From: Luteitalea pratensis
GTDB lineage: Bacteria > Acidobacteriota > Vicinamibacteria > Vicinamibacterales > Vicinamibacteraceae
Assembly: GCF_001618865.1 (NCBI RefSeq)
Contig: NZ_CP015136.1
Span: 5,553,001-5,617,000, forward strand
Reading direction: 5' to 3'
Length of the DNA: 64,000 nucleotides
Made by a program: the position numbers and the translations under genes. A model generated the notes under the pieces. The model had not been told where the DNA came from, did no database searches, and saw only the letters and a program-made list of their open reading frames with translations. Positions 1 through 64,000 of this stretch are shown in pieces; the first letter of the stretch is position 1; the number at the start of each line of letters is the position of its first letter.

Positions 1-2
1 AA

Positions 3-2777
3 CCGCTCGCCGGCATGCAGACTGCCCCGGGCGCGGCGAACGCCTTCGTGGCCACCGTGGCAGCCAACGGCAATGCCCTTGACTTCTCCACATATCTCGG
101 CGGCAGTGAGGCCGACGAGGCGCACGGCATCGGCGTCGCGCCGGACGGCGCGCTGGTCGTCGCCGGCGAGACGCGCTCGACCGACTTCCCGGTGCGCAAT
201 GCCCACCAGCCGGTGGCCCAGGGACTCGACGGCTTCGTGACCCGAATCGGCGGCGACGGCACGCTCGCCTGGTCGACGTACCACGGCGGACAGGCCAGCG
301 ACAGCCTCTTTGCCGTCGCCGTGGACAGCACCGGGGCAGCCGCGGTCGTCGGGACGAGCAACTCGGCGGACTATCCCGTGCAGCAGCCGTCACAAGCGCG
401 GAGCGGCAATTTCGACGCGACGGTGTCGCGCTTCTCGGTCTCGGGGACCCTCATCTTCTCGACTCTGCTCGGCGGCACCGGGCACGAGTCCGCGCACGCG
501 GTGGCCGTCGACGCGGGTGGCGCCATCCACGTCGGCGGCAGCACGACGTCGGCCGACTTCCCCGCCACCAACACGTTCGGACCGGCCGGCACGAGCATGG
601 ATGCGTTCGTCGTCACCTACGCATCGACCGGCCCTCGAGGCGCGTCGTGGCGCATCGGCGGCAGCGGCATCGACCGCGCCCGCGCCATCGCCGTCGATGC
701 GACAGGGCTGTACCTCGCCGGGCAGACGGCGTCGGCCAATTTCCCGGTCGTGCGTCCCGTGCAGGTCGGCGGCGCCGGCAATGGTGATGCCTTCGTGGTG
801 ATGCTACGCGGTGCGTCGATGGTCTACGCCACGTACCTCGGCACGAGCGGCAACGACGACGCGACGGGGCTGGCGGTGGATGGCGTGGGCCGCGTGGTGG
901 TGACGGGCATGGTCCAGGCCATGGGGTCGGTGAATCACGGCCCGACCGATGCCTTCCTCTACCGGCTGTCGAGCGGCGACGAGACCACCGATACCGACAA
1001 CGATCAACTGCCCGACGCGTGGGAGACGCAGTTCAACCTCGACCCGAGGCTGAGCGACGCCAACGGCGACCCGGACGGCGACGGACTCACCAACCTGCAG
1101 GAGTACCAGCAGGGCACGCACCCGCTGGGACGGCACACGCGCTACCTGGCCGAAGGCGCCACCATCGGGCCGTTCGAGACGCGACTGGCACTGTTGAATC
1201 CCAACGCCGCGCCGGCGGCCGTGCTGGTGCGGTTTCTCTGCCAGCGCGCATGCGGCGTGCCTGATATCCCGGGGCAGGACACCATCGTTCGCCGCCTCCT
1301 GACCCTCGCGCCCTTCGCGCGCGGCACGCTGGATGTCTCGACGGTCCTGGGCATGGCCGACGAGGAGTTCGCCACGATTCTCGAGTCTGACCAGCCGGTG
1401 GTCGCCGATCGGACGATGACCTGGGATGGCAGCGCCTACGGCAGTCACGCCGAGACCGCGATGACGGCGCCTGCTTCCAACTGGTACCTGGCCGAAGGCG
1501 CCACCATCAACGGGTTCCGGCTCTTCTACCTGCTCCAGAACCCGAATCCGGTCGAGGCGAATGTCACGATCGAGTACCTGCTGGGGCGAGGGCTCAAGCC
1601 GGTCACGCTCACCTACCGCGTGGCGCCGCAGTCGCGGGCGACCCTCGACGTCTCGACGCAGCACCCGTCGCTGCGCGCCGCCGAGGTGTCCGCGCGCATC
1701 TCCACCGATGCGGGCACGCCGATCCTGGTCGAGCGCGCCATGTACCTCAATGCGGGCGGCCGGCTGTTCGGCGCCGGGCACGCAAGCGCCGGCATCACGA
1801 CGCCGGCGCCGACGTGGTCGTTCGCCGAAGGGGCGACAGGTCCCTATTTCGACACCTTCCTGCTGATCGCGAACCCCTCGAGCGACTCGCTGTCGGTGCG
1901 CGCCACGTTCCTGCTGCCTTCGGGGGCGACCGTGCAGCGGACCTACGAGATCGCGGCCAAGAGCCGCTTCAACATCTGGGTGGATCTGGCGGCGCCGGAA
2001 CTCGAGAACACCGCGGTCTCGACGGTCCTCGAGTCGGTGGACGACCAGCCATTCGTCGCCGAGCGCGCGATGTGGTGGCCGGGCCCGACCGCGTCCAGCT
2101 GGCGCGAGGCGCACAACTCGCCAGGCTCGCTGTCGACGAGTGCCTCGTGGGGATTGGCCGAGGGCATGCTCGGCGGACCGAACGCGACCGACACGTACCT
2201 GCTGATCGCGAACACGTCGCCCGTCGACGGCGTAGCCCGCGTGACGCTGTCGTTCGAGGACGACGGCGCGCGCGTGGCGCGCGATTACCCGGTGGCGGCG
2301 CACAGCCGCGTCAACGTCCCGGTGCGTGACGACTTCCCGCAGGCGATGGGCCGCCGGTTCGGCACGCTCGTCGAGAGCCAGGGGATCCTCCCCGCACAAC
2401 TCGTGGTCGAACGTGCCATGTATTCCGACTCCGGAAAGGAACGCTGGGCGGCTGGCACGAACGCCCTGGGCACGCCACTCGGCGCGGAACGCGTCATCAT
2501 GATCACGCCGCAGGGAATCACCCCGCGCGTGCTTGTCGTGTCGCCAGGTGAACAGGTCACCGTGCGCAATCTCGACACCGCGCCGCACCAGATCTTCTCC
2601 GGGCCTTATCTCGAACGCTCGACCTGTCCGGCCATGAACCAGGTCGGCTATCTCGCGCCCGGAGAATCACGCGCGTCGGGCAATTTCAGCATCGCCGGCA
2701 CGTGCCCGTTCCTGGACGACGTCCGGCCGGGACAACAGTTGAATCGGGAGTTCCAGGGATACGTCATCGTTCGCTGA
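3..2777 (+). CDS. Secreted SBBP beta-propeller / AEGAT-repeat protein with C-terminal cupredoxin-like domain (5' partial)
   Basis: The reading frame is open to the window edge, so the N terminus (signal peptide and early propeller) is missing; the first ATG is at position 15. Numbering from that ATG, residues 1-325 are SBBP-type repeats (recurring FSTYLGG, AVDxxG and TxSxDFP elements). About 325-375 is a calcium-binding thrombospondin type 3-like linker (DTDNDQLPDAWE, DPDGDGLTNLQEYQ). About 375-815 are four repeats of roughly 110 residues starting WYLAEGAT and ending in P-x-VVERAMYxxxG. The last ~95 residues resemble a cupredoxin: an APHQIF histidine and a GTCPF cysteine are present, but the usual second His and Met ligands are not obvious. 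An extracellular adhesive or binding role is inference. The propeller, linker and AEGAT architecture is shared with the minus-strand gene ending at 44016. Confidence 0.85.
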   Translation, partial: PLAGMQTAPGAANAFVATVAANGNALDFSTYLGGSEADEAHGIGVAPDGALVVAGETRSTDFPVRNAHQPVAQGLDGFVTRIGGDGTLAWSTYHGGQASDSLFAVAVDSTGAAAVVGTSNSADYPVQQPSQARSGNFDATVSRFSVSGTLIFSTLLGGTGHESAHAVAVDAGGAIHVGGSTTSADFPATNTFGPAGTSMDAFVVTYASTGPRGASWRIGGSGIDRARAIAVDATGLYLAGQTASANFPVVRPVQVGGAGNGDAFVVMLRGASMVYATYLGTSGNDDATGLAVDGVGRVVVTGMVQAMGSVNHGPTDAFLYRLSSGDETTDTDNDQLPDAWETQFNLDPRLSDANGDPDGDGLTNLQEYQQGTHPLGRHTRYLAEGATIGPFETRLALLNPNAAPAAVLVRFLCQRACGVPDIPGQDTIVRRLLTLAPFARGTLDVSTVLGMADEEFATILESDQPVVADRTMTWDGSAYGSHAETAMTAPASNWYLAEGATINGFRLFYLLQNPNPVEANVTIEYLLGRGLKPVTLTYRVAPQSRATLDVSTQHPSLRAAEVSARISTDAGTPILVERAMYLNAGGRLFGAGHASAGITTPAPTWSFAEGATGPYFDTFLLIANPSSDSLSVRATFLLPSGATVQRTYEIAAKSRFNIWVDLAAPELENTAVSTVLESVDDQPFVAERAMWWPGPTASSWREAHNSPGSLSTSASWGLAEGMLGGPNATDTYLLIANTSPVDGVARVTLSFEDDGARVARDYPVAAHSRVNVPVRDDFPQAMGRRFGTLVESQGILPAQLVVERAMYSDSGKERWAAGTNALGTPLGAERVIMITPQGITPRVLVVSPGEQVTVRNLDTAPHQIFSGPYLERSTCPAMNQVGYLAPGESRASGNFSIAGTCPFLDDVRPGQQLNREFQGYVIVR

Positions 2778-2784
2778 CGGCTGC

Positions 2785-2856
2785 AGTCTCAGGCGTCAAG
2801 TCTCAGGTCTCAGGCGCGCCTTTCGAATCCCGAGACCCGAGTCCCGAATCCCGCCG
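2785..2856. repeat. Degenerate short tandem array
   Basis: Successive GTCTCAG-like and then CCCGAGTCCCGAATCCCG-like units of about 7-9 bp fill the gap after the first gene. The same kind of array recurs in at least eight other gaps in this window. Confidence 0.6.
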
Positions 2857-2891
2857 CTGCGGAGCCATGGCAGGTGCTGTAGCCTGTCGTC

Positions 2892-4136
2892 ATGCGGCAA
2901 GCCATTCCTGACTGTGGCACTCGACGACGCGGTGTGGCGTCATCGCGACAGCGCGGCATCACCGCACTGCTCGGCACGTTGGTGACGGCCGGCGCGTGGC
3001 TCGCCGCGCAGGCACCTCCGGCGCCGCGGGTGCCGACGTTCCGGAAGGTCATCCTCGATGGGGCGTTCCGTGCCGAAGGCATCGCGCTGGCGGACGTGAA
3101 TCGTGACGGCCGCGTCGACGTCATGGCCGGCAATGCGTGGTACGGGGCGCCGCTGCCCGAGGCCGCCACCACCGCGGGCGCGTGGGCGCGACACGAGATC
3201 GCGCCTCTCGAACCGTTCGACGCCCCCACCGGCTTCAGCAATGCGTTCCACACCTTCGCGCTCGACGTCAATGGCGACGGCTGGCCAGATCAGGTGGTGC
3301 TCGGATACCCGGGCGAGCCGGCGTCGTGGCGCGCGAATCCGGGGCCGCGCGGTGGCGTGTGGCGGACGCATCCCGTGTCGTCGTCAACGGGCAACGAGTC
3401 GCCCGCGTTCGCACGACTCGTGCGTGGCCGTGGCCCCGTGCTGGTGATGGGTGTCGACGAGCAACTCGGCTGGCTGGCGCCTGCGGCGTCGCCATTCGTG
3501 CCGTTCACCTTCCACCCGATCAGCGAGCCGAAACATCCGACCGCCCAGCGCTATGCGCACGGACTCGGCGTCGGCGACATCAACGGCGACGGACGCGCCG
3601 ACGTGGTCAGCACGAAGGGATACTGGGTAGCGCCGGAGACACCAGGGGACATGCCGTGGCCCTTCACCGCGGCCGACCTCGGGCCGGACGCCGCGCACAT
3701 GGCCATCTACGACGTGAACGTCGATGGCCTGGCGGATATCGTTGCGAGCGCGGCACACCAGGTAGGCGTGTGGTGGTTCGAGCAGAAGCAGGCAAGCGGC
3801 ACGCGGACCTTCGTCAGTCACGAGATCGACGCGTCCTTCTCGCAATCGCACGCCCTCGACGTGGGCGACATCGACAACGACGGCATCGCCGACGTGGTCA
3901 CCGGCAAGCGACGATGGGCGCACGGCCCGACCGGCGATCCACAACCCAATGCACCCGGCGTCCTCTACTGGTACCAGCCACGCCGATCCGGGACAACGGT
4001 GAGCTGGACCAAGCACCTGATCGACGACACGTCCGGCGTCGGCAACCAGGTCGTCCTCGGCGACGTCGACGGCGACGGCCGGCTCGACGTGGCGAGCGCA
4101 AACAAGCACGGCGTATTCGTGTTTCTTCAGCGATGA
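2892..4136 (+). CDS. Secreted FG-GAP/VCBS repeat protein
   Basis: A 414-residue protein with a basic N terminus and a hydrophobic stretch (ITALLGTLVTAGAWLAAQA) that looks like a signal peptide. It has at least five FG-GAP/VCBS-type repeats carrying Asp-rich calcium loops: DVNRDGRVDVMAGN, DVNGDGWPDQVVLG, DINGDGRADVVSTK, DIDNDGIADVVTGK and DVDGDGRLDVASAN. These fold as integrin-like beta-propeller blades. No catalytic domain is visible. It overlaps the convergent kynureninase-like gene by 10 bp at the 3' end. Extracellular location is inferred; substrate or partner is unknown. Confidence 0.8.
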   Translation: MRQAIPDCGTRRRGVASSRQRGITALLGTLVTAGAWLAAQAPPAPRVPTFRKVILDGAFRAEGIALADVNRDGRVDVMAGNAWYGAPLPEAATTAGAWARHEIAPLEPFDAPTGFSNAFHTFALDVNGDGWPDQVVLGYPGEPASWRANPGPRGGVWRTHPVSSSTGNESPAFARLVRGRGPVLVMGVDEQLGWLAPAASPFVPFTFHPISEPKHPTAQRYAHGLGVGDINGDGRADVVSTKGYWVAPETPGDMPWPFTAADLGPDAAHMAIYDVNVDGLADIVASAAHQVGVWWFEQKQASGTRTFVSHEIDASFSQSHALDVGDIDNDGIADVVTGKRRWAHGPTGDPQPNAPGVLYWYQPRRSGTTVSWTKHLIDDTSGVGNQVVLGDVDGDGRLDVASANKHGVFVFLQR

Positions 4137-5281
4137 TTCGCCGTCACCTCATCCATGACGGCGAGCGCGTGGTCGATCTCCTCGTCGGTCGTGTAGAAGT
4201 GCGGCGCCATGCGGATACCGGCGTTCGGACGGTGGTCGATGATCACGTCGCGGGCGATGAGATCGGCGGCCACGCGCGCGCTGTCGGGCACGTCGATGGT
4301 CACCGTGCCGCCCCGCCGGGCATCCTCATCGGGAGTGCGCAGCCGCCAGCCGCGCGCGCGCGCATGCTCCAGGATGCGGCGTGTCTGCCGCAATGACTTG
4401 TCGCGAATCGCCCCGACGCCAATCGCGTTGACGATCCGGTAGCCCGCCTGCGCAATCGTCCAGGCTGCGACGTTGGGCGTCCCGGAAGCGAACCGCTCCC
4501 CGCCATCGGCGTACACGATCGCTCCGGTCTCGAAGTCGAACGGCCGCGCGTGGGCGGCCCAGCCCGTTGCCGCCGGCGCCAGCGTCGCGGCCACATCCGG
4601 CCGCACGTACAGGTATCCCGCACCCGGCCCGCCGCACAGCCACTTCACCGATCCGCCGACGGCGAACTCGACGCCGAGCGCGGTGAGATTCAGCGGGATG
4701 GTGCCGGTGGCCTGGTAGACATCGAGCACCACGGGGGCACCGACTGCCCGCGCGCGCTCGAGGATCGGCGCCACGTCCGTGATCGAGGAACTTCGGAACA
4801 GCACCAGCGAGCAGCAGACGAGCGCGGTCCGATCGTCGATCAAGGGCCGCCACGCCTCGGCTGGTTGCGTGAGCCCGTCCGGAGACTCGACGTACACCAC
4901 GTCGGCGCCATGACGGCGCCAGCCTTCGAACACGTAATGGTTCGTCGGGAAGTCGAGGCGGGGCGTGACGATGCGTCGCCGGGGCCCGGTGAAGTCGAGG
5001 CCGGACACGATGACCGACTGGGCAACCGACACGTTCTGCACCATCGTGACCGAGCCAGCTGGCACGCCGAGCAGGGGCGCCAGCATGTCGCCGGTCTCGC
5101 GACTTGTCTGCCACCAGCCTTCCGACCACGCGCGTACGCCACGCGTGTCCCACGCGTCGAGGAAGCGGGTGGCCTGCGTGCGCGCCTCGCGCGGCATGGC
5201 GCCGAGCGAATGACTCACGAGATACGTGCAGGTCTCGAGGATGGGGAACTCGGCGCGCCAGGGGAGCAACGCGTCGGTCAT
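4127..5281 (-). CDS. Kynureninase-like class V aminotransferase-fold PLP enzyme
   Basis: 384 residues of fold-type I PLP enzyme. The N terminus has the kynureninase-like pattern YLVSHSLGAMPREA followed by TRGVRAW. A DVYQATGTIP segment carries the PLP-ring Asp, and SVKWLCGGPGAGY carries the probable Schiff-base lysine, K213. The C-terminal small domain ends GIRMAPHFYTTDEEID, typical of the family. Kynureninases cleave kynurenine to anthranilate and alanine, but relatives include other class V enzymes and no tryptophan-catabolism neighbour is present, so substrate is uncertain. The ATG at 5281 overlaps the stop of a short upstream ORF of doubtful reality. Confidence 0.75.
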   Translation of the reverse strand: MTDALLPWRAEFPILETCTYLVSHSLGAMPREARTQATRFLDAWDTRGVRAWSEGWWQTSRETGDMLAPLLGVPAGSVTMVQNVSVAQSVIVSGLDFTGPRRRIVTPRLDFPTNHYVFEGWRRHGADVVYVESPDGLTQPAEAWRPLIDDRTALVCCSLVLFRSSSITDVAPILERARAVGAPVVLDVYQATGTIPLNLTALGVEFAVGGSVKWLCGGPGAGYLYVRPDVAATLAPAATGWAAHARPFDFETGAIVYADGGERFASGTPNVAAWTIAQAGYRIVNAIGVGAIRDKSLRQTRRILEHARARGWRLRTPDEDARRGGTVTIDVPDSARVAADLIARDVIIDHRPNAGIRMAPHFYTTDEEIDHALAVMDEVTANHR

Positions 5282-5555
5282 CCGCCACCGCCAGGGCCAT
5301 GGGGGTCGGGTCGGGCGCTCTCGAGCGACGGCGGCCGATCCTGCGTGTAGGTGGTGATGTCGTGGATGCGAGGCACGGCCGGGTCAGCATCCGCCGCGAC
5401 TGCGGCGAGGTCAAGCACGTAACGCGACGGTGAGCCCTCGGCCGCCAGCGTTCTCCTGGGCCACCTCAGGCGTTTACACTCTAGAGCTTCAGTCGACCGC
5501 CATACGTCTTGCACGTGCTCGGGCAAGACGCGACCGGTCCATACGTCCCGTGCAA

Positions 5556-8500
5556 ATGTCGCGCCCCCGTACTTGCGTGCTGGCCTCGTGCCTGTTGATC
5601 GCCACCAGCGTGGCGGCGTTCGCCCAGTCGACGGCTCGCCTGATCGTCGATCAGTGGCGCGTCGAGGACGGGTTGCCGCAGAACACCATCACCAGTCTCG
5701 CGCAGGACGAGCGCGGGTACCTTTGGATAGCCACCCGCAAGGGCCTTGCCCGCTTCGACGGAGCGCAGTTCACGCCCGTGACGCGCGTCGGCACCATGGA
5801 CCTGGGGAACCTGCGGCTGACCGCGGTCCTGCCAGATGGCGACGGCGTCCTGTGGGTCAGCACCTACGGATCCGGCGTGCTTCGGGTCGCGGGCGGCGTC
5901 GTCACGCGATACGGCGAGGCCGAAGGCGTGCCGGACGACATCGTCTGGGACCTGTACCGGGATCGCCAGCGGCGCGTGTGGCTGGCGTCCTCGAGCGGTG
6001 CTCGCGTCTTCGACGGACGGCGCTGGCAGGCGCCTCCCTTGCCTGCCGACCTGGCCGGCGATGGCGTGAATGCCGTGTTCCAGGCACGGAGCGGCACGAT
6101 GTGGTTCGCCACCTCGCACCATGGCGCGGTCAGCGTGGACGGCACGGTCGTCGGACGCTACTCGATCGAGGCCGGGCTGCCGAGCCCCATCGCGACATCA
6201 GTGGCCGAGACGCCGGACGGCGCGATCTGGGTGACCGGCGCGCGCGGCGTGAGCCGCATCGACAACGGGGTCGTCACCACGTTCGGGCCAGACGACGGCT
6301 TGCCCGTCGAACGGGTCCTGCAGGTGCTCGTCGATCGGCGCGGCGTCGTGTGGATGGCCACCCATGGCGGCGGGCTGGTGCGCTACGACGGCGCGCAGTT
6401 CACGGCGTTCCGGCGCAGTGACGGCCTGAGTTCCGATTACCTGATCTCGCTCGCGGAAGACCGGGACGGCGCGCTCTGGGTGGGCACGCTGGCCGGGGGC
6501 CTGAACCGGCTGGCCCCCGCGGCCCGCGAGTTGCTCGACGTGCGCTCGGGGCTGCCACCGTTCCCGGTCACCACTGTTTCGCAGGTGGCCACGACCCTCG
6601 ACTGGTGGATCGGCACCTACGGCGGGGGGCTCGTCAGCCTGCGTGGCGGCAAACTGCGCACCCTTACGACCCGTGACGGCCTGCCAAGCAACGCCATCAC
6701 CTCGGTGGCCTGTGACCTGGACGGCAGCGTCTGGGTCGGGACGAACGGCGGTGGCGCCTTCCGCCTGCAGGAGGGCCACGTCGTCGAGCACCTTGGCCCG
6801 GAGGTAGTGGGCGCGACGTTGCGGACCATCGAGGTGTCCAACGAGGCCGTCTGGTTCGGCGGCAACGGCGTGGTCCGCTACCAGAAGGGCGTGATCCGCC
6901 GATTCGGCAAGTCCGACGGCCTGCGCAGCAACGAAGTCCGCGCCATCTACGCCCTGGCCGATCGGACATGGGTCGGTACTTACAGCGGTGGGCTGCAAAG
7001 CATCGAGCGGAATGGCCGGATCGTCAGCTGGGGCGAACGTGAAGGCCTCACCAACCCGTTCGTGACGTCGCTGCAGCACGACCGCACGGGCACGCTATGG
7101 ATCGGCACGTACGGCGGTGGCCTGTTTCGCCTGCAACACGGCAAGATGTCCTCGATCACGACCAGGGACGGGCTGCCCGACGACGTGGTCTTCGACGTGC
7201 TGGAAGACGATGCCGGCCGCTTGTGGCTGACGGGCACGCAGGGCCTCGCCGTGGTCCGCATTGCCGACGTGCATGCCCGGATGGACGGCCGCGGCGGCGT
7301 CCTGTCGGTGGCGCAATACGGGCGTGCGGAGGGCGTGCCCGGTACCGATGGCACAGACGGCAACCAGCCCCTCAGCTGGCTGGCCAAAGACGGCCGCCTC
7401 TGGTTCGCGACGGTCGACGGTGTGGTCATCTTCGATCCGACGGAGGTCGCCGATACGCCGGCCGCGCCGGCGGTGAGCATCGACACGGTGCAGGTGAACA
7501 AGGCGCGCGTGGAACTGTCCGCCCTGGTCAGCCCGCTCCCGGCACGCAGCATCGACATCGCGTACAGCGCGCCGCGCCTGATGGGGGGCCGCGCCGTCCA
7601 GTACGAGTACCGCCTCGTCGGCCTGGACGACGCATGGGTCGATGCCGGGGCGGCCCGCACCGCGTCGTTCACGAACCTGTCACCGGGTGGTTACCACTTC
7701 GAGGTCCGCGCGCGGGCCCATCGAGGAGCGCCACCAGGGACGGCGCGCACGCTCAGCTTCCAGGTGCCGGCCCGCTTCTACCAGACCGGATGGTTCCTGG
7801 GGCTCGCCCTCACGGCGATGACCCTGGTCATCGTCGGCCTCGTGCGGTTGCGGATCGGGCACTTGCGGCGGCACCAGCAGGACCTGCAGCGCCTCGTCGA
7901 GGAACGCACGGCCGCCCTGCGGCACGAGATGCAGGAGCGGGAACGGGCCGAACGTGAGCGGCGGGCGCTCGACGATCGAATCCAGCAGGCGCAGCGCCTC
8001 GAAAGCCTCGGCGTGCTGGCCGGCGGCGTGGCGCACGACTTCAACAATCTGCTCGTCGGCGTCCTCGGCGAGGCCAGCCTTGCCCTCGCCGATCTGCCGG
8101 CGGGCTCGTCGGGGCGCAAGCACGTCGAACGCATCGAGCGCGCGGCGTTGCGGGCCAGCGAACTCACGTCGCAGATGCTCGCCTACTCGGGACGAGGCCG
8201 GTTCATCGTGGTGCCGGTGGCGCTCGAGGAACTCGTCGAAGAGGTGCGTGAGCTACTCGGGTCGATCATCCCGGCGACCGTCACCGTCAGCCACGATTTT
8301 CCGCGATGGCTGCCGATGATCGCGGGCGATCCTTCGCAGTTGCGGCAGGTCGTGATGAACCTGCTCACCAACGCCGCCGAAGCGACTGGCCGGGACGGGG
8401 GGCAGATCCGCATCTCGGCCGGCACGCGGACGTTGCGCCCCGGCGAGGCCGCGACAACGCATCAGCCGGGAGTGCTCGGCCTGGCACCAGGCGATTACGT

Positions 8501-9215
8501 GTGGCTCGAGGTGCGCGACTCCGGCGCCGGCATGGATGCCGAGACCCTCGACCGCATCTTCGATCCGTTCTTCACCACCAAGCCCGCGGGACGCGGCCTG
8601 GGGTTGGCCGCAGTGCAGGGCATCGTACGAAGCCACGCTGGGCGGATCCTGGTTACGAGCGAGCCAGCGGTCGGGACCACGTTCACGCTGCTGTTCCCCT
8701 GCATGCGTAACGCGTCCGACGCTCCGCCGAGGCGGACCGAGCGGGGACGCGAGAGGCTCGCGAAGCCAGTGGTCGCCACGAGCGTCGAGGCGACGCATGG
8801 CACCGGAGTCGCTGGCGCGGTGGTCGCGCCACACGTACTGGTCGTCGACGACGAGCGACTCGTGCGCGACGTCGCGCGCGTGGCTCTGCGCCGAACCGGA
8901 CACGTCGTGACCGAGGTCCCCACCGGCGAGGAAGCCGTGGCGACGTTCAGCGAGCGTCCCGGAGCGTTCGACGTGGTGGTCCTGGACCTGACGCTTCCGG
9001 GCATCCAGGGACGCGCCGTCCTCCAGGCCATGCGCGAGGAGCGACCGCATCTGCCGATCGTCCTCACCAGCGGCTACACCGCCGAAGAGGCAGGGGATCT
9101 CACGGCTTCTCCCAGCACGGTGTTCCTGCAGAAGCCGTGGCGCCCCGAGCAGCTGGTGCATTGCGTCCGCGAGTTGATGGCGGACGCGGCGGCGCGCCCG
9201 GTCGAGCCGGCCTGA
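5556..9215 (+). CDS. Hybrid two-component sensor kinase: reg_prop propeller, Y_Y_Y, TM, HisKA, HATPase and receiver
   Basis: The frame opens at 5430, but the ATG at 5556 gives a clean signal peptide (MSRPRTCVLASCLLIATSVAAFAQ), so 1219 residues are assigned. About 14 reg_prop blades follow (motif GLPxNxITSLxxDxxGxLWIGT). Then come a Y_Y_Y domain (YEYRLVGLDDAWVDAG) and one membrane helix (WFLGLALTAMTLVIVGLV). The histidine-kinase H-box is GGVAHDFNNLL with H827. The N-box (MNLLTNAAEA) and G-boxes (DSGAGMD, GRGLGLAAVQG) are intact. A C-terminal receiver (about 1093-1210) has the DD pair and phosphoacceptor D1144 in VVVLDLTLPG. Such proteins sense periplasmic polymers or their breakdown products. 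The output is probably intramolecular or to an unlinked regulator; there is no DNA-binding domain. Confidence 0.9.
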   Translation: MSRPRTCVLASCLLIATSVAAFAQSTARLIVDQWRVEDGLPQNTITSLAQDERGYLWIATRKGLARFDGAQFTPVTRVGTMDLGNLRLTAVLPDGDGVLWVSTYGSGVLRVAGGVVTRYGEAEGVPDDIVWDLYRDRQRRVWLASSSGARVFDGRRWQAPPLPADLAGDGVNAVFQARSGTMWFATSHHGAVSVDGTVVGRYSIEAGLPSPIATSVAETPDGAIWVTGARGVSRIDNGVVTTFGPDDGLPVERVLQVLVDRRGVVWMATHGGGLVRYDGAQFTAFRRSDGLSSDYLISLAEDRDGALWVGTLAGGLNRLAPAARELLDVRSGLPPFPVTTVSQVATTLDWWIGTYGGGLVSLRGGKLRTLTTRDGLPSNAITSVACDLDGSVWVGTNGGGAFRLQEGHVVEHLGPEVVGATLRTIEVSNEAVWFGGNGVVRYQKGVIRRFGKSDGLRSNEVRAIYALADRTWVGTYSGGLQSIERNGRIVSWGEREGLTNPFVTSLQHDRTGTLWIGTYGGGLFRLQHGKMSSITTRDGLPDDVVFDVLEDDAGRLWLTGTQGLAVVRIADVHARMDGRGGVLSVAQYGRAEGVPGTDGTDGNQPLSWLAKDGRLWFATVDGVVIFDPTEVADTPAAPAVSIDTVQVNKARVELSALVSPLPARSIDIAYSAPRLMGGRAVQYEYRLVGLDDAWVDAGAARTASFTNLSPGGYHFEVRARAHRGAPPGTARTLSFQVPARFYQTGWFLGLALTAMTLVIVGLVRLRIGHLRRHQQDLQRLVEERTAALRHEMQERERAERERRALDDRIQQAQRLESLGVLAGGVAHDFNNLLVGVLGEASLALADLPAGSSGRKHVERIERAALRASELTSQMLAYSGRGRFIVVPVALEELVEEVRELLGSIIPATVTVSHDFPRWLPMIAGDPSQLRQVVMNLLTNAAEATGRDGGQIRISAGTRTLRPGEAATTHQPGVLGLAPGDYVWLEVRDSGAGMDAETLDRIFDPFFTTKPAGRGLGLAAVQGIVRSHAGRILVTSEPAVGTTFTLLFPCMRNASDAPPRRTERGRERLAKPVVATSVEATHGTGVAGAVVAPHVLVVDDERLVRDVARVALRRTGHVVTEVPTGEEAVATFSERPGAFDVVVLDLTLPGIQGRAVLQAMREERPHLPIVLTSGYTAEEAGDLTASPSTVFLQKPWRPEQLVHCVRELMADAAARPVEPA

Positions 9216-9305
9216 CCTGCATGCTACGATGACGAGGTGTCCGCTGGGGGTCCGGCTTGGCTGGATTCCTGCCGATGGCCCAGGGCCCCTGGCCCCTTCC
9301 CGCGC

Positions 9306-10220
9306 ATGAGCACAGTAGCCCCCCTGCACGTCATTCGCCCGCGCCAGCCCAAGCCCGAGTGGCTCAAGGTCAAGGCGCCGGGCTCCGAGAACTACCTGCG
9401 GCTCTCGAAGCTGATGCGGGGTCTCGGCCTGAACACCGTGTGCGAGGAAGCGCGCTGCCCGAACATCGGCGAGTGCTGGCACCACGGCACCGCGACGTTC
9501 ATGATCCTCGGCGACGTCTGCACGCGCGCCTGCGGCTACTGCGCCGTCGCACATGGCAAGCCCGCGACCCTCGACCTCGATGAGCCGCGCCGCGTGGCCG
9601 ACGCCGTCAAGGTGCTCGGCTTGAACTACGTCGTGATCACGTCGGTAGACCGCGACGACCTGCCGGACGGCGGGTCCGGCATCTTTGCCGAGACGATCCG
9701 ACGGACGCGGGCGCTGTCGCCCGCGTGCCGCATCGAGGTCCTGATCCCGGACTTCCAGGGCAAGGCCGACCAGTTGTACACCGTGCTCGACGCCGGGCCT
9801 GACGTGCTGAACCACAACACCGAGACCGTCCCTCGCCTCTACCGCAAGGCGCGCAGTGGCGGCAAGTACAGCCGGACACTCGAACTGCTGCAGCGCGCCA
9901 AGGCGTACGCTCCGCGGATCCCGACCAAGACCGGACTGATGGTTGGCCTGGGCGAGGAGAAGCCCGAGCTCGCCGAGGTGTTCCGCGACCTGCGCGGCAT
10001 CGAGGTGGACATCCTCACGCTCGGGCAATACCTGCGGCCCACCGAGTCGCACCTCGAGATGACCCGCTACTACACGCCCGACGAGTTCCGCGAGTTGAAA
10101 GCCATCGCGCTCGGCCTCGGATTCGGACACGTGGAGGCGGGTCCGCTCGTGCGCAGTTCCTACCACGCACACGAGCAGGCCGACAGCCTCGCGCAGGCCG
10201 CCGCCGGCGGCTGTCGCTAG
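9306..10220 (+). CDS. lipA: Lipoyl synthase LipA
   Basis: Radical-SAM enzyme that inserts two sulfurs into protein-bound octanoyl groups to make lipoyl cofactors, as used by the PDH E2 subunit encoded at 21847-23565. The ATG at 9306 (MSTVAPLHV, 304 residues) is preferred over the upstream ATG at 9237, which would add an unrelated 23-residue leader. The auxiliary cluster cysteines are C46, C51 and C57 (CEEARCPNIGEC). The radical-SAM cluster is CTRACGYC (C72, C76, C79), and the conserved C-terminal RSSYHA is present. Length is normal. A UDG gene follows after 10 bp on the same strand. Confidence 0.97.
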   Translation: MSTVAPLHVIRPRQPKPEWLKVKAPGSENYLRLSKLMRGLGLNTVCEEARCPNIGECWHHGTATFMILGDVCTRACGYCAVAHGKPATLDLDEPRRVADAVKVLGLNYVVITSVDRDDLPDGGSGIFAETIRRTRALSPACRIEVLIPDFQGKADQLYTVLDAGPDVLNHNTETVPRLYRKARSGGKYSRTLELLQRAKAYAPRIPTKTGLMVGLGEEKPELAEVFRDLRGIEVDILTLGQYLRPTESHLEMTRYYTPDEFRELKAIALGLGFGHVEAGPLVRSSYHAHEQADSLAQAAAGGCR

Positions 10221-10230
10221 CGCACCGCAC

Positions 10231-10965
10231 ATGCCCCGGGCGTACCCTGCCCAACGTCCCGTACCGCAGCGGCTGCGTGCCGCCCACGCTGCCATCATCG
10301 AGTGCGATGCGTGCCCGCGGCTGCGCACGTACTGTCGCGACATCGCGACGATCAAGCGGGCGGCCTTCCGCGACGACACGTACTGGGCGCGCCCCGTCCC
10401 GGGCTTCGGCGACGCCAATGCCAGGCTGCTCGTGCTCGGCCTCGCGCCTGCTGCCCATGGCGCCAATCGCACCGGACGCGTGTTCACCGGCGATGGCGTG
10501 AACGCATCGGGCGACTTCCTGATGCGCGCGATGATGGCCGGCGGCTTCGCCAACCGCGCGACGTCGCAGCATCCCGATGACGGCCTCACGCTGATCGATG
10601 CCTACGTGGCCGCCGCGGTGAGGTGTGCCCCTCCGGACAACAAGCCCACGCCCGAGGAGGTGGACACCTGCCTCGCCCACCTCGAGGCCGAACTCGCGGC
10701 CCTGCCCCGCATCCGCCTCGTGGTGGTGCTCGGACGCATCGCGTACGACGCGTTCCGTCGCCTGCTGGCACGCCGCGGAGTAAGGCTGCCAGCCGCTCCG
10801 TTTGCACATGGTCATTGCGTGGACTGCACCGGACTCGGCGTGCCGAGCGTGCTGCAGTCCTACCATCCGTCTCGCCAGAACACCCACACAGGGCGCCTCA
10901 CGGACCCGATGCTCGCCGACGTCTTCCTCGACGCCCGGCGCCGCCTCGACGCCGGGCATACGTAA
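10231..10965 (+). CDS. Family 5 (UDGb-type) uracil-DNA glycosylase
   Basis: 244 residues of Fe-S uracil-DNA glycosylase. Motif 1 is GLAPAAHGANRTGRVFTGD, in which Ala replaces the polar catalytic residue of families 1 and 4, as in family 5. Motif 3 is SYHPSRQNTHTGRLTDPM. Cysteines C25 and C28 (ECDACPRL), with VRCAPP and a later cysteine, are the likely 4Fe-4S ligands. Family 5 enzymes remove uracil and some other deaminated bases from DNA, relevant in a very GC-rich genome. It sits 10 bp after lipA, probably co-transcribed without functional linkage. Confidence 0.9.
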   Translation: MPRAYPAQRPVPQRLRAAHAAIIECDACPRLRTYCRDIATIKRAAFRDDTYWARPVPGFGDANARLLVLGLAPAAHGANRTGRVFTGDGVNASGDFLMRAMMAGGFANRATSQHPDDGLTLIDAYVAAAVRCAPPDNKPTPEEVDTCLAHLEAELAALPRIRLVVVLGRIAYDAFRRLLARRGVRLPAAPFAHGHCVDCTGLGVPSVLQSYHPSRQNTHTGRLTDPMLADVFLDARRRLDAGHT

Positions 10966-11301
10966 CCGCGGATCGGGAATCGCGGATCGCGGATCGGTGT
11001 GTAGATACGTAACCGTGAGGCATCCAAATCATGGCCGTCGTGACGAACGGAGAGCGCGGAACGCCGAACGCTGCGGGACATGTATGTGTAGGCGTCGAGC
11101 TTGCTCGACGCTTTACCGCGCTCGTCCGTCGACCAAGGTCGACGGCTACACCCACACGCTGACTCCACGCGCCCGTCAACCTGAAGGTCGACGGCTACGG
11201 AACTATCTCCCGATCGGCGATTCCCACTCCCGACTCCCGACTCCCGACTCCACCCGCGATCGTGAATGTAGCCGTCGGACTTGTCCGACGGTCGTGGCGT
11301 C
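10966..11301. other. Gene-free gap with palindromes and short tandem repeats
   Basis: No credible gene. It holds GCGGATCG-type short repeats (10968-11000) and a palindrome at 11092-11111 (GCGTCGAGCTTGCTCGACGC). Half-palindromes follow at 11134-11150 and 11175-11192. A CGACTCCCGACTCCC tandem array lies at 11219-11253, and a second perfect palindrome at 11272-11291 (CCGTCGGACTTGTCCGACGG). Confidence 0.7.
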
Positions 11302-11768
11302 TCACGCGTTCACGGTTTGTCTGGCGCGAGTCGCCTGCTCGCGGCGCAGGACGCTGCGACGAAAGCCATGGAGCGCGTACACGACCAGCCGACGACCATC
11401 CAGATCACCAGGCGCTCCCAGGTCTCTCGCGGCAGGCTCGTCGTCAGCCAGAGGCTGACGATGACCGACAGGAGCGGCAGCCACGGCGCCCACGGGACGG
11501 GAAACGGCAGCGGCGAACTCGGCATAGCAGAGACCGGCGAGTGCGCTCGCCAGGCTTGCCAGTCCCATGGCCAGCCAGCGACGATGGCCGGGCCCGTGTG
11601 TGCATCGGCGACCTGGCCGGTGAGCACGAAGATGCCGGCGCCGATGACCGCGCCGATGCCGAGCGACAACAGGTCGCCCCGGCCCAGCACGCGCGGCAGC
11701 GCGGGTCCGTCGTCTCCATCGGCACGGGCGTGCAGGCGAGCGAGCGGGACGGTGATGAAGAGCGACAC
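11302..11768 (-). pseudogene. Collapsed APC-family amino-acid permease
   Basis: Read from 11768, the first frame gives the start of a CAT/YfnA-type permease: LGRGDLLSLGIGAVIGAGIFVLTG. The next conserved block (LASALAGLCYAEFAA) is in another frame. Directly after it, the first frame resumes with what is normally the far C terminus (PVPWAPWLPLLSVIVSLWL, then LPRETWERLVIWMVVG). The end (VVYALHGFRRSVLRRE) is again out of frame. Some 300-350 central residues (about ten helices) are missing and at least two frame changes separate the parts. It cannot encode a transporter. An intact APC permease, with a different sequence, lies at 49506-50897. Confidence 0.85.
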
Positions 11769-11953
11769 GTGTCCTCCAGCGGATCGGCGGCGACGGGATC
11801 TGCCGCGGTAACATGGCGCTCAGGCGGTGGCGGCCGGCGCGCCGCGCAGGACACCCGTCCCGCGTCGGTCCCGTGAGGGCAGCGTGCCCGAGTGGCCGCG
11901 GGCACGTCCTGAAGATCGCTGCAAGGTGTGCTCAAGTTTGCGTTGAAGACGTG

Positions 11954-12412
11954 ATGAACCAGACCTGCGACCGGGCGGCCGTCCGCTTCGGCCCGTTCCT
12001 GTGCGAACCCATCAACGGCCGCTTGCTGCGTGCCGGCGCCGAGCTCGGCGTGCCGCCGCGGTCCCTGGCCATCCTGGGCTGCCTCGTGCAACGGCCCTGC
12101 CGGCTCGTCACCAAGCAGGACCTGCTCGACCATGTCTGGAAGGACGCCTTTGTCACCGACACCTCCCTGTCTGAGGCCGTGAGCGTGCTCCGGCAGGCGC
12201 TCGGCGACGACGCGCAGGAGCCAAGCCACGTGCAGACGGTGCCGCGCCGCGGCTACCGCGTCGAGCCCGCGGGCGACCCGTTGCCTGTGGGACAGCAGCT
12301 GGCCAGCGAATCGTCCCTGGCCGTGTCGGCTGACGGGCGGCTGATCGTCGGGGTGCTCGTCGTGCGCCAGCAGGCGCCGGTGGCGCTCAGGCCGCTGCCG
12401 GTGGTTCGCTGA
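11954..12412 (+). CDS. Winged-helix (Trans_reg_C) regulator, apparently truncated
   Basis: 152 residues from the ATG at 11954 (a GTG at 11951 is also possible). Residues 8-100 form an OmpR/CadC-type DNA-binding domain (VRFGPFLCEP, GVPPRSLAILGCLVQRPCRLVTKQDLLDHVW, TDTSLSEAVSVLRQALGDD, VQTVPRRGYRV). In Acidobacteria this domain usually heads a long one-component protein with PD40/WD40 or TPR repeats. Here about 40 more residues follow, including SADGRLIVGVLVVRQQAPVALRPL, which looks like the first PD40 strand set, and then a stop. The effector part is therefore probably lost. The TauE-like gene starts 1 bp after the stop. Confidence 0.7.
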   Translation: MNQTCDRAAVRFGPFLCEPINGRLLRAGAELGVPPRSLAILGCLVQRPCRLVTKQDLLDHVWKDAFVTDTSLSEAVSVLRQALGDDAQEPSHVQTVPRRGYRVEPAGDPLPVGQQLASESSLAVSADGRLIVGVLVVRQQAPVALRPLPVVR

Positions 12413-12413
12413 G

Positions 12414-13166
12414 GTGGCGGCGCTGCTGCCTGGAGACGCGCTGACGTTGTGCAGCGCGGCGCTGCTGATCGGCCTCTCGAAGGGCGGCATCGGCGGCCCG
12501 CTGCCAACGATGCTGGCGACGCTGATGATCAGTCACCGCGTGAGCGTCGCCACCGCGGTTGCGCTCGCGGTGCCGATGCTGATGGTGGGTGACGCCTTCG
12601 CGCTCTACACGTACTGGGGCACATGGGATCGCAAGCACACGTGGGCGCTGATTCCTGCCGGTGCCGTCGGCGTCGGCATCGGATTGTTCCTGCTGCGGGG
12701 CTTGCCCGACCGCTCGCTGCGCGTCGGCCTCGGTGTCGCCGGGCTCGTCGTCACGGGCTACAAGATCTTCAGTCACTGGCGCGGGCACGAACACCACAAG
12801 CATCGCTCGTGGCACGGACCGTTGGCCGGACTGCTGTCGGGCACCGCGTCGGCGATGCTCAACGCGGGCGGTCCGCCGATCACGTCCTACCTGTTGCTGC
12901 AGCCGATGACGCCGACCGTGTTCATGGGCACCAACACGTTGTTCTTCGCGACCATCAACCTGCTCAAGCTGCCCGGCTCGCTCGCCGCCGGCGTCGTCGC
13001 ACCGTCGGCGCTGGCGTGGTCGATGGCGTTCTGCCCGCTCGTCGCGATCGGCGTCTTCCTCGGTCGCTACGTCATCAGGCGCATCGATGCCAAGGTCTTC
13101 GATCACATCATGACCGTCGTCCTGGTGATCGCGTGTGCCTGGCTCATCGCCACGGCGTTCATTTGA
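12414..13166 (+). CDS. TauE/SafE-family membrane transporter
   Basis: 250 residues from a GTG start immediately after the upstream stop. It has about seven to eight hydrophobic segments and the family signatures near the N terminus (LLIGLSKGGIGGPLPTMLATLM) and mid-protein (GLLSGTASAMLNAGGPPITSYLL). A His-rich cytoplasmic loop (HWRGHEHHKHRSWH) separates the halves. Family members export sulfite, sulfoacetate or other organosulfur anions. No sulfur gene adjoins it, so substrate is open. Confidence 0.85.
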   Translation: MAALLPGDALTLCSAALLIGLSKGGIGGPLPTMLATLMISHRVSVATAVALAVPMLMVGDAFALYTYWGTWDRKHTWALIPAGAVGVGIGLFLLRGLPDRSLRVGLGVAGLVVTGYKIFSHWRGHEHHKHRSWHGPLAGLLSGTASAMLNAGGPPITSYLLLQPMTPTVFMGTNTLFFATINLLKLPGSLAAGVVAPSALAWSMAFCPLVAIGVFLGRYVIRRIDAKVFDHIMTVVLVIACAWLIATAFI

Positions 13167-13215
13167 CCACCGGCATTCGGCCTTCGGCCGTCGGTCAATC
13201 ACGCCGATGAGTCAC

Positions 13216-13243
13216 GGTAGGGCCGGCTCTCCGAGCCCGGCCC
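13216..13243. repeat. GGTAG-flanked hairpin (class A), single copy
   Basis: GGTAGG followed by the arms GGCCGGCTC and GAGCCCGGCC around a TCC loop, with one bulged C. It lies 50 bp after the TauE gene. Degenerate GCCTTCGGCC and GGCCGTAGGC-type repeats fill the rest of the gap to 13355. Confidence 0.8.
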
Positions 13244-13355
13244 ACGTCGGGCGTCTGAAACTCGGCCTTCGTCCATCGCCATCGGCCTTAGGTCGTGGAC
13301 CGTAGGCCTTGCCGTAGGCTGTAGGCCGCAGGCTGCAGGCGTTAAGCGTTAAGCG

Positions 13356-14221
13356 TTACTTACCAGGCCGCCCCAGCTGCTCGACGATGCGGGTGGCCTC
13401 TTCGACGGCGCGGGCGAGCACCGAGCGAATCTTGCCGTCCTCGAGCATCAGTACGCCGCCGATCGTGCAGCCGGCCGGCGTGGTCACGTTGTCGCGCAAT
13501 GACGCCGGGTGCCGGTTCCTCTCGAGCACCATCCGCGCCGAGCCGAGCATGGTCTGCGCCACCAGCTGCAGCGCGAGATCCCGCGGCAGGCCGACACGGA
13601 CGCCGGCGTCGGCCATCGCTTCCATCATCAGGTACATGTACGCCGGCCCGCTGCCGCTCAGCGCCGTGACGGCATTGCAGTAGGACTCGTCAACGATCCG
13701 GCATCGGCCGACGGACGAGAAGATCCGCTCTGCAAGCTGCAGGTGCGTATCGGTCGCGTGCGTACCCGGTGCAACGACGGTCATGCCCGCGCCAACCACG
13801 CAGGGCGTGTTGGGCATGGCGCGTACCCATGGCGTCGGCACGTCGAGCAACTGCTCGAAACGTGCGATGGTGACGCCGGCGAGGATCGACACCAGCAGCG
13901 TGTCGCGACGCACGCCGCCGCGCCGCAGGGCATCCACGACCTCGGCGGCCTGCTTCGGCTTGACGCAAATCAGGATGACGTCGGTCTCGGGCAGGCGTTG
14001 GTCGAACGAGGGGCCGGCGTCGGTGGCGCCGCTGCGGAAGCACGGCACACCAAGGTGGGTCGAGACTTCGTCGCACGACTCCTGGGTGCGCGCGGCGGCC
14101 CACGCCTGCGCAGGCGTGGGCCGCCGCTATCGAAGAGGCCGCGCAGCAGCGTGCGCCCCATGACGCCGGCGCCGATGACGCCAAGCTGGCGGTCGGGAGG
14201 AAGGAGCAGACTCATGGCCAC
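13356..14221 (-). pseudogene. proC: Pyrroline-5-carboxylate reductase, frameshifted at a palindrome
   Basis: ProC reduces pyrroline-5-carboxylate to proline with NADPH. The N terminus starts at 14221 and carries the Rossmann motif LGVIGAGVMGRTLLRGLFDSG. The rest, from about 14090 downward, is in a different frame and keeps all later family signatures: ILICVKPKQAAEVVD, RAMPNTPCVVGAGMT, and NAVTALSGSGPAYMYLMMEAMADAGVRVGLPRDLA through TTPAGCTIGGV. The switch falls inside a perfect 36-bp palindrome (14092-14127). The net change is an insertion of 3n+2 or a loss of 3n+1 bases. Everything else looks functional, so this is either a recent mutation or a sequencing/assembly error at the hairpin. Confidence 0.85.
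14092..14127. repeat. Perfect 36-bp palindrome inside proC
   Basis: Two 18-nt arms (GCGGCGGCCCACGCCTGC and its exact complement) meet with no loop. It spans the point where proC changes frame. No second copy was found in the window. Confidence 0.9.
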
Positions 14222-14224
14222 AGT

Positions 14225-14371
14225 GTAGCCGCCGGGCCTTTAACGCTTGACGCTCAACGCCTAACGCCTACGGCCAGTCTCGGCCAGTCTCGGCCAGTCT
14301 CAGGTCTCAGGTCTCAAGCCTCAAGCCTCTAGCCTCTAGCCTCTAGCCTCTAGACCTGAGACTCGAGGGCT
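14225..14371. repeat. Degenerate short tandem arrays
   Basis: Consecutive arrays of AACGCTTGACGCT-like units, three GGCCAGTCTC units, CAGGTCT units and four CTCTAGC units run between proC and the DUF1552 gene. The end is self-complementary (GCTCTAGAGCTCCTCGAG). Confidence 0.8.
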
Positions 14372-15717
<1,346 letters not shown>

Positions 15718-15721
<4 letters not shown>

Positions 15722-18700
15722 CGGGGGATCGCTCGTGCGGACGTGCCCGTGGGCACGGGTGTGGGGGCAGCGGCTGGAGCCGGTGTGTCGGCCTCCGATG
15801 CACTCCCCATGCGATAGCGGAACTGGCGGCTGGTGGCGATGGCAGTCGCAAGGTCGGTAAACGACGCATCACTGCCGGCACGCACCATCTCACCCATCAG
15901 CCGTCGATCCGACGCCTGCGGATTGCGTCCCAGGGCATAGCCAATCATCTTTCGTGACAGCGTGGTCATCACCGCACTGTCCTTGCCCTGCAGATAGGAA
16001 AGCAGGCCGTCCGCACCGACGATGGTGGTCTTGTCACGGAACTCGCCTGTGATGTCGACCGGTTTGCCGTCGGCGTACGCGTCACGGGCGCGGCCAACGG
16101 CATCGAACCGCTCGAGCGGGAACCCCAGCGGATCGATCCGCAAGTGGCAGGAGGCACACTGCGCACGCGACTTGTGCTGCGCGAGGCGTTGTCGGAGTGT
16201 CTGCCCCTCGAAGCTCTTGTCGTCGGCTGGGAGCGTGCCCGCGTCAGCCGGTGGCGGTGGCGTCGGCGTGCCGAGGATCCGGCGCAGGATCCAGTCGCCG
16301 CGCTTCACGGGACTCGTGCGCAGGGGCGCCGACGTCGTGGTCAGCACGGCTCCGAGCCGCAGCGCGCCGCCGCGGTCGAACGCGTGCGCGCCATCGACGC
16401 GTTGCACCGGCCCGGCGCTGGTCACAGGCACGTCCAGCCCGTAGAACTTCGCGAGCGGCTGGTTCACGAAGACGTAATCGGCGTGGAGGATTTCGCGGAC
16501 AGGACGTCGCTCACGGACGATGTACTCGAACGTCGAGACTGCCTCGTCGAACATCGCCCGCTTGACCTCGTCGGTGAACTCCGGGAAGCGTCCGGTATCG
16601 ACGCCGCGGTACTGATCGAAGTGGTAGAAGCCGAGCCACTGCCCGAAGAACTCGGTGGAGAGCCGGCGCGCCTTCGGATCCGCGGTCATGCGCCGGACCT
16701 GGCTGGCAATCGCCGCCGTGGTGCGCAACTCGCCTGCCGCCGCGGCACGCCGCAGTTCGTCGTCAGGAATCGAGGACCAGAGGAAGAAGCTGAGGCGGCT
16801 CGCGATCTCCCAGTCGTTCAGCCTGGTTTCCGTGTCGTGCGGCGCTGCCTCGAGCCGGTACAGGAAGGACGGCGACATCAGGACGCGCGCCAGCAGGGCC
16901 CTCATCGCCGCGTCGTGGTCGAGCCCGTGCGCCGTGCGAGCCGTGCGATAGAACGCGCGCAGCGATTGCTGCTCCACGGGCGTGAGCGGACGCCGCCAGG
17001 CGCGACTCGCAAGCGCCAGCGCATCGGCGACATGGCCAGGCTCCGCGCGACGCATGGCCTCCATCACCGCCCGGTGGTGTGCACGGAGCGAGCGCACCTG
17101 CGGCTGGGCCGCCGCCGGCAGCGCCGCGATGCGGGTGGGCGTCATCGCCGCGATCGTCCGGCTCTCCACCTTCACGCCGTAGTGGTCCAGCAGCATGCCG
17201 AGGTACGCGTCGTGGTACGGCCACGAGCCGAACAGGTCGGCCCAGGCCTCCTCGAGGTGAGTGCGCTCCTTGCCGTCGACGATGTTGCGCGTGAAGAAGT
17301 CGTCGATGCGCTGGTACTTGACCGTCGTGACGAAGGCGTCGTGCTCGGGGCTGTTGTAGGTGTTGTCGAACGGTGCCGGCACTGGATCCTTGTCGGCCGG
17401 ATTCGCCGCTCCGTGCGAGTTCGGCGGCATCAGCGCGAGGTACTCGGCGATGCCTGCACGGAAGGTTCGATAGCCGGCACTCGCCGGGTCGCCCAGGAAG
17501 ACACGTTGCCCCGGCGCGCGCGCTGGTCCGGTCGCCGTATCGGCCACCATGACGCGGAGGACGGACTCGCGGTCCCGCCCGAGCTCGGCATCGACATGGA
17601 GTTCGGCGACGTACTCGCTGGCAGGCACGTCGACCACGAAGGACGTCCCCTCGCGGACGGCGAAGTCGTCGGGGCCGATGGGCGTGCCGTCCGGACTCGT
17701 GCCGAACCCGAGGCGCGCGACGACGTCGGCCGGCAGCACCGACCGCAACGTGTGCGTTTCCACGATCGGGCCGGGCACGCGCGCGCGAGTGACCGTCACG
17801 GGCTCGTCGGGCGCGGGTGCCTGCGGTGGCACGCGCAGCACGACGCGCGGGTTGCGCCAGATCACGACCGGCGCATCGGCGCCCCCGCGGTGCAGGGCGT
17901 CGACGGAGAGATGCACGGTCCACGGCGCGGGAATGCGCGCTGCTGGGCGGCCAAAGCGACGGTTCAGCGCGTGCACCCAGGCCTTGCCCGTGGTCACGCC
18001 GAGCGTCGTGTCGTCGAACACGAGCGGGTTCTCGTCGCCCTGCCCACCGGCCGCGAGGTCGCCGCGCGCGAAGAACCAGCTTGGCCAGGTGACGAGCGAC
18101 TTCACGATCGCGTCGCATTCCTGTCGTGCGTGCGCGTCGGCGGCCGTGGCATCGGCACCTGGGGCTGGCAGGGCCTGCCACCGATCGATTGTCAGCCGCG
18201 ATGGGTAACCGGTGCCTTGCCTGTTGACGGCGTCCCAGATGTGTTCGGCAAAGCGGCCCGTGATGCCCTCGCGGGCGGCGAGGACGCGGAGGGTTGTCGT
18301 CGGTTCGCCGAGGGCGGCGCGATGACGGTAGCGCCAGGCCGCGTAGAGCGCCCTGGCATAGCGGTCGAAGCCGAACGGCCGGCCACCTTCGCCGGACACG
18401 ACGCGGAATCCCCGCGTGGTGTACAGGTGCTCGATGCGATTGAGCGCGGACAACTCGAGGCCGGTCTTGCCCGGATCGGCGTAGAAGTCGAGCCGACCGG
18501 CGCCGATGACCGCGTGGTCGGCCACTTCCTTGGCCGCCTCGAGATAGCGCTCGACGCTGGCGTCCTGCACGAACTGCACGTCGCCGAAGTTGGCAAAGCC
18601 CTCGCCGCCGACCGCATCGCTCGACGCGTCGACACCGACCTTGATGTCGACGCCGGTCAGGTCACGGATCGCGTACGCATATTCGGCGCTCGTCAGGCGC

Positions 18701-19182
18701 CGCACAGTGACGCGTCCCGGATCGCCCGCGTGCCTGGCGTCGTAGCGGTCGAAGGTGGCGCGGATCCAGGACACGACCTCGGCGCGCTGGACATCGGTCG
18801 GGAACGCGTCGGCGTCCTCGGGCGGCATCTGCCGGGTCTCGAGCCTGTCGGCGATGGCGAGCCAATGCTCCCAGCCCGCGGCTATGCCATCGGGGGTCGG
18901 TCGATCGAGCAACCGGGCGACGCTGACGCCGCCCTTGAATTTTCCCTTGCCGTGGCAGTCGACGCAGAACTCGCCCAGAATCGCCGAGGCAGCCGCCGGA
19001 TCAGGATCTGCCGGGGCGAGTGACCGGGCAGCGCCGGCAGCCGTGCGGGGAGCGGCGCTGGCCGGCAACGCGTGCGCGGCGCGCTCCGCAGGCGCGACCG
19101 GGCGAATCCGCGATTGCGCAGAAATCACGGACACGAGCGCCACCACCAACAGGGCCTCCAGGCCCACTCTCATCGCTGTCAT
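15718..19182 (-). CDS. DUF1587/DUF1592/DUF1588/DUF1585 multidomain c-type cytochrome (PSCyt type)
   Basis: The frame is open to 19296, but the first 38 codons lie in a palindromic repeat. The ATG at 19182 gives a normal signal ([20 protein letters not shown]) and 1154 residues. Domain order: a PSCyt heme motif [16 protein letters not shown]1587 ([19 protein letters not shown]); a long variable beta-rich region; DUF1595/DUF1592 ([34 protein letters not shown]); DUF1588 with a second heme motif ([22 protein letters not shown]); DUF1585 ([18 protein letters not shown]). Two CxxCH sites predict a periplasmic di-heme protein. It is coupled to the downstream DUF1552 gene by a 4-bp overlap. Substrate is unknown. 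Confidence 0.88.
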
Positions 19183-19245
19183 GCTCACCAGAAGGTCTGC
19201 CGCCGATCTTACCAGCCGGAGCACAAGTAAGGTAGGAACCGCTAA

Positions 19246-19272
19246 GGTAGGGACCGCTCTCCGAGCGGTCCA
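19246..19272. repeat. GGTAG-flanked hairpin (class A) at the 5' side of the DUF1592 gene
   Basis: GGTAG followed by a perfect 9-bp stem, GGACCGCTC/GAGCGGTCC, with a TCC loop at 19251-19271. A partial GGTAGGAACCGCT copy precedes it at 19231. Confidence 0.85.
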
Positions 19273-19453
19273 CGACCTCACCGTCGAGCGATCCACGGCT
19301 CACCGTCTCTAAGACCGATGCGTCTGATGTCTCGATCCTGTCGCGATAGACGCCTCCGCCTTCGCCGTGGCGTCGGCGGGACGAGTCGGAGAGGCGTTAC
19401 ATCGCGCGCGAACGTGGTCATTCCGTGCCGCCCCCCATCCAAGGTGCGGACAT

Positions 19454-19479
19454 GGACGCCTCGGAGAGGCGTCCCTACC
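19454..19479. repeat. Class A hairpin overlapping the end of the PEBP-like gene
   Basis: Perfect stem GGACGCCTC/GAGGCGTCC with a GGA loop at 19454-19474, then CTACC. On the minus strand its GGTAG supplies the TAG stop of the PEBP-like gene. Confidence 0.88.
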
Positions 19480-20011
19480 TACCGAAAGTACGGGTGAAAC
19501 TGGCTTTGGCGATCGTGTTCTGGCCGATGTAGTACCCCACCATCGCACCGGGCGCCTTGGCGTCGAGCGGCAGGCTGTCCACCTTGAGCGCGTGCACCGT
19601 GAAGATGTAGCGGTGCGGCTTGTCGCCCTGGGGAGGGCAGGCGCCGCCAAAACCGGGGACACCGAAGTCGGTCATGCTCTGGACGGCGCCGCCCCGCGGC
19701 GCCTTGCTGCTCGCCGGGTCACCGGCCCCCGCGTCGAGCACCTTCGTCGTCGCCGGAATATTGAACACGACCCAGTGCCACCAGCCGCTGCCCGTTGGTG
19801 CGTCGGGGTCGTACACGGTGACCGCGAAGCTCCTGGTCCCGGCAGGCGCGCCGGTCCACTCGAGACGCGGCGAGACGTTCGCGCCGGTGCAGCCGAAGCT
19901 GTTGAACACCTGCGCGTTGGGCAGGGGCTGGCCCTCGGGCAGGTCGGGGCTCGTCAGCGTGAACGCGGGCGACTGGACGGAGATGATGGAAGCCAGGAGC
20001 AACAAGAACAT
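19475..20011 (-). CDS. YbhB/YbcL-type PEBP (Raf-kinase-inhibitor-like) secreted protein
   Basis: 178 residues from the ATG at 20011; the larger open frame upstream is not coding. A short signal (MFLLLLASIISVQS) precedes the PEBP domain: FTLTSPDLPEGQPLP, GANVSPRLEWTGAPAGTRSFAVTVYDPDAPTGSGWWHWVVFNIP, and a late PHRYIFTVHALKVDSLPL. The DPDAP and HWVV elements form the PEBP anion pocket. Bacterial members are periplasmic or cytosolic proteins of unknown ligand. The gene ends in TFGR* with the TAG lying in a class A hairpin, so the present C terminus may have been set by that insertion. Confidence 0.9.
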   Translation of the reverse strand: MFLLLLASIISVQSPAFTLTSPDLPEGQPLPNAQVFNSFGCTGANVSPRLEWTGAPAGTRSFAVTVYDPDAPTGSGWWHWVVFNIPATTKVLDAGAGDPASSKAPRGGAVQSMTDFGVPGFGGACPPQGDKPHRYIFTVHALKVDSLPLDAKAPGAMVGYYIGQNTIAKASFTRTFGR

Positions 20012-20340
20012 TGGCGAACCTGCCGGGGAATGGTAGGGCCGGCTCTCCGAGCCCGGCCCTACGATGACGCTCGGGCCGCGTTCTGAGAACGGGCCCTGCC
20101 GTTGCAAAGGCCGAAGGCCGACCGACGAAGGCCGACAGCGCAGTGAAAGGCGGCTCGGCGAGCCGTCGGTACCACTGCCTGCGGTGCCGACCGCCGGACA
20201 AGTTCGGCGGCTACCTATCGAATCCGTCACTCGGAATCTGCTTTGCGGAAGCCGTGTCCCGGTGCCCGGATCTTGTTCCCGTCTCCCGTTTCCCGGCTCC
20301 CGGTTCCCGGCTTCTTCGGTTCCCGGTGCCCGGCTCTTCC
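20012..20340. other. Gene-free repeat-filled gap
   Basis: No gene. A class A hairpin lies at 20032-20062 (GGTAG, then GGCCGGCTC/GAGCCCGGCC, then CTAC). It is followed by a GGGCCCGTTCTCAGAAC-type hairpin near 20077-20099 and GGCCGAAGGCCGAC repeats. A hairpin related to the 11272 palindrome lies near 20188-20207 (CCGCCGGACAAGTTCGGCGG). A TCCCGGTTCCCGGC tandem array runs from 20265 to 20338. Confidence 0.75.
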
Positions 20341-21759
20341 CTACGCCTGCTTCTTCGGCTTGTAGAAGTTCGTGGCCGTGCCGAAGTAGACCTCGGCTGA
20401 CTCCATCAGTGTCTCCGAAAGCGTCGGGTGGGCATGGATGGTCATCTTGAGGTCCGACGCGGTCGCCGCCATCTCGACGGCCAGCACGCCCTCGGCGATC
20501 ATTTCCCCGGCGTTGACGCCGACAATGCCGACGCCGAGCACACGCTCGGTACCCGGCTCGATGATCAGCTTGGTGAGGCCGTCGTTGCGATCGACGGTGG
20601 TCGCGCGACCCGAAGCGCCCCACGGGAACTTGGCGACCTCGATCGTGATGCCGCGCTCCTGCGCCTCGGCCTCGGTGAGCCCGCACCACGCCAGTTCGGG
20701 ATCGGTGAACACGACCGCCGGAATCGCCGCGGGCTCGAACGCCACCTTGTGGCCGGCGATGTGCTCGACGGCGATCTTGGCGTCGTAGGTCGCCTTGTGC
20801 GCGAGCATCGGTTCGCCGGCGACGTCGCCGATCGCGTAGATGTGTGGAACGGTCGTGCGACGCTGCGGGTCGACGGTGATGAAACCGCGCGAGGTCACCT
20901 CGACCCCGGTCCGCTCGATGCCGGGGATGTTGCCGTTGGGCCGCCTGCCGATGGACACCAGCACCTGATCGAAGACCTGCGTCTTGGGCTCGACCTCGCC
21001 TTCGAAGGTGACGTGCACGCCGTCGGCCTTCTCTTCCATCTTCACGACCTTCGTACTGGTCAGCACCTGCTTGCAGATGGAGCGGATGCGCTTGGCCAGG
21101 ACGTTGACGAGGTCGCGGTCGGCGCCCATCAGGAGACGGTCGAGCATCTCCACCACCGAGACCTCGGTGCCGAGCGCCGCGTAGACCGTGCCGAGTTCGA
21201 GGCCGATGTAGCCGCCGCCGACGACCAGCATCGTCTTCGGCACGGTCGTGATCTCGAGCGCACTCGTCGAATCGAGGAGGCGCTCCTTGCTGATCTCGAG
21301 GTTCGGCAGCGTCGACGGCCGCGATCCGGTCGCGACGATCAGCTTCTCGAAGCGCACGTCCTGCTCGCCGCCCCTGGTCAGCGCCACCTTGAGCGTGTTG
21401 GCGTCGACGAAGCTGGCGCGGCCCTGGATGTACGTGATCTTGCGCTGCCGCGTCAGCTGTCCGAGCCCGCCGGTCAACCGATCGACGACACCCTGCTTGA
21501 AGCCGCGCAACCGGTCGACATCGATCCTGGGCTCCCCGAACTCGATGCCCCAGTGCGACGCGTGCTTCGTCTCGGCGAGGAGCTTGGCGACGTGCAGCAG
21601 GGCCTTGGACGGAATGCACCCGCGATAAGTGCAGACGCCGCCGGGGTTGACCTCCTCGTCGACGAGGACGACCGGCATCCCGAGGTCCGCGGCGAGGAAG
21701 GCGGCCGCGTGGCCGCCAGGGCCTGCCCCCAGCACGACGAGTGGTGTGTTGTCTGCCAT
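20341..21759 (-). CDS. lpdA: Dihydrolipoyl dehydrogenase (E3)
   Basis: 472 residues, flavoprotein disulfide reductase that reoxidises dihydrolipoyl groups with NAD+ in the pyruvate dehydrogenase complex. FAD site: VVLGAGPGGHAAA. Redox disulfide: GGVCTYRGCIPSK (C43, C48). NAD-binding motif: VVGGGYIGLELGTVYA. Catalytic dyad in the interface domain: HAHPTLSE (H444, E449). An AGGA sequence lies upstream of the ATG. It is the last gene of the aceE-aceF-lpdA set, separated from aceF by an 87-bp gap holding inverted arrays of CTCAGGTCT-like units. Confidence 0.96.
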   Translation of the reverse strand: MADNTPLVVLGAGPGGHAAAFLAADLGMPVVLVDEEVNPGGVCTYRGCIPSKALLHVAKLLAETKHASHWGIEFGEPRIDVDRLRGFKQGVVDRLTGGLGQLTRQRKITYIQGRASFVDANTLKVALTRGGEQDVRFEKLIVATGSRPSTLPNLEISKERLLDSTSALEITTVPKTMLVVGGGYIGLELGTVYAALGTEVSVVEMLDRLLMGADRDLVNVLAKRIRSICKQVLTSTKVVKMEEKADGVHVTFEGEVEPKTQVFDQVLVSIGRRPNGNIPGIERTGVEVTSRGFITVDPQRRTTVPHIYAIGDVAGEPMLAHKATYDAKIAVEHIAGHKVAFEPAAIPAVVFTDPELAWCGLTEAEAQERGITIEVAKFPWGASGRATTVDRNDGLTKLIIEPGTERVLGVGIVGVNAGEMIAEGVLAVEMAATASDLKMTIHAHPTLSETLMESAEVYFGTATNFYKPKKQA

Positions 21760-21769
21760 GGCGTAGAAA

Positions 21770-21846
21770 ATCCTGAGGTCTCAGGCTTCAGGTCTCAGGG
21801 CTCAGGTCACGCCTGAGACTTGAGACCTGAGACGTGAGACGCAAGG
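21770..21846. repeat. Inverted short tandem arrays between aceF and lpdA
   Basis: CTCAGG(C/T)(C/T)T units in one half and their complement (GAGACCTGAGAC) in the other, so the transcript could fold into an imperfect hairpin within the operon. Confidence 0.65.
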
Positions 21847-23565
21847 CTAAAGTGCAAGCAGGAACGGCTGTTCGAGCGCCTCGGCGACGAACCGCAGGAA
21901 GCGCATGGCGTCGGCGCCGTCGATGATCCGGTGGTCGTAGGAGAGCGAGAGCGGCATCATCAGCCGCGGCTCGAAACTCGTCCCGTTCCACACCGGCTCC
22001 ATCGCGGACCGCGACATACCCATGATCGCCACCTCCGGGTGGTTGACAATCGGCGTGAAGTGCGTGCCGCCGATCCCGCCGAGGTTGGTGATCGTGAAGC
22101 AGCCGCCCGACATCTCGTCCATCGACAGCTTGCCGCTGCGCGCCTTCTCGGCCAGCTGCGCGAGCTCGGCCGAGATCTGCGTGATCGATTTGGTGTCGAC
22201 GTCGCGCAGCACCGGCACGAGCAGCCCGCGCTCGGTGTCGACGGCAATGCCGATGTTGACGTACGACTTGTAGATCACCTCTTCGGCCGCGAGGTCGACC
22301 GAGGTGTTGAACTGCGGGAACTTGCGCATCCCCACCGCGATCACCTTGGTGATGATCGACGTCACGGTGAGCTTGCCGCCGCCGGCCTCGACGCGCTTGC
22401 CGAACTGCTTGCGCAGTTGCTCGAGCGCCGTGATGTCCACCTTCTCGCACTGCGTGACGTGCGGAATCGTGTGCCAGCTGGCCACCATGTGCTCGGCGGT
22501 CTTGCGGCGGATGCCGCGCATCGCCTTGCGCTCGACGGCGCCGTAGACGGAAAAGTCCGGCAGCGGTTCGTAGGCGAACCCGCCGCCCGTGGGCGCGGCG
22601 CCGGCCGGGCCGGCCACCTTGCCGGTGATGACGTTCTTGGCGTGCGCACGCACGTCCGTCTCGCTGATCCGGCCGCTCTTGCCCGATCCGGGCACGTCCG
22701 CGATGTCGAGGCCGAGCTCGCGGGCAAGACGACGGACCGACGGCGCGGCCGGGACGTTCGGACGCGGAGGCGCCACGGCCCCGGTGCCAGCGCCCTTCGG
22801 CGCCACGGGTGCCGCGGCACGAGCCGCCGGCGCCATCGGCTGTCCCTTCTCGGCCTGGCGTTCAGGCGTCGCGGCCTGCGCGGCGGCGGCCGCTCCCGGC
22901 GTGGCCGGCCCCGCGGTCGACGGTGGGGCCGGTTCGCCGATCCCGGTCCCTTCGAGCACCAGTACCAGTTGGCCGACGGCCACCTGGTCGCCGTCCTTGA
23001 CCGCGACTTCCTTCACGACACCCGCGCTCGGCGACGGCACTTCGACAGTGGCCTTGTCGGTCTCGAGCTCGAGGATGCCCTGCTCCACCGCCACCGTGTC
23101 GCCCACCTTCACGAGCACGTGCAGGACGTCGCCGCCCTTCACGTTCTCGCCGAGCGACGGGATTGTCACCTCGATGCGCCCGCCGCCCGATGACGGAGCA
23201 GCGGCCGTTCGAGGCGATGGCGGGGCGGCCTTGCCACCTGCGGGCGCTGCGTCCTGCGCGTCGACGGCGGCGGCCGCCTGGCCGACGGCCGGCGCGCCAG
23301 ACGCCGGCTTGGCCGGTGCGGTTGCGGCGTCGCCGCTGACCGTGAACACTACCTGGCCGACGTCAATCCGATCGCCGTCCTTGACGCGGACCTCGGCGAC
23401 GGTGCCCGCCAACGTCGAGGGCACCTCCACCGTTGCCTTGTCGGTCTCCAATTCCAGCACGGGCTGATCGACGGTCACGGCATCGCCGGCCTTGATCAGC
23501 ACCCGGAGCACATCCCCCGCCTTGATGTTCTCGCCCAGCGAGGGCAGCGTCATTTCGTTCGCCAT
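21847..23565 (-). CDS. aceF: Pyruvate dehydrogenase E2 (dihydrolipoamide acetyltransferase)
   Basis: 572 residues. Two lipoyl domains each carry ETDKATVEVPS with lipoylated lysines K43 and K171, separated by Ala/Pro-rich linkers. A peripheral-subunit-binding domain follows (SVRRLARELGLDIADVPGSGKSGRI). The C-terminal catalytic domain has the acetyltransferase signature SLSYDHRIIDGADAMRFL and ends QPFLLAL. It transfers acetyl groups from the E1-generated hydroxyethyl-TPP to CoA. It lies between aceE and lpdA on the same strand, and its lysines need the LipA encoded at 9306. Confidence 0.96.
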   Translation of the reverse strand: MANEMTLPSLGENIKAGDVLRVLIKAGDAVTVDQPVLELETDKATVEVPSTLAGTVAEVRVKDGDRIDVGQVVFTVSGDAATAPAKPASGAPAVGQAAAAVDAQDAAPAGGKAAPPSPRTAAAPSSGGGRIEVTIPSLGENVKGGDVLHVLVKVGDTVAVEQGILELETDKATVEVPSPSAGVVKEVAVKDGDQVAVGQLVLVLEGTGIGEPAPPSTAGPATPGAAAAAQAATPERQAEKGQPMAPAARAAAPVAPKGAGTGAVAPPRPNVPAAPSVRRLARELGLDIADVPGSGKSGRISETDVRAHAKNVITGKVAGPAGAAPTGGGFAYEPLPDFSVYGAVERKAMRGIRRKTAEHMVASWHTIPHVTQCEKVDITALEQLRKQFGKRVEAGGGKLTVTSIITKVIAVGMRKFPQFNTSVDLAAEEVIYKSYVNIGIAVDTERGLLVPVLRDVDTKSITQISAELAQLAEKARSGKLSMDEMSGGCFTITNLGGIGGTHFTPIVNHPEVAIMGMSRSAMEPVWNGTSFEPRLMMPLSLSYDHRIIDGADAMRFLRFVAEALEQPFLLAL

Positions 23566-23616
23566 GGGGTCTCGGTAATGCCTGATGCCTGATGCCTAAT
23601 GCCTGATGGCTGATGC

Positions 23617-26292
23617 TTACGCGTGGGCCGGGTTGGGCTTCTCGGGGTCGATCCCGAGGTCCTTGAAGGCGGCCTGCGCCACCTTCACGTCAATCTGCTT
23701 CTCGCGCGCCAGCACCGACAGGGTCGCCGCCACCACGTGCCGGGCGTCCACCTCGAAGTGGTCGCGCAGCGCCTCGCGGCTTTCACTGCGGCCGAAGCCA
23801 TCGGTGCCGAGCGCCACCATCGGCTGCTCGATGTGATGGTCGATGCCGCTGGGCAGCAGCTTCACGTAATCGGAGGCCGCCACGACGACGCCGGGCGCGT
23901 CCTTGAGACTCGTGGTGACCCACGACGCCTGCGGCTTCTCGCCGGGGTGCAGCATGTTCCAGCGGTCCACCGCCTGGCAGTCGCGCTGCAGTTCGGTGTA
24001 GCTGGTCACGCTCCACACGTCGGCCGCGACGCCGTACTTCTCGAGCATCGCCGCCGCGTCGATCACGCCTGGCAGGATCGCGCCGCTGCCGAGCAACTGC
24101 GCGTGCGCCTTGGGCTTCTTGAGCGACGACGACTGGAACCGGTAGAGGCCCTTGAGGATGCCTTCCTCGGCGCCCTTGGGCATGGCCGGCATCTCGTAGT
24201 TGCCGTTCATCACCGTCAGGTAGTAGAAGACGGCCTCGTTGTCGCGGTACATGCGACGCAATCCGTCCTTGATGATGATCGCGATCTCGTAGGCGAACGC
24301 CGGATCGTAGGCCACGCAGTTGGGCACCGACGACGCCATCAGGTGGCTGTGACCGTCCTGGTGCTGCAAGCCCTCGCCGTTCAGCGTCGTTCGTCCCGCC
24401 GTGCCGCCGAGCAGGAAGCCCCGAGCCCGCATGTCGCCGGCCGCCCAGATCAGGTCGCCGATCCGCTGGAAGCCGAACATTGAGTAATAGATGTAGAACG
24501 GAATCGTGTTGACCGCGTGCGTCGCGTACGCCGTGCCAGCGGCGATGAACGACGACATCGATCCCGCTTCGGTGATCCCTTCTTCGAGGATCTGCCCGTC
24601 CTTGGCTTCCTTGTAATAGAGCAACTGATCGCTGTCGATCGGGTCGTACAGCTGTCCGGTCGATGAGTAGATGCCGACCTGCCGGAATAGCGCCTCCATG
24701 CCGAAGGTGCGCGCCTCGTCGGGGACGATCGGCACCACCAGCTTGCCGAACTCCTTGTTGCGCAGCATCTTCGTCAGCATGCGCACAAACGCCATGGTCG
24801 TCGAAATGGCCCGGCCGTCCGAGCCGTTCAGGAACTCCGAGAACGCCTCGTCGAGGCCCTCGAGGTTCAGCGCGCCAGCGTCGGTGCGACGCTGTGGCAG
24901 GTAGCCGCCGAGCTTTTCGCGCCGCTGCTTCAGGTACGTCAACTCGGCGCTGTCGTCGGCCGGGCGGTAGAACGGCATCTTGACGACGTCGTCGTCACTG
25001 AGTGGGATGTTGAAGCGGGTCCGGAAGTGGAGGACCTCTTCTTCGTTCAGCTTCTTCTGCTGGTGCGTCGGGTTCTTGCCTTCGCCCGACTCCCCAAGGC
25101 CGTAGCCCTTGATGGTACGGGCCAGCACCACCGTTGGCACGCCCTTGGTTTCGGTCGCCGCCTTGTAGGCCGCGTAGACCTTTTCCGGGTCGTGACCGCC
25201 GAGCTTCAGCTTCTTCAGCTGGTCGTCGGACAGGTGCTTCACCAGCTCCAGCAGTTCCGGGTACTTGCCGAAGAACTTCTCGCGCAGGTAGGCGCCGTTG
25301 GACACCGACAGGCGCTGGTACTCGCCGTCCACGATCTCGGCCATGCGGCGCGAGAGCAGGCCGGTCTTGTCGCGCTCGAGCAGATCGTCCCACTCGGAGC
25401 CCCAGATCACCTTGATCACGTTCCAGCCGGCGCCGCGGAACGCGCCCTCGAGTTCCTGGATGATCGACCCGTTGCCACGCACCGGCCCGTCGAGGCGCTG
25501 GAGGTTGCAGTTGATCACGAAAATCAGGTTGTCGAGCTTCTCGCGCGACGCAAGGGTGAGCGCGCCGAGCGTCTCTGGTTCGTCGGTCTCGCCATCGCCG
25601 AGGAACGCCCACACCTTGTTCTGGGTGGCCTTCTTCAGCCCGCGGTTCTCCAGGTAGCGCCAGAAGCGGGCCTGGTAGATGGCCATGATCGGCCCGAGGC
25701 CCATCGACACGGTGGGCACCTGCCAGAAGTTCGGCATGAGCCACGGGTGCGGGTACGAGGAGAGGCCACCGCTGTCGGACAACTCGCGACGGAAGTTGTC
25801 GAGGTGCTGCTGCGTCAGCCGTCCTTCGAGGAACGCCCGCGAGTAGATGCCCGGAGAGGCGTGGCCCTGGAAGAACACCAGGTCGCCACCGTCCGGATGA
25901 TCGGGACCGCGGAAGAAATGGTTGAACCCCACCTCGTACAGCGTCGCCGACGAGGCGAACGTCGAGATGTGGCCACCGATGCCGTCCGAGTTCTTGTTGG
26001 CGCGCACCACCATCGCCATGGCGTTCCAGCGCACCAGGCTCTTGATGCGGCGCTCGATCTCGCGGCTGCCCGGATAGGGCGTCTGCTGGCCGGGGCCGAT
26101 GGTGTTGATGTAGGGCGTGGTCGCCGCAAAGGGGAGCGGCACGCCCTTCTGCCGGGCATACGACTCGAGCGCATCGAGTAGTTGCGCGACGCGCTCTGGC
26201 CCGCCGTGCTGGATGACCCACTCGAGCGAGTCGAGCCACTCCTGGGTTTCAATCGCGGTGATGTCCTGGACGTCCTGAGGGCCGTTGGTCAT
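23617..26292 (-). CDS. aceE: Pyruvate dehydrogenase E1 (homodimeric type)
   Basis: TPP-dependent decarboxylase of the pyruvate dehydrogenase complex. The ATG at 26292 (MTNGPQDVQDITAIETQEWLDSLEWVI, 891 residues) matches the family start; the open frame to 26364 adds an unrelated leader. The TPP/Mg site is GDGETDEPE through NCNLQRLDGPVRGN. Conserved blocks NSDGIGGHISTFASSATLYEVGFNHFFRG, YSMFGFQRIGDLIWAAGDMRARGFLLGGTAGRTTL and LQHQDGHSH are intact. It is first in the aceE-aceF-lpdA operon, with a 51-bp gap to aceF filled by CCTGATG repeats. Confidence 0.97.
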   Translation of the reverse strand: MTNGPQDVQDITAIETQEWLDSLEWVIQHGGPERVAQLLDALESYARQKGVPLPFAATTPYINTIGPGQQTPYPGSREIERRIKSLVRWNAMAMVVRANKNSDGIGGHISTFASSATLYEVGFNHFFRGPDHPDGGDLVFFQGHASPGIYSRAFLEGRLTQQHLDNFRRELSDSGGLSSYPHPWLMPNFWQVPTVSMGLGPIMAIYQARFWRYLENRGLKKATQNKVWAFLGDGETDEPETLGALTLASREKLDNLIFVINCNLQRLDGPVRGNGSIIQELEGAFRGAGWNVIKVIWGSEWDDLLERDKTGLLSRRMAEIVDGEYQRLSVSNGAYLREKFFGKYPELLELVKHLSDDQLKKLKLGGHDPEKVYAAYKAATETKGVPTVVLARTIKGYGLGESGEGKNPTHQQKKLNEEEVLHFRTRFNIPLSDDDVVKMPFYRPADDSAELTYLKQRREKLGGYLPQRRTDAGALNLEGLDEAFSEFLNGSDGRAISTTMAFVRMLTKMLRNKEFGKLVVPIVPDEARTFGMEALFRQVGIYSSTGQLYDPIDSDQLLYYKEAKDGQILEEGITEAGSMSSFIAAGTAYATHAVNTIPFYIYYSMFGFQRIGDLIWAAGDMRARGFLLGGTAGRTTLNGEGLQHQDGHSHLMASSVPNCVAYDPAFAYEIAIIIKDGLRRMYRDNEAVFYYLTVMNGNYEMPAMPKGAEEGILKGLYRFQSSSLKKPKAHAQLLGSGAILPGVIDAAAMLEKYGVAADVWSVTSYTELQRDCQAVDRWNMLHPGEKPQASWVTTSLKDAPGVVVAASDYVKLLPSGIDHHIEQPMVALGTDGFGRSESREALRDHFEVDARHVVAATLSVLAREKQIDVKVAQAAFKDLGIDPEKPNPAHA

Positions 26293-26386
26293 GGAATTCT
26301 GAGTCCTGTAGCCAGGCGGGCTTGTCGGCAGGTCCGTATCGGGACCCGGCCGGGGTATGAACAATTCGTTACATTATCATTCGCGG
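26293..26386. promoter_or_regulatory. Divergent intergenic region aceE / M49 lipoprotein
   Basis: This 94-bp region separates two outward-reading genes and must hold both promoters. The segment GAACAATTCGTTACATTATC is conspicuously AT-richer than its surroundings, as expected of a promoter. No specific operator was recognised. Confidence 0.5.
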
Positions 26387-28120
26387 ATGACACGTTCCAG
26401 TCGCCACGCTTCCGGCCTCATCGTGGCCCGTCTCGGCCTCGGCCTGCTGTTGGCCGGCGTGTCCGCGTGCCAGCCCGCGCCGACGCCGTCCGGATCGGCG
26501 TCGACAGCCGCGTCTCCCCCCGATACGGGAGCAGCGGCGAGGCTGGCCTCCCGCGCCGATCGTTTTGCCCCGGCCGACATCGGCGCCGATGTCGCGGCGC
26601 TGCCCGAGAGCGAGCGCACCGCGCTCACCCACCTGATTGCGGCGGCTCGGATCATCGACGGCTTGTTCCTGCGCCAGGTCTGGGCCGGTGGTCCGGCGAT
26701 GCTGCTGCAGTTGCAGGCCGACCGAACGCCCGAAGGTCTGGCCCGCCTTCGCTACTTCCTGCTCAACAAGGGTCCATGGTCGCGGCTGGACGCGGACGCG
26801 GCATTTGTCGCCGGCGTCGGAGAGAAGCCTCACGGCGCCAACTTCTATCCGGCCGGCGCCACCAAAGCCGACATCGAGCAATGGCTCGCCACCCTGTCGC
26901 CTGCCGACAAGACGCAGGCCCTCGGCTTCTTCACCACCATCCGCCGTGGCGCCGACGGCCGTCTCGTGACGGTGCCCTACACGCTCGAGTACCAGGGCGA
27001 ACTCGCGCTGATCGCCGAGCACCTGCGGGCAGCAGCCAGCGCCACCACGCAGCCAACCCTTCGTGCTTTCCTGGAGAAGCGCGCCGACGCGCTCGTCAGC
27101 AACGACTACTACGCGTCGGACGTGGCCTGGATGGAACTCGACGCGTCCATCGAACCCACCATCGGCCCTTACGAGGTCTACGAGGACGAGTGGTTTGCCG
27201 CCAAGGCAGCCTTCGAGGCATTCATCACGCTGCGTGACGACGCCGAGACCGCCAAGCTGACGAAGTTCTCGGCGCAGCTCCAGGGTCTCGAGAACCGCCT
27301 GCCGATCGATCCCGCCCTGCGCAATCCGAAGCTCGGCGCCCTCTCCCCCATTCGCGTCGTCAACGTCGTCTTCAGCGCCGGCGATGGCAATCGTGGCGTG
27401 CAGACCGCGGCGTTCAATCTCCCCAATGACGAACGCGTCGTCCGGGAGAAGGGCACCAAGCGGACGATGCTGAAGAACACCCAGGAGGCGAAGTTCCGTC
27501 TCGTGCTGCAGCCCATTGCGAAGCAGGCGCTCTCGCCCGCCGACCAGGGGCGGGTGCAGTTCGACCCGTTCTTCACCCACATCCTGATGCACGAACTGAT
27601 GCACGGCCTCGGTCCGAACAGCGTCACCGTGAACGGCCAGACGACGACGGTGCGGGCGCTCCTCAAGGAGACCTACTCGACGCTGGAGGAAGCCAAGGCG
27701 GACATCTCGGGTTTGTGGGCGCTGCAGACGCTCGTCGACGACGGGGTGATCGACAAGAGCCTGGGCGACACGATGTACGTGACGTTCCTGGCGTCGGCAT
27801 TTCGCTCGATCCGCTTCGGCACGACCGAGGCGCACGGCCGCGGCATCGCGATCCAGCTGAACACGCTGCTCGACGCCGGTGCGTTCGTGGCCAACGCGGA
27901 CGGCACGTTCCGCGTCGAACCGGCGAAGATCCGCGACGCCGTGAAGGCGCTGACGACCGAGATCATGATGGTGCAGGCCAGGGGCGACTACGCCGGCGCG
28001 AAGGCGCTGATGGCGCGTGCGACGATCCGGCCGGAGGTCCAGAAGCTGCTCGATCGGCTCGACACGGTGCCTGTCGACATCGAGCCGCGGTTTATGACCG
28101 CCGCAGCCCTGATGCGGTAG
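26387..28120 (+). CDS. M49-family-like zinc peptidase lipoprotein
   Basis: 577 residues from the ATG at 26387, chosen because it gives a lipoprotein signal (LGLGLLLAGVSAC, lipobox Cys). The catalytic region has HELMHGLGPN (H402, E403, H406), followed by TYSTLEEAKADISGLW with the probable third ligand E434. This arrangement is typical of the bacterial M49/dipeptidyl-peptidase-III-like lipoproteins rather than of HELLGH DPP III. It is probably envelope-anchored. Substrate is unknown. It is divergent from aceE. Confidence 0.8.
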   Translation: MTRSSRHASGLIVARLGLGLLLAGVSACQPAPTPSGSASTAASPPDTGAAARLASRADRFAPADIGADVAALPESERTALTHLIAAARIIDGLFLRQVWAGGPAMLLQLQADRTPEGLARLRYFLLNKGPWSRLDADAAFVAGVGEKPHGANFYPAGATKADIEQWLATLSPADKTQALGFFTTIRRGADGRLVTVPYTLEYQGELALIAEHLRAAASATTQPTLRAFLEKRADALVSNDYYASDVAWMELDASIEPTIGPYEVYEDEWFAAKAAFEAFITLRDDAETAKLTKFSAQLQGLENRLPIDPALRNPKLGALSPIRVVNVVFSAGDGNRGVQTAAFNLPNDERVVREKGTKRTMLKNTQEAKFRLVLQPIAKQALSPADQGRVQFDPFFTHILMHELMHGLGPNSVTVNGQTTTVRALLKETYSTLEEAKADISGLWALQTLVDDGVIDKSLGDTMYVTFLASAFRSIRFGTTEAHGRGIAIQLNTLLDAGAFVANADGTFRVEPAKIRDAVKALTTEIMMVQARGDYAGAKALMARATIRPEVQKLLDRLDTVPVDIEPRFMTAAALMR

Positions 28121-28298
28121 CAGGTCCGATCTGCGAGCGTCCGCGGTCAGGTCGGGCGCAGGCACCTCGACGATGGGCACGCTCTGCCGGTCGTAGTGTG
28201 GTCCGCGCCGTCAGGGCCCGCGCCTCCCCGCCTGATGACGATGGCGCAAGACTCCCGAGTCCGATCCTGCCGCCCGTGGCGGACGCGCCGGCGGCGCC

Positions 28299-28964
28299 TC
28301 AGGACCGCCGCAGGTACCGCGCGAACCAGTCGCCAGCAAGCTGTCCCACGCGGTCGAGCGCGCCGGATTCCTCGAAAAGGTGCGTGGCCCCGGGCACGAC
28401 CTCCAGTTCGACGTGCGTTTGGGTCATGCGGTACATCGCGCGCTCGTTCTGGCGGAGTGCAATCGGGTCGTTGCCGCCGACGACCAACAGCGTGGGGGCC
28501 TGGACGCGCGGCAGGGCCGCGTCGGCAAGCTCGGGGCGTCCCCCTCGCGAGACGACGGCACCGACCACCGTCCATCGCTCTGCGGCCGCGATCAGAGCGG
28601 CGGCCGCGCCGGAGCTCGCGCCGTAACAGCCAATCGGCAATGTGTGAAGTCTCGCCTGCCGCTGGATCCAGTCGGTGGCCACCACGATGCGGCTGCCGAG
28701 CCTGGGGACATCGAACCGGTACGACGGCGACTCGGCGTCGACCTGCGCCTCCTGCTCGGTCAGCAGGTCGAGTAGCAGCGTGCCGAGCCCACGTGCGTGC
28801 AGCGACGCGGCCACGGCGCGGTTCCTGGAGCTGAAGCGGCTGCTGCCGCTCCCGTGGGCGAAGACCACGAGGCCCGTCGCGCCATCGGGCACGTGGAGGT
28901 CCCCGCCGATGTCGTGGCCGACATGGATCGTGATCGTCACCGACTCCTGGACCAGGGCTGGCAT
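28299..28964 (-). CDS. Alpha/beta hydrolase (dienelactone hydrolase-like)
   Basis: 221 residues, no signal peptide. An oxyanion region (VVFAHGSGSSRFSSRNR) precedes the nucleophile elbow GCYGASSGAAAAL. The acid is in LLVVGGNDPIAL and the histidine in GATHLFEESGAL, completing a Ser-Asp-His triad. Relatives are often fused or adjacent to phosphoribosyltransferases; no such partner is visible here. Substrate is unknown. The 178-bp gap between the M49 gene and this one shows nothing recognisable. Confidence 0.85.
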   Translation of the reverse strand: MPALVQESVTITIHVGHDIGGDLHVPDGATGLVVFAHGSGSSRFSSRNRAVAASLHARGLGTLLLDLLTEQEAQVDAESPSYRFDVPRLGSRIVVATDWIQRQARLHTLPIGCYGASSGAAAALIAAAERWTVVGAVVSRGGRPELADAALPRVQAPTLLVVGGNDPIALRQNERAMYRMTQTHVELEVVPGATHLFEESGALDRVGQLAGDWFARYLRRS

Positions 28965-29070
28965 TTTGGGCCTCCTCGGCGGGCGTACGCGATCGTCGGC
29001 GCGCCCAGGCGCGAGACGCCACGCAGATCCGATGGTACCGCGACCGTGGAGCGCGCCGCGGGAGGCCGAG

Positions 29071-29250
29071 TCAGAACGAGAACGAGGCGCGCTGGCCCTG
29101 CACTCCAGGAGTCAGCAGCGGCGTCATGCGCAGGCCCGCCTGCGATCCGCCGGGCGAGGCGTAGATCCCGTACTCGCGCGTGACCAGCGCGTCGATGCCC
29201 ACGCTGATGCCCGCGCCGAGCCCGTCGGAGAAGGCCGCCGGCGCGCGAAC
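29071..29250 (-). pseudogene. C-terminal remnant of an outer-membrane beta-barrel-like protein
   Basis: The minus-strand frame ends GLGAGISVGIDALVTREYGIYASPGGSQAGLRMTPLLTPGVQGQRASFSF, shown here only as short pieces: alternating hydrophobic strands (AGISVGIDALVTREYGIYA) and a terminal Phe, as in outer-membrane barrels. Nothing in the same frame further upstream continues the domain, and no start is credible. It fills part of the gap between the hydrolase and the first DUF1080 gene. Identification rests on pattern only. Confidence 0.4.
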
Positions 29251-29331
29251 TCCTCGATGCGGAAGGGCGTAGCCACCCTGCTCAGATCGCCGCACCTGTA
29301 TGAGGCCATCCGTCGTGTGAGCTGTGCCAGA

Positions 29332-30194
29332 ATGCCGGCCACGCCGATGGCCACCTCCCCTGCCCGACTCCTGACCAGCGTCCTCGTGTGCCTCGTCTCC
29401 CTCGCCACTGGCCTCCGCGCCTCGGCGCAGGAGACCAATGTCATCCACCTGTTCAACGGCAAGGATCTCTCAGGGTTCTACACGTGGCTCGTTGGCGACC
29501 ACCGCGCTGATCCCGATCGGGTGTTCAGCGTGGTGGGCGCGGTCGACGGCGCGCCAGCGATCCGCATCAGCGGCCAGAAGTACGGCGGCATCGCGACGAC
29601 GCAGGAGTTCGAGTCGTACCACCTGGTCGTCGAGTTCCGGTGGGGATCGGTGACCTGGCCGCCACGCCTCGCGCTTGCGCGCGACAGCGGTGTCCTCGTG
29701 CACTGCCAGGGACCCGACGGCAATACGGGCAAGGACTTCAATGGCCCGTGGATGCGTTCCATCGAGGCGCAAATCATCGAGGGCGGTGTCGGCGACTTCA
29801 TCGTCGTGGCCGGCAGTGACGAGACCGGCGCGAGGCTCTCGCCAGAGATGGGCGCGACAGTGTCGCCAGACCGCCTTGGCTTCTTTCGTTACGACCCCAA
29901 CGGCACCCCACGCGTGTTCACCGGCGGACAGCGGATCAACTGGTCGGGGCGTGATGTCGACCGCGGCAGTGCGCCGATTGGGTTTCGCGGCGTCGCCGAC
30001 GTCGAGGGCCACGGCCTGGAATGGACGCGCCTCGAGGTCGTCGTCGAACCGGACCGGATCACCAACATCGTCAACGGCCACGTGTGAACGTCGGCACGAG
30101 GCCGAGCCTCACCAGGGGCAAGATCATGATCCAGTCGGAGGGTGCCGAGATCTTCGTGCGCCGCGTGGATCTGTACCCCCTGCCGAAGCGATAG
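29332..30194 (+). pseudogene. DUF1080 (3-keto-disaccharide hydrolase-like) gene with a 1-bp frameshift
   Basis: A secreted DUF1080 protein starting MPATPMATSPARLLTS with a signal peptide. The fold signatures IHLFNGKDLSGFYTW, ARDSGVLVHCQGPDG and GPWMRSIEAQIIEGGVGDF are present. The frame stops at 30085-30087 after NIVNGHV. One base further on, the normal ending continues (NVGTRPSLTRGKIMIQSEGAEIFVRRVDLYP) to a TAG at 30194. Comparison with the intact paralogue at 31317-32174 shows a single missing base near 30083. About 35 residues, including the last strands of the jelly roll, are lost. Confidence 0.85.
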
Positions 30195-31068
30195 GGTCAT
30201 CACACTGCCGGGTACCGGGTAACGGGTACCGGGTAACGGGTACCGGGTACCGGGTGCCGCAGTCGATTTGCAGCACTCCCGGCATTCCGGCATTCCGGAA
30301 CAGCCGCCGGGCACCGGGTTGCGGGCACCGGGGATTGGCAAGCGCATCGCGGCATGCTGGGCGTCGACTCCCGACTCCCGATTCCCGAGCCCTATTCCCC
30401 TCGCTTCGTAAGCGGAGATCGATATGTACACATCGTGATTCGAGACTTGCTTGCCGCCTCCGGAGGGCGGACGTAAGGTGTCGTCAGTGGTTGCCGGTGT
30501 CACCGCTCCAAGGGGCACCAGAAAAGGCAGGCGGAGATGAACGAGGGTGAACCACCGCGCCAGATGGCGCACGACGGGTGTCGCAGTTGACACCGGTTCG
30601 TGCCGGGACCAACACCGCCCGGACGCACACGTAGCCACCGCCACACGGGCCGACCGCCCGTCCGGCTTCTGCCGATCGCGGCCAAGGCGCGCGCGACGTT
30701 CCGACGGACCGCAGGACGTTCAGAACTGTGAGGTGCTGATGACGCAGGACACGCCACCGGAATTCCAGGCGGCGTAGGTCGATGACACCGCGCATCGACG
30801 TGCGCTGCACGCAAGGCCGGTCACGCTGAGTCGGACGCCGCGACACCGAGGCCTTATCGCGCCTCACCGGCTGCTGCCGACTGCCCATGACTTCCGTCGC
30901 AGCGCGACCGCCGTCACTCCTGACAGAAACACGAGCCACGCTCACACACGCGGCCCGGTTGCCTTCGACAGGCACCGGGTCGCACCTGTATCAGGGCAAT
31001 CGGCCGCGTAAGCCGATGCGGTGAGTGTAGACGAGCGTCCCAGGCGTGCTGGGGTCGCCACGGGGTAG
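30195..31068. other. Long gene-free stretch
   Basis: No credible gene in about 870 bp. TACCGGGTAACGGG units (30207-30260), GGCATTCCGG units (30278-30300) and CGACTCCCGATTCCCG units (30365-30390) occupy the first part. The middle (30480-30980) has open frames on both strands, but their translations are Arg/Pro-rich and match nothing recognised. At 30982-31013 CGCACCTGTAT... resembles 29291-29322, so the DUF1080 duplication seems to begin here. Confidence 0.6.
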
Positions 31069-31300
31069 TGGACCATCGGCTTGCTGATGGCCGCCAGTGT
31101 GGCCGTGCTCACCCTGTGGGCGCGCCTGCCGCCTCCCTACCGCGACGACTGGGACTGGCTGCACTGGCTGCTCGGGCCGACCCCCTGTCGGCCTACTTCG
31201 TTCCGCACAACGAACACCTGATTCCCCTCGCTCGACTCCTCCTGCAGCTGCAGTACACGCTGGAGGGGAGCAACGGCTGCACCATGCTGGCCGTGTCGCT
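31069..31300 (+). pseudogene. N-terminal remnant of a multi-pass membrane (GT-C-like) protein
   Basis: One frame reads WTIGLLMAASVAVLTLWARLPPPYRDDWDWLHWLLG and a second continues with LSAYFVPHNEHLIPLARLLLQL. The pairing of a first membrane helix, a DDWDW-type loop and PHNEH followed by a helix is typical of bacterial GT-C-type glycosyltransferase or related membrane proteins. A frameshift lies near 31180. The text then runs into the DUF1080 gene, so only about 75 residues of the original remain. Confidence 0.5.
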
Positions 31301-31316
31301 GGCGAGCTGTGCCAGA

Positions 31317-32174
31317 ATGCCGGCCACGTTGATGACCAACTCCCCTGCGCGCCTCCTGACCAGCGTCGTCGTGTTCCTCCTCTCCCTCGCCCCGGGCCTG
31401 CCGGCCGCGGCGCAGGAGACCAACGTCGTCCACCTGTTCAATGGCAAGGATCTCTCGAGTTTCTACACATGGCTGGTGAACGACCACCGGACCGATCCCG
31501 ACAAGGTCTTCAGCGTCGTGGACAACGTCGACGGCGCGCCGGCCATCCGCATCAGCGGTCAGAAGTTCGGCGGCATCACGACGCACGAGGAGTACGAGAC
31601 CTATCGGCTGGTGGTGGAGTTCCGCTGGGGCACGGTGACATGGAAGCCGCGCACCAGTCGCGCCCGTGACAGCGGCGTGCTCATTCATTGCCAGGGCGCC
31701 GACGGCAACACCGGCAAGACCTTCAACGGGCCCTGGATGCGCTCGATCGAGGCCCAGATCATCGAAGGCGGCGTCGGCGACTTCCTGATGGTCCAGGGAT
31801 ACGAACCGGACGGCACGCGGCTGTCGCCCGAGATGACGGCCAGCCACATCCTCGACCGCGATGGCGAGTTCGTGTACGACCCCGCGGGCACGCCGCGCGT
31901 CTTCCGCGACGGCAACCGAATCAACTGGTCGGGCCGTGACCCGGACTGGACCGATCGCCTCGGCTACCGTGGCGCCCACGAGGTCGAGAAACCCGCGGGC
32001 GAATGGAACCAACTCGAGATCGTCGTCGCCCGCGACCGCATCACCAACATCCTCAACGGCGTCGTCGTGAACGTCGGCCTCCACCCGAGCTACACGCGCG
32101 GCAAGATCATCATCCAGTCGGAAGGAGCGGAGATCTACGTCCGTCGGGTCGACCTCTATCCCGACGGACGGTGA
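31317..32174 (+). CDS. DUF1080 (3-keto-disaccharide hydrolase-like) secreted protein
   Basis: 285 residues from the ATG at 31317 (MPATLMTNSPARLLTSVVVFLLSLAPGLPAAAQ, signal peptide). The longer open frame from 31068 belongs to a membrane-protein remnant. The jelly-roll domain has VVHLFNGKDLSSFYTW, YETYRLVVEFRWG, RARDSGVLIHCQGADG, SIEAQIIEGGVGDF and a complete C terminus (GKIIIQSEGAEIYVRRVDLYP). DUF1080 proteins bind or cleave oxidised sugars. It is the intact twin of the broken copy 2 kb upstream; both share GAGCTGTGCCAGAATGCCGG at the start codon. Confidence 0.88.
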   Translation: MPATLMTNSPARLLTSVVVFLLSLAPGLPAAAQETNVVHLFNGKDLSSFYTWLVNDHRTDPDKVFSVVDNVDGAPAIRISGQKFGGITTHEEYETYRLVVEFRWGTVTWKPRTSRARDSGVLIHCQGADGNTGKTFNGPWMRSIEAQIIEGGVGDFLMVQGYEPDGTRLSPEMTASHILDRDGEFVYDPAGTPRVFRDGNRINWSGRDPDWTDRLGYRGAHEVEKPAGEWNQLEIVVARDRITNILNGVVVNVGLHPSYTRGKIIIQSEGAEIYVRRVDLYPDGR

Positions 32175-32177
32175 ACA

Positions 32178-32398
32178 AGGGACAAGGGAGAACGAAGAAG
32201 TCACAAGGGCATCAAGACACAAGTGACAAGGACGGCAAGAGAGTAAGGGACAAGCCAGCGTAGCCCTCGACGTGGACGTGGCGTATGGCGATTTGAGGCG
32301 ACGTTCGCAGGCGCCTTTGTTGCCCTTGACCCTGCTTCCTTGCGACTCGTCCCTTGAAGCCCTCGTGACTTGTTCCCTGTCCCTTCTCCCTTGATCGC
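32178..32398. repeat. AAGGGACA-family inverted repeat (class D), locus 1
   Basis: The left arm, about 32178-32225, has ACAAGGGACAAGGGA, then AAGAAGTCACAAGGGCATC. The right arm, about 32344-32393, carries the complement (CCCTTGAAGCCCTCGTGACTT, then CCCTGTCCCTT). About 120 bp without a gene separate them. Confidence 0.8.
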
Positions 32399-32403
32399 GT
32401 TTC

Positions 32404-33573
32404 TTAGTGGACTGCTTCCCCGAGGTGGAGGCGTCGGCGGGCGAGCAGGAAGTACGGCAGTGCAAGCGCGGCAAGGACTGCCGCCACCGCGTAGGCGACA
32501 CGGAAGCCGTGCGCACGGACCATCCAGCCGGTGGTCGCCGAACCGACCCCGATCCCCGTGTCGAAGGCAGCGAGAATCGCGCCGAACGCCGCGCCACGAC
32601 GGGCCATCGGGATGGATCCCATCACGAGGGCCGCAAACGACGGCCACACCAGGCCGAATCCGGCACCGAATGCCACCCCCGCCACCACGAAGCCGGGGCG
32701 GCCGGCTGCGCTCGCGAGCAACGAGAGCGCGCACGCGGGGATCACCAGGCTGACCATCAGCACCGTGCCCGCACCCCAGGAGTCGAGCCGGCGTCCGACG
32801 AGCAGTCGCGCAGCGATCACGGAACATGCCATCGACGACAGGAAGGTGCTGCGTGGCATCACGCCAATCGCGTCGGCAAACAGCGCCGAGAACGACGTCA
32901 GCCCACCGTACCCATACGAGATCAGCGACAGGCTCACCGCAAGCAGGATGACGCGCCACTCGATGCCGAAAGTACGCGCCTCGGTGTCGATCGCCGAACC
33001 CGCCGCCAGCGCGGCGGCGCGCTCGTCCGGGAGCAGGCACCCGACCGTCGTCATGAGCACGTTCAGTACCGAGAGCTCGACGCAGAGCACGCCCCAACCG
33101 AATCGGTAGACCCAGAATCCGAGCGAGGGCGCGATGCCGATCGCCAGGATCGACGCCATCCCCCAGTAGCCCAGGCCCTCTGCGCGACGTGCAGGAGGAA
33201 TGGTGGCAGTTGCATACGCACTCGACGCCGCCATCAGCGCTGACCACACGACGCCGTGCGCCACGACGATGGTGAGCAGGACGCGATTGTCGTGCACCGA
33301 CGCATAACTGAGCGTGATCAGCGAGAGCAGGCTGCCCGCGATGATCAGTGACCGCCGATGACCGACGCGATCGCACAACGGGCCCGTGAACGGCGCCGAC
33401 ACGGCACACGAGATCGTCAACAGCCCGAGGAACCACCCGGCCGACGCGGGCGTCCCACCGAGCGCGAGCATCCGGTACGGCGCGACCGGCAGGAGTTGGA
33501 AGACGGAGACGAAGACGAGGAAGCTGAAGCCGAACATGGTCAGGAACCTCGGCGTCACGAGCGGTGGAGTCAT
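32404..33573 (-). CDS. MFS transporter
   Basis: 389 residues with about 12 predicted helices. The MFS motif A-like loop is DRVGHRRSLIIAG after helix 2, and a large hydrophobic C half ends in a short basic tail. No substrate-specific signature was recognised; relatives are mostly drug or metabolite exporters. It follows the cbb3 locus on the same strand by 45 bp, so it may be co-transcribed with it, although it is not a usual member of that cluster. Confidence 0.85.
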   Translation of the reverse strand: MTPPLVTPRFLTMFGFSFLVFVSVFQLLPVAPYRMLALGGTPASAGWFLGLLTISCAVSAPFTGPLCDRVGHRRSLIIAGSLLSLITLSYASVHDNRVLLTIVVAHGVVWSALMAASSAYATATIPPARRAEGLGYWGMASILAIGIAPSLGFWVYRFGWGVLCVELSVLNVLMTTVGCLLPDERAAALAAGSAIDTEARTFGIEWRVILLAVSLSLISYGYGGLTSFSALFADAIGVMPRSTFLSSMACSVIAARLLVGRRLDSWGAGTVLMVSLVIPACALSLLASAAGRPGFVVAGVAFGAGFGLVWPSFAALVMGSIPMARRGAAFGAILAAFDTGIGVGSATTGWMVRAHGFRVAYAVAAVLAALALPYFLLARRRLHLGEAVH

Positions 33574-33618
33574 GCGAGGTAAGTATCGCGGATCGGGAGG
33601 GGCCGCAGTCCCTTGATC

Positions 33619-34350
33619 TCAATGCGTGTGCGTGTGCGTGATGGTTGCGGCCCCGGTCGCACCCGCGCCGTGGGTCTCGTGCGGCGGGCGCACGCCCCGG
33701 GCGATCAGCAGCATGCCGACGATGGCCAGGGCGGCTGGCGTGGCGCGCCGCACCACGTGCGGCATTCGTGCCGTGAGCGACCCGCCCGCCATGGCGATGA
33801 ACGCCAGGACCGGCGTGGTGCCGACGGCGAAGGCACCCATGAAGAGCAACGACTGACCGAGCGTGCCGAAGCCACCGGCGGCGGTGAGTGCGGCATAGAG
33901 CAAACCACAGGGCAACAGCCCGTTGAGGGCCCCGAACACGACCGGTCCCATCACCCGGTGCGAGCGCATCCAGGTGCCGGCACGTCCGAGGGCGCGCGAC
34001 ACCGCGATCCCGAGTCTCGATGCCCCCGGACGCCCGGTGACGATAGCGGTGGCTGCTGCGGCCTGAACCACGAGGGCGAGGCCGGCGACTACCGCAAGCA
34101 TCCGGCCGAACCCGAGATGCGTCAGCGCGCCGCCAACGAGACCGACGAGTCCGCCCAGAACGATGTACGTCGAGGCGCGTCCGCCGTGATAGAGCGCGGC
34201 ATGTCCCGCCTTGCGCCGAGGAAGAGAGGCCGGGCGCGTGCCCAGACCTGCGGCCCTCGGATTGGCCAGCAGCACGAGCGGGCCGCACATGGTCCCGCAG
34301 TGTCCGCTTCCGAGCAGACCGAAGGCGAGGCCGGCAAGCAGCGCGGTCAT
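33619..34350 (-). CDS. COG2836-type TauE/SafE-like protein of the cbb3 cluster
   Basis: 243 residues from the ATG at 34350, which overlaps the ccoH stop by 4 bp. The N terminus has GLLGSGHCGTMCGPLVLLAN (HCxxMCGP motif) and mid-protein there is GALNGLLPCGLLYAAL, both signatures of the family found next to ccoGHIS. About six membrane segments are present. The C terminus ends ITHTHTHTH, a likely metal-binding tail. Family members are thought to help copper delivery or cbb3 assembly; that role is inferred from position and motifs. Confidence 0.85.
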   Translation of the reverse strand: MTALLAGLAFGLLGSGHCGTMCGPLVLLANPRAAGLGTRPASLPRRKAGHAALYHGGRASTYIVLGGLVGLVGGALTHLGFGRMLAVVAGLALVVQAAAATAIVTGRPGASRLGIAVSRALGRAGTWMRSHRVMGPVVFGALNGLLPCGLLYAALTAAGGFGTLGQSLLFMGAFAVGTTPVLAFIAMAGGSLTARMPHVVRRATPAALAIVGMLLIARGVRPPHETHGAGATGAATITHTHTH

Positions 34351-34793
34351 GGGAGCCGGAGGTCCCGTTCGAGGTAGTAGTCGCGCCCGCCCGCGGACCA
34401 CTGGATCCGCAGTTGCCATCTGCCTGACGCAAGTCCCGCCGTGGGAATCACGATGGTGCCGTCGGCGGCAGGTGAGAGCGCCAGGGTGCGGTCGGCGTGC
34501 GCGTCCGAGGCCCGATAGAGCGTTGCCGTCCCTCGTAGCCCCGAGACCATCGTCGCGGGGAGGCGGAGTCGCACCTGGCCCTCAGCCAGGGTCGCGCCCG
34601 CGGCCGTGCCGAGCGCGTCGCCGTTGGCGACCGCCTGCATGTGCCGGTCGTGGGCGAGCGCTTGCGCGTAGTAGTCGACGCTCACGAGTTCGACGTCGCG
34701 GGTCATGGCAAACGCCACGAACCCGACGGTGCTGAGGGCGAAGATCGTGTAGAAGACGGCCACCGCCACGCCCCAGTGCATCCGCAGCTTCAT
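34347..34793 (-). CDS. ccoH: CcoH/FixH-like cbb3 oxidase assembly protein
   Basis: 148 residues. The ATG at 34793 gives the typical start MKLRMHWGVAVAVFYTIFALSTVGFVAFAMTRD with one membrane anchor, then DYYAQALAHDRHM. A periplasmic beta-rich domain follows and ends WSAGGRDYYLERDLRLP. The frame continues upstream, but that leader is Arg/Ser-rich and not family-like. It lies 55 bp after ccoG and overlaps the TauE-like gene by 4 bp. Confidence 0.85.
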   Translation of the reverse strand: MKLRMHWGVAVAVFYTIFALSTVGFVAFAMTRDVELVSVDYYAQALAHDRHMQAVANGDALGTAAGATLAEGQVRLRLPATMVSGLRGTATLYRASDAHADRTLALSPAADGTIVIPTAGLASGRWQLRIQWSAGGRDYYLERDLRLP

Positions 34794-34848
34794 CGCTGTT
34801 GCTCCGGCGCGCTCGATGAACCTGGCGCGACTTCGTTCCGCCCGACTC

Positions 34849-36291
34849 TCATCTGCCCTGCTCCTGTTCATTGGCGATCCCGAGAAACGAGGTCTCGACG
34901 GTCGCGACCAACTCACCGCCATCGCTCACCTCGACATGGACGGGAGTGCTGGTGCCCGATATTCCCCTCGCCGGCAGCCGCAGCAGGAATCGGCTTTGTA
35001 CGAGCCCATACGGCGGTACGTCACCGATTGGCCCCAGCGCGGTGATGCTGCCGCCGACGGGGTCCACCACCCGGTAGGTCAGCGTGTAGGGGCGATTGGA
35101 CCGGTTGAGGATCTGCAGGTTGTAGAAGTTCGAGACGTCACCGTTGTCGAGCGTCGTCTGCAGCGTGCCGGGCTGCCGCAGGATCAGCACATCCAGGTCG
35201 GGACGCCTGGCAATCAACGTCGCTGCCGCCACGAACAGGACCAGCCACACGACCGCGTAGGCCTTGACGCGCCAGCTCAATCCGTTGGGCATCCCCGTAC
35301 GCACCGCCTCCTCGGACGTGTAGCGGATCAGGCCTTGCGGCCGGCTGACCCGCCGCATCACGTCGTCGCAGGCATCGGCGCACGCCGTGCACGCCACGCA
35401 TTCGAGCTGGATGCCGTTGCGGATGTCGATGCCGGTCGGGCACACCGTGACGCACTGCCCACAATCGATGCAGTCGCCGCGCGGCATGTCCTGCACCCCG
35501 CGACCGAGCTTGCCGCGAGGTTCGCCGCGGCTGCGGTCGTACGTGATGGTGATGGTGTGTTCGTCCACCAGCGCACCCATGACACGGCCGTATGGGCACG
35601 CCAGCGTGCACGCCTGTTCGCGAAAGCGCGCGAAGACTGCGTAGAAGACGAGGCTGAACACCGAGATGGCGAACAACCCCGGCAGGTGCTCACGCGGTGG
35701 CGCCGTGACGATGGTCCATAGCGCGTCGGCGCTGATGATGTAGGCGAGAAAGACGTTCGCGATCAGGAACGACAACCCGAAGAAGACAGCGTGCTTCAGC
35801 GCCTTGCGCCACGCCGTGTCCGCGGTGAGCGGTGCCTTGTCGCGTCGCACCTGTTGCTGCGCCGAGCCCTCGATCAGCCATTCGAGCTTCCTGAAGAGCA
35901 TCTCCAGGAAGATCGTCTGCGGACACATCCAGCCACACCACACTCGCCCTACGGCGGATGTGAGCAGGGCGACGGTGACAAATCCCGTGAGCACGCACAA
36001 CACGAGCAGGTAGAAGTCCTGCGGCCAGAAGACGAGTCCGAAGACGATGAACTTCCGCTCGAGGACGTTCAGCAGCAAGATCGGCTGGCCGTGCAGCCTG
36101 ACGAAGGGTCCCAGGAACAGGAGCGCCATCAAGACGTAGCTGACGAGCGTCCTCGCCGCGTAGAACCGTCCGGACGGCTGGCGCGCATAGACCCACTTGC
36201 GCCGGCCATCCTTGTGGACGCTGGCCAGTTCGCCGCGGAAGCTGTCGTGCTCCGCATCGAACCCGTGCGGCACAGCGGTATCGGTGCGCAT
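34849..36291 (-). CDS. ccoG: CcoG/FixG/RdxA cupric reductase / cbb3 assembly ferredoxin
   Basis: 480 residues from the ATG at 36291 (MRTDTAVPHG). Membrane part: five or so helices with GRVWCGWMCPQTIF and EQACTLACPYGR. Two 4Fe-4S motifs follow: CIDCGQCVTVCPTGID and CVACTACADACDD. A C-terminal Ig-like periplasmic domain (about 370-480) completes the normal FixG layout. CcoG reduces Cu2+ for cbb3 copper-centre assembly. The start lies 4 bp after the ccoP stop. Confidence 0.93.
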   Translation of the reverse strand: MRTDTAVPHGFDAEHDSFRGELASVHKDGRRKWVYARQPSGRFYAARTLVSYVLMALLFLGPFVRLHGQPILLLNVLERKFIVFGLVFWPQDFYLLVLCVLTGFVTVALLTSAVGRVWCGWMCPQTIFLEMLFRKLEWLIEGSAQQQVRRDKAPLTADTAWRKALKHAVFFGLSFLIANVFLAYIISADALWTIVTAPPREHLPGLFAISVFSLVFYAVFARFREQACTLACPYGRVMGALVDEHTITITYDRSRGEPRGKLGRGVQDMPRGDCIDCGQCVTVCPTGIDIRNGIQLECVACTACADACDDVMRRVSRPQGLIRYTSEEAVRTGMPNGLSWRVKAYAVVWLVLFVAAATLIARRPDLDVLILRQPGTLQTTLDNGDVSNFYNLQILNRSNRPYTLTYRVVDPVGGSITALGPIGDVPPYGLVQSRFLLRLPARGISGTSTPVHVEVSDGGELVATVETSFLGIANEQEQGR

Positions 36292-36295
36292 GATG

Positions 36296-36883
36296 TCAGC
36301 CGCAGGTCTTCTCGCGATCCGGGTTGGCGGCACGCGGGTTGGCCGGTTGTGTGCCCTGCTTCGACAGGACGTAGCTCACGACCTGCAGGAGTTGCTCGTC
36401 GGAGAGACTGGCGCCACTTCCGTACGGCAGCATGCCGAGCGGCGGGAACCCGGTGCTGACGTTCTTCATCACATCGGCTGGCGTGCAGCCGTGAATCCAC
36501 AGGTTGTCCGTGAGGTTGGGTCCGACCATGCCGCCGAGATCCTTGCGATGGCAGGCATGACAGAGGTTGGCGCCCTCGTAGATCTCCTGGCCCTTCTTCA
36601 GGCTGTCCAAATCGGTCAGCGCAACCAGTGCCGTGTTCGGTCCGGCCGCCTTGGGACGGCCGGCCGCGACGCGCGCGGCCGTCTCGACCTCGGCCTGATA
36701 CTCCGCGACCATCCCCGGCCTGCCCCACAACGGCGTCGGCAGCGCGTGGTAGTTGATCGCGTAGACGATACCGAACGCGATGGTGAAGTAGAAGCCGTAC
36801 AGCCACCACTTCGGCAGCGCGTTGTCGAACTCGCGGATGCCGTCGTATTCGTGCGACAGCAGTTGGTCCTTCTTCTGGCTCAC
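36296..36883 (-). CDS. ccoP: Mono-heme CcoP (cbb3 oxidase subunit III)
   Basis: 195 residues from the GTG at 36883, preceded by GGGGAGGAG at good spacing; it overlaps ccoQ by 4 bp. The FixP N-terminal helix is intact (HEYDGIREFDNALPKWWLYGFYFTIAFGIVYAINYH in shorter pieces: HEYDGIREFDNALPKWW, then the helix). Only one c-type heme site follows: NLCHACH, with GMLPYG as the likely Met ligand. Canonical CcoP has two cytochrome c domains and about 300 residues, so this is a short mono-heme form, known from some other phyla. It passes electrons into CcoO. Confidence 0.9.
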   Translation of the reverse strand: MSQKKDQLLSHEYDGIREFDNALPKWWLYGFYFTIAFGIVYAINYHALPTPLWGRPGMVAEYQAEVETAARVAAGRPKAAGPNTALVALTDLDSLKKGQEIYEGANLCHACHRKDLGGMVGPNLTDNLWIHGCTPADVMKNVSTGFPPLGMLPYGSGASLSDEQLLQVVSYVLSKQGTQPANPRAANPDREKTCG

Positions 36884-37098
36884 AGCTGGGCTCCTCCCCT
36901 GGTGTCGGGGCCCGTGCGTCCCTCGGGCGAGACCACGGAGTCGTCGCCGAGCGGCAGGCTGGCACAGGCCGCGAGCCGATCGCGGTCCATGCGGAGCACC
37001 CACACCAGCATGACCATGAAGACGGTCAGAAAGATGACGAGGGACAGGACCGGGAAGATCTCGATCCCGACGATCGTGCGCAGGACTTCCTTGTACAT
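36880..37098 (-). CDS. ccoQ: CcoQ-like small cbb3 subunit
   Basis: 72 residues, too short for many gene callers. MYKEVLRTIVGIEIFPVLSL begins a single membrane helix (VLSLVIFLTVFMVMLVWVL), followed by a short Asp/Gly-rich cytoplasmic tail. It overlaps the ccoNO stop by 1 bp and ccoP by 4 bp, and its position between them is the usual one for CcoQ. Confidence 0.82.
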   Translation of the reverse strand: MYKEVLRTIVGIEIFPVLSLVIFLTVFMVMLVWVLRMDRDRLAACASLPLGDDSVVSPEGRTGPDTRGGAQL

Positions 37099-39308
37099 CA
37101 GCGGTCTCCCTGGTGGGCGGGCTGAAGCGCCGCCTGCATCGCGCCTGGTTTCACCTTCGCGTCGGTACCGAGCCGCTGCAGGTAGGCGATGAGCGCGACG
37201 ACCTCGCGATCGGCAGGCGTGTTCATGCCGGCGGTCTTCAGCCGCTCGGCCACCTGCGTGGCCTGCGCCTGCATGTCGGTGCGCGCCTGGTGCTCGTAGC
37301 CGGCGGGATAGGGGACGCCCAGGCGACGCAGGGTGATGATCTTGCCCTCGATGTGCGTGTCGTCGAGCTTGTCCGTGTACATCCACGGATAGCCCGGCAT
37401 GATCGAGCCGGGCGACGTGGCACGAGGGTCCTTCATGTGCAGGAAGTGCCACGAGTCCGGATACTTGCCGCCAACACGGTGCAGGTCGGGCCCGGTGCGC
37501 TTGGAGCCCCACAGGAACGGGTGGTCGTAGACGAACTCGCCGGGCTTGCTGTAGTCGCCGTACCGTTCCGTCTCGGCGCGCATCGGCCGGATCATCTGTG
37601 AATGGCAGCCGAGGCAGCCCTCGCGGATGTACAGGTCACGTCCCTCGATCTCCAGCGGCGTGTAGGGCTGCACGGTCGCAATCGTCGGCACGTTGGCGCG
37701 AATCAGCGCCGTCGGGACATACTCCACCGCGCCGCCAATCAGCACGGCGAGGAACGTCAACACCGCGAACTGCGTCGGCCGGCCCTCGAGCGCCCGGTGC
37801 CATGCCGATCCCTCGCGCGGCGGCAGCGGGCGCAATGGCGGCGCCTGTGCGGCCTCACCCGGTTCGAACACACCTGACGCCGCGGTCTTGTACAGGTTGT
37901 AGATGGCAATCAGGGCGCCGAGAAGGAAGATGGTACCGCCGCCGATGCGGAGCCAGTACATCGGCAGGATGCGCACGACGGTCTCGAGGAAGTTGCCGTA
38001 GCGCAGTACGCCGTCGGCGGTGAACTCCTTCCACATCAGTGCCTGGGTGATGCCGGCGATGTAGAGCGGAATCGAATAGAACAGCACCCCGAGCGTCAAC
38101 AGCCAGAAGTGCGTGTTGGCGAGCCGGATCGAGTACAGCTTCGTGCCGTAGATGCGCGGCACGATGTAGTACAGCATCGCGAACGTGAGGCCGCCGTTCC
38201 AGCCGAGCGCGCCGACGTGGACGTGCGCAATGACGTAATCGGTGTAGTGCGTGATCGCGTTGACGTTCTTGAGTGACATCATCGGCCCCTCGAACGTCGT
38301 CATGCCGTAGGCGGTCACCCCCACCACCATGAACTTGAGCACCGGGTCTTCGCGCACCCGGTCCCACGCGCCGCGCAGCGTCAGCAGCCCGTTGACCATG
38401 CCGCCCCAGGACGGGGCGATGAGCATGAAGGAGAACACCGTGCCGAGCGTCTGTGCCCAGTCGGGCAACGCCGTGTACAGCAGGTGATGCGGCCCGGCCC
38501 AGATGTAGATGAAGATCAGCGCCCAGAAGTGGACGATCGACAGCCGGTACGAGAACACCGGCCGGTTGGCGGCCTTCGGGATGAAGTAGTACATGATCCC
38601 GAGGAATGGCGTGGTCAGGAAGAACGCCACGGCATTGTGGCCGTACCACCACTGCACGAGCGCGTCCTGCACGCCCGCGTACATCGAGTAGCTCTTGAGG
38701 AAACTGACCGGCAGCTCGAGCGAGTTGACCACGTGCAGCAACGCGACGGTGATGAACGTGGAGAGGTAGAACCAGACCGCCACGTACATGTGTCGCTCGC
38801 GGCGCTTGTAGACGGTGCCGAGCATGTTCAGGCCGAACACCACCCAGACCAGCGTGATGGCGATGTCGATCGGCCACTCGAGCTCTGCGTATTCCTTGCT
38901 CGACGTGATCCCGAATGGCAACGTCAGCGCCGCCGAGACGATGATCAGTTGCCAGCCCCAGAAGTGGATCGCGCTCAGCGCGTCGTTGAACATCCGCGCC
39001 TTGCACAGCCGCTGCAGCGAGTAGTACACGCCGACGAAGATGGCGTTGCCCGCAAAGGCGAAGATTACCGCGTTGGTGTGCAGCGGCCTGAGCCGCCCGT
39101 ACGAGAACTGCGGCAGGAAATTGAGAAATTCCGGGCGCACCAGCTTGATGGCCACGATCAAGCCGACGAGGAAGCCGATGACGCCCCAGACCACGGTCGC
39201 GACGATGAAGTTGCGGACGATCGCGTTGTCGTACGCGAAGGTCTCGACGGCGCCGGCGTCGCGGTCGGCGTGGCGCCCGATGGCGGGTGATTGAATCACA
39301 TCATGCAT
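37098..39308 (-). CDS. ccoNO: Fused cbb3 oxidase subunits I and II (CcoNO)
   Basis: 736 residues. Residues 1-485 are CcoN, with about 12-14 helices. The heme b/Cu_B histidines lie in FSYGRLRPLHTNAV, WYGHNAVAFFLTTPFLGIMYYF, WAGPHHLLYTALP and YTDYVIAHVHVGALGWNGG. A short Pro-rich linker leads to CcoO (about 515-736), with one membrane helix and the heme c site REGCLGCHSQMIRPM. Separate ccoN and ccoO genes are the rule in Proteobacteria; fusion occurs in some other phyla. It is the catalytic core of a high-affinity oxygen reductase. Confidence 0.95.
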   Translation of the reverse strand: MHDVIQSPAIGRHADRDAGAVETFAYDNAIVRNFIVATVVWGVIGFLVGLIVAIKLVRPEFLNFLPQFSYGRLRPLHTNAVIFAFAGNAIFVGVYYSLQRLCKARMFNDALSAIHFWGWQLIIVSAALTLPFGITSSKEYAELEWPIDIAITLVWVVFGLNMLGTVYKRRERHMYVAVWFYLSTFITVALLHVVNSLELPVSFLKSYSMYAGVQDALVQWWYGHNAVAFFLTTPFLGIMYYFIPKAANRPVFSYRLSIVHFWALIFIYIWAGPHHLLYTALPDWAQTLGTVFSFMLIAPSWGGMVNGLLTLRGAWDRVREDPVLKFMVVGVTAYGMTTFEGPMMSLKNVNAITHYTDYVIAHVHVGALGWNGGLTFAMLYYIVPRIYGTKLYSIRLANTHFWLLTLGVLFYSIPLYIAGITQALMWKEFTADGVLRYGNFLETVVRILPMYWLRIGGGTIFLLGALIAIYNLYKTAASGVFEPGEAAQAPPLRPLPPREGSAWHRALEGRPTQFAVLTFLAVLIGGAVEYVPTALIRANVPTIATVQPYTPLEIEGRDLYIREGCLGCHSQMIRPMRAETERYGDYSKPGEFVYDHPFLWGSKRTGPDLHRVGGKYPDSWHFLHMKDPRATSPGSIMPGYPWMYTDKLDDTHIEGKIITLRRLGVPYPAGYEHQARTDMQAQATQVAERLKTAGMNTPADREVVALIAYLQRLGTDAKVKPGAMQAALQPAHQGDR

Positions 39309-39321
39309 AACGTGAGACTCT

Positions 39322-39489
39322 TCATGGCTTCGGTTGAGGGGCGGGCCGGGCAGTGTCGTCGAGGAGGACCCTGACGGCCGGCGTGGTGGTGTCGTCGAAC
39401 TGGCCGGACCGAACCGCCCACGCGAACGCGGCCAGGAAGCCGCCGGCGACCACCGCGCCGACGGCGATGAGCAAGAAGATCACGGTCAT
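39322..39489 (-). CDS. ccoS: CcoS-like cbb3 maturation protein
   Basis: 55 residues. MTVIFLLIAVGAVVAGGFLAAFAWAVRSGQFDD is the characteristic CcoS start: one helix, then a SGQFDD motif. The ATG at 39489 overlaps the ccoI stop by 4 bp, and the stop lies 13 bp before ccoNO. CcoS is needed for heme/copper insertion into CcoN in model species. Confidence 0.88.
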   Translation of the reverse strand: MTVIFLLIAVGAVVAGGFLAAFAWAVRSGQFDDTTTPAVRVLLDDTARPAPQPKP

Positions 39490-41906
39490 TGTCCGCTCCC
39501 CCGCGGTGCACGCACCCGCATCAGGCCGACGCTCAAGCCGACGACCGTGAGCGAACTCACCGGCATCAGGATGGCCGTCGCCAGCGGGGTCAGCCGACCG
39601 GTCAACGCCAGCGTGAGACCGATCACGTTGTAGAGAACCGACACGACGAAACAGAGGACGATCACGGCACGGGCGCGGCGTGCGTACCGCAGCACCGCCG
39701 GCAGCAGTGTCAGTCGATCGCCGCGGATGACGACATCGCACGCTGGCACGAGGCACGCCGTATCGTCGGACACGGCGATGCCGACGTCGGCCGCGGCCAG
39801 CGCGCCCGCGTCGTTCAGGCCATCGCCGATCATCAACACGTGCCGGCCCGCGGACTGCCGCGCCTGCACCGTGCGCAGTTTGTCCTCGGGCGCCTGCCGG
39901 AAGCGCATGCGATCACCGAACGCGCGCCGCCAGCGTGGCGCCTCTTCGTCGTGGTCGCCCGACAGCAGCCATGTCTCGTGCGACGCGCCAAGCGCGGCAG
40001 CCGTCTCGGCCATTCCAGCGCGCTCGGGCGTAGCCAACGCGAACGATCCGGTGCGGCCGTCGACACTTGCCCAGGTGCGGCCGCCCGAGTAGCCGGTCGG
40101 CAGTTCCGCGACGCGGGAGACGAACGACGCCGTGCCCACCGCCACGATGGCATCGTCCACGACGCCGCGGATGCCCTCGCCAACGACCTCGCGCACATCG
40201 CGGATGTCGCCCTCGACCGCCGCGCGTCCCGCGAGCGCGCGGCTGACCGGATGAATGGATTGGGCAGCCAGTCGGCGGACGCGAGCCCAGTCACGGTCGT
40301 CGAGGCCGTCGAGATCGACGGTTGCCGCGGCCTCGGCGGTGGCCAGCGTGCCGGTCTTGTCGAACGCAATGGTGTCGACGCGACTCAGGTCGAGCGCGAC
40401 GGCGCCCTGTTTCAGGTACACGCCCGCCTGCCCGAGCATGCCGAGCGTCGTGCCGAGAGTGATCGGCGCGGCCAGGGTCAGCGCACACGGGCACGCGATG
40501 ATGAGCACGGCGGTGGTCACCTGCGCCGCCATCCGGACGTCTGGCCACCACGCCCAGAACCCGAGCGCCGCCAGCGCCAGCGCGCCAATCGTGAACCACT
40601 GCCCGAAGCGCGCCGAGACCGTGGTGAGCCAGTGTGATGGCTTCTGCGTGAAGACCGGGTTGTTCCACAGTTCTGCCAGGCGACTGTGGGAAACGCGGCG
40701 CAGCACCTGCAACCGCAACGCCTCGCCGACAATGCGTGCACCGGCGCCGATGGTGTCGCCCGCCTGCACAGGGACCGGGTGCTGCTCGCCGGTGACGAAG
40801 GCGAGGTCGATCCTGCCGTGCGTGTCGAGCAGGCACGCGTCGGCGGGCACGACCTCCTGCGGCCGGACGACGATCACGTCACCGGGCGCGAGGTCCTCGA
40901 TGCGGCGCATCGCCATCCGGGCACCGGTCGCGACGCGTACGGAGAGCGGCAGGAAGGAACGCACCGTGCGGTCGAATGCGATCCGGTCGAACGCCATCTG
41001 CTGGAACAGGCGGCCGATCAGCAGGAAGAACACCAGGCCGGCGAACGAGTCGAGGAAGCCTTCGCCACTGCGCGTGAGGATGTCCCAGAGGCTCCGTACG
41101 AACAGCACGGCGAGGCCCATGGCCACCGGCACGTCGAGCGTCATCACCCGCATCCGCACCGACTGCCACGCCGCCCTGAAGAAGTCGGCGGCGCTGTAGA
41201 CCAGCACCGGGATCGCGAACATGACGTTGAGCGCATCGAACAGGCGCTGGAACGCCGGATCGAGTGGCGCACCGTTGGCATAGCGCGGGATGCTGAACAG
41301 CATCATGTTGCCGACCGCGAATCCGGCGAGCCCCAGCTTGAGATACAGATCGCGCCGCGCCTGCGGCATGTGGCCGGCCGAGCGTTCGCCGTCCACGATT
41401 GGCTCGTACCCCAGCGACGCGAGCCGCTCTGCCAGCGCCCGCAGCGTCGTCCGATCTGGCCGGAATGCGACCCGGACCGTCCGGCGCATCAGGTCCGCCT
41501 CGCTGCGACCGATGCCTTCGTCGAAGCGCCACAACTGCTCGAGCAGCCACAGGCACGACGCGCAGTGCAGGGAGGGCACCGAGAAGGTCACGTGGCTGAA
41601 GGTGCCATCGTGGGAATCCACGAGCCGGAGGGCGACGGCGGGATCGTCGAGCACGGCAAACCGATCGGCGTCGCGGGTACTGGCCGTGCGCTGGGACACG
41701 CCCGCATCGGGATCGCACGCATAGAACTGGCTCAGCCCGTGCGCCTGCAGGAGTTCGAACACCGAGGCGCAGCCGATGCAACAGAAGCTGCCGGCGGCGG
41801 TGTGGACGCCGTGCGTGCCGCACCTGTCGCCGCAGTGGCGGCAGAGCGCCGGAGCGGCGGGCATGGCAACAGCCCGGTCGAGGACAGAAGAGGACGCAGT
41901 CGTCAC
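39486..41906 (-). CDS. ccoI: CcoI/FixI copper-transporting P1B ATPase
   Basis: 806 residues. The N-terminal Cys-rich domain (CRHCGDRC, SFCCIGCASVFELLQ) is the ATPase-associated metal-binding domain. A degenerate HMA domain has SLHCASCLW. Eight helices include the CPC translocation motif IIACPCALTLA (about 472). The phosphorylation site is DKTGTLA (about 515), the actuator has TGEQHPV, the nucleotide site has SIHPVSRA, and the hinge GDGLND lies at about 691. It exports or delivers Cu for the cbb3 active site. It heads the eight-gene minus-strand locus, an unusual position, since ccoI normally follows ccoGH. Confidence 0.94.
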   Translation of the reverse strand: MTTASSSVLDRAVAMPAAPALCRHCGDRCGTHGVHTAAGSFCCIGCASVFELLQAHGLSQFYACDPDAGVSQRTASTRDADRFAVLDDPAVALRLVDSHDGTFSHVTFSVPSLHCASCLWLLEQLWRFDEGIGRSEADLMRRTVRVAFRPDRTTLRALAERLASLGYEPIVDGERSAGHMPQARRDLYLKLGLAGFAVGNMMLFSIPRYANGAPLDPAFQRLFDALNVMFAIPVLVYSAADFFRAAWQSVRMRVMTLDVPVAMGLAVLFVRSLWDILTRSGEGFLDSFAGLVFFLLIGRLFQQMAFDRIAFDRTVRSFLPLSVRVATGARMAMRRIEDLAPGDVIVVRPQEVVPADACLLDTHGRIDLAFVTGEQHPVPVQAGDTIGAGARIVGEALRLQVLRRVSHSRLAELWNNPVFTQKPSHWLTTVSARFGQWFTIGALALAALGFWAWWPDVRMAAQVTTAVLIIACPCALTLAAPITLGTTLGMLGQAGVYLKQGAVALDLSRVDTIAFDKTGTLATAEAAATVDLDGLDDRDWARVRRLAAQSIHPVSRALAGRAAVEGDIRDVREVVGEGIRGVVDDAIVAVGTASFVSRVAELPTGYSGGRTWASVDGRTGSFALATPERAGMAETAAALGASHETWLLSGDHDEEAPRWRRAFGDRMRFRQAPEDKLRTVQARQSAGRHVLMIGDGLNDAGALAAADVGIAVSDDTACLVPACDVVIRGDRLTLLPAVLRYARRARAVIVLCFVVSVLYNVIGLTLALTGRLTPLATAILMPVSSLTVVGLSVGLMRVRAPRGSGQ

Positions 41907-42270
41907 GGGGAGGCGTCGCGCTGGCAGGCGCGGCTACCACTCGGAGGGCAACTTCCGCGCCAGCCCTGGCGCGATCCAATGCTTCAGGAGACCTGCCTGC
42001 GGCCGCACCCGCGGCTACCCGGCCGTCGGCAATATTCCCCACCGGCAGCCGAAAAGTCTGCAGATCAAGGGACCAGGCCGACTGCCCTGCCTTATCCCCT
42101 GGTCCCCGGCCACGCTCGGAGAACGGGCCCTACTTGATTGTTGTCCCCTGTCCCTTGAAGCCCTGGTGACTTCTTCGTTGTCCCTTGTCCCTTGGTCGAT
42201 ATCGCGCCCTGACGCGCTACAGTGCTGTTTGAGGCCGGGGCGCGGGACCGGCGCCCCGAGGAGGTCTGCA
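41907..42270. other. Divergent gap between ccoI and thioredoxin
   Basis: It must hold the ccoI (cbb3) and thioredoxin promoters. No FNR-type TTGAT-N4-ATCAA box was found. A class D repeat lies at about 42139-42196 in one orientation only (CCCTTGAAGCCCTGGTGACTT, then GTCCCTTGTCCCTTGG). A CTCGGAGAACGGGCC hairpin half lies near 42116. Confidence 0.6.
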
Positions 42271-42747
42271 ATGTCGAGCATCCGCATGGATGCCCGTGGG
42301 CTCGTCGTGCCCTGTCCGTCATGCGGGGCAGCCAATCGACTGACGTTCACCACGCTGGGACAGTCCACACGGTGCGGTCGCTGCCAGACGATGCTGGCGC
42401 CGCCGACCGAGCCGGTGGAGGTGCCGTCGGCCGCGTATTTCGACGCGCTCGTCGCATCGTCACGGCTCCCGGTGCTCGTGGACTTCTGGGCAGCATGGTG
42501 CGGACCCTGCCGGATGGTGTCGCCGCAAGTGGCGCTGGTCGCGCAGCGCAACGCTGGCCGACTGCTCGTGACAAAGGTCGACACGGAAGCAGTGCCTGAC
42601 CTGTCGGCCCGACTGGGCATTCGCTCGATCCCGACGCTCGCGGTGTACGACGGCGGGACGCAGGTGGCACGCACTGCTGGAGCGATGTCCGCCGATCAGA
42701 TCGAGGCGTTCGTGCGAGGTGCTGCCGGGCCTCACGCGTCGACCTGA
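42271..42747 (+). CDS. trxC: Thioredoxin 2-type protein with N-terminal zinc ribbon
   Basis: 158 residues with a good Shine-Dalgarno (GAGGAGGT). Two CxxC pairs (C15/C18, C35/C38) form a TrxC-like zinc ribbon. The thioredoxin fold has the active site WAAWCGPC (C77, C80) and the cis-Pro in IRSIPTLAVYDGG. Cytoplasmic disulfide reductase. The gene ends GPHAST*, where the TGA lies in the centre of the palindrome at 42736-42757. It is divergent from the cbb3 locus. Confidence 0.9.
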   Translation: MSSIRMDARGLVVPCPSCGAANRLTFTTLGQSTRCGRCQTMLAPPTEPVEVPSAAYFDALVASSRLPVLVDFWAAWCGPCRMVSPQVALVAQRNAGRLLVTKVDTEAVPDLSARLGIRSIPTLAVYDGGTQVARTAGAMSADQIEAFVRGAAGPHAST

Positions 42748-42757
42748 AGGTCGACGC
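42736..42757. repeat. GTCGACCT/AGGTCGAC palindrome (class C) at the trxC stop
   Basis: Arms GCGTCGACCT and AGGTCGACGC with a GA loop, followed by CTAC. The TGA in the centre is the trxC stop codon. Confidence 0.9.
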
Positions 42758-42774
42758 CTACGTGCACGACGTGG

Positions 42775-43293
42775 TCAGGGTGTGGCGATGGCCTTCGCGA
42801 GCGCCAGCATCCGGTCGCGATCGATCTTGTAGACGATCATCCGCGCGACACCGTCCGCGCGCTGCACCTCGAGCAGTGCCGCATCACCGCCCAGATCGAC
42901 CGTCGCGGCGTTGACCCCGATGCCCGGGAGCAGCTCGCGCTTCTTGGTCCCGTCCTCCACGGCCCGCAAGTCGATGTCGAACGTCTTGTCGGCGGTGGTG
43001 CCGTCGGCGGAGAGCGACTTGAGGCTCGCGAACGTGAACCCGAAGTTGCTGTCGCTGCCCTGCCACTCGCACCTAGTGAACCCGGGACTGGGTTCATCCA
43101 CAGCGGGTCCCTGGTAGCTGTCGCCGACAATCGCGACGGCTTCGGCCTGGGTGAGCACGGCGTCGCATCGCACTGCCGTGGGATCCTGACCGCCTCCGCC
43201 TGGCGGCTCCGGCGCGAGAAGCGCATGCGCAGTCGAGGCTGCAGCAAGGAGCGCGCCCGCTGCCATGACCGCGGCCAACCGCAGCCGCATCAT
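42775..43293 (-). CDS. Small secreted protein, DUF3558-like (weak)
   Basis: 172 residues from the ATG at 43293 (a second ATG lies 3 bp downstream). Signal peptide: MMRLRLAAVMAAGALLAAASTAHA. The mature part has two conserved-looking Cys (VRCDAVLTQAEAVAIVG and FTRCEWQG) and ends KIDRDRMLALAKAIATP, a layout like DUF3558 lipoproteins but without a lipobox. Function unknown. It overlaps the upstream NTF2-like gene by 4 bp, so the two are coupled. Confidence 0.7.
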   Translation of the reverse strand: MMRLRLAAVMAAGALLAAASTAHALLAPEPPGGGGQDPTAVRCDAVLTQAEAVAIVGDSYQGPAVDEPSPGFTRCEWQGSDSNFGFTFASLKSLSADGTTADKTFDIDLRAVEDGTKKRELLPGIGVNAATVDLGGDAALLEVQRADGVARMIVYKIDRDRMLALAKAIATP

Positions 43294-43805
43294 CGGCTCG
43301 CTCCGCTGGCCGGCGGTGGGCCAAGGGGACTCGGCGCACAACCGGTACGTTCCACCGTGTAGACGCCGCTGGTGAACTTCCATCCTGCACTGGTCTTCGC
43401 AAGTTCGAAGCTGTCGATGCCGCAGTGGCTGAACGCGCCATTCAGCCAGAAGTCATAGGGCGCCCACAGCGTGGCGATCCCCTTGTGCACGCGCACCTGT
43501 GGCGCCCACATCCGCTCCAGCATCTTGCGCCCGCACTTGCCGAGACTGGCGCTGAACTCGTCGAAGGTGGAACTGCGCACCACGCCGTCGGTCCCCTCGA
43601 CCTGGCGATAGAGCCGTCCTTCGGGCCAGGAGATCGCGCGGGCACTCGCCTCGTCGCAACTGGCCATCGCATCGAACATCTTCTGAACGACGGCCACGAC
43701 GTCACGTTCGTCCTGTGCCTGCGATTGCGCCGCCGTCGGCGTCGCGAGCGTAGCGGTGACGGCAATCACGGCAAGGGCGCCGGGGCCGGACAGATGGCTG
43801 ATCAT
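43290..43805 (-). CDS. Secreted SnoaL/NTF2-like protein
   Basis: 171 residues from the ATG at 43805. Signal peptide MISHLSGPGALAVIAVTATLATPTAAQ. The alpha+beta cone fold is suggested by VVAVVQKMFDAMASCDEASARAISW, then KGIATLWAPYDFWLNG and SFELAKTSAGWKFTSGVYTVE. It contains four Cys and no clear catalytic residues. It forms a 4-bp-overlap pair with the next secreted protein. Confidence 0.75.
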   Translation of the reverse strand: MISHLSGPGALAVIAVTATLATPTAAQSQAQDERDVVAVVQKMFDAMASCDEASARAISWPEGRLYRQVEGTDGVVRSSTFDEFSASLGKCGRKMLERMWAPQVRVHKGIATLWAPYDFWLNGAFSHCGIDSFELAKTSAGWKFTSGVYTVERTGCAPSPLGPPPASGASR

Positions 43806-43829
43806 GGTGCGGCGATTGTATGGGGAAAC

Positions 43830-44006
43830 ACGCGACAAGGGACAAGGGACAAGGAGAGAAGTCACAAGGGCGTCAAGACACAAGAGACGAGGAGCAGGGG
43901 ACAGGGGACACGGCGACGGTCCGCCTCATCCGCTGGTCCTTGGTTCCTTGTCCCCTGTCCCTTGAAAGGCCTTCTGACTTGTTCGTTGTCCCTTGTCCCT
44001 TGGTTG
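43830..44006. repeat. AAGGGACA-family inverted repeat (class D), locus 3
   Basis: The left arm, about 43830-43885, has GACAAGGGACAAGGGACAAG and GAAGTCACAAGGGCGTC. The right arm, about 43955-44004, is its complement. It lies between the NTF2-like gene and the stop of the large propeller gene. Confidence 0.82.
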
Positions 44007-44015
44007 TGCGCCCGA

Positions 44016-47000
44016 CTACTGCAGCCTTGTGGCGAGGGCGTTGGTCCCGGCCGCCCAACGCACGCCGTTGGCGTTGGAGTACATCGCGCGCTCTACCACG
44101 ATCTGGGCAGGGGCGCCGCCGACGCTCTCCACGATCATCCCGAACCTCTTGCCGCGGGCCTCGGGGAAGAACTCGTTGGCGTACGGCGTGATGTTGAACC
44201 GCGAGTTGGCCGAGACGACGTACTCGCGCGAGATGGGCGCGCTGCCATCCTCGAATAGCACGGTGGCGCGAATGGTGCCGGCAAACGCGGACGTGTTGGC
44301 GACAAGGACGTACGTCTCGACCTCGCGCGAGCCGCCGAGTTCACCTTCGGCCATCGCCCAACGTGTACCGGTCGTGGTCTCGCCCGGGCTGTTGTGCGCC
44401 TCGTGCCACGTCTCCGAGGTGGGGCCCGGCCACCACATCGAGCGCTCGACGATGATCGGCACGTTGTTGGTCGACGTGATGCGCGTGGACACCGCCGCGT
44501 CGGCCAATGCCGCATCCGCCTGGTCGACCCAGATGTTGAAGCGGCTGTTGCCCGCGACCTGGTACGTCTTGGTGATCACCTGGCCGTTGGAGAGCAGGAA
44601 CTCGGCCTGTACGCTCGCCGTGTCGGCCTGCGGATTGGCGATCAGGATGAACAGGTCGAAGTAGTTGCCGGTGGCACCCTCGGCCAGGAACCACTGCGTG
44701 GCCGGCGCGGTGACGCCACTACTCTCGTGACCAGCCCCGAGGGCCTGTCCCGGCCGGTTCAGGTACATGGCGCGCTCCGCGATGATCGGCACGCCGTTGG
44801 TCGACTCGATGATCGCGGAGAGTTCCGCGGTCGCGAGCGCCGCCAGTGCCGGGTCGGTACGGCCTTCCTCGTCCACCCAGATGCTGAAGCGGCTCTGGGG
44901 CTTGACGACGTAGTTCTTGACGAGCGGTGCCGCCGGTGCCGGCAGCAGGTACGTGACCTGCACCTGCGCCGCCTGGTCGTTCGGGTTCTGGATCAGGTAG
45001 AAGAGCTCGAAGTTGTAGAACGTCGCGCCCTCGGCGAAGTACCACTTGGTCGCAGTGCGCGTCAGGATGCCGCGCTCGGCGTGGCTGCCGTACCCGCTCT
45101 GATCCCAGGTCATCGTCCGGTCGGCCACGACCTGCACGTCGGCCTCGATCAGCGTCGAGAACTCGGCGGCCTCGAGGCCGGGGATGGTCTCGACGTCGAT
45201 GGTCGTCCGGCTCAGCGGCGGCAGCACGCGGTAGTCGCGGATGGTGAACCCGTCGGCGCGCTGGAAGCGTGTCAGCACGAGCGCGGGCAGCGCGGCCGGA
45301 TTCGCGATCGCGAGCCGCGTGTCGAAGAACGAGCCGGTCGCCCCCTCCGCCAGGTAAGTGATCACGAACCCCCGCGGGTGCGTGCCTTCCTGCAGTTCCT
45401 GCAGGTTCGTCTTGCCATCGCCATCGGCATCGTCGCCGGGGCCGGAGCCAGGGCCACCGAACGGGTCGAGCCCGTACTTCGTTTCGAATTCATTGCTGAG
45501 TCCATCGTTGTCGGCATCGCCGCTCGACTCGAGCGTGGGCAGGCCGACGTTGGCCGATGCCGTGTTGTTGGCCGGAACCGGATCGAGCACCCCGGCTGTC
45601 ACCGTGGCGGTGTTCGCGATCTGCTGTCCGGGCGTTGTCGCGACCAGCTTGGCCACGATCTTCATCGTCGCCACCGCGCCAGGCCCGACCTGTGCGAAGG
45701 AGATCGAGCGGTTGTTGCCCGTCCCGCCGCAGATACCGGCGAGGTCGGATGTGCAGGAGACGTACTCGAGACCCGCGGGCAGGTTATCGGTGACGACCAC
45801 GCCCGAGGCCGGGTCGCTGCTCGGGTTCACCACCTGCAGCGTGAAGGTGACGTTCTGTCCCGGGAACAGGGTGCCGACATTGGCCAGCTTGGTCAGCGAC
45901 AGGTCGACGCTGTATCCGAGCTTCTGCAGCACCGCGTCGCCGTCGCCACCGCCGTACGCGGTCTGGAACGCGTTCACCAGGCGGAAGCCATCCGAATTGG
46001 CGGCGGTGAAGACGCTGGAGTCGTTGGTCGTGCCACCGAGGTACGTCTCACCTGCTGCGTTGACGGCGATGCCGAGCAGCGCCTGTCCGTTCGCGTTGGA
46101 TCCGAGATAGCTGGAGAAGACGAACGCCGTGCCTGCCGGGTTGAGGATCTGGACATAGGGGGGCTGCTGCCAGAGCGTCTCCTGCACGGCGCCAATCTTG
46201 GGCAGGTCCGTCGACCGCGTCGAGCCCACGAGGTGCACACGCCCCATCGCGTCGACGGCGATGTCGTTGATGCCGTCGTAGTTGTTGCCACCGGTGAAGG
46301 TTGTGTAGACACGCGACGCGACACCGGTCTTCGTGAGATCGAGCTTGATCACGAAGCCGTCCCACGGCTCCTGACCACCACCAATCGGGTTATTGAACTG
46401 GCGCGCGGCGGCGGCGGTCACCGGGAAGTCGGTATTGGAGCGCGTCCTGCCACCCACGTAGACGAAGCCGTTCGCATCGATGTCGAGCGCGTAGACATGG
46501 TCGGTGCCGCTGCCCGAGATGTACGACGAGTACAGCAGGCCCGCGGTGCCCACGATGTCCGTGTCGATCTGGCTTACGAAGCCGTCGATGGCGGTGCCGA
46601 GGCGCGGCGCGAAGCCATTGAGGACCGGCAGGTCGCCGGTGGAGGTGTCGCTGCCGAACGTGACCTTCCCGTCGCCATTGGCGACGATGTCGGCCCGGTT
46701 GGTCATCTCACCCTGGCTGCCGCCGAAGTACGTCGAGTACACCAGGGCACCGGCATCCGTGTAGCGCTGCACGAAGAGATCGTCGGCGCCCCATCGGGTG
46801 GTGCGGTAGGCATTCGGGGTGGTCACGAAGCCGTCGGTCGTGCTGTTGGACGCGGTCTTGCCCACGACATACGCGTTGCCCTGCGCATCCACCGCCACGC
46901 CCGTGGCCGCTTCACGACGGATCCCGCCGATGTAGGTCGAGTACGCCAGCCCGCCCTCGGGCGTCAGGCGCGCGTAGAACGCGTCGGCCGACTGCGCTGG

Positions 47001-48179
47001 TGCGCCCGCGTCGAACCCGAAGGCGGCGTCGGCGGCGCCAGCCGTGACGGGGAAGTCGGTCGACACCGTGTCACCGACGATGTGCACGCGGCCCTGCGGG
47101 TCCACGGCCAGCCCGCCGGGGATGTACTCCGGGGCCCACGTGGCCTCGTCCAGGGATCCGCCAAAGAGCGTCGAGTACACCAGGGCGCTACCCGCAGGAT
47201 TGAACTTGCTGACGAAGTAGTCGCGCGGGTACACGCCACCAGGTGACGGCGTGCCGGCACGCTGCGGCTGCATGGCGCCAGACGTCACCGGGAAGCCGGC
47301 GTTGTCCTCGGAGGTGCCGAGGACGTAGATGAAGCCGTTGGCGTCCACCTTCACCGCGAGGATTCCTTCCTCGCTCACGCCACCGAACCAGGTCGAGTAC
47401 ACGAGCACGGGATCGATGACCAGCGTGCGCTGGCGATCGTACGCACCAACGCGGAAGCCCACTCGCCCGCTCGCGGCGTCAAGCGTGAAGGCGCTGGCGA
47501 CCGGGCGGCGGACGCCGTCGATGTCCTGGTAAGACACGGGAGCGCGCTGGCGCAGCACCTGCCCCGCGACCTCGACGAGCAGGTCGCCCGTCGACGCGTC
47601 AAGGGCGAGGCGATCGGCGCCCTGCACCACCATCTCGGCATCGGCGGGGTCGGCGCCGGGCGCGACGATGAAGTCGTATTCGAGCTGGCGCTGGTCGCCG
47701 TAGTAGGCGACGTCGATACCGGGGCGGACCTCGTGCGCAACTACACGACCGAATGTCGTGACGTTGGTCTTCCACGTGGAGGAGGGACCGACGTAGCGGT
47801 GCATCACACCAGGCAGATTGCTCTCGCCGGTGAGTCGAACACCGTCGGTAGCACCGGCAATGGAGAACGACACTTCGGCGCGGCGGCCGTGTGCGAGCAA
47901 CGCCAGGCTCGCGCCCCGAGCGCTCACCGCGATGTTGTAACCCTGTCCACGACCGACGAAGGCCGGGACGCCGTCGAACTCTCGCGACTCGAAGGTGAGC
48001 GGCAACGACGCAATCGCGTCGAGCGCGCGTGCAGGCGCGACGTTGGCCGGCACGGTGTCGGCTGACGGCGCTGCTGCATGGAGGTGAGTGGCCGGGGCCG
48101 GTGCGAGACCGACGAGGGCCAGCACCGACGCGACAAGCGCGGTGCCGGAACGGATGAATGATGAATGATTGCTGTGCAC
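44016..48179 (-). CDS. Large secreted SBBP propeller / DUF11 / AEGAT-repeat protein
   Basis: 1387 residues from the GTG at 48179, which has GGAGG 8 bp upstream; the frame beyond it is not protein-like. Signal peptide: FIRSGTALVASVLALVGLAPAPATHLHA. A DUF7948-type N-terminal domain (to about 270) leads into SBBP repeats (VLVYSTWFGG, YSTYIGG, VYTTFTGG). Then come a DUF11 domain (VDLSLTKLANVGTLFPGQNVTFTLQV), a TSP3-like calcium linker (GDADNDGLSNEFETKYGLDP) and four AEGAT repeats (YLAEGATGSFFDTRLAIANP to PIIVERSMWWPG). It ends WAAGTNALATRLQ. The whole architecture except the DUF7948 and DUF11 parts is shared with the first gene of the window. Confidence 0.9.
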   Translation of the reverse strand: MHSNHSSFIRSGTALVASVLALVGLAPAPATHLHAAAPSADTVPANVAPARALDAIASLPLTFESREFDGVPAFVGRGQGYNIAVSARGASLALLAHGRRAEVSFSIAGATDGVRLTGESNLPGVMHRYVGPSSTWKTNVTTFGRVVAHEVRPGIDVAYYGDQRQLEYDFIVAPGADPADAEMVVQGADRLALDASTGDLLVEVAGQVLRQRAPVSYQDIDGVRRPVASAFTLDAASGRVGFRVGAYDRQRTLVIDPVLVYSTWFGGVSEEGILAVKVDANGFIYVLGTSEDNAGFPVTSGAMQPQRAGTPSPGGVYPRDYFVSKFNPAGSALVYSTLFGGSLDEATWAPEYIPGGLAVDPQGRVHIVGDTVSTDFPVTAGAADAAFGFDAGAPAQSADAFYARLTPEGGLAYSTYIGGIRREAATGVAVDAQGNAYVVGKTASNSTTDGFVTTPNAYRTTRWGADDLFVQRYTDAGALVYSTYFGGSQGEMTNRADIVANGDGKVTFGSDTSTGDLPVLNGFAPRLGTAIDGFVSQIDTDIVGTAGLLYSSYISGSGTDHVYALDIDANGFVYVGGRTRSNTDFPVTAAAARQFNNPIGGGQEPWDGFVIKLDLTKTGVASRVYTTFTGGNNYDGINDIAVDAMGRVHLVGSTRSTDLPKIGAVQETLWQQPPYVQILNPAGTAFVFSSYLGSNANGQALLGIAVNAAGETYLGGTTNDSSVFTAANSDGFRLVNAFQTAYGGGDGDAVLQKLGYSVDLSLTKLANVGTLFPGQNVTFTLQVVNPSSDPASGVVVTDNLPAGLEYVSCTSDLAGICGGTGNNRSISFAQVGPGAVATMKIVAKLVATTPGQQIANTATVTAGVLDPVPANNTASANVGLPTLESSGDADNDGLSNEFETKYGLDPFGGPGSGPGDDADGDGKTNLQELQEGTHPRGFVITYLAEGATGSFFDTRLAIANPAALPALVLTRFQRADGFTIRDYRVLPPLSRTTIDVETIPGLEAAEFSTLIEADVQVVADRTMTWDQSGYGSHAERGILTRTATKWYFAEGATFYNFELFYLIQNPNDQAAQVQVTYLLPAPAAPLVKNYVVKPQSRFSIWVDEEGRTDPALAALATAELSAIIESTNGVPIIAERAMYLNRPGQALGAGHESSGVTAPATQWFLAEGATGNYFDLFILIANPQADTASVQAEFLLSNGQVITKTYQVAGNSRFNIWVDQADAALADAAVSTRITSTNNVPIIVERSMWWPGPTSETWHEAHNSPGETTTGTRWAMAEGELGGSREVETYVLVANTSAFAGTIRATVLFEDGSAPISREYVVSANSRFNITPYANEFFPEARGKRFGMIVESVGGAPAQIVVERAMYSNANGVRWAAGTNALATRLQ

Positions 48180-48659
48180 GATAAGAACCTCCAGCGATCG
48201 CGATTCGATTCGCGCCGCGTGATTGAGTGGCCCCGGCCTCCGAATTCGTGACACGTCGATCGAGGCACGGCACAAGCACGCGAACCGGCCCCAGATACGG
48301 AGCGGAATGCACGGAAGTTCGAACAAATATTTGCGTTCTACGTTGTTCGGTCGAGAGGCGATCGACGTTGTCCGGCAGGTTTGCGCACAGGTGTCCGGAT
48401 GCGGACAGTCTGTCGATCGATTGAATGGCTATCGCTTACGCATCACGGATGGATGCGACGTTCGGAACGTGCGTGTGCTGCCGGACGTGTCCGGCAGACG
48501 ATGCGACGGATGTGACCGTCGGACAGAGTTCTCCGGCTACACAGAGATGGGCGCGTCGACCTGAAGGTCGACGCCTGCATGCGGGGGGTCGTAGCCGTCG
48601 ACCTTCAGGTCGACGGCCTTCAACGAAGCGGGGTCGTACGAAGAGCGCCGCGACGGGAT
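48180..48659. other. Upstream region of the propeller gene plus two class C palindromes
   Basis: No gene. It includes the propeller-gene promoter region. Palindromes lie at 48553-48574 (arms GCGTCGACCT/AGGTCGACGC) and 48594-48617 (arms GCCGTCGACCT/AGGTCGACGGC in the opposite sense). Confidence 0.65.
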
Positions 48660-49135
48660 GCAGGCGCTACGGAAGCCTCGTAGCCAATGCGTTGGTGCCG
48701 GCGGCCCCTGGTCCACCCAGCGAAATGCGGGCGCGTCGGCGGTCCAATGGAGCCTCCGGGAAGAACACAACCCGTGAACCGAAGCTGGTAGGGCGCGCTC
48801 TCAGAGCGCGCCGTCGGGGCCGGGCTCGGCCACCTTCGCGCAACGCGCTTCGGCGCCCAAGGAGAGGCGGCCTACCGTCGGCATATCGCCGCGTCGAGTC
48901 GTACTCAGGCGGCTCGTGTAGGCGCGCGGTTCCCGCCGGCGGGCTTCGCGTCAGCGGTGTCGACCGATTCCGTGGCCACGACGGACGGCTCCATGCCCCA
49001 GATCGCGCGCTGCACGATGATCGGCCCGGTCACGGCGGAAGTGCCCCACGCGGAGAGGGCGCCGGTGCCGGCCGGGGTGACCCGTGCGGTGATGGTTCCG
49101 GGAAACGACATGCGAGTGCTCATCACCGACTTGTG
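48660..49135 (-). pseudogene. Debris of a third AEGAT-repeat protein
   Basis: Minus-strand pieces match the end of the neighbouring propeller gene. At about 48660-48720, AAGTNALATRLP* corresponds to WAAGTNALATRLQ*. Just upstream, VFFPEA corresponds to EFFPEA. At 48960-49040, TGPIIVQRAIWGME corresponds to VPIIVERSMWWPG. The pieces are separated by deletions and by a class A element at 48787-48876. No continuous frame joins them. Confidence 0.65.
48787..48876. repeat. Class A element with long conserved loop (core II)
   Basis: GGTAG plus a perfect stem GGCGCGCTC/GAGCGCGCC (48792-48812, loop TCA). Then GGCCACCTTCGCGC, ACGCGCTTCGGCGCCCAAGG and a closing GGCCTACC. The same core occurs at 62783-62842 and, inverted, at 49416-49470. 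Confidence 0.85.
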
Positions 49136-49169
49136 GGCGCGCTGGGCAGAAACGTGACACCCGCCTTCG

Positions 49170-49350
49170 CCTTGGCGGCTTCGCTGAGGCTTCGGCGGGC
49201 TTCGCCCCGACGTTGGCGCAGTCCGCCGAGGCTTCGGCGGGCTTCGCCCCGACGTTGGCGCAGTCCGCCGCGGCTTCGGCGGGCTTCGCCGCGACGTCGG
49301 CGGAGTCCGCTGCGGCTTCGGCGGGCTGTGCCGCGACAGGGCGGGCTTCC
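49170..49350. repeat. 42-bp tandem repeat, about four copies
   Basis: Units of GAGGCTTCGGCGGGCTTCGC plus CCCGACGTTGGCGCAGTCCGCC, decaying toward the right. In one minus-strand frame it would read AEASADCANVGAKP, but no gene start or partner supports translation. Internal CCGCCGAGGCTTCGGCGG palindromes make it hairpin-rich. Confidence 0.85.
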
Positions 49351-49415
49351 CTGCGAACTTCGATGTGATTTCGTGTCAAGTCGCAGGGCGCGTCCGGAGG
49401 ACTGCCTCACCTGGG

Positions 49416-49470
49416 AGGGCCGGCTCTCGGTGGGCGCCGAAGCGCGTTGCGCGAAGGCAGCCGGCCGGCC
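49416..49470. repeat. Class A element with core II, inverted, upstream of the permease
   Basis: GGGCCGGCTC, then TGGGCGCCGAAGCGCGTTGC, GCGAAGGCAG and CCGGCCGGCC: the reverse complement of the core II elements at 48787 and 62783. It ends 35 bp before the permease start codon. Confidence 0.8.
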
Positions 49471-49505
49471 TCGAGAGACGGGACGGGTATACTGCGCGCC
49501 ACTCG

Positions 49506-50897
49506 ATGAGCAGCGCACCCCCGCCTTCGCATCCTGGTCAGTCGCACGGCCTGATTCGCCAGTTCGGCCTGCTCCAGGCCACGGCGCTGAACATGTCGAA
49601 CATGATCGGGATCGGGCCGTTCATCACGATCCCGCTGCTGATGACCGCGCTCGGTGGGCCGCAGGCGCTGCTGGGGTGGCTCGTCTCACTGGTCATCGTC
49701 ATCGCCGACGGCTTGATCTGGAGTGAACTCGGCGCGGCGATGCCGGGATCGGGGGGCACCTACCAGTACCTGCGCGAGGGTTTCGGCAGGGAGAAGGTGG
49801 GCCGGCTGATGGCGTTCCTGTTCATCTGGCAGTTCATCCTGTCAGGGCCGCTGGAGATCGCCTCGGGGTACATCGGCTTTGCCCAGTACGCCCGCTATTT
49901 CTGGCCGGGCATGTCGCGGACGTACGTCATCGCCATCGCGTTGGCGGTGGGGGTCGTCAACATCGCGCTCCTCTACCGGCGCATCGAATCGGTCGGGCGG
50001 CTGACGGTCACGCTGTGGATCGGCACGTTGCTGACGACGCTGGCCGTGATCGTCAGCGGCGCCCTGTATTTCCAGGCTGGCGTGGCCTTCGACGTCCCGC
50101 CGGGGGCGTTCACGTTCTCGCTGGGCTTCCTGCTCGGCCTCGGCGCCGCGGCGCGCGTCGGCATCTACGACTACCTCGGCTACTACAACATCTGCTACAT
50201 CGGCGACGAAGTGCGCAACCCGGGTCACGTCATCCCGCGCTCGATCATCATCAGCGTCTTCGCGGTCGCGGTGATCTACATCGCCATCAACCTGTCGATC
50301 ATCGGCGTCGTGTCCTGGCGCGAGTTCGTGCCGGCGTCGGCCAACCCGCAGGCCGATTTCATCGTGTCGGTGTTCATGGAGCGCCTGTACGGCACGTCGG
50401 TAGCCAGCGTGTTCACGCTGCTGGTGCTGTGGACGGCCTTCGGATCGGTCTTCGCGCTGCTGCTCGGCTACTCGCGGATTCCCTACGCGGCCGCCCTCGA
50501 CGGCACGTTCTTCCGTGTCTTCGGCCGGCTCCACCCGACGCAGCACTTCCCGCACGTCGCGCTCCTGACCGTCGGCGCGCTGGCCATGGTGGGCAGCACG
50601 CTGAGCCTGGGGTTGGTCATCGACGCGCTGGTGACGATGCGGATCCTCGTCCAGTTCATCGGCCAGATGGCTGCGCTCGTGCTGCTGCGGCGAACACAGC
50701 CGGACATGCCACGGCCGTTCCGTGTCTGGCTCTATCCGCTGCCGCTGGTGCTGGCGCTGTTCGGCTGGCTGTTCCTGTTTGCCACCACGGACCCCTTCGT
50801 GATCCTGTTCGGCCTGGCCCTGCTGGCGGCAGGAGCCGTCGCGTTCCTCGTGTGGTCGCGCCAGACCCGCCGCTGGCCTTTCGAGATCTCGAGGTAG
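49506..50897 (+). CDS. APC-superfamily amino-acid permease
   Basis: 463 residues from the ATG at 49506. About 12 helices. The unwound helix-1 motif is NMSNMIGIGPFITIPLL, followed by LIWSELGAAMPGSGGTYQYLREGFG. The later IYDYLGYYNICYIGDEVRNPGHVIPRSI region is typical of APC permeases. Substrate not determinable. The C terminus ends FEISR*; the TAG belongs to the GGTAG of the class A element beginning at 50893. Confidence 0.88.
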   Translation: MSSAPPPSHPGQSHGLIRQFGLLQATALNMSNMIGIGPFITIPLLMTALGGPQALLGWLVSLVIVIADGLIWSELGAAMPGSGGTYQYLREGFGREKVGRLMAFLFIWQFILSGPLEIASGYIGFAQYARYFWPGMSRTYVIAIALAVGVVNIALLYRRIESVGRLTVTLWIGTLLTTLAVIVSGALYFQAGVAFDVPPGAFTFSLGFLLGLGAAARVGIYDYLGYYNICYIGDEVRNPGHVIPRSIIISVFAVAVIYIAINLSIIGVVSWREFVPASANPQADFIVSVFMERLYGTSVASVFTLLVLWTAFGSVFALLLGYSRIPYAAALDGTFFRVFGRLHPTQHFPHVALLTVGALAMVGSTLSLGLVIDALVTMRILVQFIGQMAALVLLRRTQPDMPRPFRVWLYPLPLVLALFGWLFLFATTDPFVILFGLALLAAGAVAFLVWSRQTRRWPFEISR

Positions 50898-51018
50898 GGA
50901 CCGCTCTCCGAGCGGCCCATCTCAACGGCATGGCCAACGCCGCGATGGCGCGATGGACGCCTCGGAGAGGCGTCCCTACCAATCCTCGCGATGGACGCCT
51001 CGGAGAGACGTCCCTACC
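50893..51018. repeat. Class A inverted hairpin pair plus a third tandem hairpin
   Basis: The left hairpin, 50893-50918, has GGTAG then GGACCGCTC/GAGCGGCCC. A 36-bp spacer follows. The right hairpin, 50955-50980, has GGACGCCTC/GAGGCGTCC then CTACC. A further copy at 50993-51018, 38 bp on, has one mismatch. The first GGTAG contains the permease stop codon. Confidence 0.9.
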
Positions 51019-51083
51019 AATCCTGTTGACTCAATCTGCCCTGATGGGTCAGCGTACGCGGCAAACGCACAGGGGGCTCGCTC

Positions 51084-52508
51084 ATGACTACACTGCCACC
51101 CGCACCCGTACCGGGACTCCCCGCCCTCGCTGGCCTTTGTTCCATTCCTCAGGCCACCGCGCCGGGGCTCAGCGTGGATCACACCGTCATGCGCCTGAAG
51201 CGCCTGCACGCCGTAGCGCGGGCAGCACAGCGCGTACTGGTCGCGCGCATCACCGACGAGCCGCAGTACGAACTCAAGATGCTGTACAGCCATCACGCCT
51301 GGCTGCTCGCGGAGTTGGTGACCGCCATCCGCGGGCGCGTCGGCGAGATGCGTGAGCCTCCCCTCGGTCTCGAGGATCCGCCGCCACCGGCACTGCAACT
51401 CGCGCTCGACGAGATCGCGGCGTCTCCCGACGGCACCCACTTGTGTGCGGGGCTGTACACGGTGCTGCTGCCGGCGCTCGACGATGCGTGCGCATCCCTG
51501 CATGCTGACGCGCACCCGCTGGCCGATGCGCCGACACGCTACCTCCTTCGCCATGCACGCCTTGATCTCGCCGACCTCCTCGCTGCCGGGCAGCAGGCCG
51601 CGCAGGCCCTCGCCGCGATAGCGGAACCCTCGACCAGCTGGCTCGAGGTCGTGCGCACCGCCCTCGCCGCAGCGGGTGGTCTCGATGGCACGGTCGCGGA
51701 CACCGTTGTGTGCCCGACGCCACGCTTCTCCGCGACGCCACGGCCCTACGATCCCGTGCCGCGGCGCGACGCGCGCTTCCCGGATCCGTACAACATGGCG
51801 GTGAACGCCGAGGCGTTCATCTATGACACCTCGTTCCCGCCCGAGCCCAAGCGGCTGATGCTGGCCTACAAGCGGCTGCGCGAGATCGACGTTCCGGAGA
51901 TGATGGCGAGCATCATCACCGAGACCGAGGGCAAGCCCTGGGGCTACACCCGCGACATGACGCGGCAGCTCTGGGACGAAGCGCGGCACGCGATGATGGG
52001 CGAGGTGCTGTTTGCCGACCTCGGCGTGGACTGGCCGGCGCTGGTGCGGGTGAACTTCACGTGGTCGCTCGGACTCAACACGCAGATCGCGGCCCTCGAG
52101 CGCCATGCGGTGCTGTACTTCATCGAACAGGGCCTGATGCCGCGCCACGGCAAGCGCTACGAGTGGGAGGTGGCGCAGGCCGCGGGCTCACCGCTCGCGA
52201 TCAACTTCCAGGACTACGACTGGGCCGACGAGGTGTTGCACGCGCGCATCGGCAAGCAGTGGTACGTCTCGGCGATGCCGAGCCAGACCGAGGCGCTTCG
52301 TGCCGGCGATCGCGCGTGGTCGACGGTGCTGATGGACTATGGCGCATGGCAGCGTGACGGCCTGACCCAACATGAGAACTGGTGGCCAGCCCTGTACGCG
52401 GACGCATGCCGCAGGCTGGGGTGGACGCACGATCCGCGCGTGGCCGCCTTCAACACCTCCTATGCGGAACAACGCGCCGACCTGAAATCGGTGAGTCACT
52501 CGGGGTAA
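51084..52508 (+). CDS. Ferritin-like diiron-type protein (DUF455-like), function unknown
   Basis: 474 residues, no signal peptide. The N-terminal half is helical (HTVMRLKRLHAVARAAQRVLVA; YSHHAWLLAELVTAIR). The C half has repeated metal-type helices: NAEAFIYDTSF, SIITETEGKPWGYTRDM, LWDEARHAMMGEVLFADLG and FQDYDWADEVLHARIGKQWY. The E-x-x-H pairs (EARH, EVLH) fit a ferritin-like four-helix diiron site. Family assignment is tentative and substrate unknown. The glycerol facilitator gene starts 4 bp after its stop, so the two are likely co-transcribed. Confidence 0.65.
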   Translation: MTTLPPAPVPGLPALAGLCSIPQATAPGLSVDHTVMRLKRLHAVARAAQRVLVARITDEPQYELKMLYSHHAWLLAELVTAIRGRVGEMREPPLGLEDPPPPALQLALDEIAASPDGTHLCAGLYTVLLPALDDACASLHADAHPLADAPTRYLLRHARLDLADLLAAGQQAAQALAAIAEPSTSWLEVVRTALAAAGGLDGTVADTVVCPTPRFSATPRPYDPVPRRDARFPDPYNMAVNAEAFIYDTSFPPEPKRLMLAYKRLREIDVPEMMASIITETEGKPWGYTRDMTRQLWDEARHAMMGEVLFADLGVDWPALVRVNFTWSLGLNTQIAALERHAVLYFIEQGLMPRHGKRYEWEVAQAAGSPLAINFQDYDWADEVLHARIGKQWYVSAMPSQTEALRAGDRAWSTVLMDYGAWQRDGLTQHENWWPALYADACRRLGWTHDPRVAAFNTSYAEQRADLKSVSHSG

Positions 52509-52512
52509 ATGG

Positions 52513-53322
52513 ATGCGTGAAGCGCTCGCGGAATTCTTCGGCACGGCCCTCCTCATCGTCTTCGGCGTCGGCGTCGTGGCCCAGACCGTCCTGAGCGGCG
52601 GTTCGCAAGGCAGCCCGCTGGCTATCAACCTGTGCTGGGGCCTGGCCGTCATCCTGGCCGTCTATGCGTCAGCGGGCGTGAGTGGCGCCCACCTGAATCC
52701 GGCGGTCACGCTCGCGCTCGCGCTGCGCCGCGGCTTCCCATGGGCCCGGGTCGGGCCGTACGTCGTCGCGCAGATGCTCGGCGCCTTCGTCGGCGCGGCC
52801 GTCGTGTATGTGACATACCGCGAGGCGTTCGGGGCATTCGACGGTGGCGTCCGTCAGGTGCTCGGCGCGAAGGGCACGGCCGGCATCTTCGCGACCTACC
52901 CGGCAGCCTACCTCTCGACGCTTGGCGGCTTCGTCGATCAGGTCGTCGGCACCGCGCTGCTCGTGGCGATGGTCTTCGCCATCAGCGACGAACGCAATGC
53001 GCCGCCCGCCGCCTCGCTGGCACCGGTGTTCGTCGGCCTCACCGTGATGGCTATCGGGATGGGATTCGGCGCCAATGCCGGCTATGCCATCAATCCCGCC
53101 CGTGACTTCGGGCCACGCCTGTTCACGGCCGTCGCCGGCTGGGGCGGCGGCGTCTTCACTGCCGCCAACGGCTGGTGGTGGGTCCCCATCATCGCGCCCT
53201 GCGTCGGCGCGGTCGTCGGTGGCACGGCCTACGACCTGTGCATCCGCGCCCACCATCCGGCGATCACCAACCGGATCGGAGATCCGCTCCAGCGCGCCGA
53301 GGCGAAGGACCAGCTTCGGTAA
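52513..53322 (+). CDS. glpF: Glycerol facilitator / aquaglyceroporin
   Basis: 269 residues, six membrane helices and two half-helices with the NPA boxes HLNPAVT (N62-A64) and AINPARD (N194-A196). The Asp after the second box (D198) and the following FGPRLF are GlpF-type rather than water-channel features, and the loop between helices is long as in glycerol channels. No glpK or glpD adjoins it. It lies 4 bp after the ferritin-like gene. Confidence 0.92.
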   Translation: MREALAEFFGTALLIVFGVGVVAQTVLSGGSQGSPLAINLCWGLAVILAVYASAGVSGAHLNPAVTLALALRRGFPWARVGPYVVAQMLGAFVGAAVVYVTYREAFGAFDGGVRQVLGAKGTAGIFATYPAAYLSTLGGFVDQVVGTALLVAMVFAISDERNAPPAASLAPVFVGLTVMAIGMGFGANAGYAINPARDFGPRLFTAVAGWGGGVFTAANGWWWVPIIAPCVGAVVGGTAYDLCIRAHHPAITNRIGDPLQRAEAKDQLR

Positions 53323-53395
53323 CGCCGGGTACCGGGTACCGGGTGCCGGGTGCCGGGTACACGACGGTAGGGCCGGCTCTCCGAGCCCGGTCCAC
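53323..53395. repeat. CCGGGTA tandem array and class A hairpin
   Basis: Five or so GGGTACC/GGGTGCC units (53328-53360) run directly into GGTAG and the arms GGCCGGCTC/GAGCCCGG (53366-53395). Confidence 0.8.
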
Positions 53396-53435
53396 GCCAG
53401 GATTTCCGGCTTCACGGGATCCCTGCTAGCCTGCC

Positions 53436-54719
53436 GTGGTGGCCTCCTCCGGCTGGCCGGCGCGCGTACGGGAAGGCTCCAGGCGCCTGGCGGCCGGCCT
53501 CGTCCTGCTGCTTGCTGCCGGGATCGGTGTCGGCGACGACCTCCGCAGCGCCCCGGGCGTCAGGCTCGGCACGCGCGAAGTGATGCTCGACCTGCCCCAC
53601 CTCGGGACCTCCGCGGTCCAGATCCCGAGGGCGAGCGCGACCGGCGTGGTGCTGATGCTGCATCGCGGCGGTTCTCGGGCCGAGCGCAGCGCCCTCACGC
53701 AGGCCATTCCGTCCAGTGTGCTCCTGATCGATGTCGATGCGACGCGCCTCGAGATGCCGCAGTCGGCCGCCTGCGCGTTCGCTGCCGCGATCCTCGAAGA
53801 CGTCTCGCGACGCGCCCAGCGCGACGCAGGGCTCAAACGTTACCTGCCTCCCGTCGTGCTTGCGACTCCGGGTGCGCTGGGGTTTGCCGGCCCGGCGATG
53901 GCCGGCGCATCCCCTGGCGCGCTGCCGGCCGCGGTGTCGGTGGGCGCGCCAATCGAGCACCTTCCGCACAGCTGCGGCGCCGACCCAGCCCGGGGCGCCG
54001 CGAACAAGGCGCCCTGGCTCCACGCCTCCAACGCACACACCTTGCGCACGCCCCTCGAGGAAGCACTGGCGATGGCTGCGCTCGAACCGCAGCACGACGC
54101 CACGCCGGTGCAGCGCTGGCTGCGCCATTTCGACCTGCCACTGACCGCTGCCTGGTCGTCGCGGCCACGCGGGATGCTGGTGCTGCTGTCGCCGGCCCGC
54201 GGCTGGCGCCAGCCCGAGGAAGCGCTCGCGCAGCGACTCGCATCAGCCGGCATCCACGTCGTCGGCATCGATGCGCTGCATTCGTTCTGGCAGCGGCGGT
54301 CCCCTCGTGACGTGGCGCTCGAACTCCAGCGGCTCACCGACGCGCTCGCCAGCACCGGACTGCCGGTCTACATCGGCGGACGCGAATTCGGAGCCGAGAC
54401 GATGGCGGTGGCGGGCGAGATGATGACGCCGGCACGAAAGATTGCCGGAGTGGTCCTCGTCGACCCGGGCCCGACGGCCTTTTTTGAGGTCGAGCCGCCC
54501 GCACTCGCGCTGCGCCCCACCGGCCCGAGCGACTGGTCGACACGCGCGGCCGTGACGGGCCTCGACCGACCGACCCTGTGTGTCGCCCATGCCGCCCCGG
54601 CCAACAGCTCCCTGCTGTGTCGATCGCTCGCCGGACGCGGGCAGGCAACGCTGGCGCAGACCGGCGCCGACGCAACCGCCCTCGCCAACACGATCGCGCG
54701 CTTCATCCTCGATCGGTAG
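53436..54719 (+). CDS. AcvB/VirJ-like alpha/beta-hydrolase-fold protein lacking the Ser nucleophile
   Basis: 427 residues with an N-terminal hydrophobic signal (RLAAGLVLLLAAGIGVG). The C-terminal half resembles VirJ/AcvB: RGMLVLLSPARGWRQPEEALAQRLASAGIHVVGIDALHSFWQRRSPRDVALELQRL in shorter segments (AGIHVVGIDALHSFWQRRSP). The usual nucleophile elbow G-Y-S-F-G-A is replaced by G-R-E-F-G-A, with Glu at 317. AcvB-type proteins hydrolyse or bind aminoacyl phospholipids in the periplasm; this copy may have lost catalysis. It overlaps the convergent Usp gene by 17 bp. Confidence 0.65.
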   Translation: MVASSGWPARVREGSRRLAAGLVLLLAAGIGVGDDLRSAPGVRLGTREVMLDLPHLGTSAVQIPRASATGVVLMLHRGGSRAERSALTQAIPSSVLLIDVDATRLEMPQSAACAFAAAILEDVSRRAQRDAGLKRYLPPVVLATPGALGFAGPAMAGASPGALPAAVSVGAPIEHLPHSCGADPARGAANKAPWLHASNAHTLRTPLEEALAMAALEPQHDATPVQRWLRHFDLPLTAAWSSRPRGMLVLLSPARGWRQPEEALAQRLASAGIHVVGIDALHSFWQRRSPRDVALELQRLTDALASTGLPVYIGGREFGAETMAVAGEMMTPARKIAGVVLVDPGPTAFFEVEPPALALRPTGPSDWSTRAAVTGLDRPTLCVAHAAPANSSLLCRSLAGRGQATLAQTGADATALANTIARFILDR

Positions 54720-55653
54720 GCTGATCGAGAAAGGACAGCGTGCCTTCGGCGCGAGCCTCGTGCGGCACCGCGAGCACCGGCACGGGCGACGCGCACAAGA
54801 CCCGGTAGGCCACAGTCCCGACACGTGTACCGAGCAGGCCGGGCACGCCACGCAACGCGAGCACGACGAGGTCGACCTCGGCGCGATTGGCTACCTGCGC
54901 AATCCGCTCGGCCACCGGTCCTTCGACGACCTCGAGAGTGGGACCGGGCGTGCCGCCCAGCGACTCCGCGAGTCGTTCGAGCGCCTGATGCGCGGCACCG
55001 GTCACTGACGCGCGGAGTCCACTCAGCTCATCCTCGAGCAGCGAGGCCATCGTCGGCTGCAGCACGGTCCAACGGCTCTCCTCGCCACCAGCCACCACGT
55101 GCAGCAGGCGCAACCGGGCATGGCTGGCGCGGGCCACGCGATCGGCAAGGCTTGCATCGTCGAACGCGTGATCGTGGAACTCGATCGGGGCGAGCACCTC
55201 CTCCATCGCGCCGAGCGTGCGCAGCGCAGTGCCGTCGATTGCCGGGGGCACGACGAGGACCGGTCGCGTCGTCCTGCGGAGCACCCGCTCGGCCACCGAT
55301 CCGAAGACGAACTTGCGCACCCCGCTCGCGCCCTGAGTGGCGAGCACCAGGAGTTGCGCATCGGCCTGATCGGCCTGCGCGAGGATCTCGCTGGCTGGAT
55401 CGCCGACCTGCACCAGCAGGCGGTGTCGAGAGGACGCGCCCGGGCCGAGGGTCTCGTCGACGAACCCGGCAAGCGCGCCGGAAAGCAGCACCGGCTCGCG
55501 GCCGCCCGCCCGCATCCGCTCGGCAGTCGCGAGCAACGGATCGGCGACGGTGACGATGGTCAGCGGCTGGCGGAACGTGGCAGCGATTCGGCCCGCCGCG
55601 GTGAGGGCCAGCGCCGAGGCGCGAGAGAAGTCGATGGCGCAGAGGACCGACAT
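54703..55653 (-). CDS. Tandem-domain universal stress protein
   Basis: 316 residues with two Usp domains. Domain 1 (1-145) starts VLCAIDFSRASALAL and has the nucleotide-loop GASGVRKFVFGSVAERVLR and RPVLVVP. Domain 2 (about 150-300) has HARLRLLHVV and GLLGTRVGTVAYRVL followed by VPVLAVP; its glycine loop is less canonical. The last 20 residues are a variable tail. Cytosolic, probably ATP-binding through domain 1. It lies 9 bp after the recD2 stop on the same strand. Confidence 0.88.
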   Translation of the reverse strand: MSVLCAIDFSRASALALTAAGRIAATFRQPLTIVTVADPLLATAERMRAGGREPVLLSGALAGFVDETLGPGASSRHRLLVQVGDPASEILAQADQADAQLLVLATQGASGVRKFVFGSVAERVLRRTTRPVLVVPPAIDGTALRTLGAMEEVLAPIEFHDHAFDDASLADRVARASHARLRLLHVVAGGEESRWTVLQPTMASLLEDELSGLRASVTGAAHQALERLAESLGGTPGPTLEVVEGPVAERIAQVANRAEVDLVVLALRGVPGLLGTRVGTVAYRVLCASPVPVLAVPHEARAEGTLSFLDQPTDRG

Positions 55654-55662
55654 GGCGCAAGT

Positions 55663-57873
55663 CTACGCCGACAGCAAGGCGCGCAGCTGCGACCAGCGAC
55701 GGCGTGTCTGCTTGCCGCGTACGGCGATCGCCAGCGCCCTGGTCTGCCCGACCAGCACGACCAGGCGCTTGCCCCGCGTCACGCCCGTGTAGAGCAGGTG
55801 ACGCTGCAGCATCGGATAGTGCTGCGTGGTCACCGGAATGACCACCGCGGGGTACTCCGAGCCCTGCGCCTTGTGCACGGTGGTCGCGTAAGCCAGGACG
55901 ACACGATCGAGATCGCCGAAGTCGAACGTGACCGGCCGGCCGTCGAACTCCACGGTCATCGTCTCCTCCTCCACCGCGATGGCGCGGACGACGCCGAGGT
56001 CGCCGTTGTAGACCTCCTTGTCGTAGTCGTTCTCGATCTGCATCACCTTGTCGCCGACCGCGAAACGCTGGCCGTACCGCTCGATGGCGGGAGCGCCGTG
56101 CGGGTTCAACAACCGCTGCAGCGCCTGGTTCAGGGCCTGCGCTCCGAGGCCCCCCCGGTTCATCGGACAGAGCACCTGCACGTCGCGCACCGGATCGAGG
56201 CCGAAGCGCTGCGGGATGCGTTCCGACACGACCTGCAACAGCCGCTGCAGCGCGCGCTCGGCGTCCTCGGCCTCGACGAAAAAACAATCACCCTGCCCCG
56301 ACTGGCTGAACGCGGGCATGTCGCCGGCGTTGATCGCGTGGGCGGCGAGCACGATGCGGCTCTCGGCCGATTGCCGATGGATCTCGGTGAGACGCGCCAC
56401 GGGGACACGCCCGGAGTCGATCACGTCTGCCAGCACCTGGCCAGGACCGACCGATGGCAATTGGTCGACGTCGCCGACAAGCAGCACGCCCATCGTGTCG
56501 GGCACCGCCTGTAGCAGGTGCGCCATCAGGACGACATCCACCATCGAGGATTCGTCGACGACAAGCAGGTCGCCCTCGAGCGGGTTGCCGGCACGCCGAC
56601 GGAAGCGTCCGTCCTGAGGGTTGATCTCCAGCAACCGGTGAATGGTCTTCGCCTCGAGGCCGGTGGCCTCCGTCATGCGCTTGGCGGCGCGACCGGTGGG
56701 TGCGGCCAGCAAGGGGCGCACACCCTTGGCCATGAGGATCGCCAGGATGGCGCGCAGCACGGTGGTCTTGCCCACACCAGGGCCGCCGGTGAGCACCAGG
56801 ACCCGCGCGCCGAGCGCTCGTGCCACTGCCACCCGCTGACTTGGCGACAGCGCCAGCGACAGCTTGCCTTCTGCCCACGGAATGGCGCGGTCGGCGTCGA
56901 TGTCGGGCCACGGCCGCGGCCGGGCGACGAGTTCGGCAAGCCGCGTCGCCACCGTGCGCTCCGACGCATCGAGCGTCGCAAGTGCCAGGATCGGCGTGCC
57001 GTCGATGACCGCCCCCACGACCGTCGCGGCCGCGATTTCCTCGGCAATGGCCTCATCGATCAGCGATGGCGCGAGTTCGACGAGGGACGCGGTACGCTCG
57101 CGAAGCTCCGTGACCGGGAGCGCGCAATGCCCCTGGTCGACCGCCTCGGACAGCACGTGTTGCAGCGCCCCTCGACGACGACTCATCGCGTCGGTGGGAA
57201 CGCCGATCTGGCGCGCGATCTGATCCGCGGTCAGGAACCCGACGCCGCGAATGTCGCGAGCCAGCCGGTAGGGATCCTCGGTCAGCACCTTGACCGCGTC
57301 GGCGCCATAGGTCCGATGGATGCGGACGGCGCGGCTCGTGCTCACACCGTGCGTGTGCAGGAAGACCATGATTTCCCGCACCGCGCGCTGGCCCTGCCAG
57401 TTCTCGACGATGCGGCGGGCTCGCACGTGACCGATGCCGGCGATCTCGAGCAGGCGGTCGGGTTCGCGATCGATCACGTCGAAGACGGCGGTGCCGAAGG
57501 CCGCGACGAGGAGCTTGGCCAGGTGCGGCCCGACACCCTTGATCAGTCCGGAGCCCAGGTAGCGCTCGATGCCTTCGGGCGAGTCCGGCGGCGAGACGCG
57601 GATCCAGTCGGCCTTGAACTGCTGGCCGTGCGTGCGGTCCTGCACCCACGCGCCGGTCGCGTGGACGTGCTCGCCGATGGCGACTTGCGCCGCGTGGCCG
57701 ACGACGGTGGCGGGTTCGCGTCGACTCCGCAGCGCCACGCGGAGGACGCAGAAGCCGCTCTCCGCATCGTGATACGTGATGCGTTCGACCTGTCCGGCCA
57801 CGTACTCGGCCCCCTGGTGGCTGCCAGCCAACAGCGGCGACCGGCCAGCCTGGATCTCGCGGCGGGGGGACAT
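55663..57873 (-). CDS. recD2: RecD2-type 5'-3' DNA helicase
   Basis: 736 residues. The N-terminal OB-like region (QVERITYHDAESGFCVLRV) and helix-hairpin-helix segment (LIKGVGPHLAKLLV, IAGIGHVRARRIV) are typical of RecD2 and absent from RecBCD's RecD. Helicase motif I is TGGPGVGKTTVLRA (about 360-370), motif II LLVVDESSMVD, motif III LLVGDVDQLPSVGPG. The C terminus has YNGDLGVV and ATTVHKAQGSEYPAVVIP. SF1B helicase acting in DNA repair without RecBC. No recBC genes adjoin it. Confidence 0.94.
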   Translation of the reverse strand: MSPRREIQAGRSPLLAGSHQGAEYVAGQVERITYHDAESGFCVLRVALRSRREPATVVGHAAQVAIGEHVHATGAWVQDRTHGQQFKADWIRVSPPDSPEGIERYLGSGLIKGVGPHLAKLLVAAFGTAVFDVIDREPDRLLEIAGIGHVRARRIVENWQGQRAVREIMVFLHTHGVSTSRAVRIHRTYGADAVKVLTEDPYRLARDIRGVGFLTADQIARQIGVPTDAMSRRRGALQHVLSEAVDQGHCALPVTELRERTASLVELAPSLIDEAIAEEIAAATVVGAVIDGTPILALATLDASERTVATRLAELVARPRPWPDIDADRAIPWAEGKLSLALSPSQRVAVARALGARVLVLTGGPGVGKTTVLRAILAILMAKGVRPLLAAPTGRAAKRMTEATGLEAKTIHRLLEINPQDGRFRRRAGNPLEGDLLVVDESSMVDVVLMAHLLQAVPDTMGVLLVGDVDQLPSVGPGQVLADVIDSGRVPVARLTEIHRQSAESRIVLAAHAINAGDMPAFSQSGQGDCFFVEAEDAERALQRLLQVVSERIPQRFGLDPVRDVQVLCPMNRGGLGAQALNQALQRLLNPHGAPAIERYGQRFAVGDKVMQIENDYDKEVYNGDLGVVRAIAVEEETMTVEFDGRPVTFDFGDLDRVVLAYATTVHKAQGSEYPAVVIPVTTQHYPMLQRHLLYTGVTRGKRLVVLVGQTRALAIAVRGKQTRRRWSQLRALLSA

Positions 57874-58084
57874 GGGGGCTTGAGGCTTGAGGCTTGAGGC
57901 TTGAGGCTTGAGGCTTGAGGCTTGACGCCTACGGATTACGGATTACGGCTCAGGCATGACTCGAGCCCTGAGCCCTGAGCCTTGAGACCTGAGCCTTGAG
58001 ACCTGAGACCTGAGACCTGAGACCTGAGACCTGAGACTTGAGACTCGAGACTTGAGACTTGAGACTGAGACTGAGACCTGCCCT
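57874..58084. repeat. Long degenerate tandem array (GCTTGAG / GAGACCT units)
   Basis: Seven GGCTTGA units are followed by mixed CCCTGAGCC units and at least ten (C/T)TGAGAC(C/T) units, filling the entire gap between recD2 and the oxidoreductase gene. There is no gene and no conserved spacer-repeat structure. Confidence 0.88.
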
Positions 58085-59086
58085 TCACGCATCCAGCGCG
58101 ACCGTATTGCCGCTGCGCGCCGCCTGCAGCAACGCGGTGAGGGTGTCGACATTGTCGAGGCTGTCCTCGAGGGTCACGAGCGGTGCGCGACCCGCCCGGG
58201 CCGCGTCGCGGACGTCGTCCACCTCACCCTGGTAGAGGAGCGGCCCGTCGACGGTGACGGTATAGGCCTCGTTCGCCTTCATGACCTCGATCGTCTCGGT
58301 GGGCTCCGGCTTGAACGGATGCCGTACCAGCAGCCGTCCCTCGCTGCCGATGATCTCGACCTCGGTCTTGAAGGGTGACTCGAAACTGCTGTGCACTTGC
58401 GCGACGACGCCGCCGGGGAACTGCAGCTGTCCGAAGAAACTGAGGTCGATCTCCCCCGCGCCCCAGTTCGCGACCGCCTGCACGGAGAGCGGACGGTGGC
58501 CGACGATCGTGCGCGCGAACGACACCGGATAGCAGCCGACGTCCCACAGGCTCCCACCGCCGAACTCGGGAACGAGGCGGGTGTCGAACGCCCGGTCCAG
58601 GACGAACGAGAACGTACCACGCACCCCCTGCAGCCGTCCGATGGTGCCATCGTGCGCCAGTTCACGCGCCCTCGCGACCAGCGCATGATGGCGATACATG
58701 AACGCCTCGGTGATGACCACGTCATGCGTGCGCGCCGCCGACATCAGCACGCGGACACCCGCACCGTCGAGCGAGATCGGCTTCTCGACGAGCACGTGCT
58801 TCCTGGCTTCGGCCGCTTTCACCGCCCACTCGACGTGCATCGAGTGCGGCAGCGGGATGTAGACGGCGTCGATGTCGGGATCGCCGAGCAGTGCCTCGTA
58901 GCTGCCGTACGCTCGCGCGATCCCCTGCGTCTCCGCGTAGGTGCGGGCACGTTCGACGCTGCGCGAGGCGATGGCCAGCAATTGGTGTCCATTGGACGCC
59001 AGCGGCCCGACGAGGGCGCGGTTGATACGGGCAACGCCGAGGATGCCCCAGCGGAAGGGTGCAGGCGATTCGGTCACAGGCAGCAT
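58085..59086 (-). CDS. Gfo/Idh/MocA-family NAD(P)-dependent oxidoreductase
   Basis: 333 residues from the ATG at 59086 (MLPVTESPAPFRWGILGVA); the frame open upstream runs through repeats. Rossmann motif: WGILGVARINRALV. The family motif EKPIS occurs in HVLVEKPISLDG, with DIDAVYIPLPHSMH before it. The C-terminal alpha/beta domain includes FGGGSLWDVGCYPVSFAR. Likely acts on a sugar or polyol. It is an isolated gene; the substrate cannot be assigned. Confidence 0.9.
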   Translation of the reverse strand: MLPVTESPAPFRWGILGVARINRALVGPLASNGHQLLAIASRSVERARTYAETQGIARAYGSYEALLGDPDIDAVYIPLPHSMHVEWAVKAAEARKHVLVEKPISLDGAGVRVLMSAARTHDVVITEAFMYRHHALVARARELAHDGTIGRLQGVRGTFSFVLDRAFDTRLVPEFGGGSLWDVGCYPVSFARTIVGHRPLSVQAVANWGAGEIDLSFFGQLQFPGGVVAQVHSSFESPFKTEVEIIGSEGRLLVRHPFKPEPTETIEVMKANEAYTVTVDGPLLYQGEVDDVRDAARAGRAPLVTLEDSLDNVDTLTALLQAARSGNTVALDA

Positions 59087-59091
59087 CGTAC

Positions 59092-59155
59092 TCAAGAATG
59101 CTGGAATGCCGAGAATGCTGGAATGCCGAGAATGCTGGAATGTCGAAATGCCGGG
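59092..59155. repeat. AATGCTGGAATGCCGAG tandem array
   Basis: Three units of about 19 bp (AATGCTGGAATGCCGAG-like) followed by a decayed one. It lies just upstream of the oxidoreductase start. Confidence 0.85.
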
Positions 59156-59165
59156 TGCTCGAGGC

Positions 59166-59186
59166 GGCGCGCTCGGCGAGCGCGCC
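59166..59186. repeat. Class A-like perfect hairpin
   Basis: Stem GGCGCGCTC/GAGCGCGCC with a GGC loop. It lies 21 bp left of the inverted pair at 59207-59290. Confidence 0.85.
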
Positions 59187-59206
59187 CAACCATCCCGATT
59201 GACGAC

Positions 59207-59290
59207 GGTAGGGACGGCTCTCTGAGCCGTCCATCTCCGAAGCCATGATGGTCGGCTTCCAGGCGAGGGCCCGCTCGGAGAGCGGGCCCT
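59207..59290. repeat. Class A inverted hairpin pair (core I)
   Basis: The left hairpin has GGTAG and the perfect stem GGACGGCTC/GAGCCGTCC (59212-59232). The right has the perfect stem GGCCCGCTC/GAGCGGGCC (59268-59288). The 35-bp spacer, read on the minus strand, contains CTGGAAGCCGA and TCATGGCTTCGGAG. The same words occur in the spacer at 63507-63541. Confidence 0.92.
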
Positions 59291-59324
59291 CCCTTCGTGC
59301 GCAACGAGGCATAATCCCGGAAGC

Positions 59325-60089
59325 ATGTCCTCTCCTTCGGGATCTCCTGCCGTTCGGCCGACGAGGGTGCAGTTGCTGGTGACGTGCCTGGTCGACCACT
59401 TCTCGCCCGACACGGCCGAGGCGGTGGTTCGCGTGCTCGAGCGGGAGGGCGTCGAAGTCGTCGTGCCCGAGGACCAGACCTGCTGCGGGCAGCCAGCCTG
59501 CAATGCGGGAGCAAGGGCGGATGCGGTCGCGATGGCCAAGCACACCATCGCCGTCCTCGAGCGTGACCCCAGCCCGGTGGTGATTCCGTCGGGGTCGTGC
59601 ACGGACATGCTCGTGCACCAGGCACCGGCGCTGCTTGCCGGTGAGCCCGAGTGGGCCGAGCGCGCCCGCACCGTCGCCGCCAGGACCTACGAGTTCACCC
59701 AGTTCGTTGTCGACGTCCTCGGCGTGACCGATCTGCCATGCACGGCATCGGGCACGCTGGCCTACCACGCGTGCTGCCACGGGCTGCGCGGCGTCGGCAT
59801 CGACGCGCAGCCGCGACGGCTGCTCGAGCACGTCTCCGGCGCCAGGGTGGTACCCCTTCCCGAGCACGACACGTGCTGCGGTTTCGGCGGGCTGTTCGCG
59901 ATCAAGATGCCCGACATCTCTGGCGCGATGCTCGAGCGCAAATGCCGGCAGATTGCCGCCGCCGGCGCCGACACGATCGTCGTCACCGACGTGAGCTGTG
60001 CGATGCACATGCAGGGCGGTCTGGATCGGCAGGCGCAGGCGGTGCGCGTGCGGCACATCGCCGACATCCTCGCGGGCGGGACGGCATGA
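59325..60089 (+). CDS. lutA: LutA-type CCG-domain Fe-S subunit of lactate oxidation
   Basis: 254 residues. Two CCG domains: CCGQPACNAG in the first and CCGFGGLFAIKMPDIS in the second, with HACCHGLRG between; these bind an iron-sulfur cluster or act in heterodisulfide-type electron transfer. LutABC oxidise L-lactate to pyruvate. The stop overlaps the lutB start by 4 bp (ATGA). Confidence 0.9.
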   Translation: MSSPSGSPAVRPTRVQLLVTCLVDHFSPDTAEAVVRVLEREGVEVVVPEDQTCCGQPACNAGARADAVAMAKHTIAVLERDPSPVVIPSGSCTDMLVHQAPALLAGEPEWAERARTVAARTYEFTQFVVDVLGVTDLPCTASGTLAYHACCHGLRGVGIDAQPRRLLEHVSGARVVPLPEHDTCCGFGGLFAIKMPDISGAMLERKCRQIAAAGADTIVVTDVSCAMHMQGGLDRQAQAVRVRHIADILAGGTA

Positions 60090-61531
60090 GCCACGCGGCG
60101 CCATTGCCGTTCTACGCCCGGGCTCAGGAAGCGATCGCGGACCGGCAGTTGCAGACGGCCCTCGATCGCGCGACGACACGCATGGTGGTCGCCCGCAAGC
60201 AGGCCATCGGCCTCATCGCCGACGGCGAGGCTGCCCGCGACCACGCGCGACAGATCCGGGCCCACACGATCGCGAACCTCGATCGCTACCTCGATCAGTT
60301 CGTCGAACGCGCCACGGCGGCCGGTGTGCACGTCCATTTCGCCAGTGATGCCGAGACAGCCACGACCCTCGTGGTCGACATCGCACGCCGCAACGGCGTC
60401 AGGCGCGTCGTCAAGGGCAAGTCGATGGTGTCCGAGGAAATCGAGCTGAACCACGCGCTCGAGGCTGCCGACATGCGGGTGGTGGAAACCGATCTCGGCG
60501 AGTACGTCATTCAACTCGACAAGGACGTACCGTCGCACATCATCGCGCCCATCATCCACAAGACGAAAGAACAGGTCGCCGAGACGTTCCGTCGCGAACT
60601 GGATGCCAGTGACGCCGACGTGGCCGACATCCCGCAGATGACGGCCTTCGCACGACGCATGTTGCGAGCCGAGTTCCTAGCAGCCGACATGGGGATCAGC
60701 GGCGTGAACTTCGCCGTCGCCGAGAGCGGCAGCCTGTGCCTCGTCGAGAACGAAGGCAACGGGCGACTGTCGACGACGGTACCGCGGCTGCACGTGGCCC
60801 TGATGGGCATCGAACGGATCGTACCGACCGCCGCCGACCTGGCGGTGTCGCTCCGCGTCCTCGCCCGCAGTGGCACCGGCCAGGCCCTCACGGTCTACAC
60901 CAACATCATCACCGGCCCGCGGCGCGCCGACGATCCGGACGGCCCGTCCGAGGTGCACGTCGTACTCGTGGACAACGGCCGCTCGAACATGCTCCGAACC
61001 GAGCTCGAGGAAATCCTCTACTGCATCCGCTGCGGAGCCTGCCTGAACGCCTGCCCGGTGTACCAGGAGATCGGCGGCCATGCGTACGGGAGCGTCTATC
61101 CGGGGCCTGTCGGCGCCGTGTACACGCCGGGCGCGTTCGGGCTCGGGCCGTGGGCTGATCTGCCGCAAGCGAGCAGCCTGTGCGGGGCCTGCAAGGAAGC
61201 GTGCCCGGTGCGAATCGACATCCCGCGGATGCTGCTCGCCCTGCGCGCCCGCGCCGAGGAAGGCGGGCACACGCCGCGATGGGTCGGCCAGGGGTTACGC
61301 GTGTTCCGCTTTGTCGCGACCAGGCCACGGCTGTACCGGTTCGCGTCGGCGGCGGCGCGGCGCGTGTCGCGATGGTTCGGTCCCACTGGCTTCGACCGCC
61401 TGCCGGGGCCGCTCGCCGGCTGGACGCGGCATCGACACTTCCCTGCGATGGCAGCCGAGACCTTCACCGCGCGAAGACGGCGCCTGGGCCGGTCCCGCCT
61501 TCGCCTCCGGCTTCGGCGGGGCAAGCCATGA
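60086..61531 (+). CDS. lutB: LutB-type Fe-S protein of lactate oxidation
   Basis: 481 residues from the ATG at 60086. The LUD domain has KGKSMVSEEIELNHALE and GISGVNFAVAESGSLCLVENEGNGR. Two 4Fe-4S motifs follow: CIRCGACLNACPVYQEIGGH (about 312) and CGACKEACPVRIDIP (about 366). The final 20 residues are Arg/Leu-rich (RRRRLGRSRLRLRLRRG). They are encoded by a CCGCCTTCGCCTCCGGCTTCGGCGG palindrome related to the 49170 repeat, so the tail probably comes from repeat insertion. It overlaps lutA and lutC by 4 bp each. Confidence 0.92.
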   Translation: MSHAAPLPFYARAQEAIADRQLQTALDRATTRMVVARKQAIGLIADGEAARDHARQIRAHTIANLDRYLDQFVERATAAGVHVHFASDAETATTLVVDIARRNGVRRVVKGKSMVSEEIELNHALEAADMRVVETDLGEYVIQLDKDVPSHIIAPIIHKTKEQVAETFRRELDASDADVADIPQMTAFARRMLRAEFLAADMGISGVNFAVAESGSLCLVENEGNGRLSTTVPRLHVALMGIERIVPTAADLAVSLRVLARSGTGQALTVYTNIITGPRRADDPDGPSEVHVVLVDNGRSNMLRTELEEILYCIRCGACLNACPVYQEIGGHAYGSVYPGPVGAVYTPGAFGLGPWADLPQASSLCGACKEACPVRIDIPRMLLALRARAEEGGHTPRWVGQGLRVFRFVATRPRLYRFASAAARRVSRWFGPTGFDRLPGPLAGWTRHRHFPAMAAETFTARRRRLGRSRLRLRLRRGKP

Positions 61532-62223
61532 CCAGCGATCTGTTTCCACCTGCGCTGCGGGATAAGCTGAAGCCGTCGGGGCCGACCGTGCCGCATCCGG
61601 GCTCGTTCCCTTTCGCACCGATGCCAGACGGTGCGGACGCCGCGATCGCGCAGTTCACCGACGCATGCGAAACCGTCGGTGGTCGCGTGTCACGCGTCGC
61701 CAACGCCGCCGAGGCAGCTGACATCGTGCTCGCCTATCTCGAGGCGGCCGAGTGGATGAGGCCTGGTCAACCTGGACCGGCCCCGTTCGTGGCCTGGGAT
61801 GCGGACCACCTGCCACTGCCGGACGTGCTGTCGGTCGTGGAGGCGCGGGGCGCAAAGCGGCTCGATGCTTCGGTCCATGCCGAGCAGGCAACGCGCGACG
61901 ACGATTGCCGCCGCCTCGATGCGGCGATCGTCGGCATCACCGGTGCCGACGCGGCGTTGGCTGACACGGGATCGGTCGGGCTCGTCCACGGAAGCGGACG
62001 GGCACGACTCGTGTCCTTGCTGCCGCCCGTGCACGTGGCGCTCGTGCCGGTAGAACGCCTGCACGCGACGCTCGGAGCGTTGTTGGCCGCCGAGCCGGAC
62101 CTGCTGCGCGCGGCGGCCAACGTCGTGTTCGTCACCGGGCCGAGCCGGACGGCTGACATCGAGATGACTCTCACCCGTGGCGTGCACGGGCCGCGCATCG
62201 TGCACGTGGTGTTTGTCGGATGA
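61528..62223 (+). CDS. lutC: LutC-type LUD-domain protein of lactate oxidation
   Basis: 231 residues. The LUD domain has AAIVGITGADAALADTGSVGLVHGSG, LLPPVHVALVPVERLH and a C-terminal VFVTGPSRTADIEMTLTRGVHGPR. That last motif is diagnostic for LutC. It completes lutABC, with 4-bp overlaps on both sides, including one with the next small ORF. Confidence 0.92.
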   Translation: MTSDLFPPALRDKLKPSGPTVPHPGSFPFAPMPDGADAAIAQFTDACETVGGRVSRVANAAEAADIVLAYLEAAEWMRPGQPGPAPFVAWDADHLPLPDVLSVVEARGAKRLDASVHAEQATRDDDCRRLDAAIVGITGADAALADTGSVGLVHGSGRARLVSLLPPVHVALVPVERLHATLGALLAAEPDLLRAAANVVFVTGPSRTADIEMTLTRGVHGPRIVHVVFVG

Positions 62224-62753
62224 CGGTGAGTGGTGCGCCCGAAGCAACCAACTCGCGAGAACGCGCCGTGCGCGCCGCCGGACTGGTCGTCTCCAGCGCG
62301 GGATGCGCGGCGTTGCTCTGGCTGTTCGTCCACCAGCCGACCAACCTGCAGGAACTCGCCGGCGGCGTCGCCGCCTCGGTGGGCGCGTACCAGATCAACC
62401 AGGCGGACTTCGATCAGGGCAGGCAGTTCTTCGCGGGAGACAAGTTCGTCGAGGCACGCGCCGCGTTCGCGCGCGCCGACCCGGCGTCCCGTCACGCCAT
62501 CACCCAGTTCTACATCGCCTACAGCTACTACAGGCAGGGCTGGGGCCGCGTCTACAGTGACGACACGCTGTTTGCCCGGGGGCTCGAGGCGGTGAACCGC
62601 GCGATGACGCTGGCGCCCGGCGGTCTCCTTCGCGTCGACGATGCTGCGCTCGACATGAAGTCCGCCGACGAACTCAAGGCCGAACTCGAGCGTGGACTCA
62701 CGCGCGACGCCTCCGATTTCAATCCGTTGCGCGTGCTGAGGCAGCGGCGATGA
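62220..62753 (+). CDS. Membrane-anchored TPR-like protein, unknown
   Basis: 177 residues. One N-terminal helix (AAGLVVSSAGCAALLWLFV) is followed by helical hairpins reminiscent of TPR units (FDQGRQFFAGDKFVEARAAFARADP, TQFYIAYSYYRQGWG, FARGLEAVNRAMTLAP). It is probably a periplasmic scaffold. It overlaps lutC and the next membrane protein by 4 bp each, so it is part of the same transcript. Confidence 0.7.
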   Translation: MTVSGAPEATNSRERAVRAAGLVVSSAGCAALLWLFVHQPTNLQELAGGVAASVGAYQINQADFDQGRQFFAGDKFVEARAAFARADPASRHAITQFYIAYSYYRQGWGRVYSDDTLFARGLEAVNRAMTLAPGGLLRVDDAALDMKSADELKAELERGLTRDASDFNPLRVLRQRR

Positions 62754-63649
62754 GCGGCCACGAGATCGCACGTGCTGACGAAGGCCGGGCTCGGCCACCT
62801 TCGCGCGACGCGCTTCGGCGCCCAAGGGGAGCCGGCCCTACCATCGGCAACGATGCGCACTTGCGCGCCGGGCGCGAGGCCTTCGTGTTGCCGCTGTTGC
62901 TGATCGGCGTTGCAGCGGGAGGTGGCTTCCGCAGCAGCATCACCGACGGCGCGTGGCGATTCCTGCCGCCGACGCCGATGGCGCTCGTGCTCGGGTTGCT
63001 GCTGGTCGGCATGCTCGTGCGCACCGGCGTACTCGTCCCATGGGCGCTGCTCGGGCCGCAGCGATCGGGGCTGGCCAACGCCAATGGCGCGATGCTGCTG
63101 GGGACGCTGCTGCTGGCCTCGGCGCAGGTGTTCACGGCTCTGTCACCGGAATCGGGACTGCTGCAGGTCCTCGCATCGGTCTTCTTCCTGCTTCTGCTGC
63201 TCAACACCCTGGCCGCGCAGCCGACGCGCGCCCGCGCGATGCAGAGTCTCGGCGTGGTCCTGTTGTCGGCCTTCGTGCTCAAGTACGTGGTGCTCGACTC
63301 GCTGTACGCTCCGGAAGGCAGCCTGGCGCGCAAGGTCGTGACGACGCTGATCGAAGGTGTGTCGCTCGGTGCGCTCGGCTACACGGCACACGGCGCGGCA
63401 ACGGCGTACGTGGCGTTCGTGGTCGTGCTCGCCTACCTGTTCGCGCTCGTGCTGTTGCCTGGAGACGAGATGACCACAACGGTAGGGCCCGCTCTCCGAG
63501 CGGGCCGTCAACTGGAAGCCGATGGTCATGGCCTCGGAGTTGGCCGGCTCGGAGAGCCGGCCCTACCAGGAGAGCCGGCCCTACCAACCGTCACCGCGAC
63601 GCCCGCCAGCGACGCACGACTGGCACCGCCACGTCCGGACGATCGCTGA
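62750..63649 (+). CDS. Multi-pass membrane protein with repeat-encoded ends, unknown
   Basis: 299 residues as an open frame. Residues 45-240 hold about six membrane helices (VLPLLLIGVAAGGGF, ALVLGLLLVGMLV, LLQVLASVFFLLLLL, YVAFVVVLAYLFALVLL). Residues about 12-34 (EGRARPPSRDALRRPRGAG) are translated from the class A core II element at 62783-62842. The last ~55 residues (TVGPALRAG, LGEPALPGEPALP) come from the inverted pair at 63481-63585 and beyond. The native protein was probably shorter at one or both ends. Function unknown. Confidence 0.65.
   Translation: MSGHEIARADEGRARPPSRDALRRPRGAGPTIGNDAHLRAGREAFVLPLLLIGVAAGGGFRSSITDGAWRFLPPTPMALVLGLLLVGMLVRTGVLVPWALLGPQRSGLANANGAMLLGTLLLASAQVFTALSPESGLLQVLASVFFLLLLLNTLAAQPTRARAMQSLGVVLLSAFVLKYVVLDSLYAPEGSLARKVVTTLIEGVSLGALGYTAHGAATAYVAFVVVLAYLFALVLLPGDEMTTTVGPALRAGRQLEADGHGLGVGRLGEPALPGEPALPTVTATPASDARLAPPRPDDR
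62783..62842. repeat. Class A element with core II inside a coding region
   Basis: GGCCGGGCTC, then GGCCACCTTCGCGC, ACGCGCTTCGGCGCCCAAGG and a closing GAGCCGGCCCTACC. It is nearly identical to 48822-48876 and lies in frame with the membrane-protein gene. Confidence 0.88.
63481..63585. repeat. Class A inverted hairpin pair (core I) plus partial third copy
   Basis: The left perfect stem is GGCCCGCTC/GAGCGGGCC (63486-63506) after GGTAG. The right perfect stem is GGCCGGCTC/GAGCCGGCC (63542-63562) before CTACC. A half-copy with GAGCCGGCCCTACC ends at 63585. The spacer contains CTGGAAGCCGA and TCATGGCCTCGGAG, shared with 59207-59290. Confidence 0.92.
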
Positions 63650-64000
63650 TCAGGCCGCGGACACCCCACGCCAGCAGACGCTCCATCGCCGCCGGCTCAT
63701 CCACGGTCCATACGGCGACGGGCACCCCGGCCCGCCGCGCGGCGCGCACGAAGCGACGCGACACGACGCGGAGGGCGCCCGCCGTCTCCGGCACCTGGAA
63801 CGCCTGGAAGGCCGTGCGCCGCGGTGCCACCGCGACCCACGAGCGATACAGGAACCAGCGGATCTCCTCTCGCGCCGCACTCGACACGACGTCCGGTCCT
63901 TCCTCACGCGCGGCACGGACGACGGTGTCCTCGAATCCGGCGAAGCACACCCGGCCGATGGCGCCGGCACCGCGCACGAGCGCCACCGCACGACGCGCGA
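63591..64000 (-). CDS. Glycerophosphodiester phosphodiesterase, C-terminal part (5' beyond window)
   Basis: The frame is open through the right edge, so only about 136 C-terminal residues are seen. VCFAGFEDTVVRAAR and then FVRAARRAGVPVAVWTVDEPAAMERLLAWGVRGLISDRPDVAVPV match the last TIM-barrel strands of GDPD: WTVD and the GxxGLISDRP ending are diagnostic. It would cleave glycerophosphodiesters to sn-glycerol-3-phosphate and an alcohol. The HGG catalytic part is outside the window. It converges on the membrane-protein gene, overlapping it by 59 bp within the repeat-derived tail. Confidence 0.85.
   Translation of the reverse strand, partial: ARRAVALVRGAGAIGRVCFAGFEDTVVRAAREEGPDVVSSAAREEIRWFLYRSWVAVAPRRTAFQAFQVPETAGALRVVSRRFVRAARRAGVPVAVWTVDEPAAMERLLAWGVRGLISDRPDVAVPVVRRWRASR

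Follow-up and report, generated by a model that had tools for sequence, protein, structure and literature searches.

We find that the element at position 59207 of the window is a pair of inverted REP hairpins whose two stems differ, and that such unlike pairs recur throughout the genome of Luteitalea pratensis. By the window we mean the whole stretch of 64,000 nucleotides analysed here, positions 5553001-5617000 of a one-contig genome of 7,480,314 bp. In this genome and its relatives we observe REP pairs, a RAYT nearby, RAYT-flanking REPs that match the main pairs, unlike ends within pairs, and the absence of whole pairs at aligned sites. These observations are best accounted for together, and we hold this with good confidence, by a REP pair belonging to a RAYT (TnpA-REP) system, that is, a non-autonomous mobile repeat with ends that are kept unlike and a mechanism that we infer below.

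Paired hairpins in the window

Each hairpin of the 59207 element consists of a GTAG tetranucleotide followed by a 9-bp stem with a 3-nt loop (GGNNNNCTC-TCN-GAGNNNNCC). The two hairpins are mutually inverted, their GTAG feet point outward and the gap between them is 34 nt. As palindromes of 20-40 nt with a GTAG tag at one end, they qualify as REPs of the GTAG super-family. An equal layout is present at 63481-63567, at 50893-50980 and, in a wider form, at 19247-19478 (Table 1). The two-hairpin element that had been placed at 59207-59290 in the original prediction is therefore real, although it ends at 59293, three bases further. The pairs at 59207, 63481 and 50893 have the outer GGTAG/CTACC ends described there except at the right foot of the 59207 pair, which reads CTCCC for CTACC. 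The prediction was silent on the wide pair at 19247-19478, on the unlike stems within pairs and on the REP/RAYT identity.

Table 1 Coordinates of the REP hairpins, pairs and spacers in the window.
Feature	Positions	Strand	Remarks
REP pair 1	59207..59293	.	feet outward; left stem ACGGC, right stem CCCGC
Left hairpin, pair 1	59208..59232	+	GTAG + 9-bp stem, loop TCT, type ACGGC
Spacer, pair 1	59233..59266	.	homologous to reverse-complemented pair 2 spacer (27/34)
Right hairpin, pair 1	59267..59293	-	type CCCGC; foot GGAG, not GTAG
REP pair 2	63481..63567	.	left CCCGC, right CCGGC; inside open frame
Spacer, pair 2	63507..63541	.
REP pair 3	50893..50980	.	left ACCGC (one mismatch), right ACGCC
Extra tandem copy, pair 3 right hairpin	50985..51017	-	ACGTC, one mismatch
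Wide REP pair	19247..19478	.	182-nt spacer; left ACCGC, right ACGCC
Single perfect hairpin	48788..48820	+	stem CGCGC, loop TCA; partner not found
Class B (bulged) REP	13217..13249	+	no partner seen
Class B REP	20033..20065	+	CCCGT partner 17 nt on, unlike too
Class B-like REP	42101..42133	-	CCCGT stem
Class B REP	53367..53399	+

A kinship between the 59207 and 63481 spacers, once one of them is reverse-complemented, had also been proposed and is borne out by our comparison. Ungapped, the spacers match at 27 of 34 positions, a score reached by none of 20000 shuffles (best 20), and BLAST finds a match to window 58600-60100 at window 63475-63567 (genome 5616475-5616567), with 85% identity and E 2.8e-22. 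Since the spacers agree so far beyond the shuffles, the two pairs, 4.3 kb apart and in opposite orientation, are, judged by their sequence, copies of each other with the spacer included. Their CCCG stems are alike, and their other stems are one compensated base pair apart (ACGG versus CCGG). The spacer of the 50893 pair (36 nt) reads as unrelated to both, in line with the different spacer predicted for it: three ungapped comparisons give 15/25, 13/33 and 16/34 matches.

The 59207 pair is flanked by two divergently transcribed genes, encoding a GFO/IDH/MocA oxidoreductase (-) and a CCG-domain protein (+), with conserved gene blocks on both sides. The 63481 pair sits in the 3' part of an open frame (62750-63649) that has no Pfam match, and the left foot TAG of the 50893 pair is the stop codon of an upstream permease-like frame. 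Beside the 59207 pair, window positions 59165-59190 hold a further hairpin (GGGCGCGCTCGCCGAGCGCGCC on the minus strand), and BLAST matches to this stretch recur in genomes G005 and G006. The intergenic positions 59093-59160 hold an imperfect tandem repeat of GAATGCTGGAATGCCGA. An Rfam scan of the 48-64 kb part of the window returned three weak matches, none reaching its curated threshold.

Pairing and spacers across the genome

We searched the genome for strict pairs with the stems left free. The search finds 34 places with 30-60 nt between the fixed parts and 26 places with 60-90 nt, while the reversed-pattern control finds 0 in either case. One place is common to both searches, leaving 59 distinct strict matches; among these are tandem copies from two loci, and two of them each share one hairpin with another match. 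A systematic sample of 2,044,000 bases, made up of the window and 99 stretches of 20 kb each, contains 134 hairpins whose foot has no more than one mismatch, a multiplicity that is expected of REPs. Among the 91 hairpins of the sample with perfect stems (class A), 60 belong to a feet-outward pair within 400 bp, 9 to same-orientation tandems, and 22 are single. Collapsing two tandem arrays leaves the sample with 67 perfect hairpins, of which 45 are in feet-outward pairs and 0 in feet-inward ones. The pair is the rule for class A hairpins, and its build of two inverse REPs and a linker, sometimes in tandem (array at 4605354), is that of a BIME or HH dimer. Most copies of the class B REPs in the sample, which have one bulged C, are unpaired.

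Two tandem arrays, at 5517770-5518835 (L124) and 3999441-4000311, are made of a lone ACGG-type hairpin in 15 units each and end in one ACGC hairpin, an amplification of one pair half only.

The suggestion that singles are decayed or partial copies holds for a part of them. A degenerate partner, defined as at least 10 of 14 fixed positions, lies downstream of 8 of the 22 singles versus 3 of 22 on the upstream side, which served as control. Decay therefore accounts for some singles only.

Class A spacers range from 5 to 304 nt and are unrelated genome-wide, an outcome that the original prediction had named as evidence against its view of the pair as the unit of spread; the 59207 and 63481 spacers are an exception. 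In 1431 comparisons among 58 class A pairs, with very short spacers dropped and likeness built from REP fragments set aside by inspection, sharing occurs only in tandem or neighbouring copies. The top scores between far loci (59, 55 and 45) come, on inspection, from REP-derived inner repeats and are therefore not counted as shared spacers. Because spacers are unrelated genome-wide, movement of pair and spacer as one unit is evident only locally; what stands of that view is that the pair is the normal state. Beyond this genome, a near-equal 30-nt spacer lies between CCGGC and CCCGC at four loci (L257, L265, L288, L301) of the Verrucomicrobia record set JACRKC, and a spacing of 37 nt comes up repeatedly, together with conserved inner ends, in Opitutae records among the loci listed.

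A RAYT gene among the copies

A Y1 transposase (PF01797) of 154 aa is encoded on the minus strand at 4000308-4000772 (L001:1354-1818). Class A pairs start at 4000224 on one flank of the gene and at 4000904 and 4001026 on the other, and the gene adjoins a tandem array of ACGG hairpins. The protein scores 94.7 bits against NF047646 (REP-associated tyrosine transposase; curated cut-off 80) and matches the E. coli TnpA-REP structure 4er8 (E 2.2e-8), and the RAYT alignment contains HVH and Y-LR-NPV motifs. All four proteins tested pass the NF047646 cut-off, which identifies them as RAYTs (TnpA-REP); the other three are 51, 54 and 60% identical to the 154-aa protein. A second RAYT of this genome (L004) has a class B hairpin close downstream (region 1497523-1497959). 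The RAYT of the sister genome G004 is flanked by CCCGT and CCGGC hairpins, the stems of that genome's commonest pair, and that of G001, a genome with no strict pair, by GTAG hairpins with another stem. A RAYT gene flanked by its REPs constitutes a REPtron. On these sequence grounds the REP pairs are probably spread by a RAYT transposase; against this counts that spacers travel with the pairs only locally.

A broken Y1 match is present at 2122613-2122866, and another kind of Y1 transposase occurs in G004 and G001 (L240, L241), amid GTAG hairpins of different sequence.

Unlike stems within pairs

No pair with identical stems is found among the 59 strict matches, as read from the match lists, or among 50 non-redundant pairs of a relaxed set (62 found minus 4 class B pairs and 8 tandem copies). 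Shuffles of these 50 pairs, which treat pairs as independent when one heterodimer makes up 31 of them, give a mean of 14.6 identical pairs and a minimum of 3, and 0 of 100000 are as low as the observed 0. Like REPs that fold into one long hairpin, by which a REPIN is strictly defined, are accordingly seen in 0 of 50 pairs. In the sister genome G004, identical stems are found in 0 of 25 pairs (shuffle mean 5.0; 0 is reached in 230 of 100000 shuffles). The set consists of 23 of the genome's 25 strict pairs and two others, and the remaining two strict pairs are likewise unlike.

The 50 pairs show 13 combinations of eight stem types (ACGG, ACCG, ACGC, CCGG, CCCG and a few more), with no type combined with itself. 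Every stem stays a perfect hairpin because the types differ by compensatory flips. The commonest combination is ACCGC x ACGCC here (31/50) and CCCGT x CCGGC in G004 (11/25), and the pairs outside it, 19 in this genome and 14 in G004, are all unlike. Class B pairs are unlike as well, in 7 of 7 among those listed (CCC- x CCG-type stems).

These counts bear on whether the unlike ends reflect descent only, with one master pair of unlike ends amplified in each genome and minor combinations derived by recombination. The dominance of one combination per genome is in keeping with such a history, as is the recurrence of CGGG/ACGG ends with a 37-nt spacer in Opitutae records among the loci listed. Recombination should also yield identical pairs, however, and none is present in the minor combinations of either genome; moreover, the second REP class is likewise unlike. 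We regard descent alone as a serious possibility, although we lean against it and favour ends that are kept unlike.

We also scanned a collection of 84,980 genomes, which gave at least 119 stretches, mostly from Verrucomicrobiota, of which 80 loci were read. Outside the genus the rule is strong but not absolute, since identical stems occur in 9 of the 84 pairs at the 80 loci listed (four of these pairs come from the G004 record set). Three of the nine identical pairs have a REP hairpin on neither side and two on one side only. Given these nine pairs and the identical doublets described for Pseudomonas fluorescens SBW25 (PMC3116915), identical ends are not impossible in general.

Pairs of the GTAGGG/TCTCCGAG kind (L245-L324) occur, among the loci listed, in many Verrucomicrobiota records, one Lentisphaerae and one Kiritimatiellae, and in single records labelled Akkermansia and Polynucleobacter, labels that are perhaps binning errors. 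Transfer between phyla is a possible reading of this distribution.

Predicted folding of like and unlike ends

The median computed MFE of 65 real pairs is -27.8 kcal/mol, versus -42.7 and -42.4 kcal/mol for in-silico versions with identical ends, so that the fold of identical ends is deeper by about 15 kcal/mol. Both local hairpins exceed a probability of 0.5 in 18 of the 65 real pairs and in 0 of 65 identical-end versions. At equilibrium, at least one local hairpin stays at or below this value in the remaining 47 of the 65 real pairs; therefore, unlike ends do not simply free the feet. The long fold is weakened in real pairs and often still favoured. Because most real pairs still prefer other folds, the modelled folding supports a weaker snapback over fully free feet.

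Occupied and empty sites in relatives

Strict pairs are lacking in three of the four other genomes of the genus that we searched, and the fourth, the sister genome G004, has 25. The search for empty sites that the original prediction proposed was fruitful, as whole pairs are absent at several aligned sites. The 59207 pair is absent at the aligned site in G001, G002, G003 and G004. The 63481 site carries a CCCGT x CCGGC pair in G004 and no pair in G001 and G002 (G003 is not covered). Because its pair is absent in four relatives while the 63481 site is occupied in G004, 59207 is probably the younger copy of the two. The 6572281 pair is absent in G004, where the flanks close up, the 6569861 and 6571121 pairs are absent in G001, and the 3573141 pair is absent in both G001 and G004. 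Three G004 pairs (L186, L190, L210) are missing in the L. pratensis genome. In the alignments inspected, no single hairpin or spacer is kept at empty sites; at ~80% identity these intergenic alignments are loose and place the boundaries only approximately.

At the 6572281 site, G004 and G001 both have a GGTAG that includes the stop codon TAG, which makes GTAG a candidate pre-existing target at this one clear empty site; the same is not seen at 6571121 or at the L. pratensis site that matches L186. In L. pratensis, 78 of 98 ends have A or T two bases ahead of GTAG, and in G004, 49 of 50 ends have G at this position. Target-site duplications, which had been proposed as a further check, were not found in 74 pairs: the mean longest repeat is 1.46 versus 1.37 in shuffles, 53 of 200 of which score as high, so that the pairs differ from classical MITEs. 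To our knowledge, no such duplication is expected for the enzyme class of RAYT.

The empty sites are also relevant to a reading in which the mobile unit is the single REP hairpin and a pair forms when a hairpin of another type lands nearby in inverted orientation. The unrelated spacers of 5-304 nt, the many stem combinations and the unpaired state of most class B copies in the sample agree with this reading. A random second insertion, however, would not be expected to produce feet-outward pairs only or to leave identical pairs absent. Furthermore, no inspected empty site keeps a spacer without hairpins, and the 59207 and 63481 pairs have a spacer in common. We therefore consider single-hairpin movement unlikely and retain the pair of a RAYT system as our preferred reading.

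Four sites are occupied in both L. pratensis and G004: 50893, 63481, 3841269 and 3539209, the last two reached through loci chosen for holding pairs. One stem differs at 63481, by one base pair, and both stems differ at the other three. At 50893, ACCG x ACGC in L. pratensis corresponds to CCCGT x CCGGC in G004, and the foot is a stop codon at the same codon position in both species. The likeness of the spacers at the four sites is not above that of controls, which, together with the two differing stems at three of them, argues against simple inheritance or copying. Since these spacers do not exceed the controls in likeness, re-insertion at a favoured site is indistinguishable from full replacement. 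An inherited pair with replaced stems, a candidate that we considered, is not shown by spacers that are no better than controls. Eight G004 pairs have flanks that map into the L. pratensis sample or window, where two correspond to a class A pair, two to a class B hairpin and four to no listed hairpin.

Among 144 pair ends from both genomes, 21 have a foot whose TAG terminates a likely coding frame (open for at least 100 codons, GC3 above 0.8), versus 5 and 7 in the other two frames, which are an imperfect control. REP feet may thus supply stop codons or be targeted to them.

These 21 ends, the stems kept perfect by compensatory types and hairpins that serve both strands would suit immobile signals in RNA or DNA that the host maintains, such as bidirectional terminators, mRNA 3' ends or gyrase/IHF sites. 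However, the 59207 pair lies between divergently transcribed genes, and read directly, the three window pairs at 59207, 63481 and 50893 have no T-run after their hairpins, as an intrinsic terminator would. The lack of strict pairs in three of four relatives and the RAYT gene among the copies also speak against such signals, which we consider a very improbable explanation compared with mobile pairs of a RAYT system.

Discussion

GTAG REPs, HH heterodimers and RAYT linkage are known already. The REP/BIME elements of E. coli (y, z1, z2) and their TnpA-REP, as described in PMC8266576 and PMC6006769, resemble the present family in the GTAG foot, the hairpin, the inverted pairs of unlike REPs and the REPs around the RAYT gene. 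E. coli REPs are bulged, whereas class A hairpins here combine a perfect stem with a 3-nt loop; a further difference lies in the 13 combinations of 8 stem types in 50 pairs of the present family, with no type paired with itself. The REPINs of SBW25 share two inverted REPs, a short spacer and the link to RAYT, and the account given in PMC3116915 proposes that the doublet is the unit that moves and that singlets are its remains. SBW25 doublets typically hold identical REPs and are rarely mixed according to that account, in contrast to the 0 of 50 identical pairs found here.

A further related description is that of the GTAG families and their HH heterodimers by Di Nocera et al. (2013). The dimers likewise have outward feet, most of their spacers measure 20-100 bp, and sub-families show complementary stem changes (PMC3733652). 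In the text available to us, some of these families are heterodimeric only, one of them, in P. aeruginosa, by different stems, and O. terrae (Verrucomicrobia) is rich in GTAG repeats; we compared the O. terrae families by description only. The phyla given for GTAG repeats in that text omit Acidobacteria, which appear for TIRYT transposases (PMC3733652). IS200/IS605 elements likewise have an enzyme of the HUH/Y1 kind, and a guide tetranucleotide accompanies their subterminal hairpins (PMC8266576). Here, by contrast, the hairpins are mutually inverted, the pair does not enclose a transposase, and the RAYTs fall below the IS200 cut-off (27 versus 55 bits for the 154-aa RAYT).

As reported in PMC8266576, TnpA-REP recognises the single-stranded REP and not its inverted copy, and cuts at CT nearby; this mode of recognition and cutting would hold here too. 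RAYT, as an HUH/Y1 single-strand endonuclease, would recognise the GTAG-hairpin on single-stranded DNA, for example at replication forks, cut beside it and re-join it elsewhere. As a result, pairs would build up, multiply in local tandem arrays and decay into single hairpins. The ends of a pair would be kept different in stem sequence, and the likeliest reason is that identical ends may form a long stable snapback, which would hide both feet from the enzyme and be prone to deletion.

A stronger version of this model is a self-exclusion rule, under which REP pairs in this family are copied or retained only when their two stems differ. Stem types would then be exchangeable labels, replaced together with the resident RAYT even where both species carry a pair, as at window 50893. 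We put this forward as a speculative and rather doubtful extension.

Di Nocera et al. saw no obvious reason why most families prefer heterodimers to homodimers, and suggested protection from the clearance of large hairpins (PMC3733652). Our data fit this suggestion without testing it. Searches of the open-access literature gave no paper on REPs in Luteitalea and, in the titles and abstract openings listed for RAYT in Acidobacteria and for REP heterodimers, no such acidobacterial family. What is added here is a family that occurs in the genus of Luteitalea and also among Verrucomicrobiota records, and for which neither of two species of the genus yielded an identical pair. It represents a strict, many-typed heterodimer case, in which stems change by compensatory flips and identical pairs are absent from two species with different favourite combinations, and it also offers a RAYT close by as well as empty and shared sites between species. 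The heterodimer question therefore becomes testable with purified RAYT and designed pairs.
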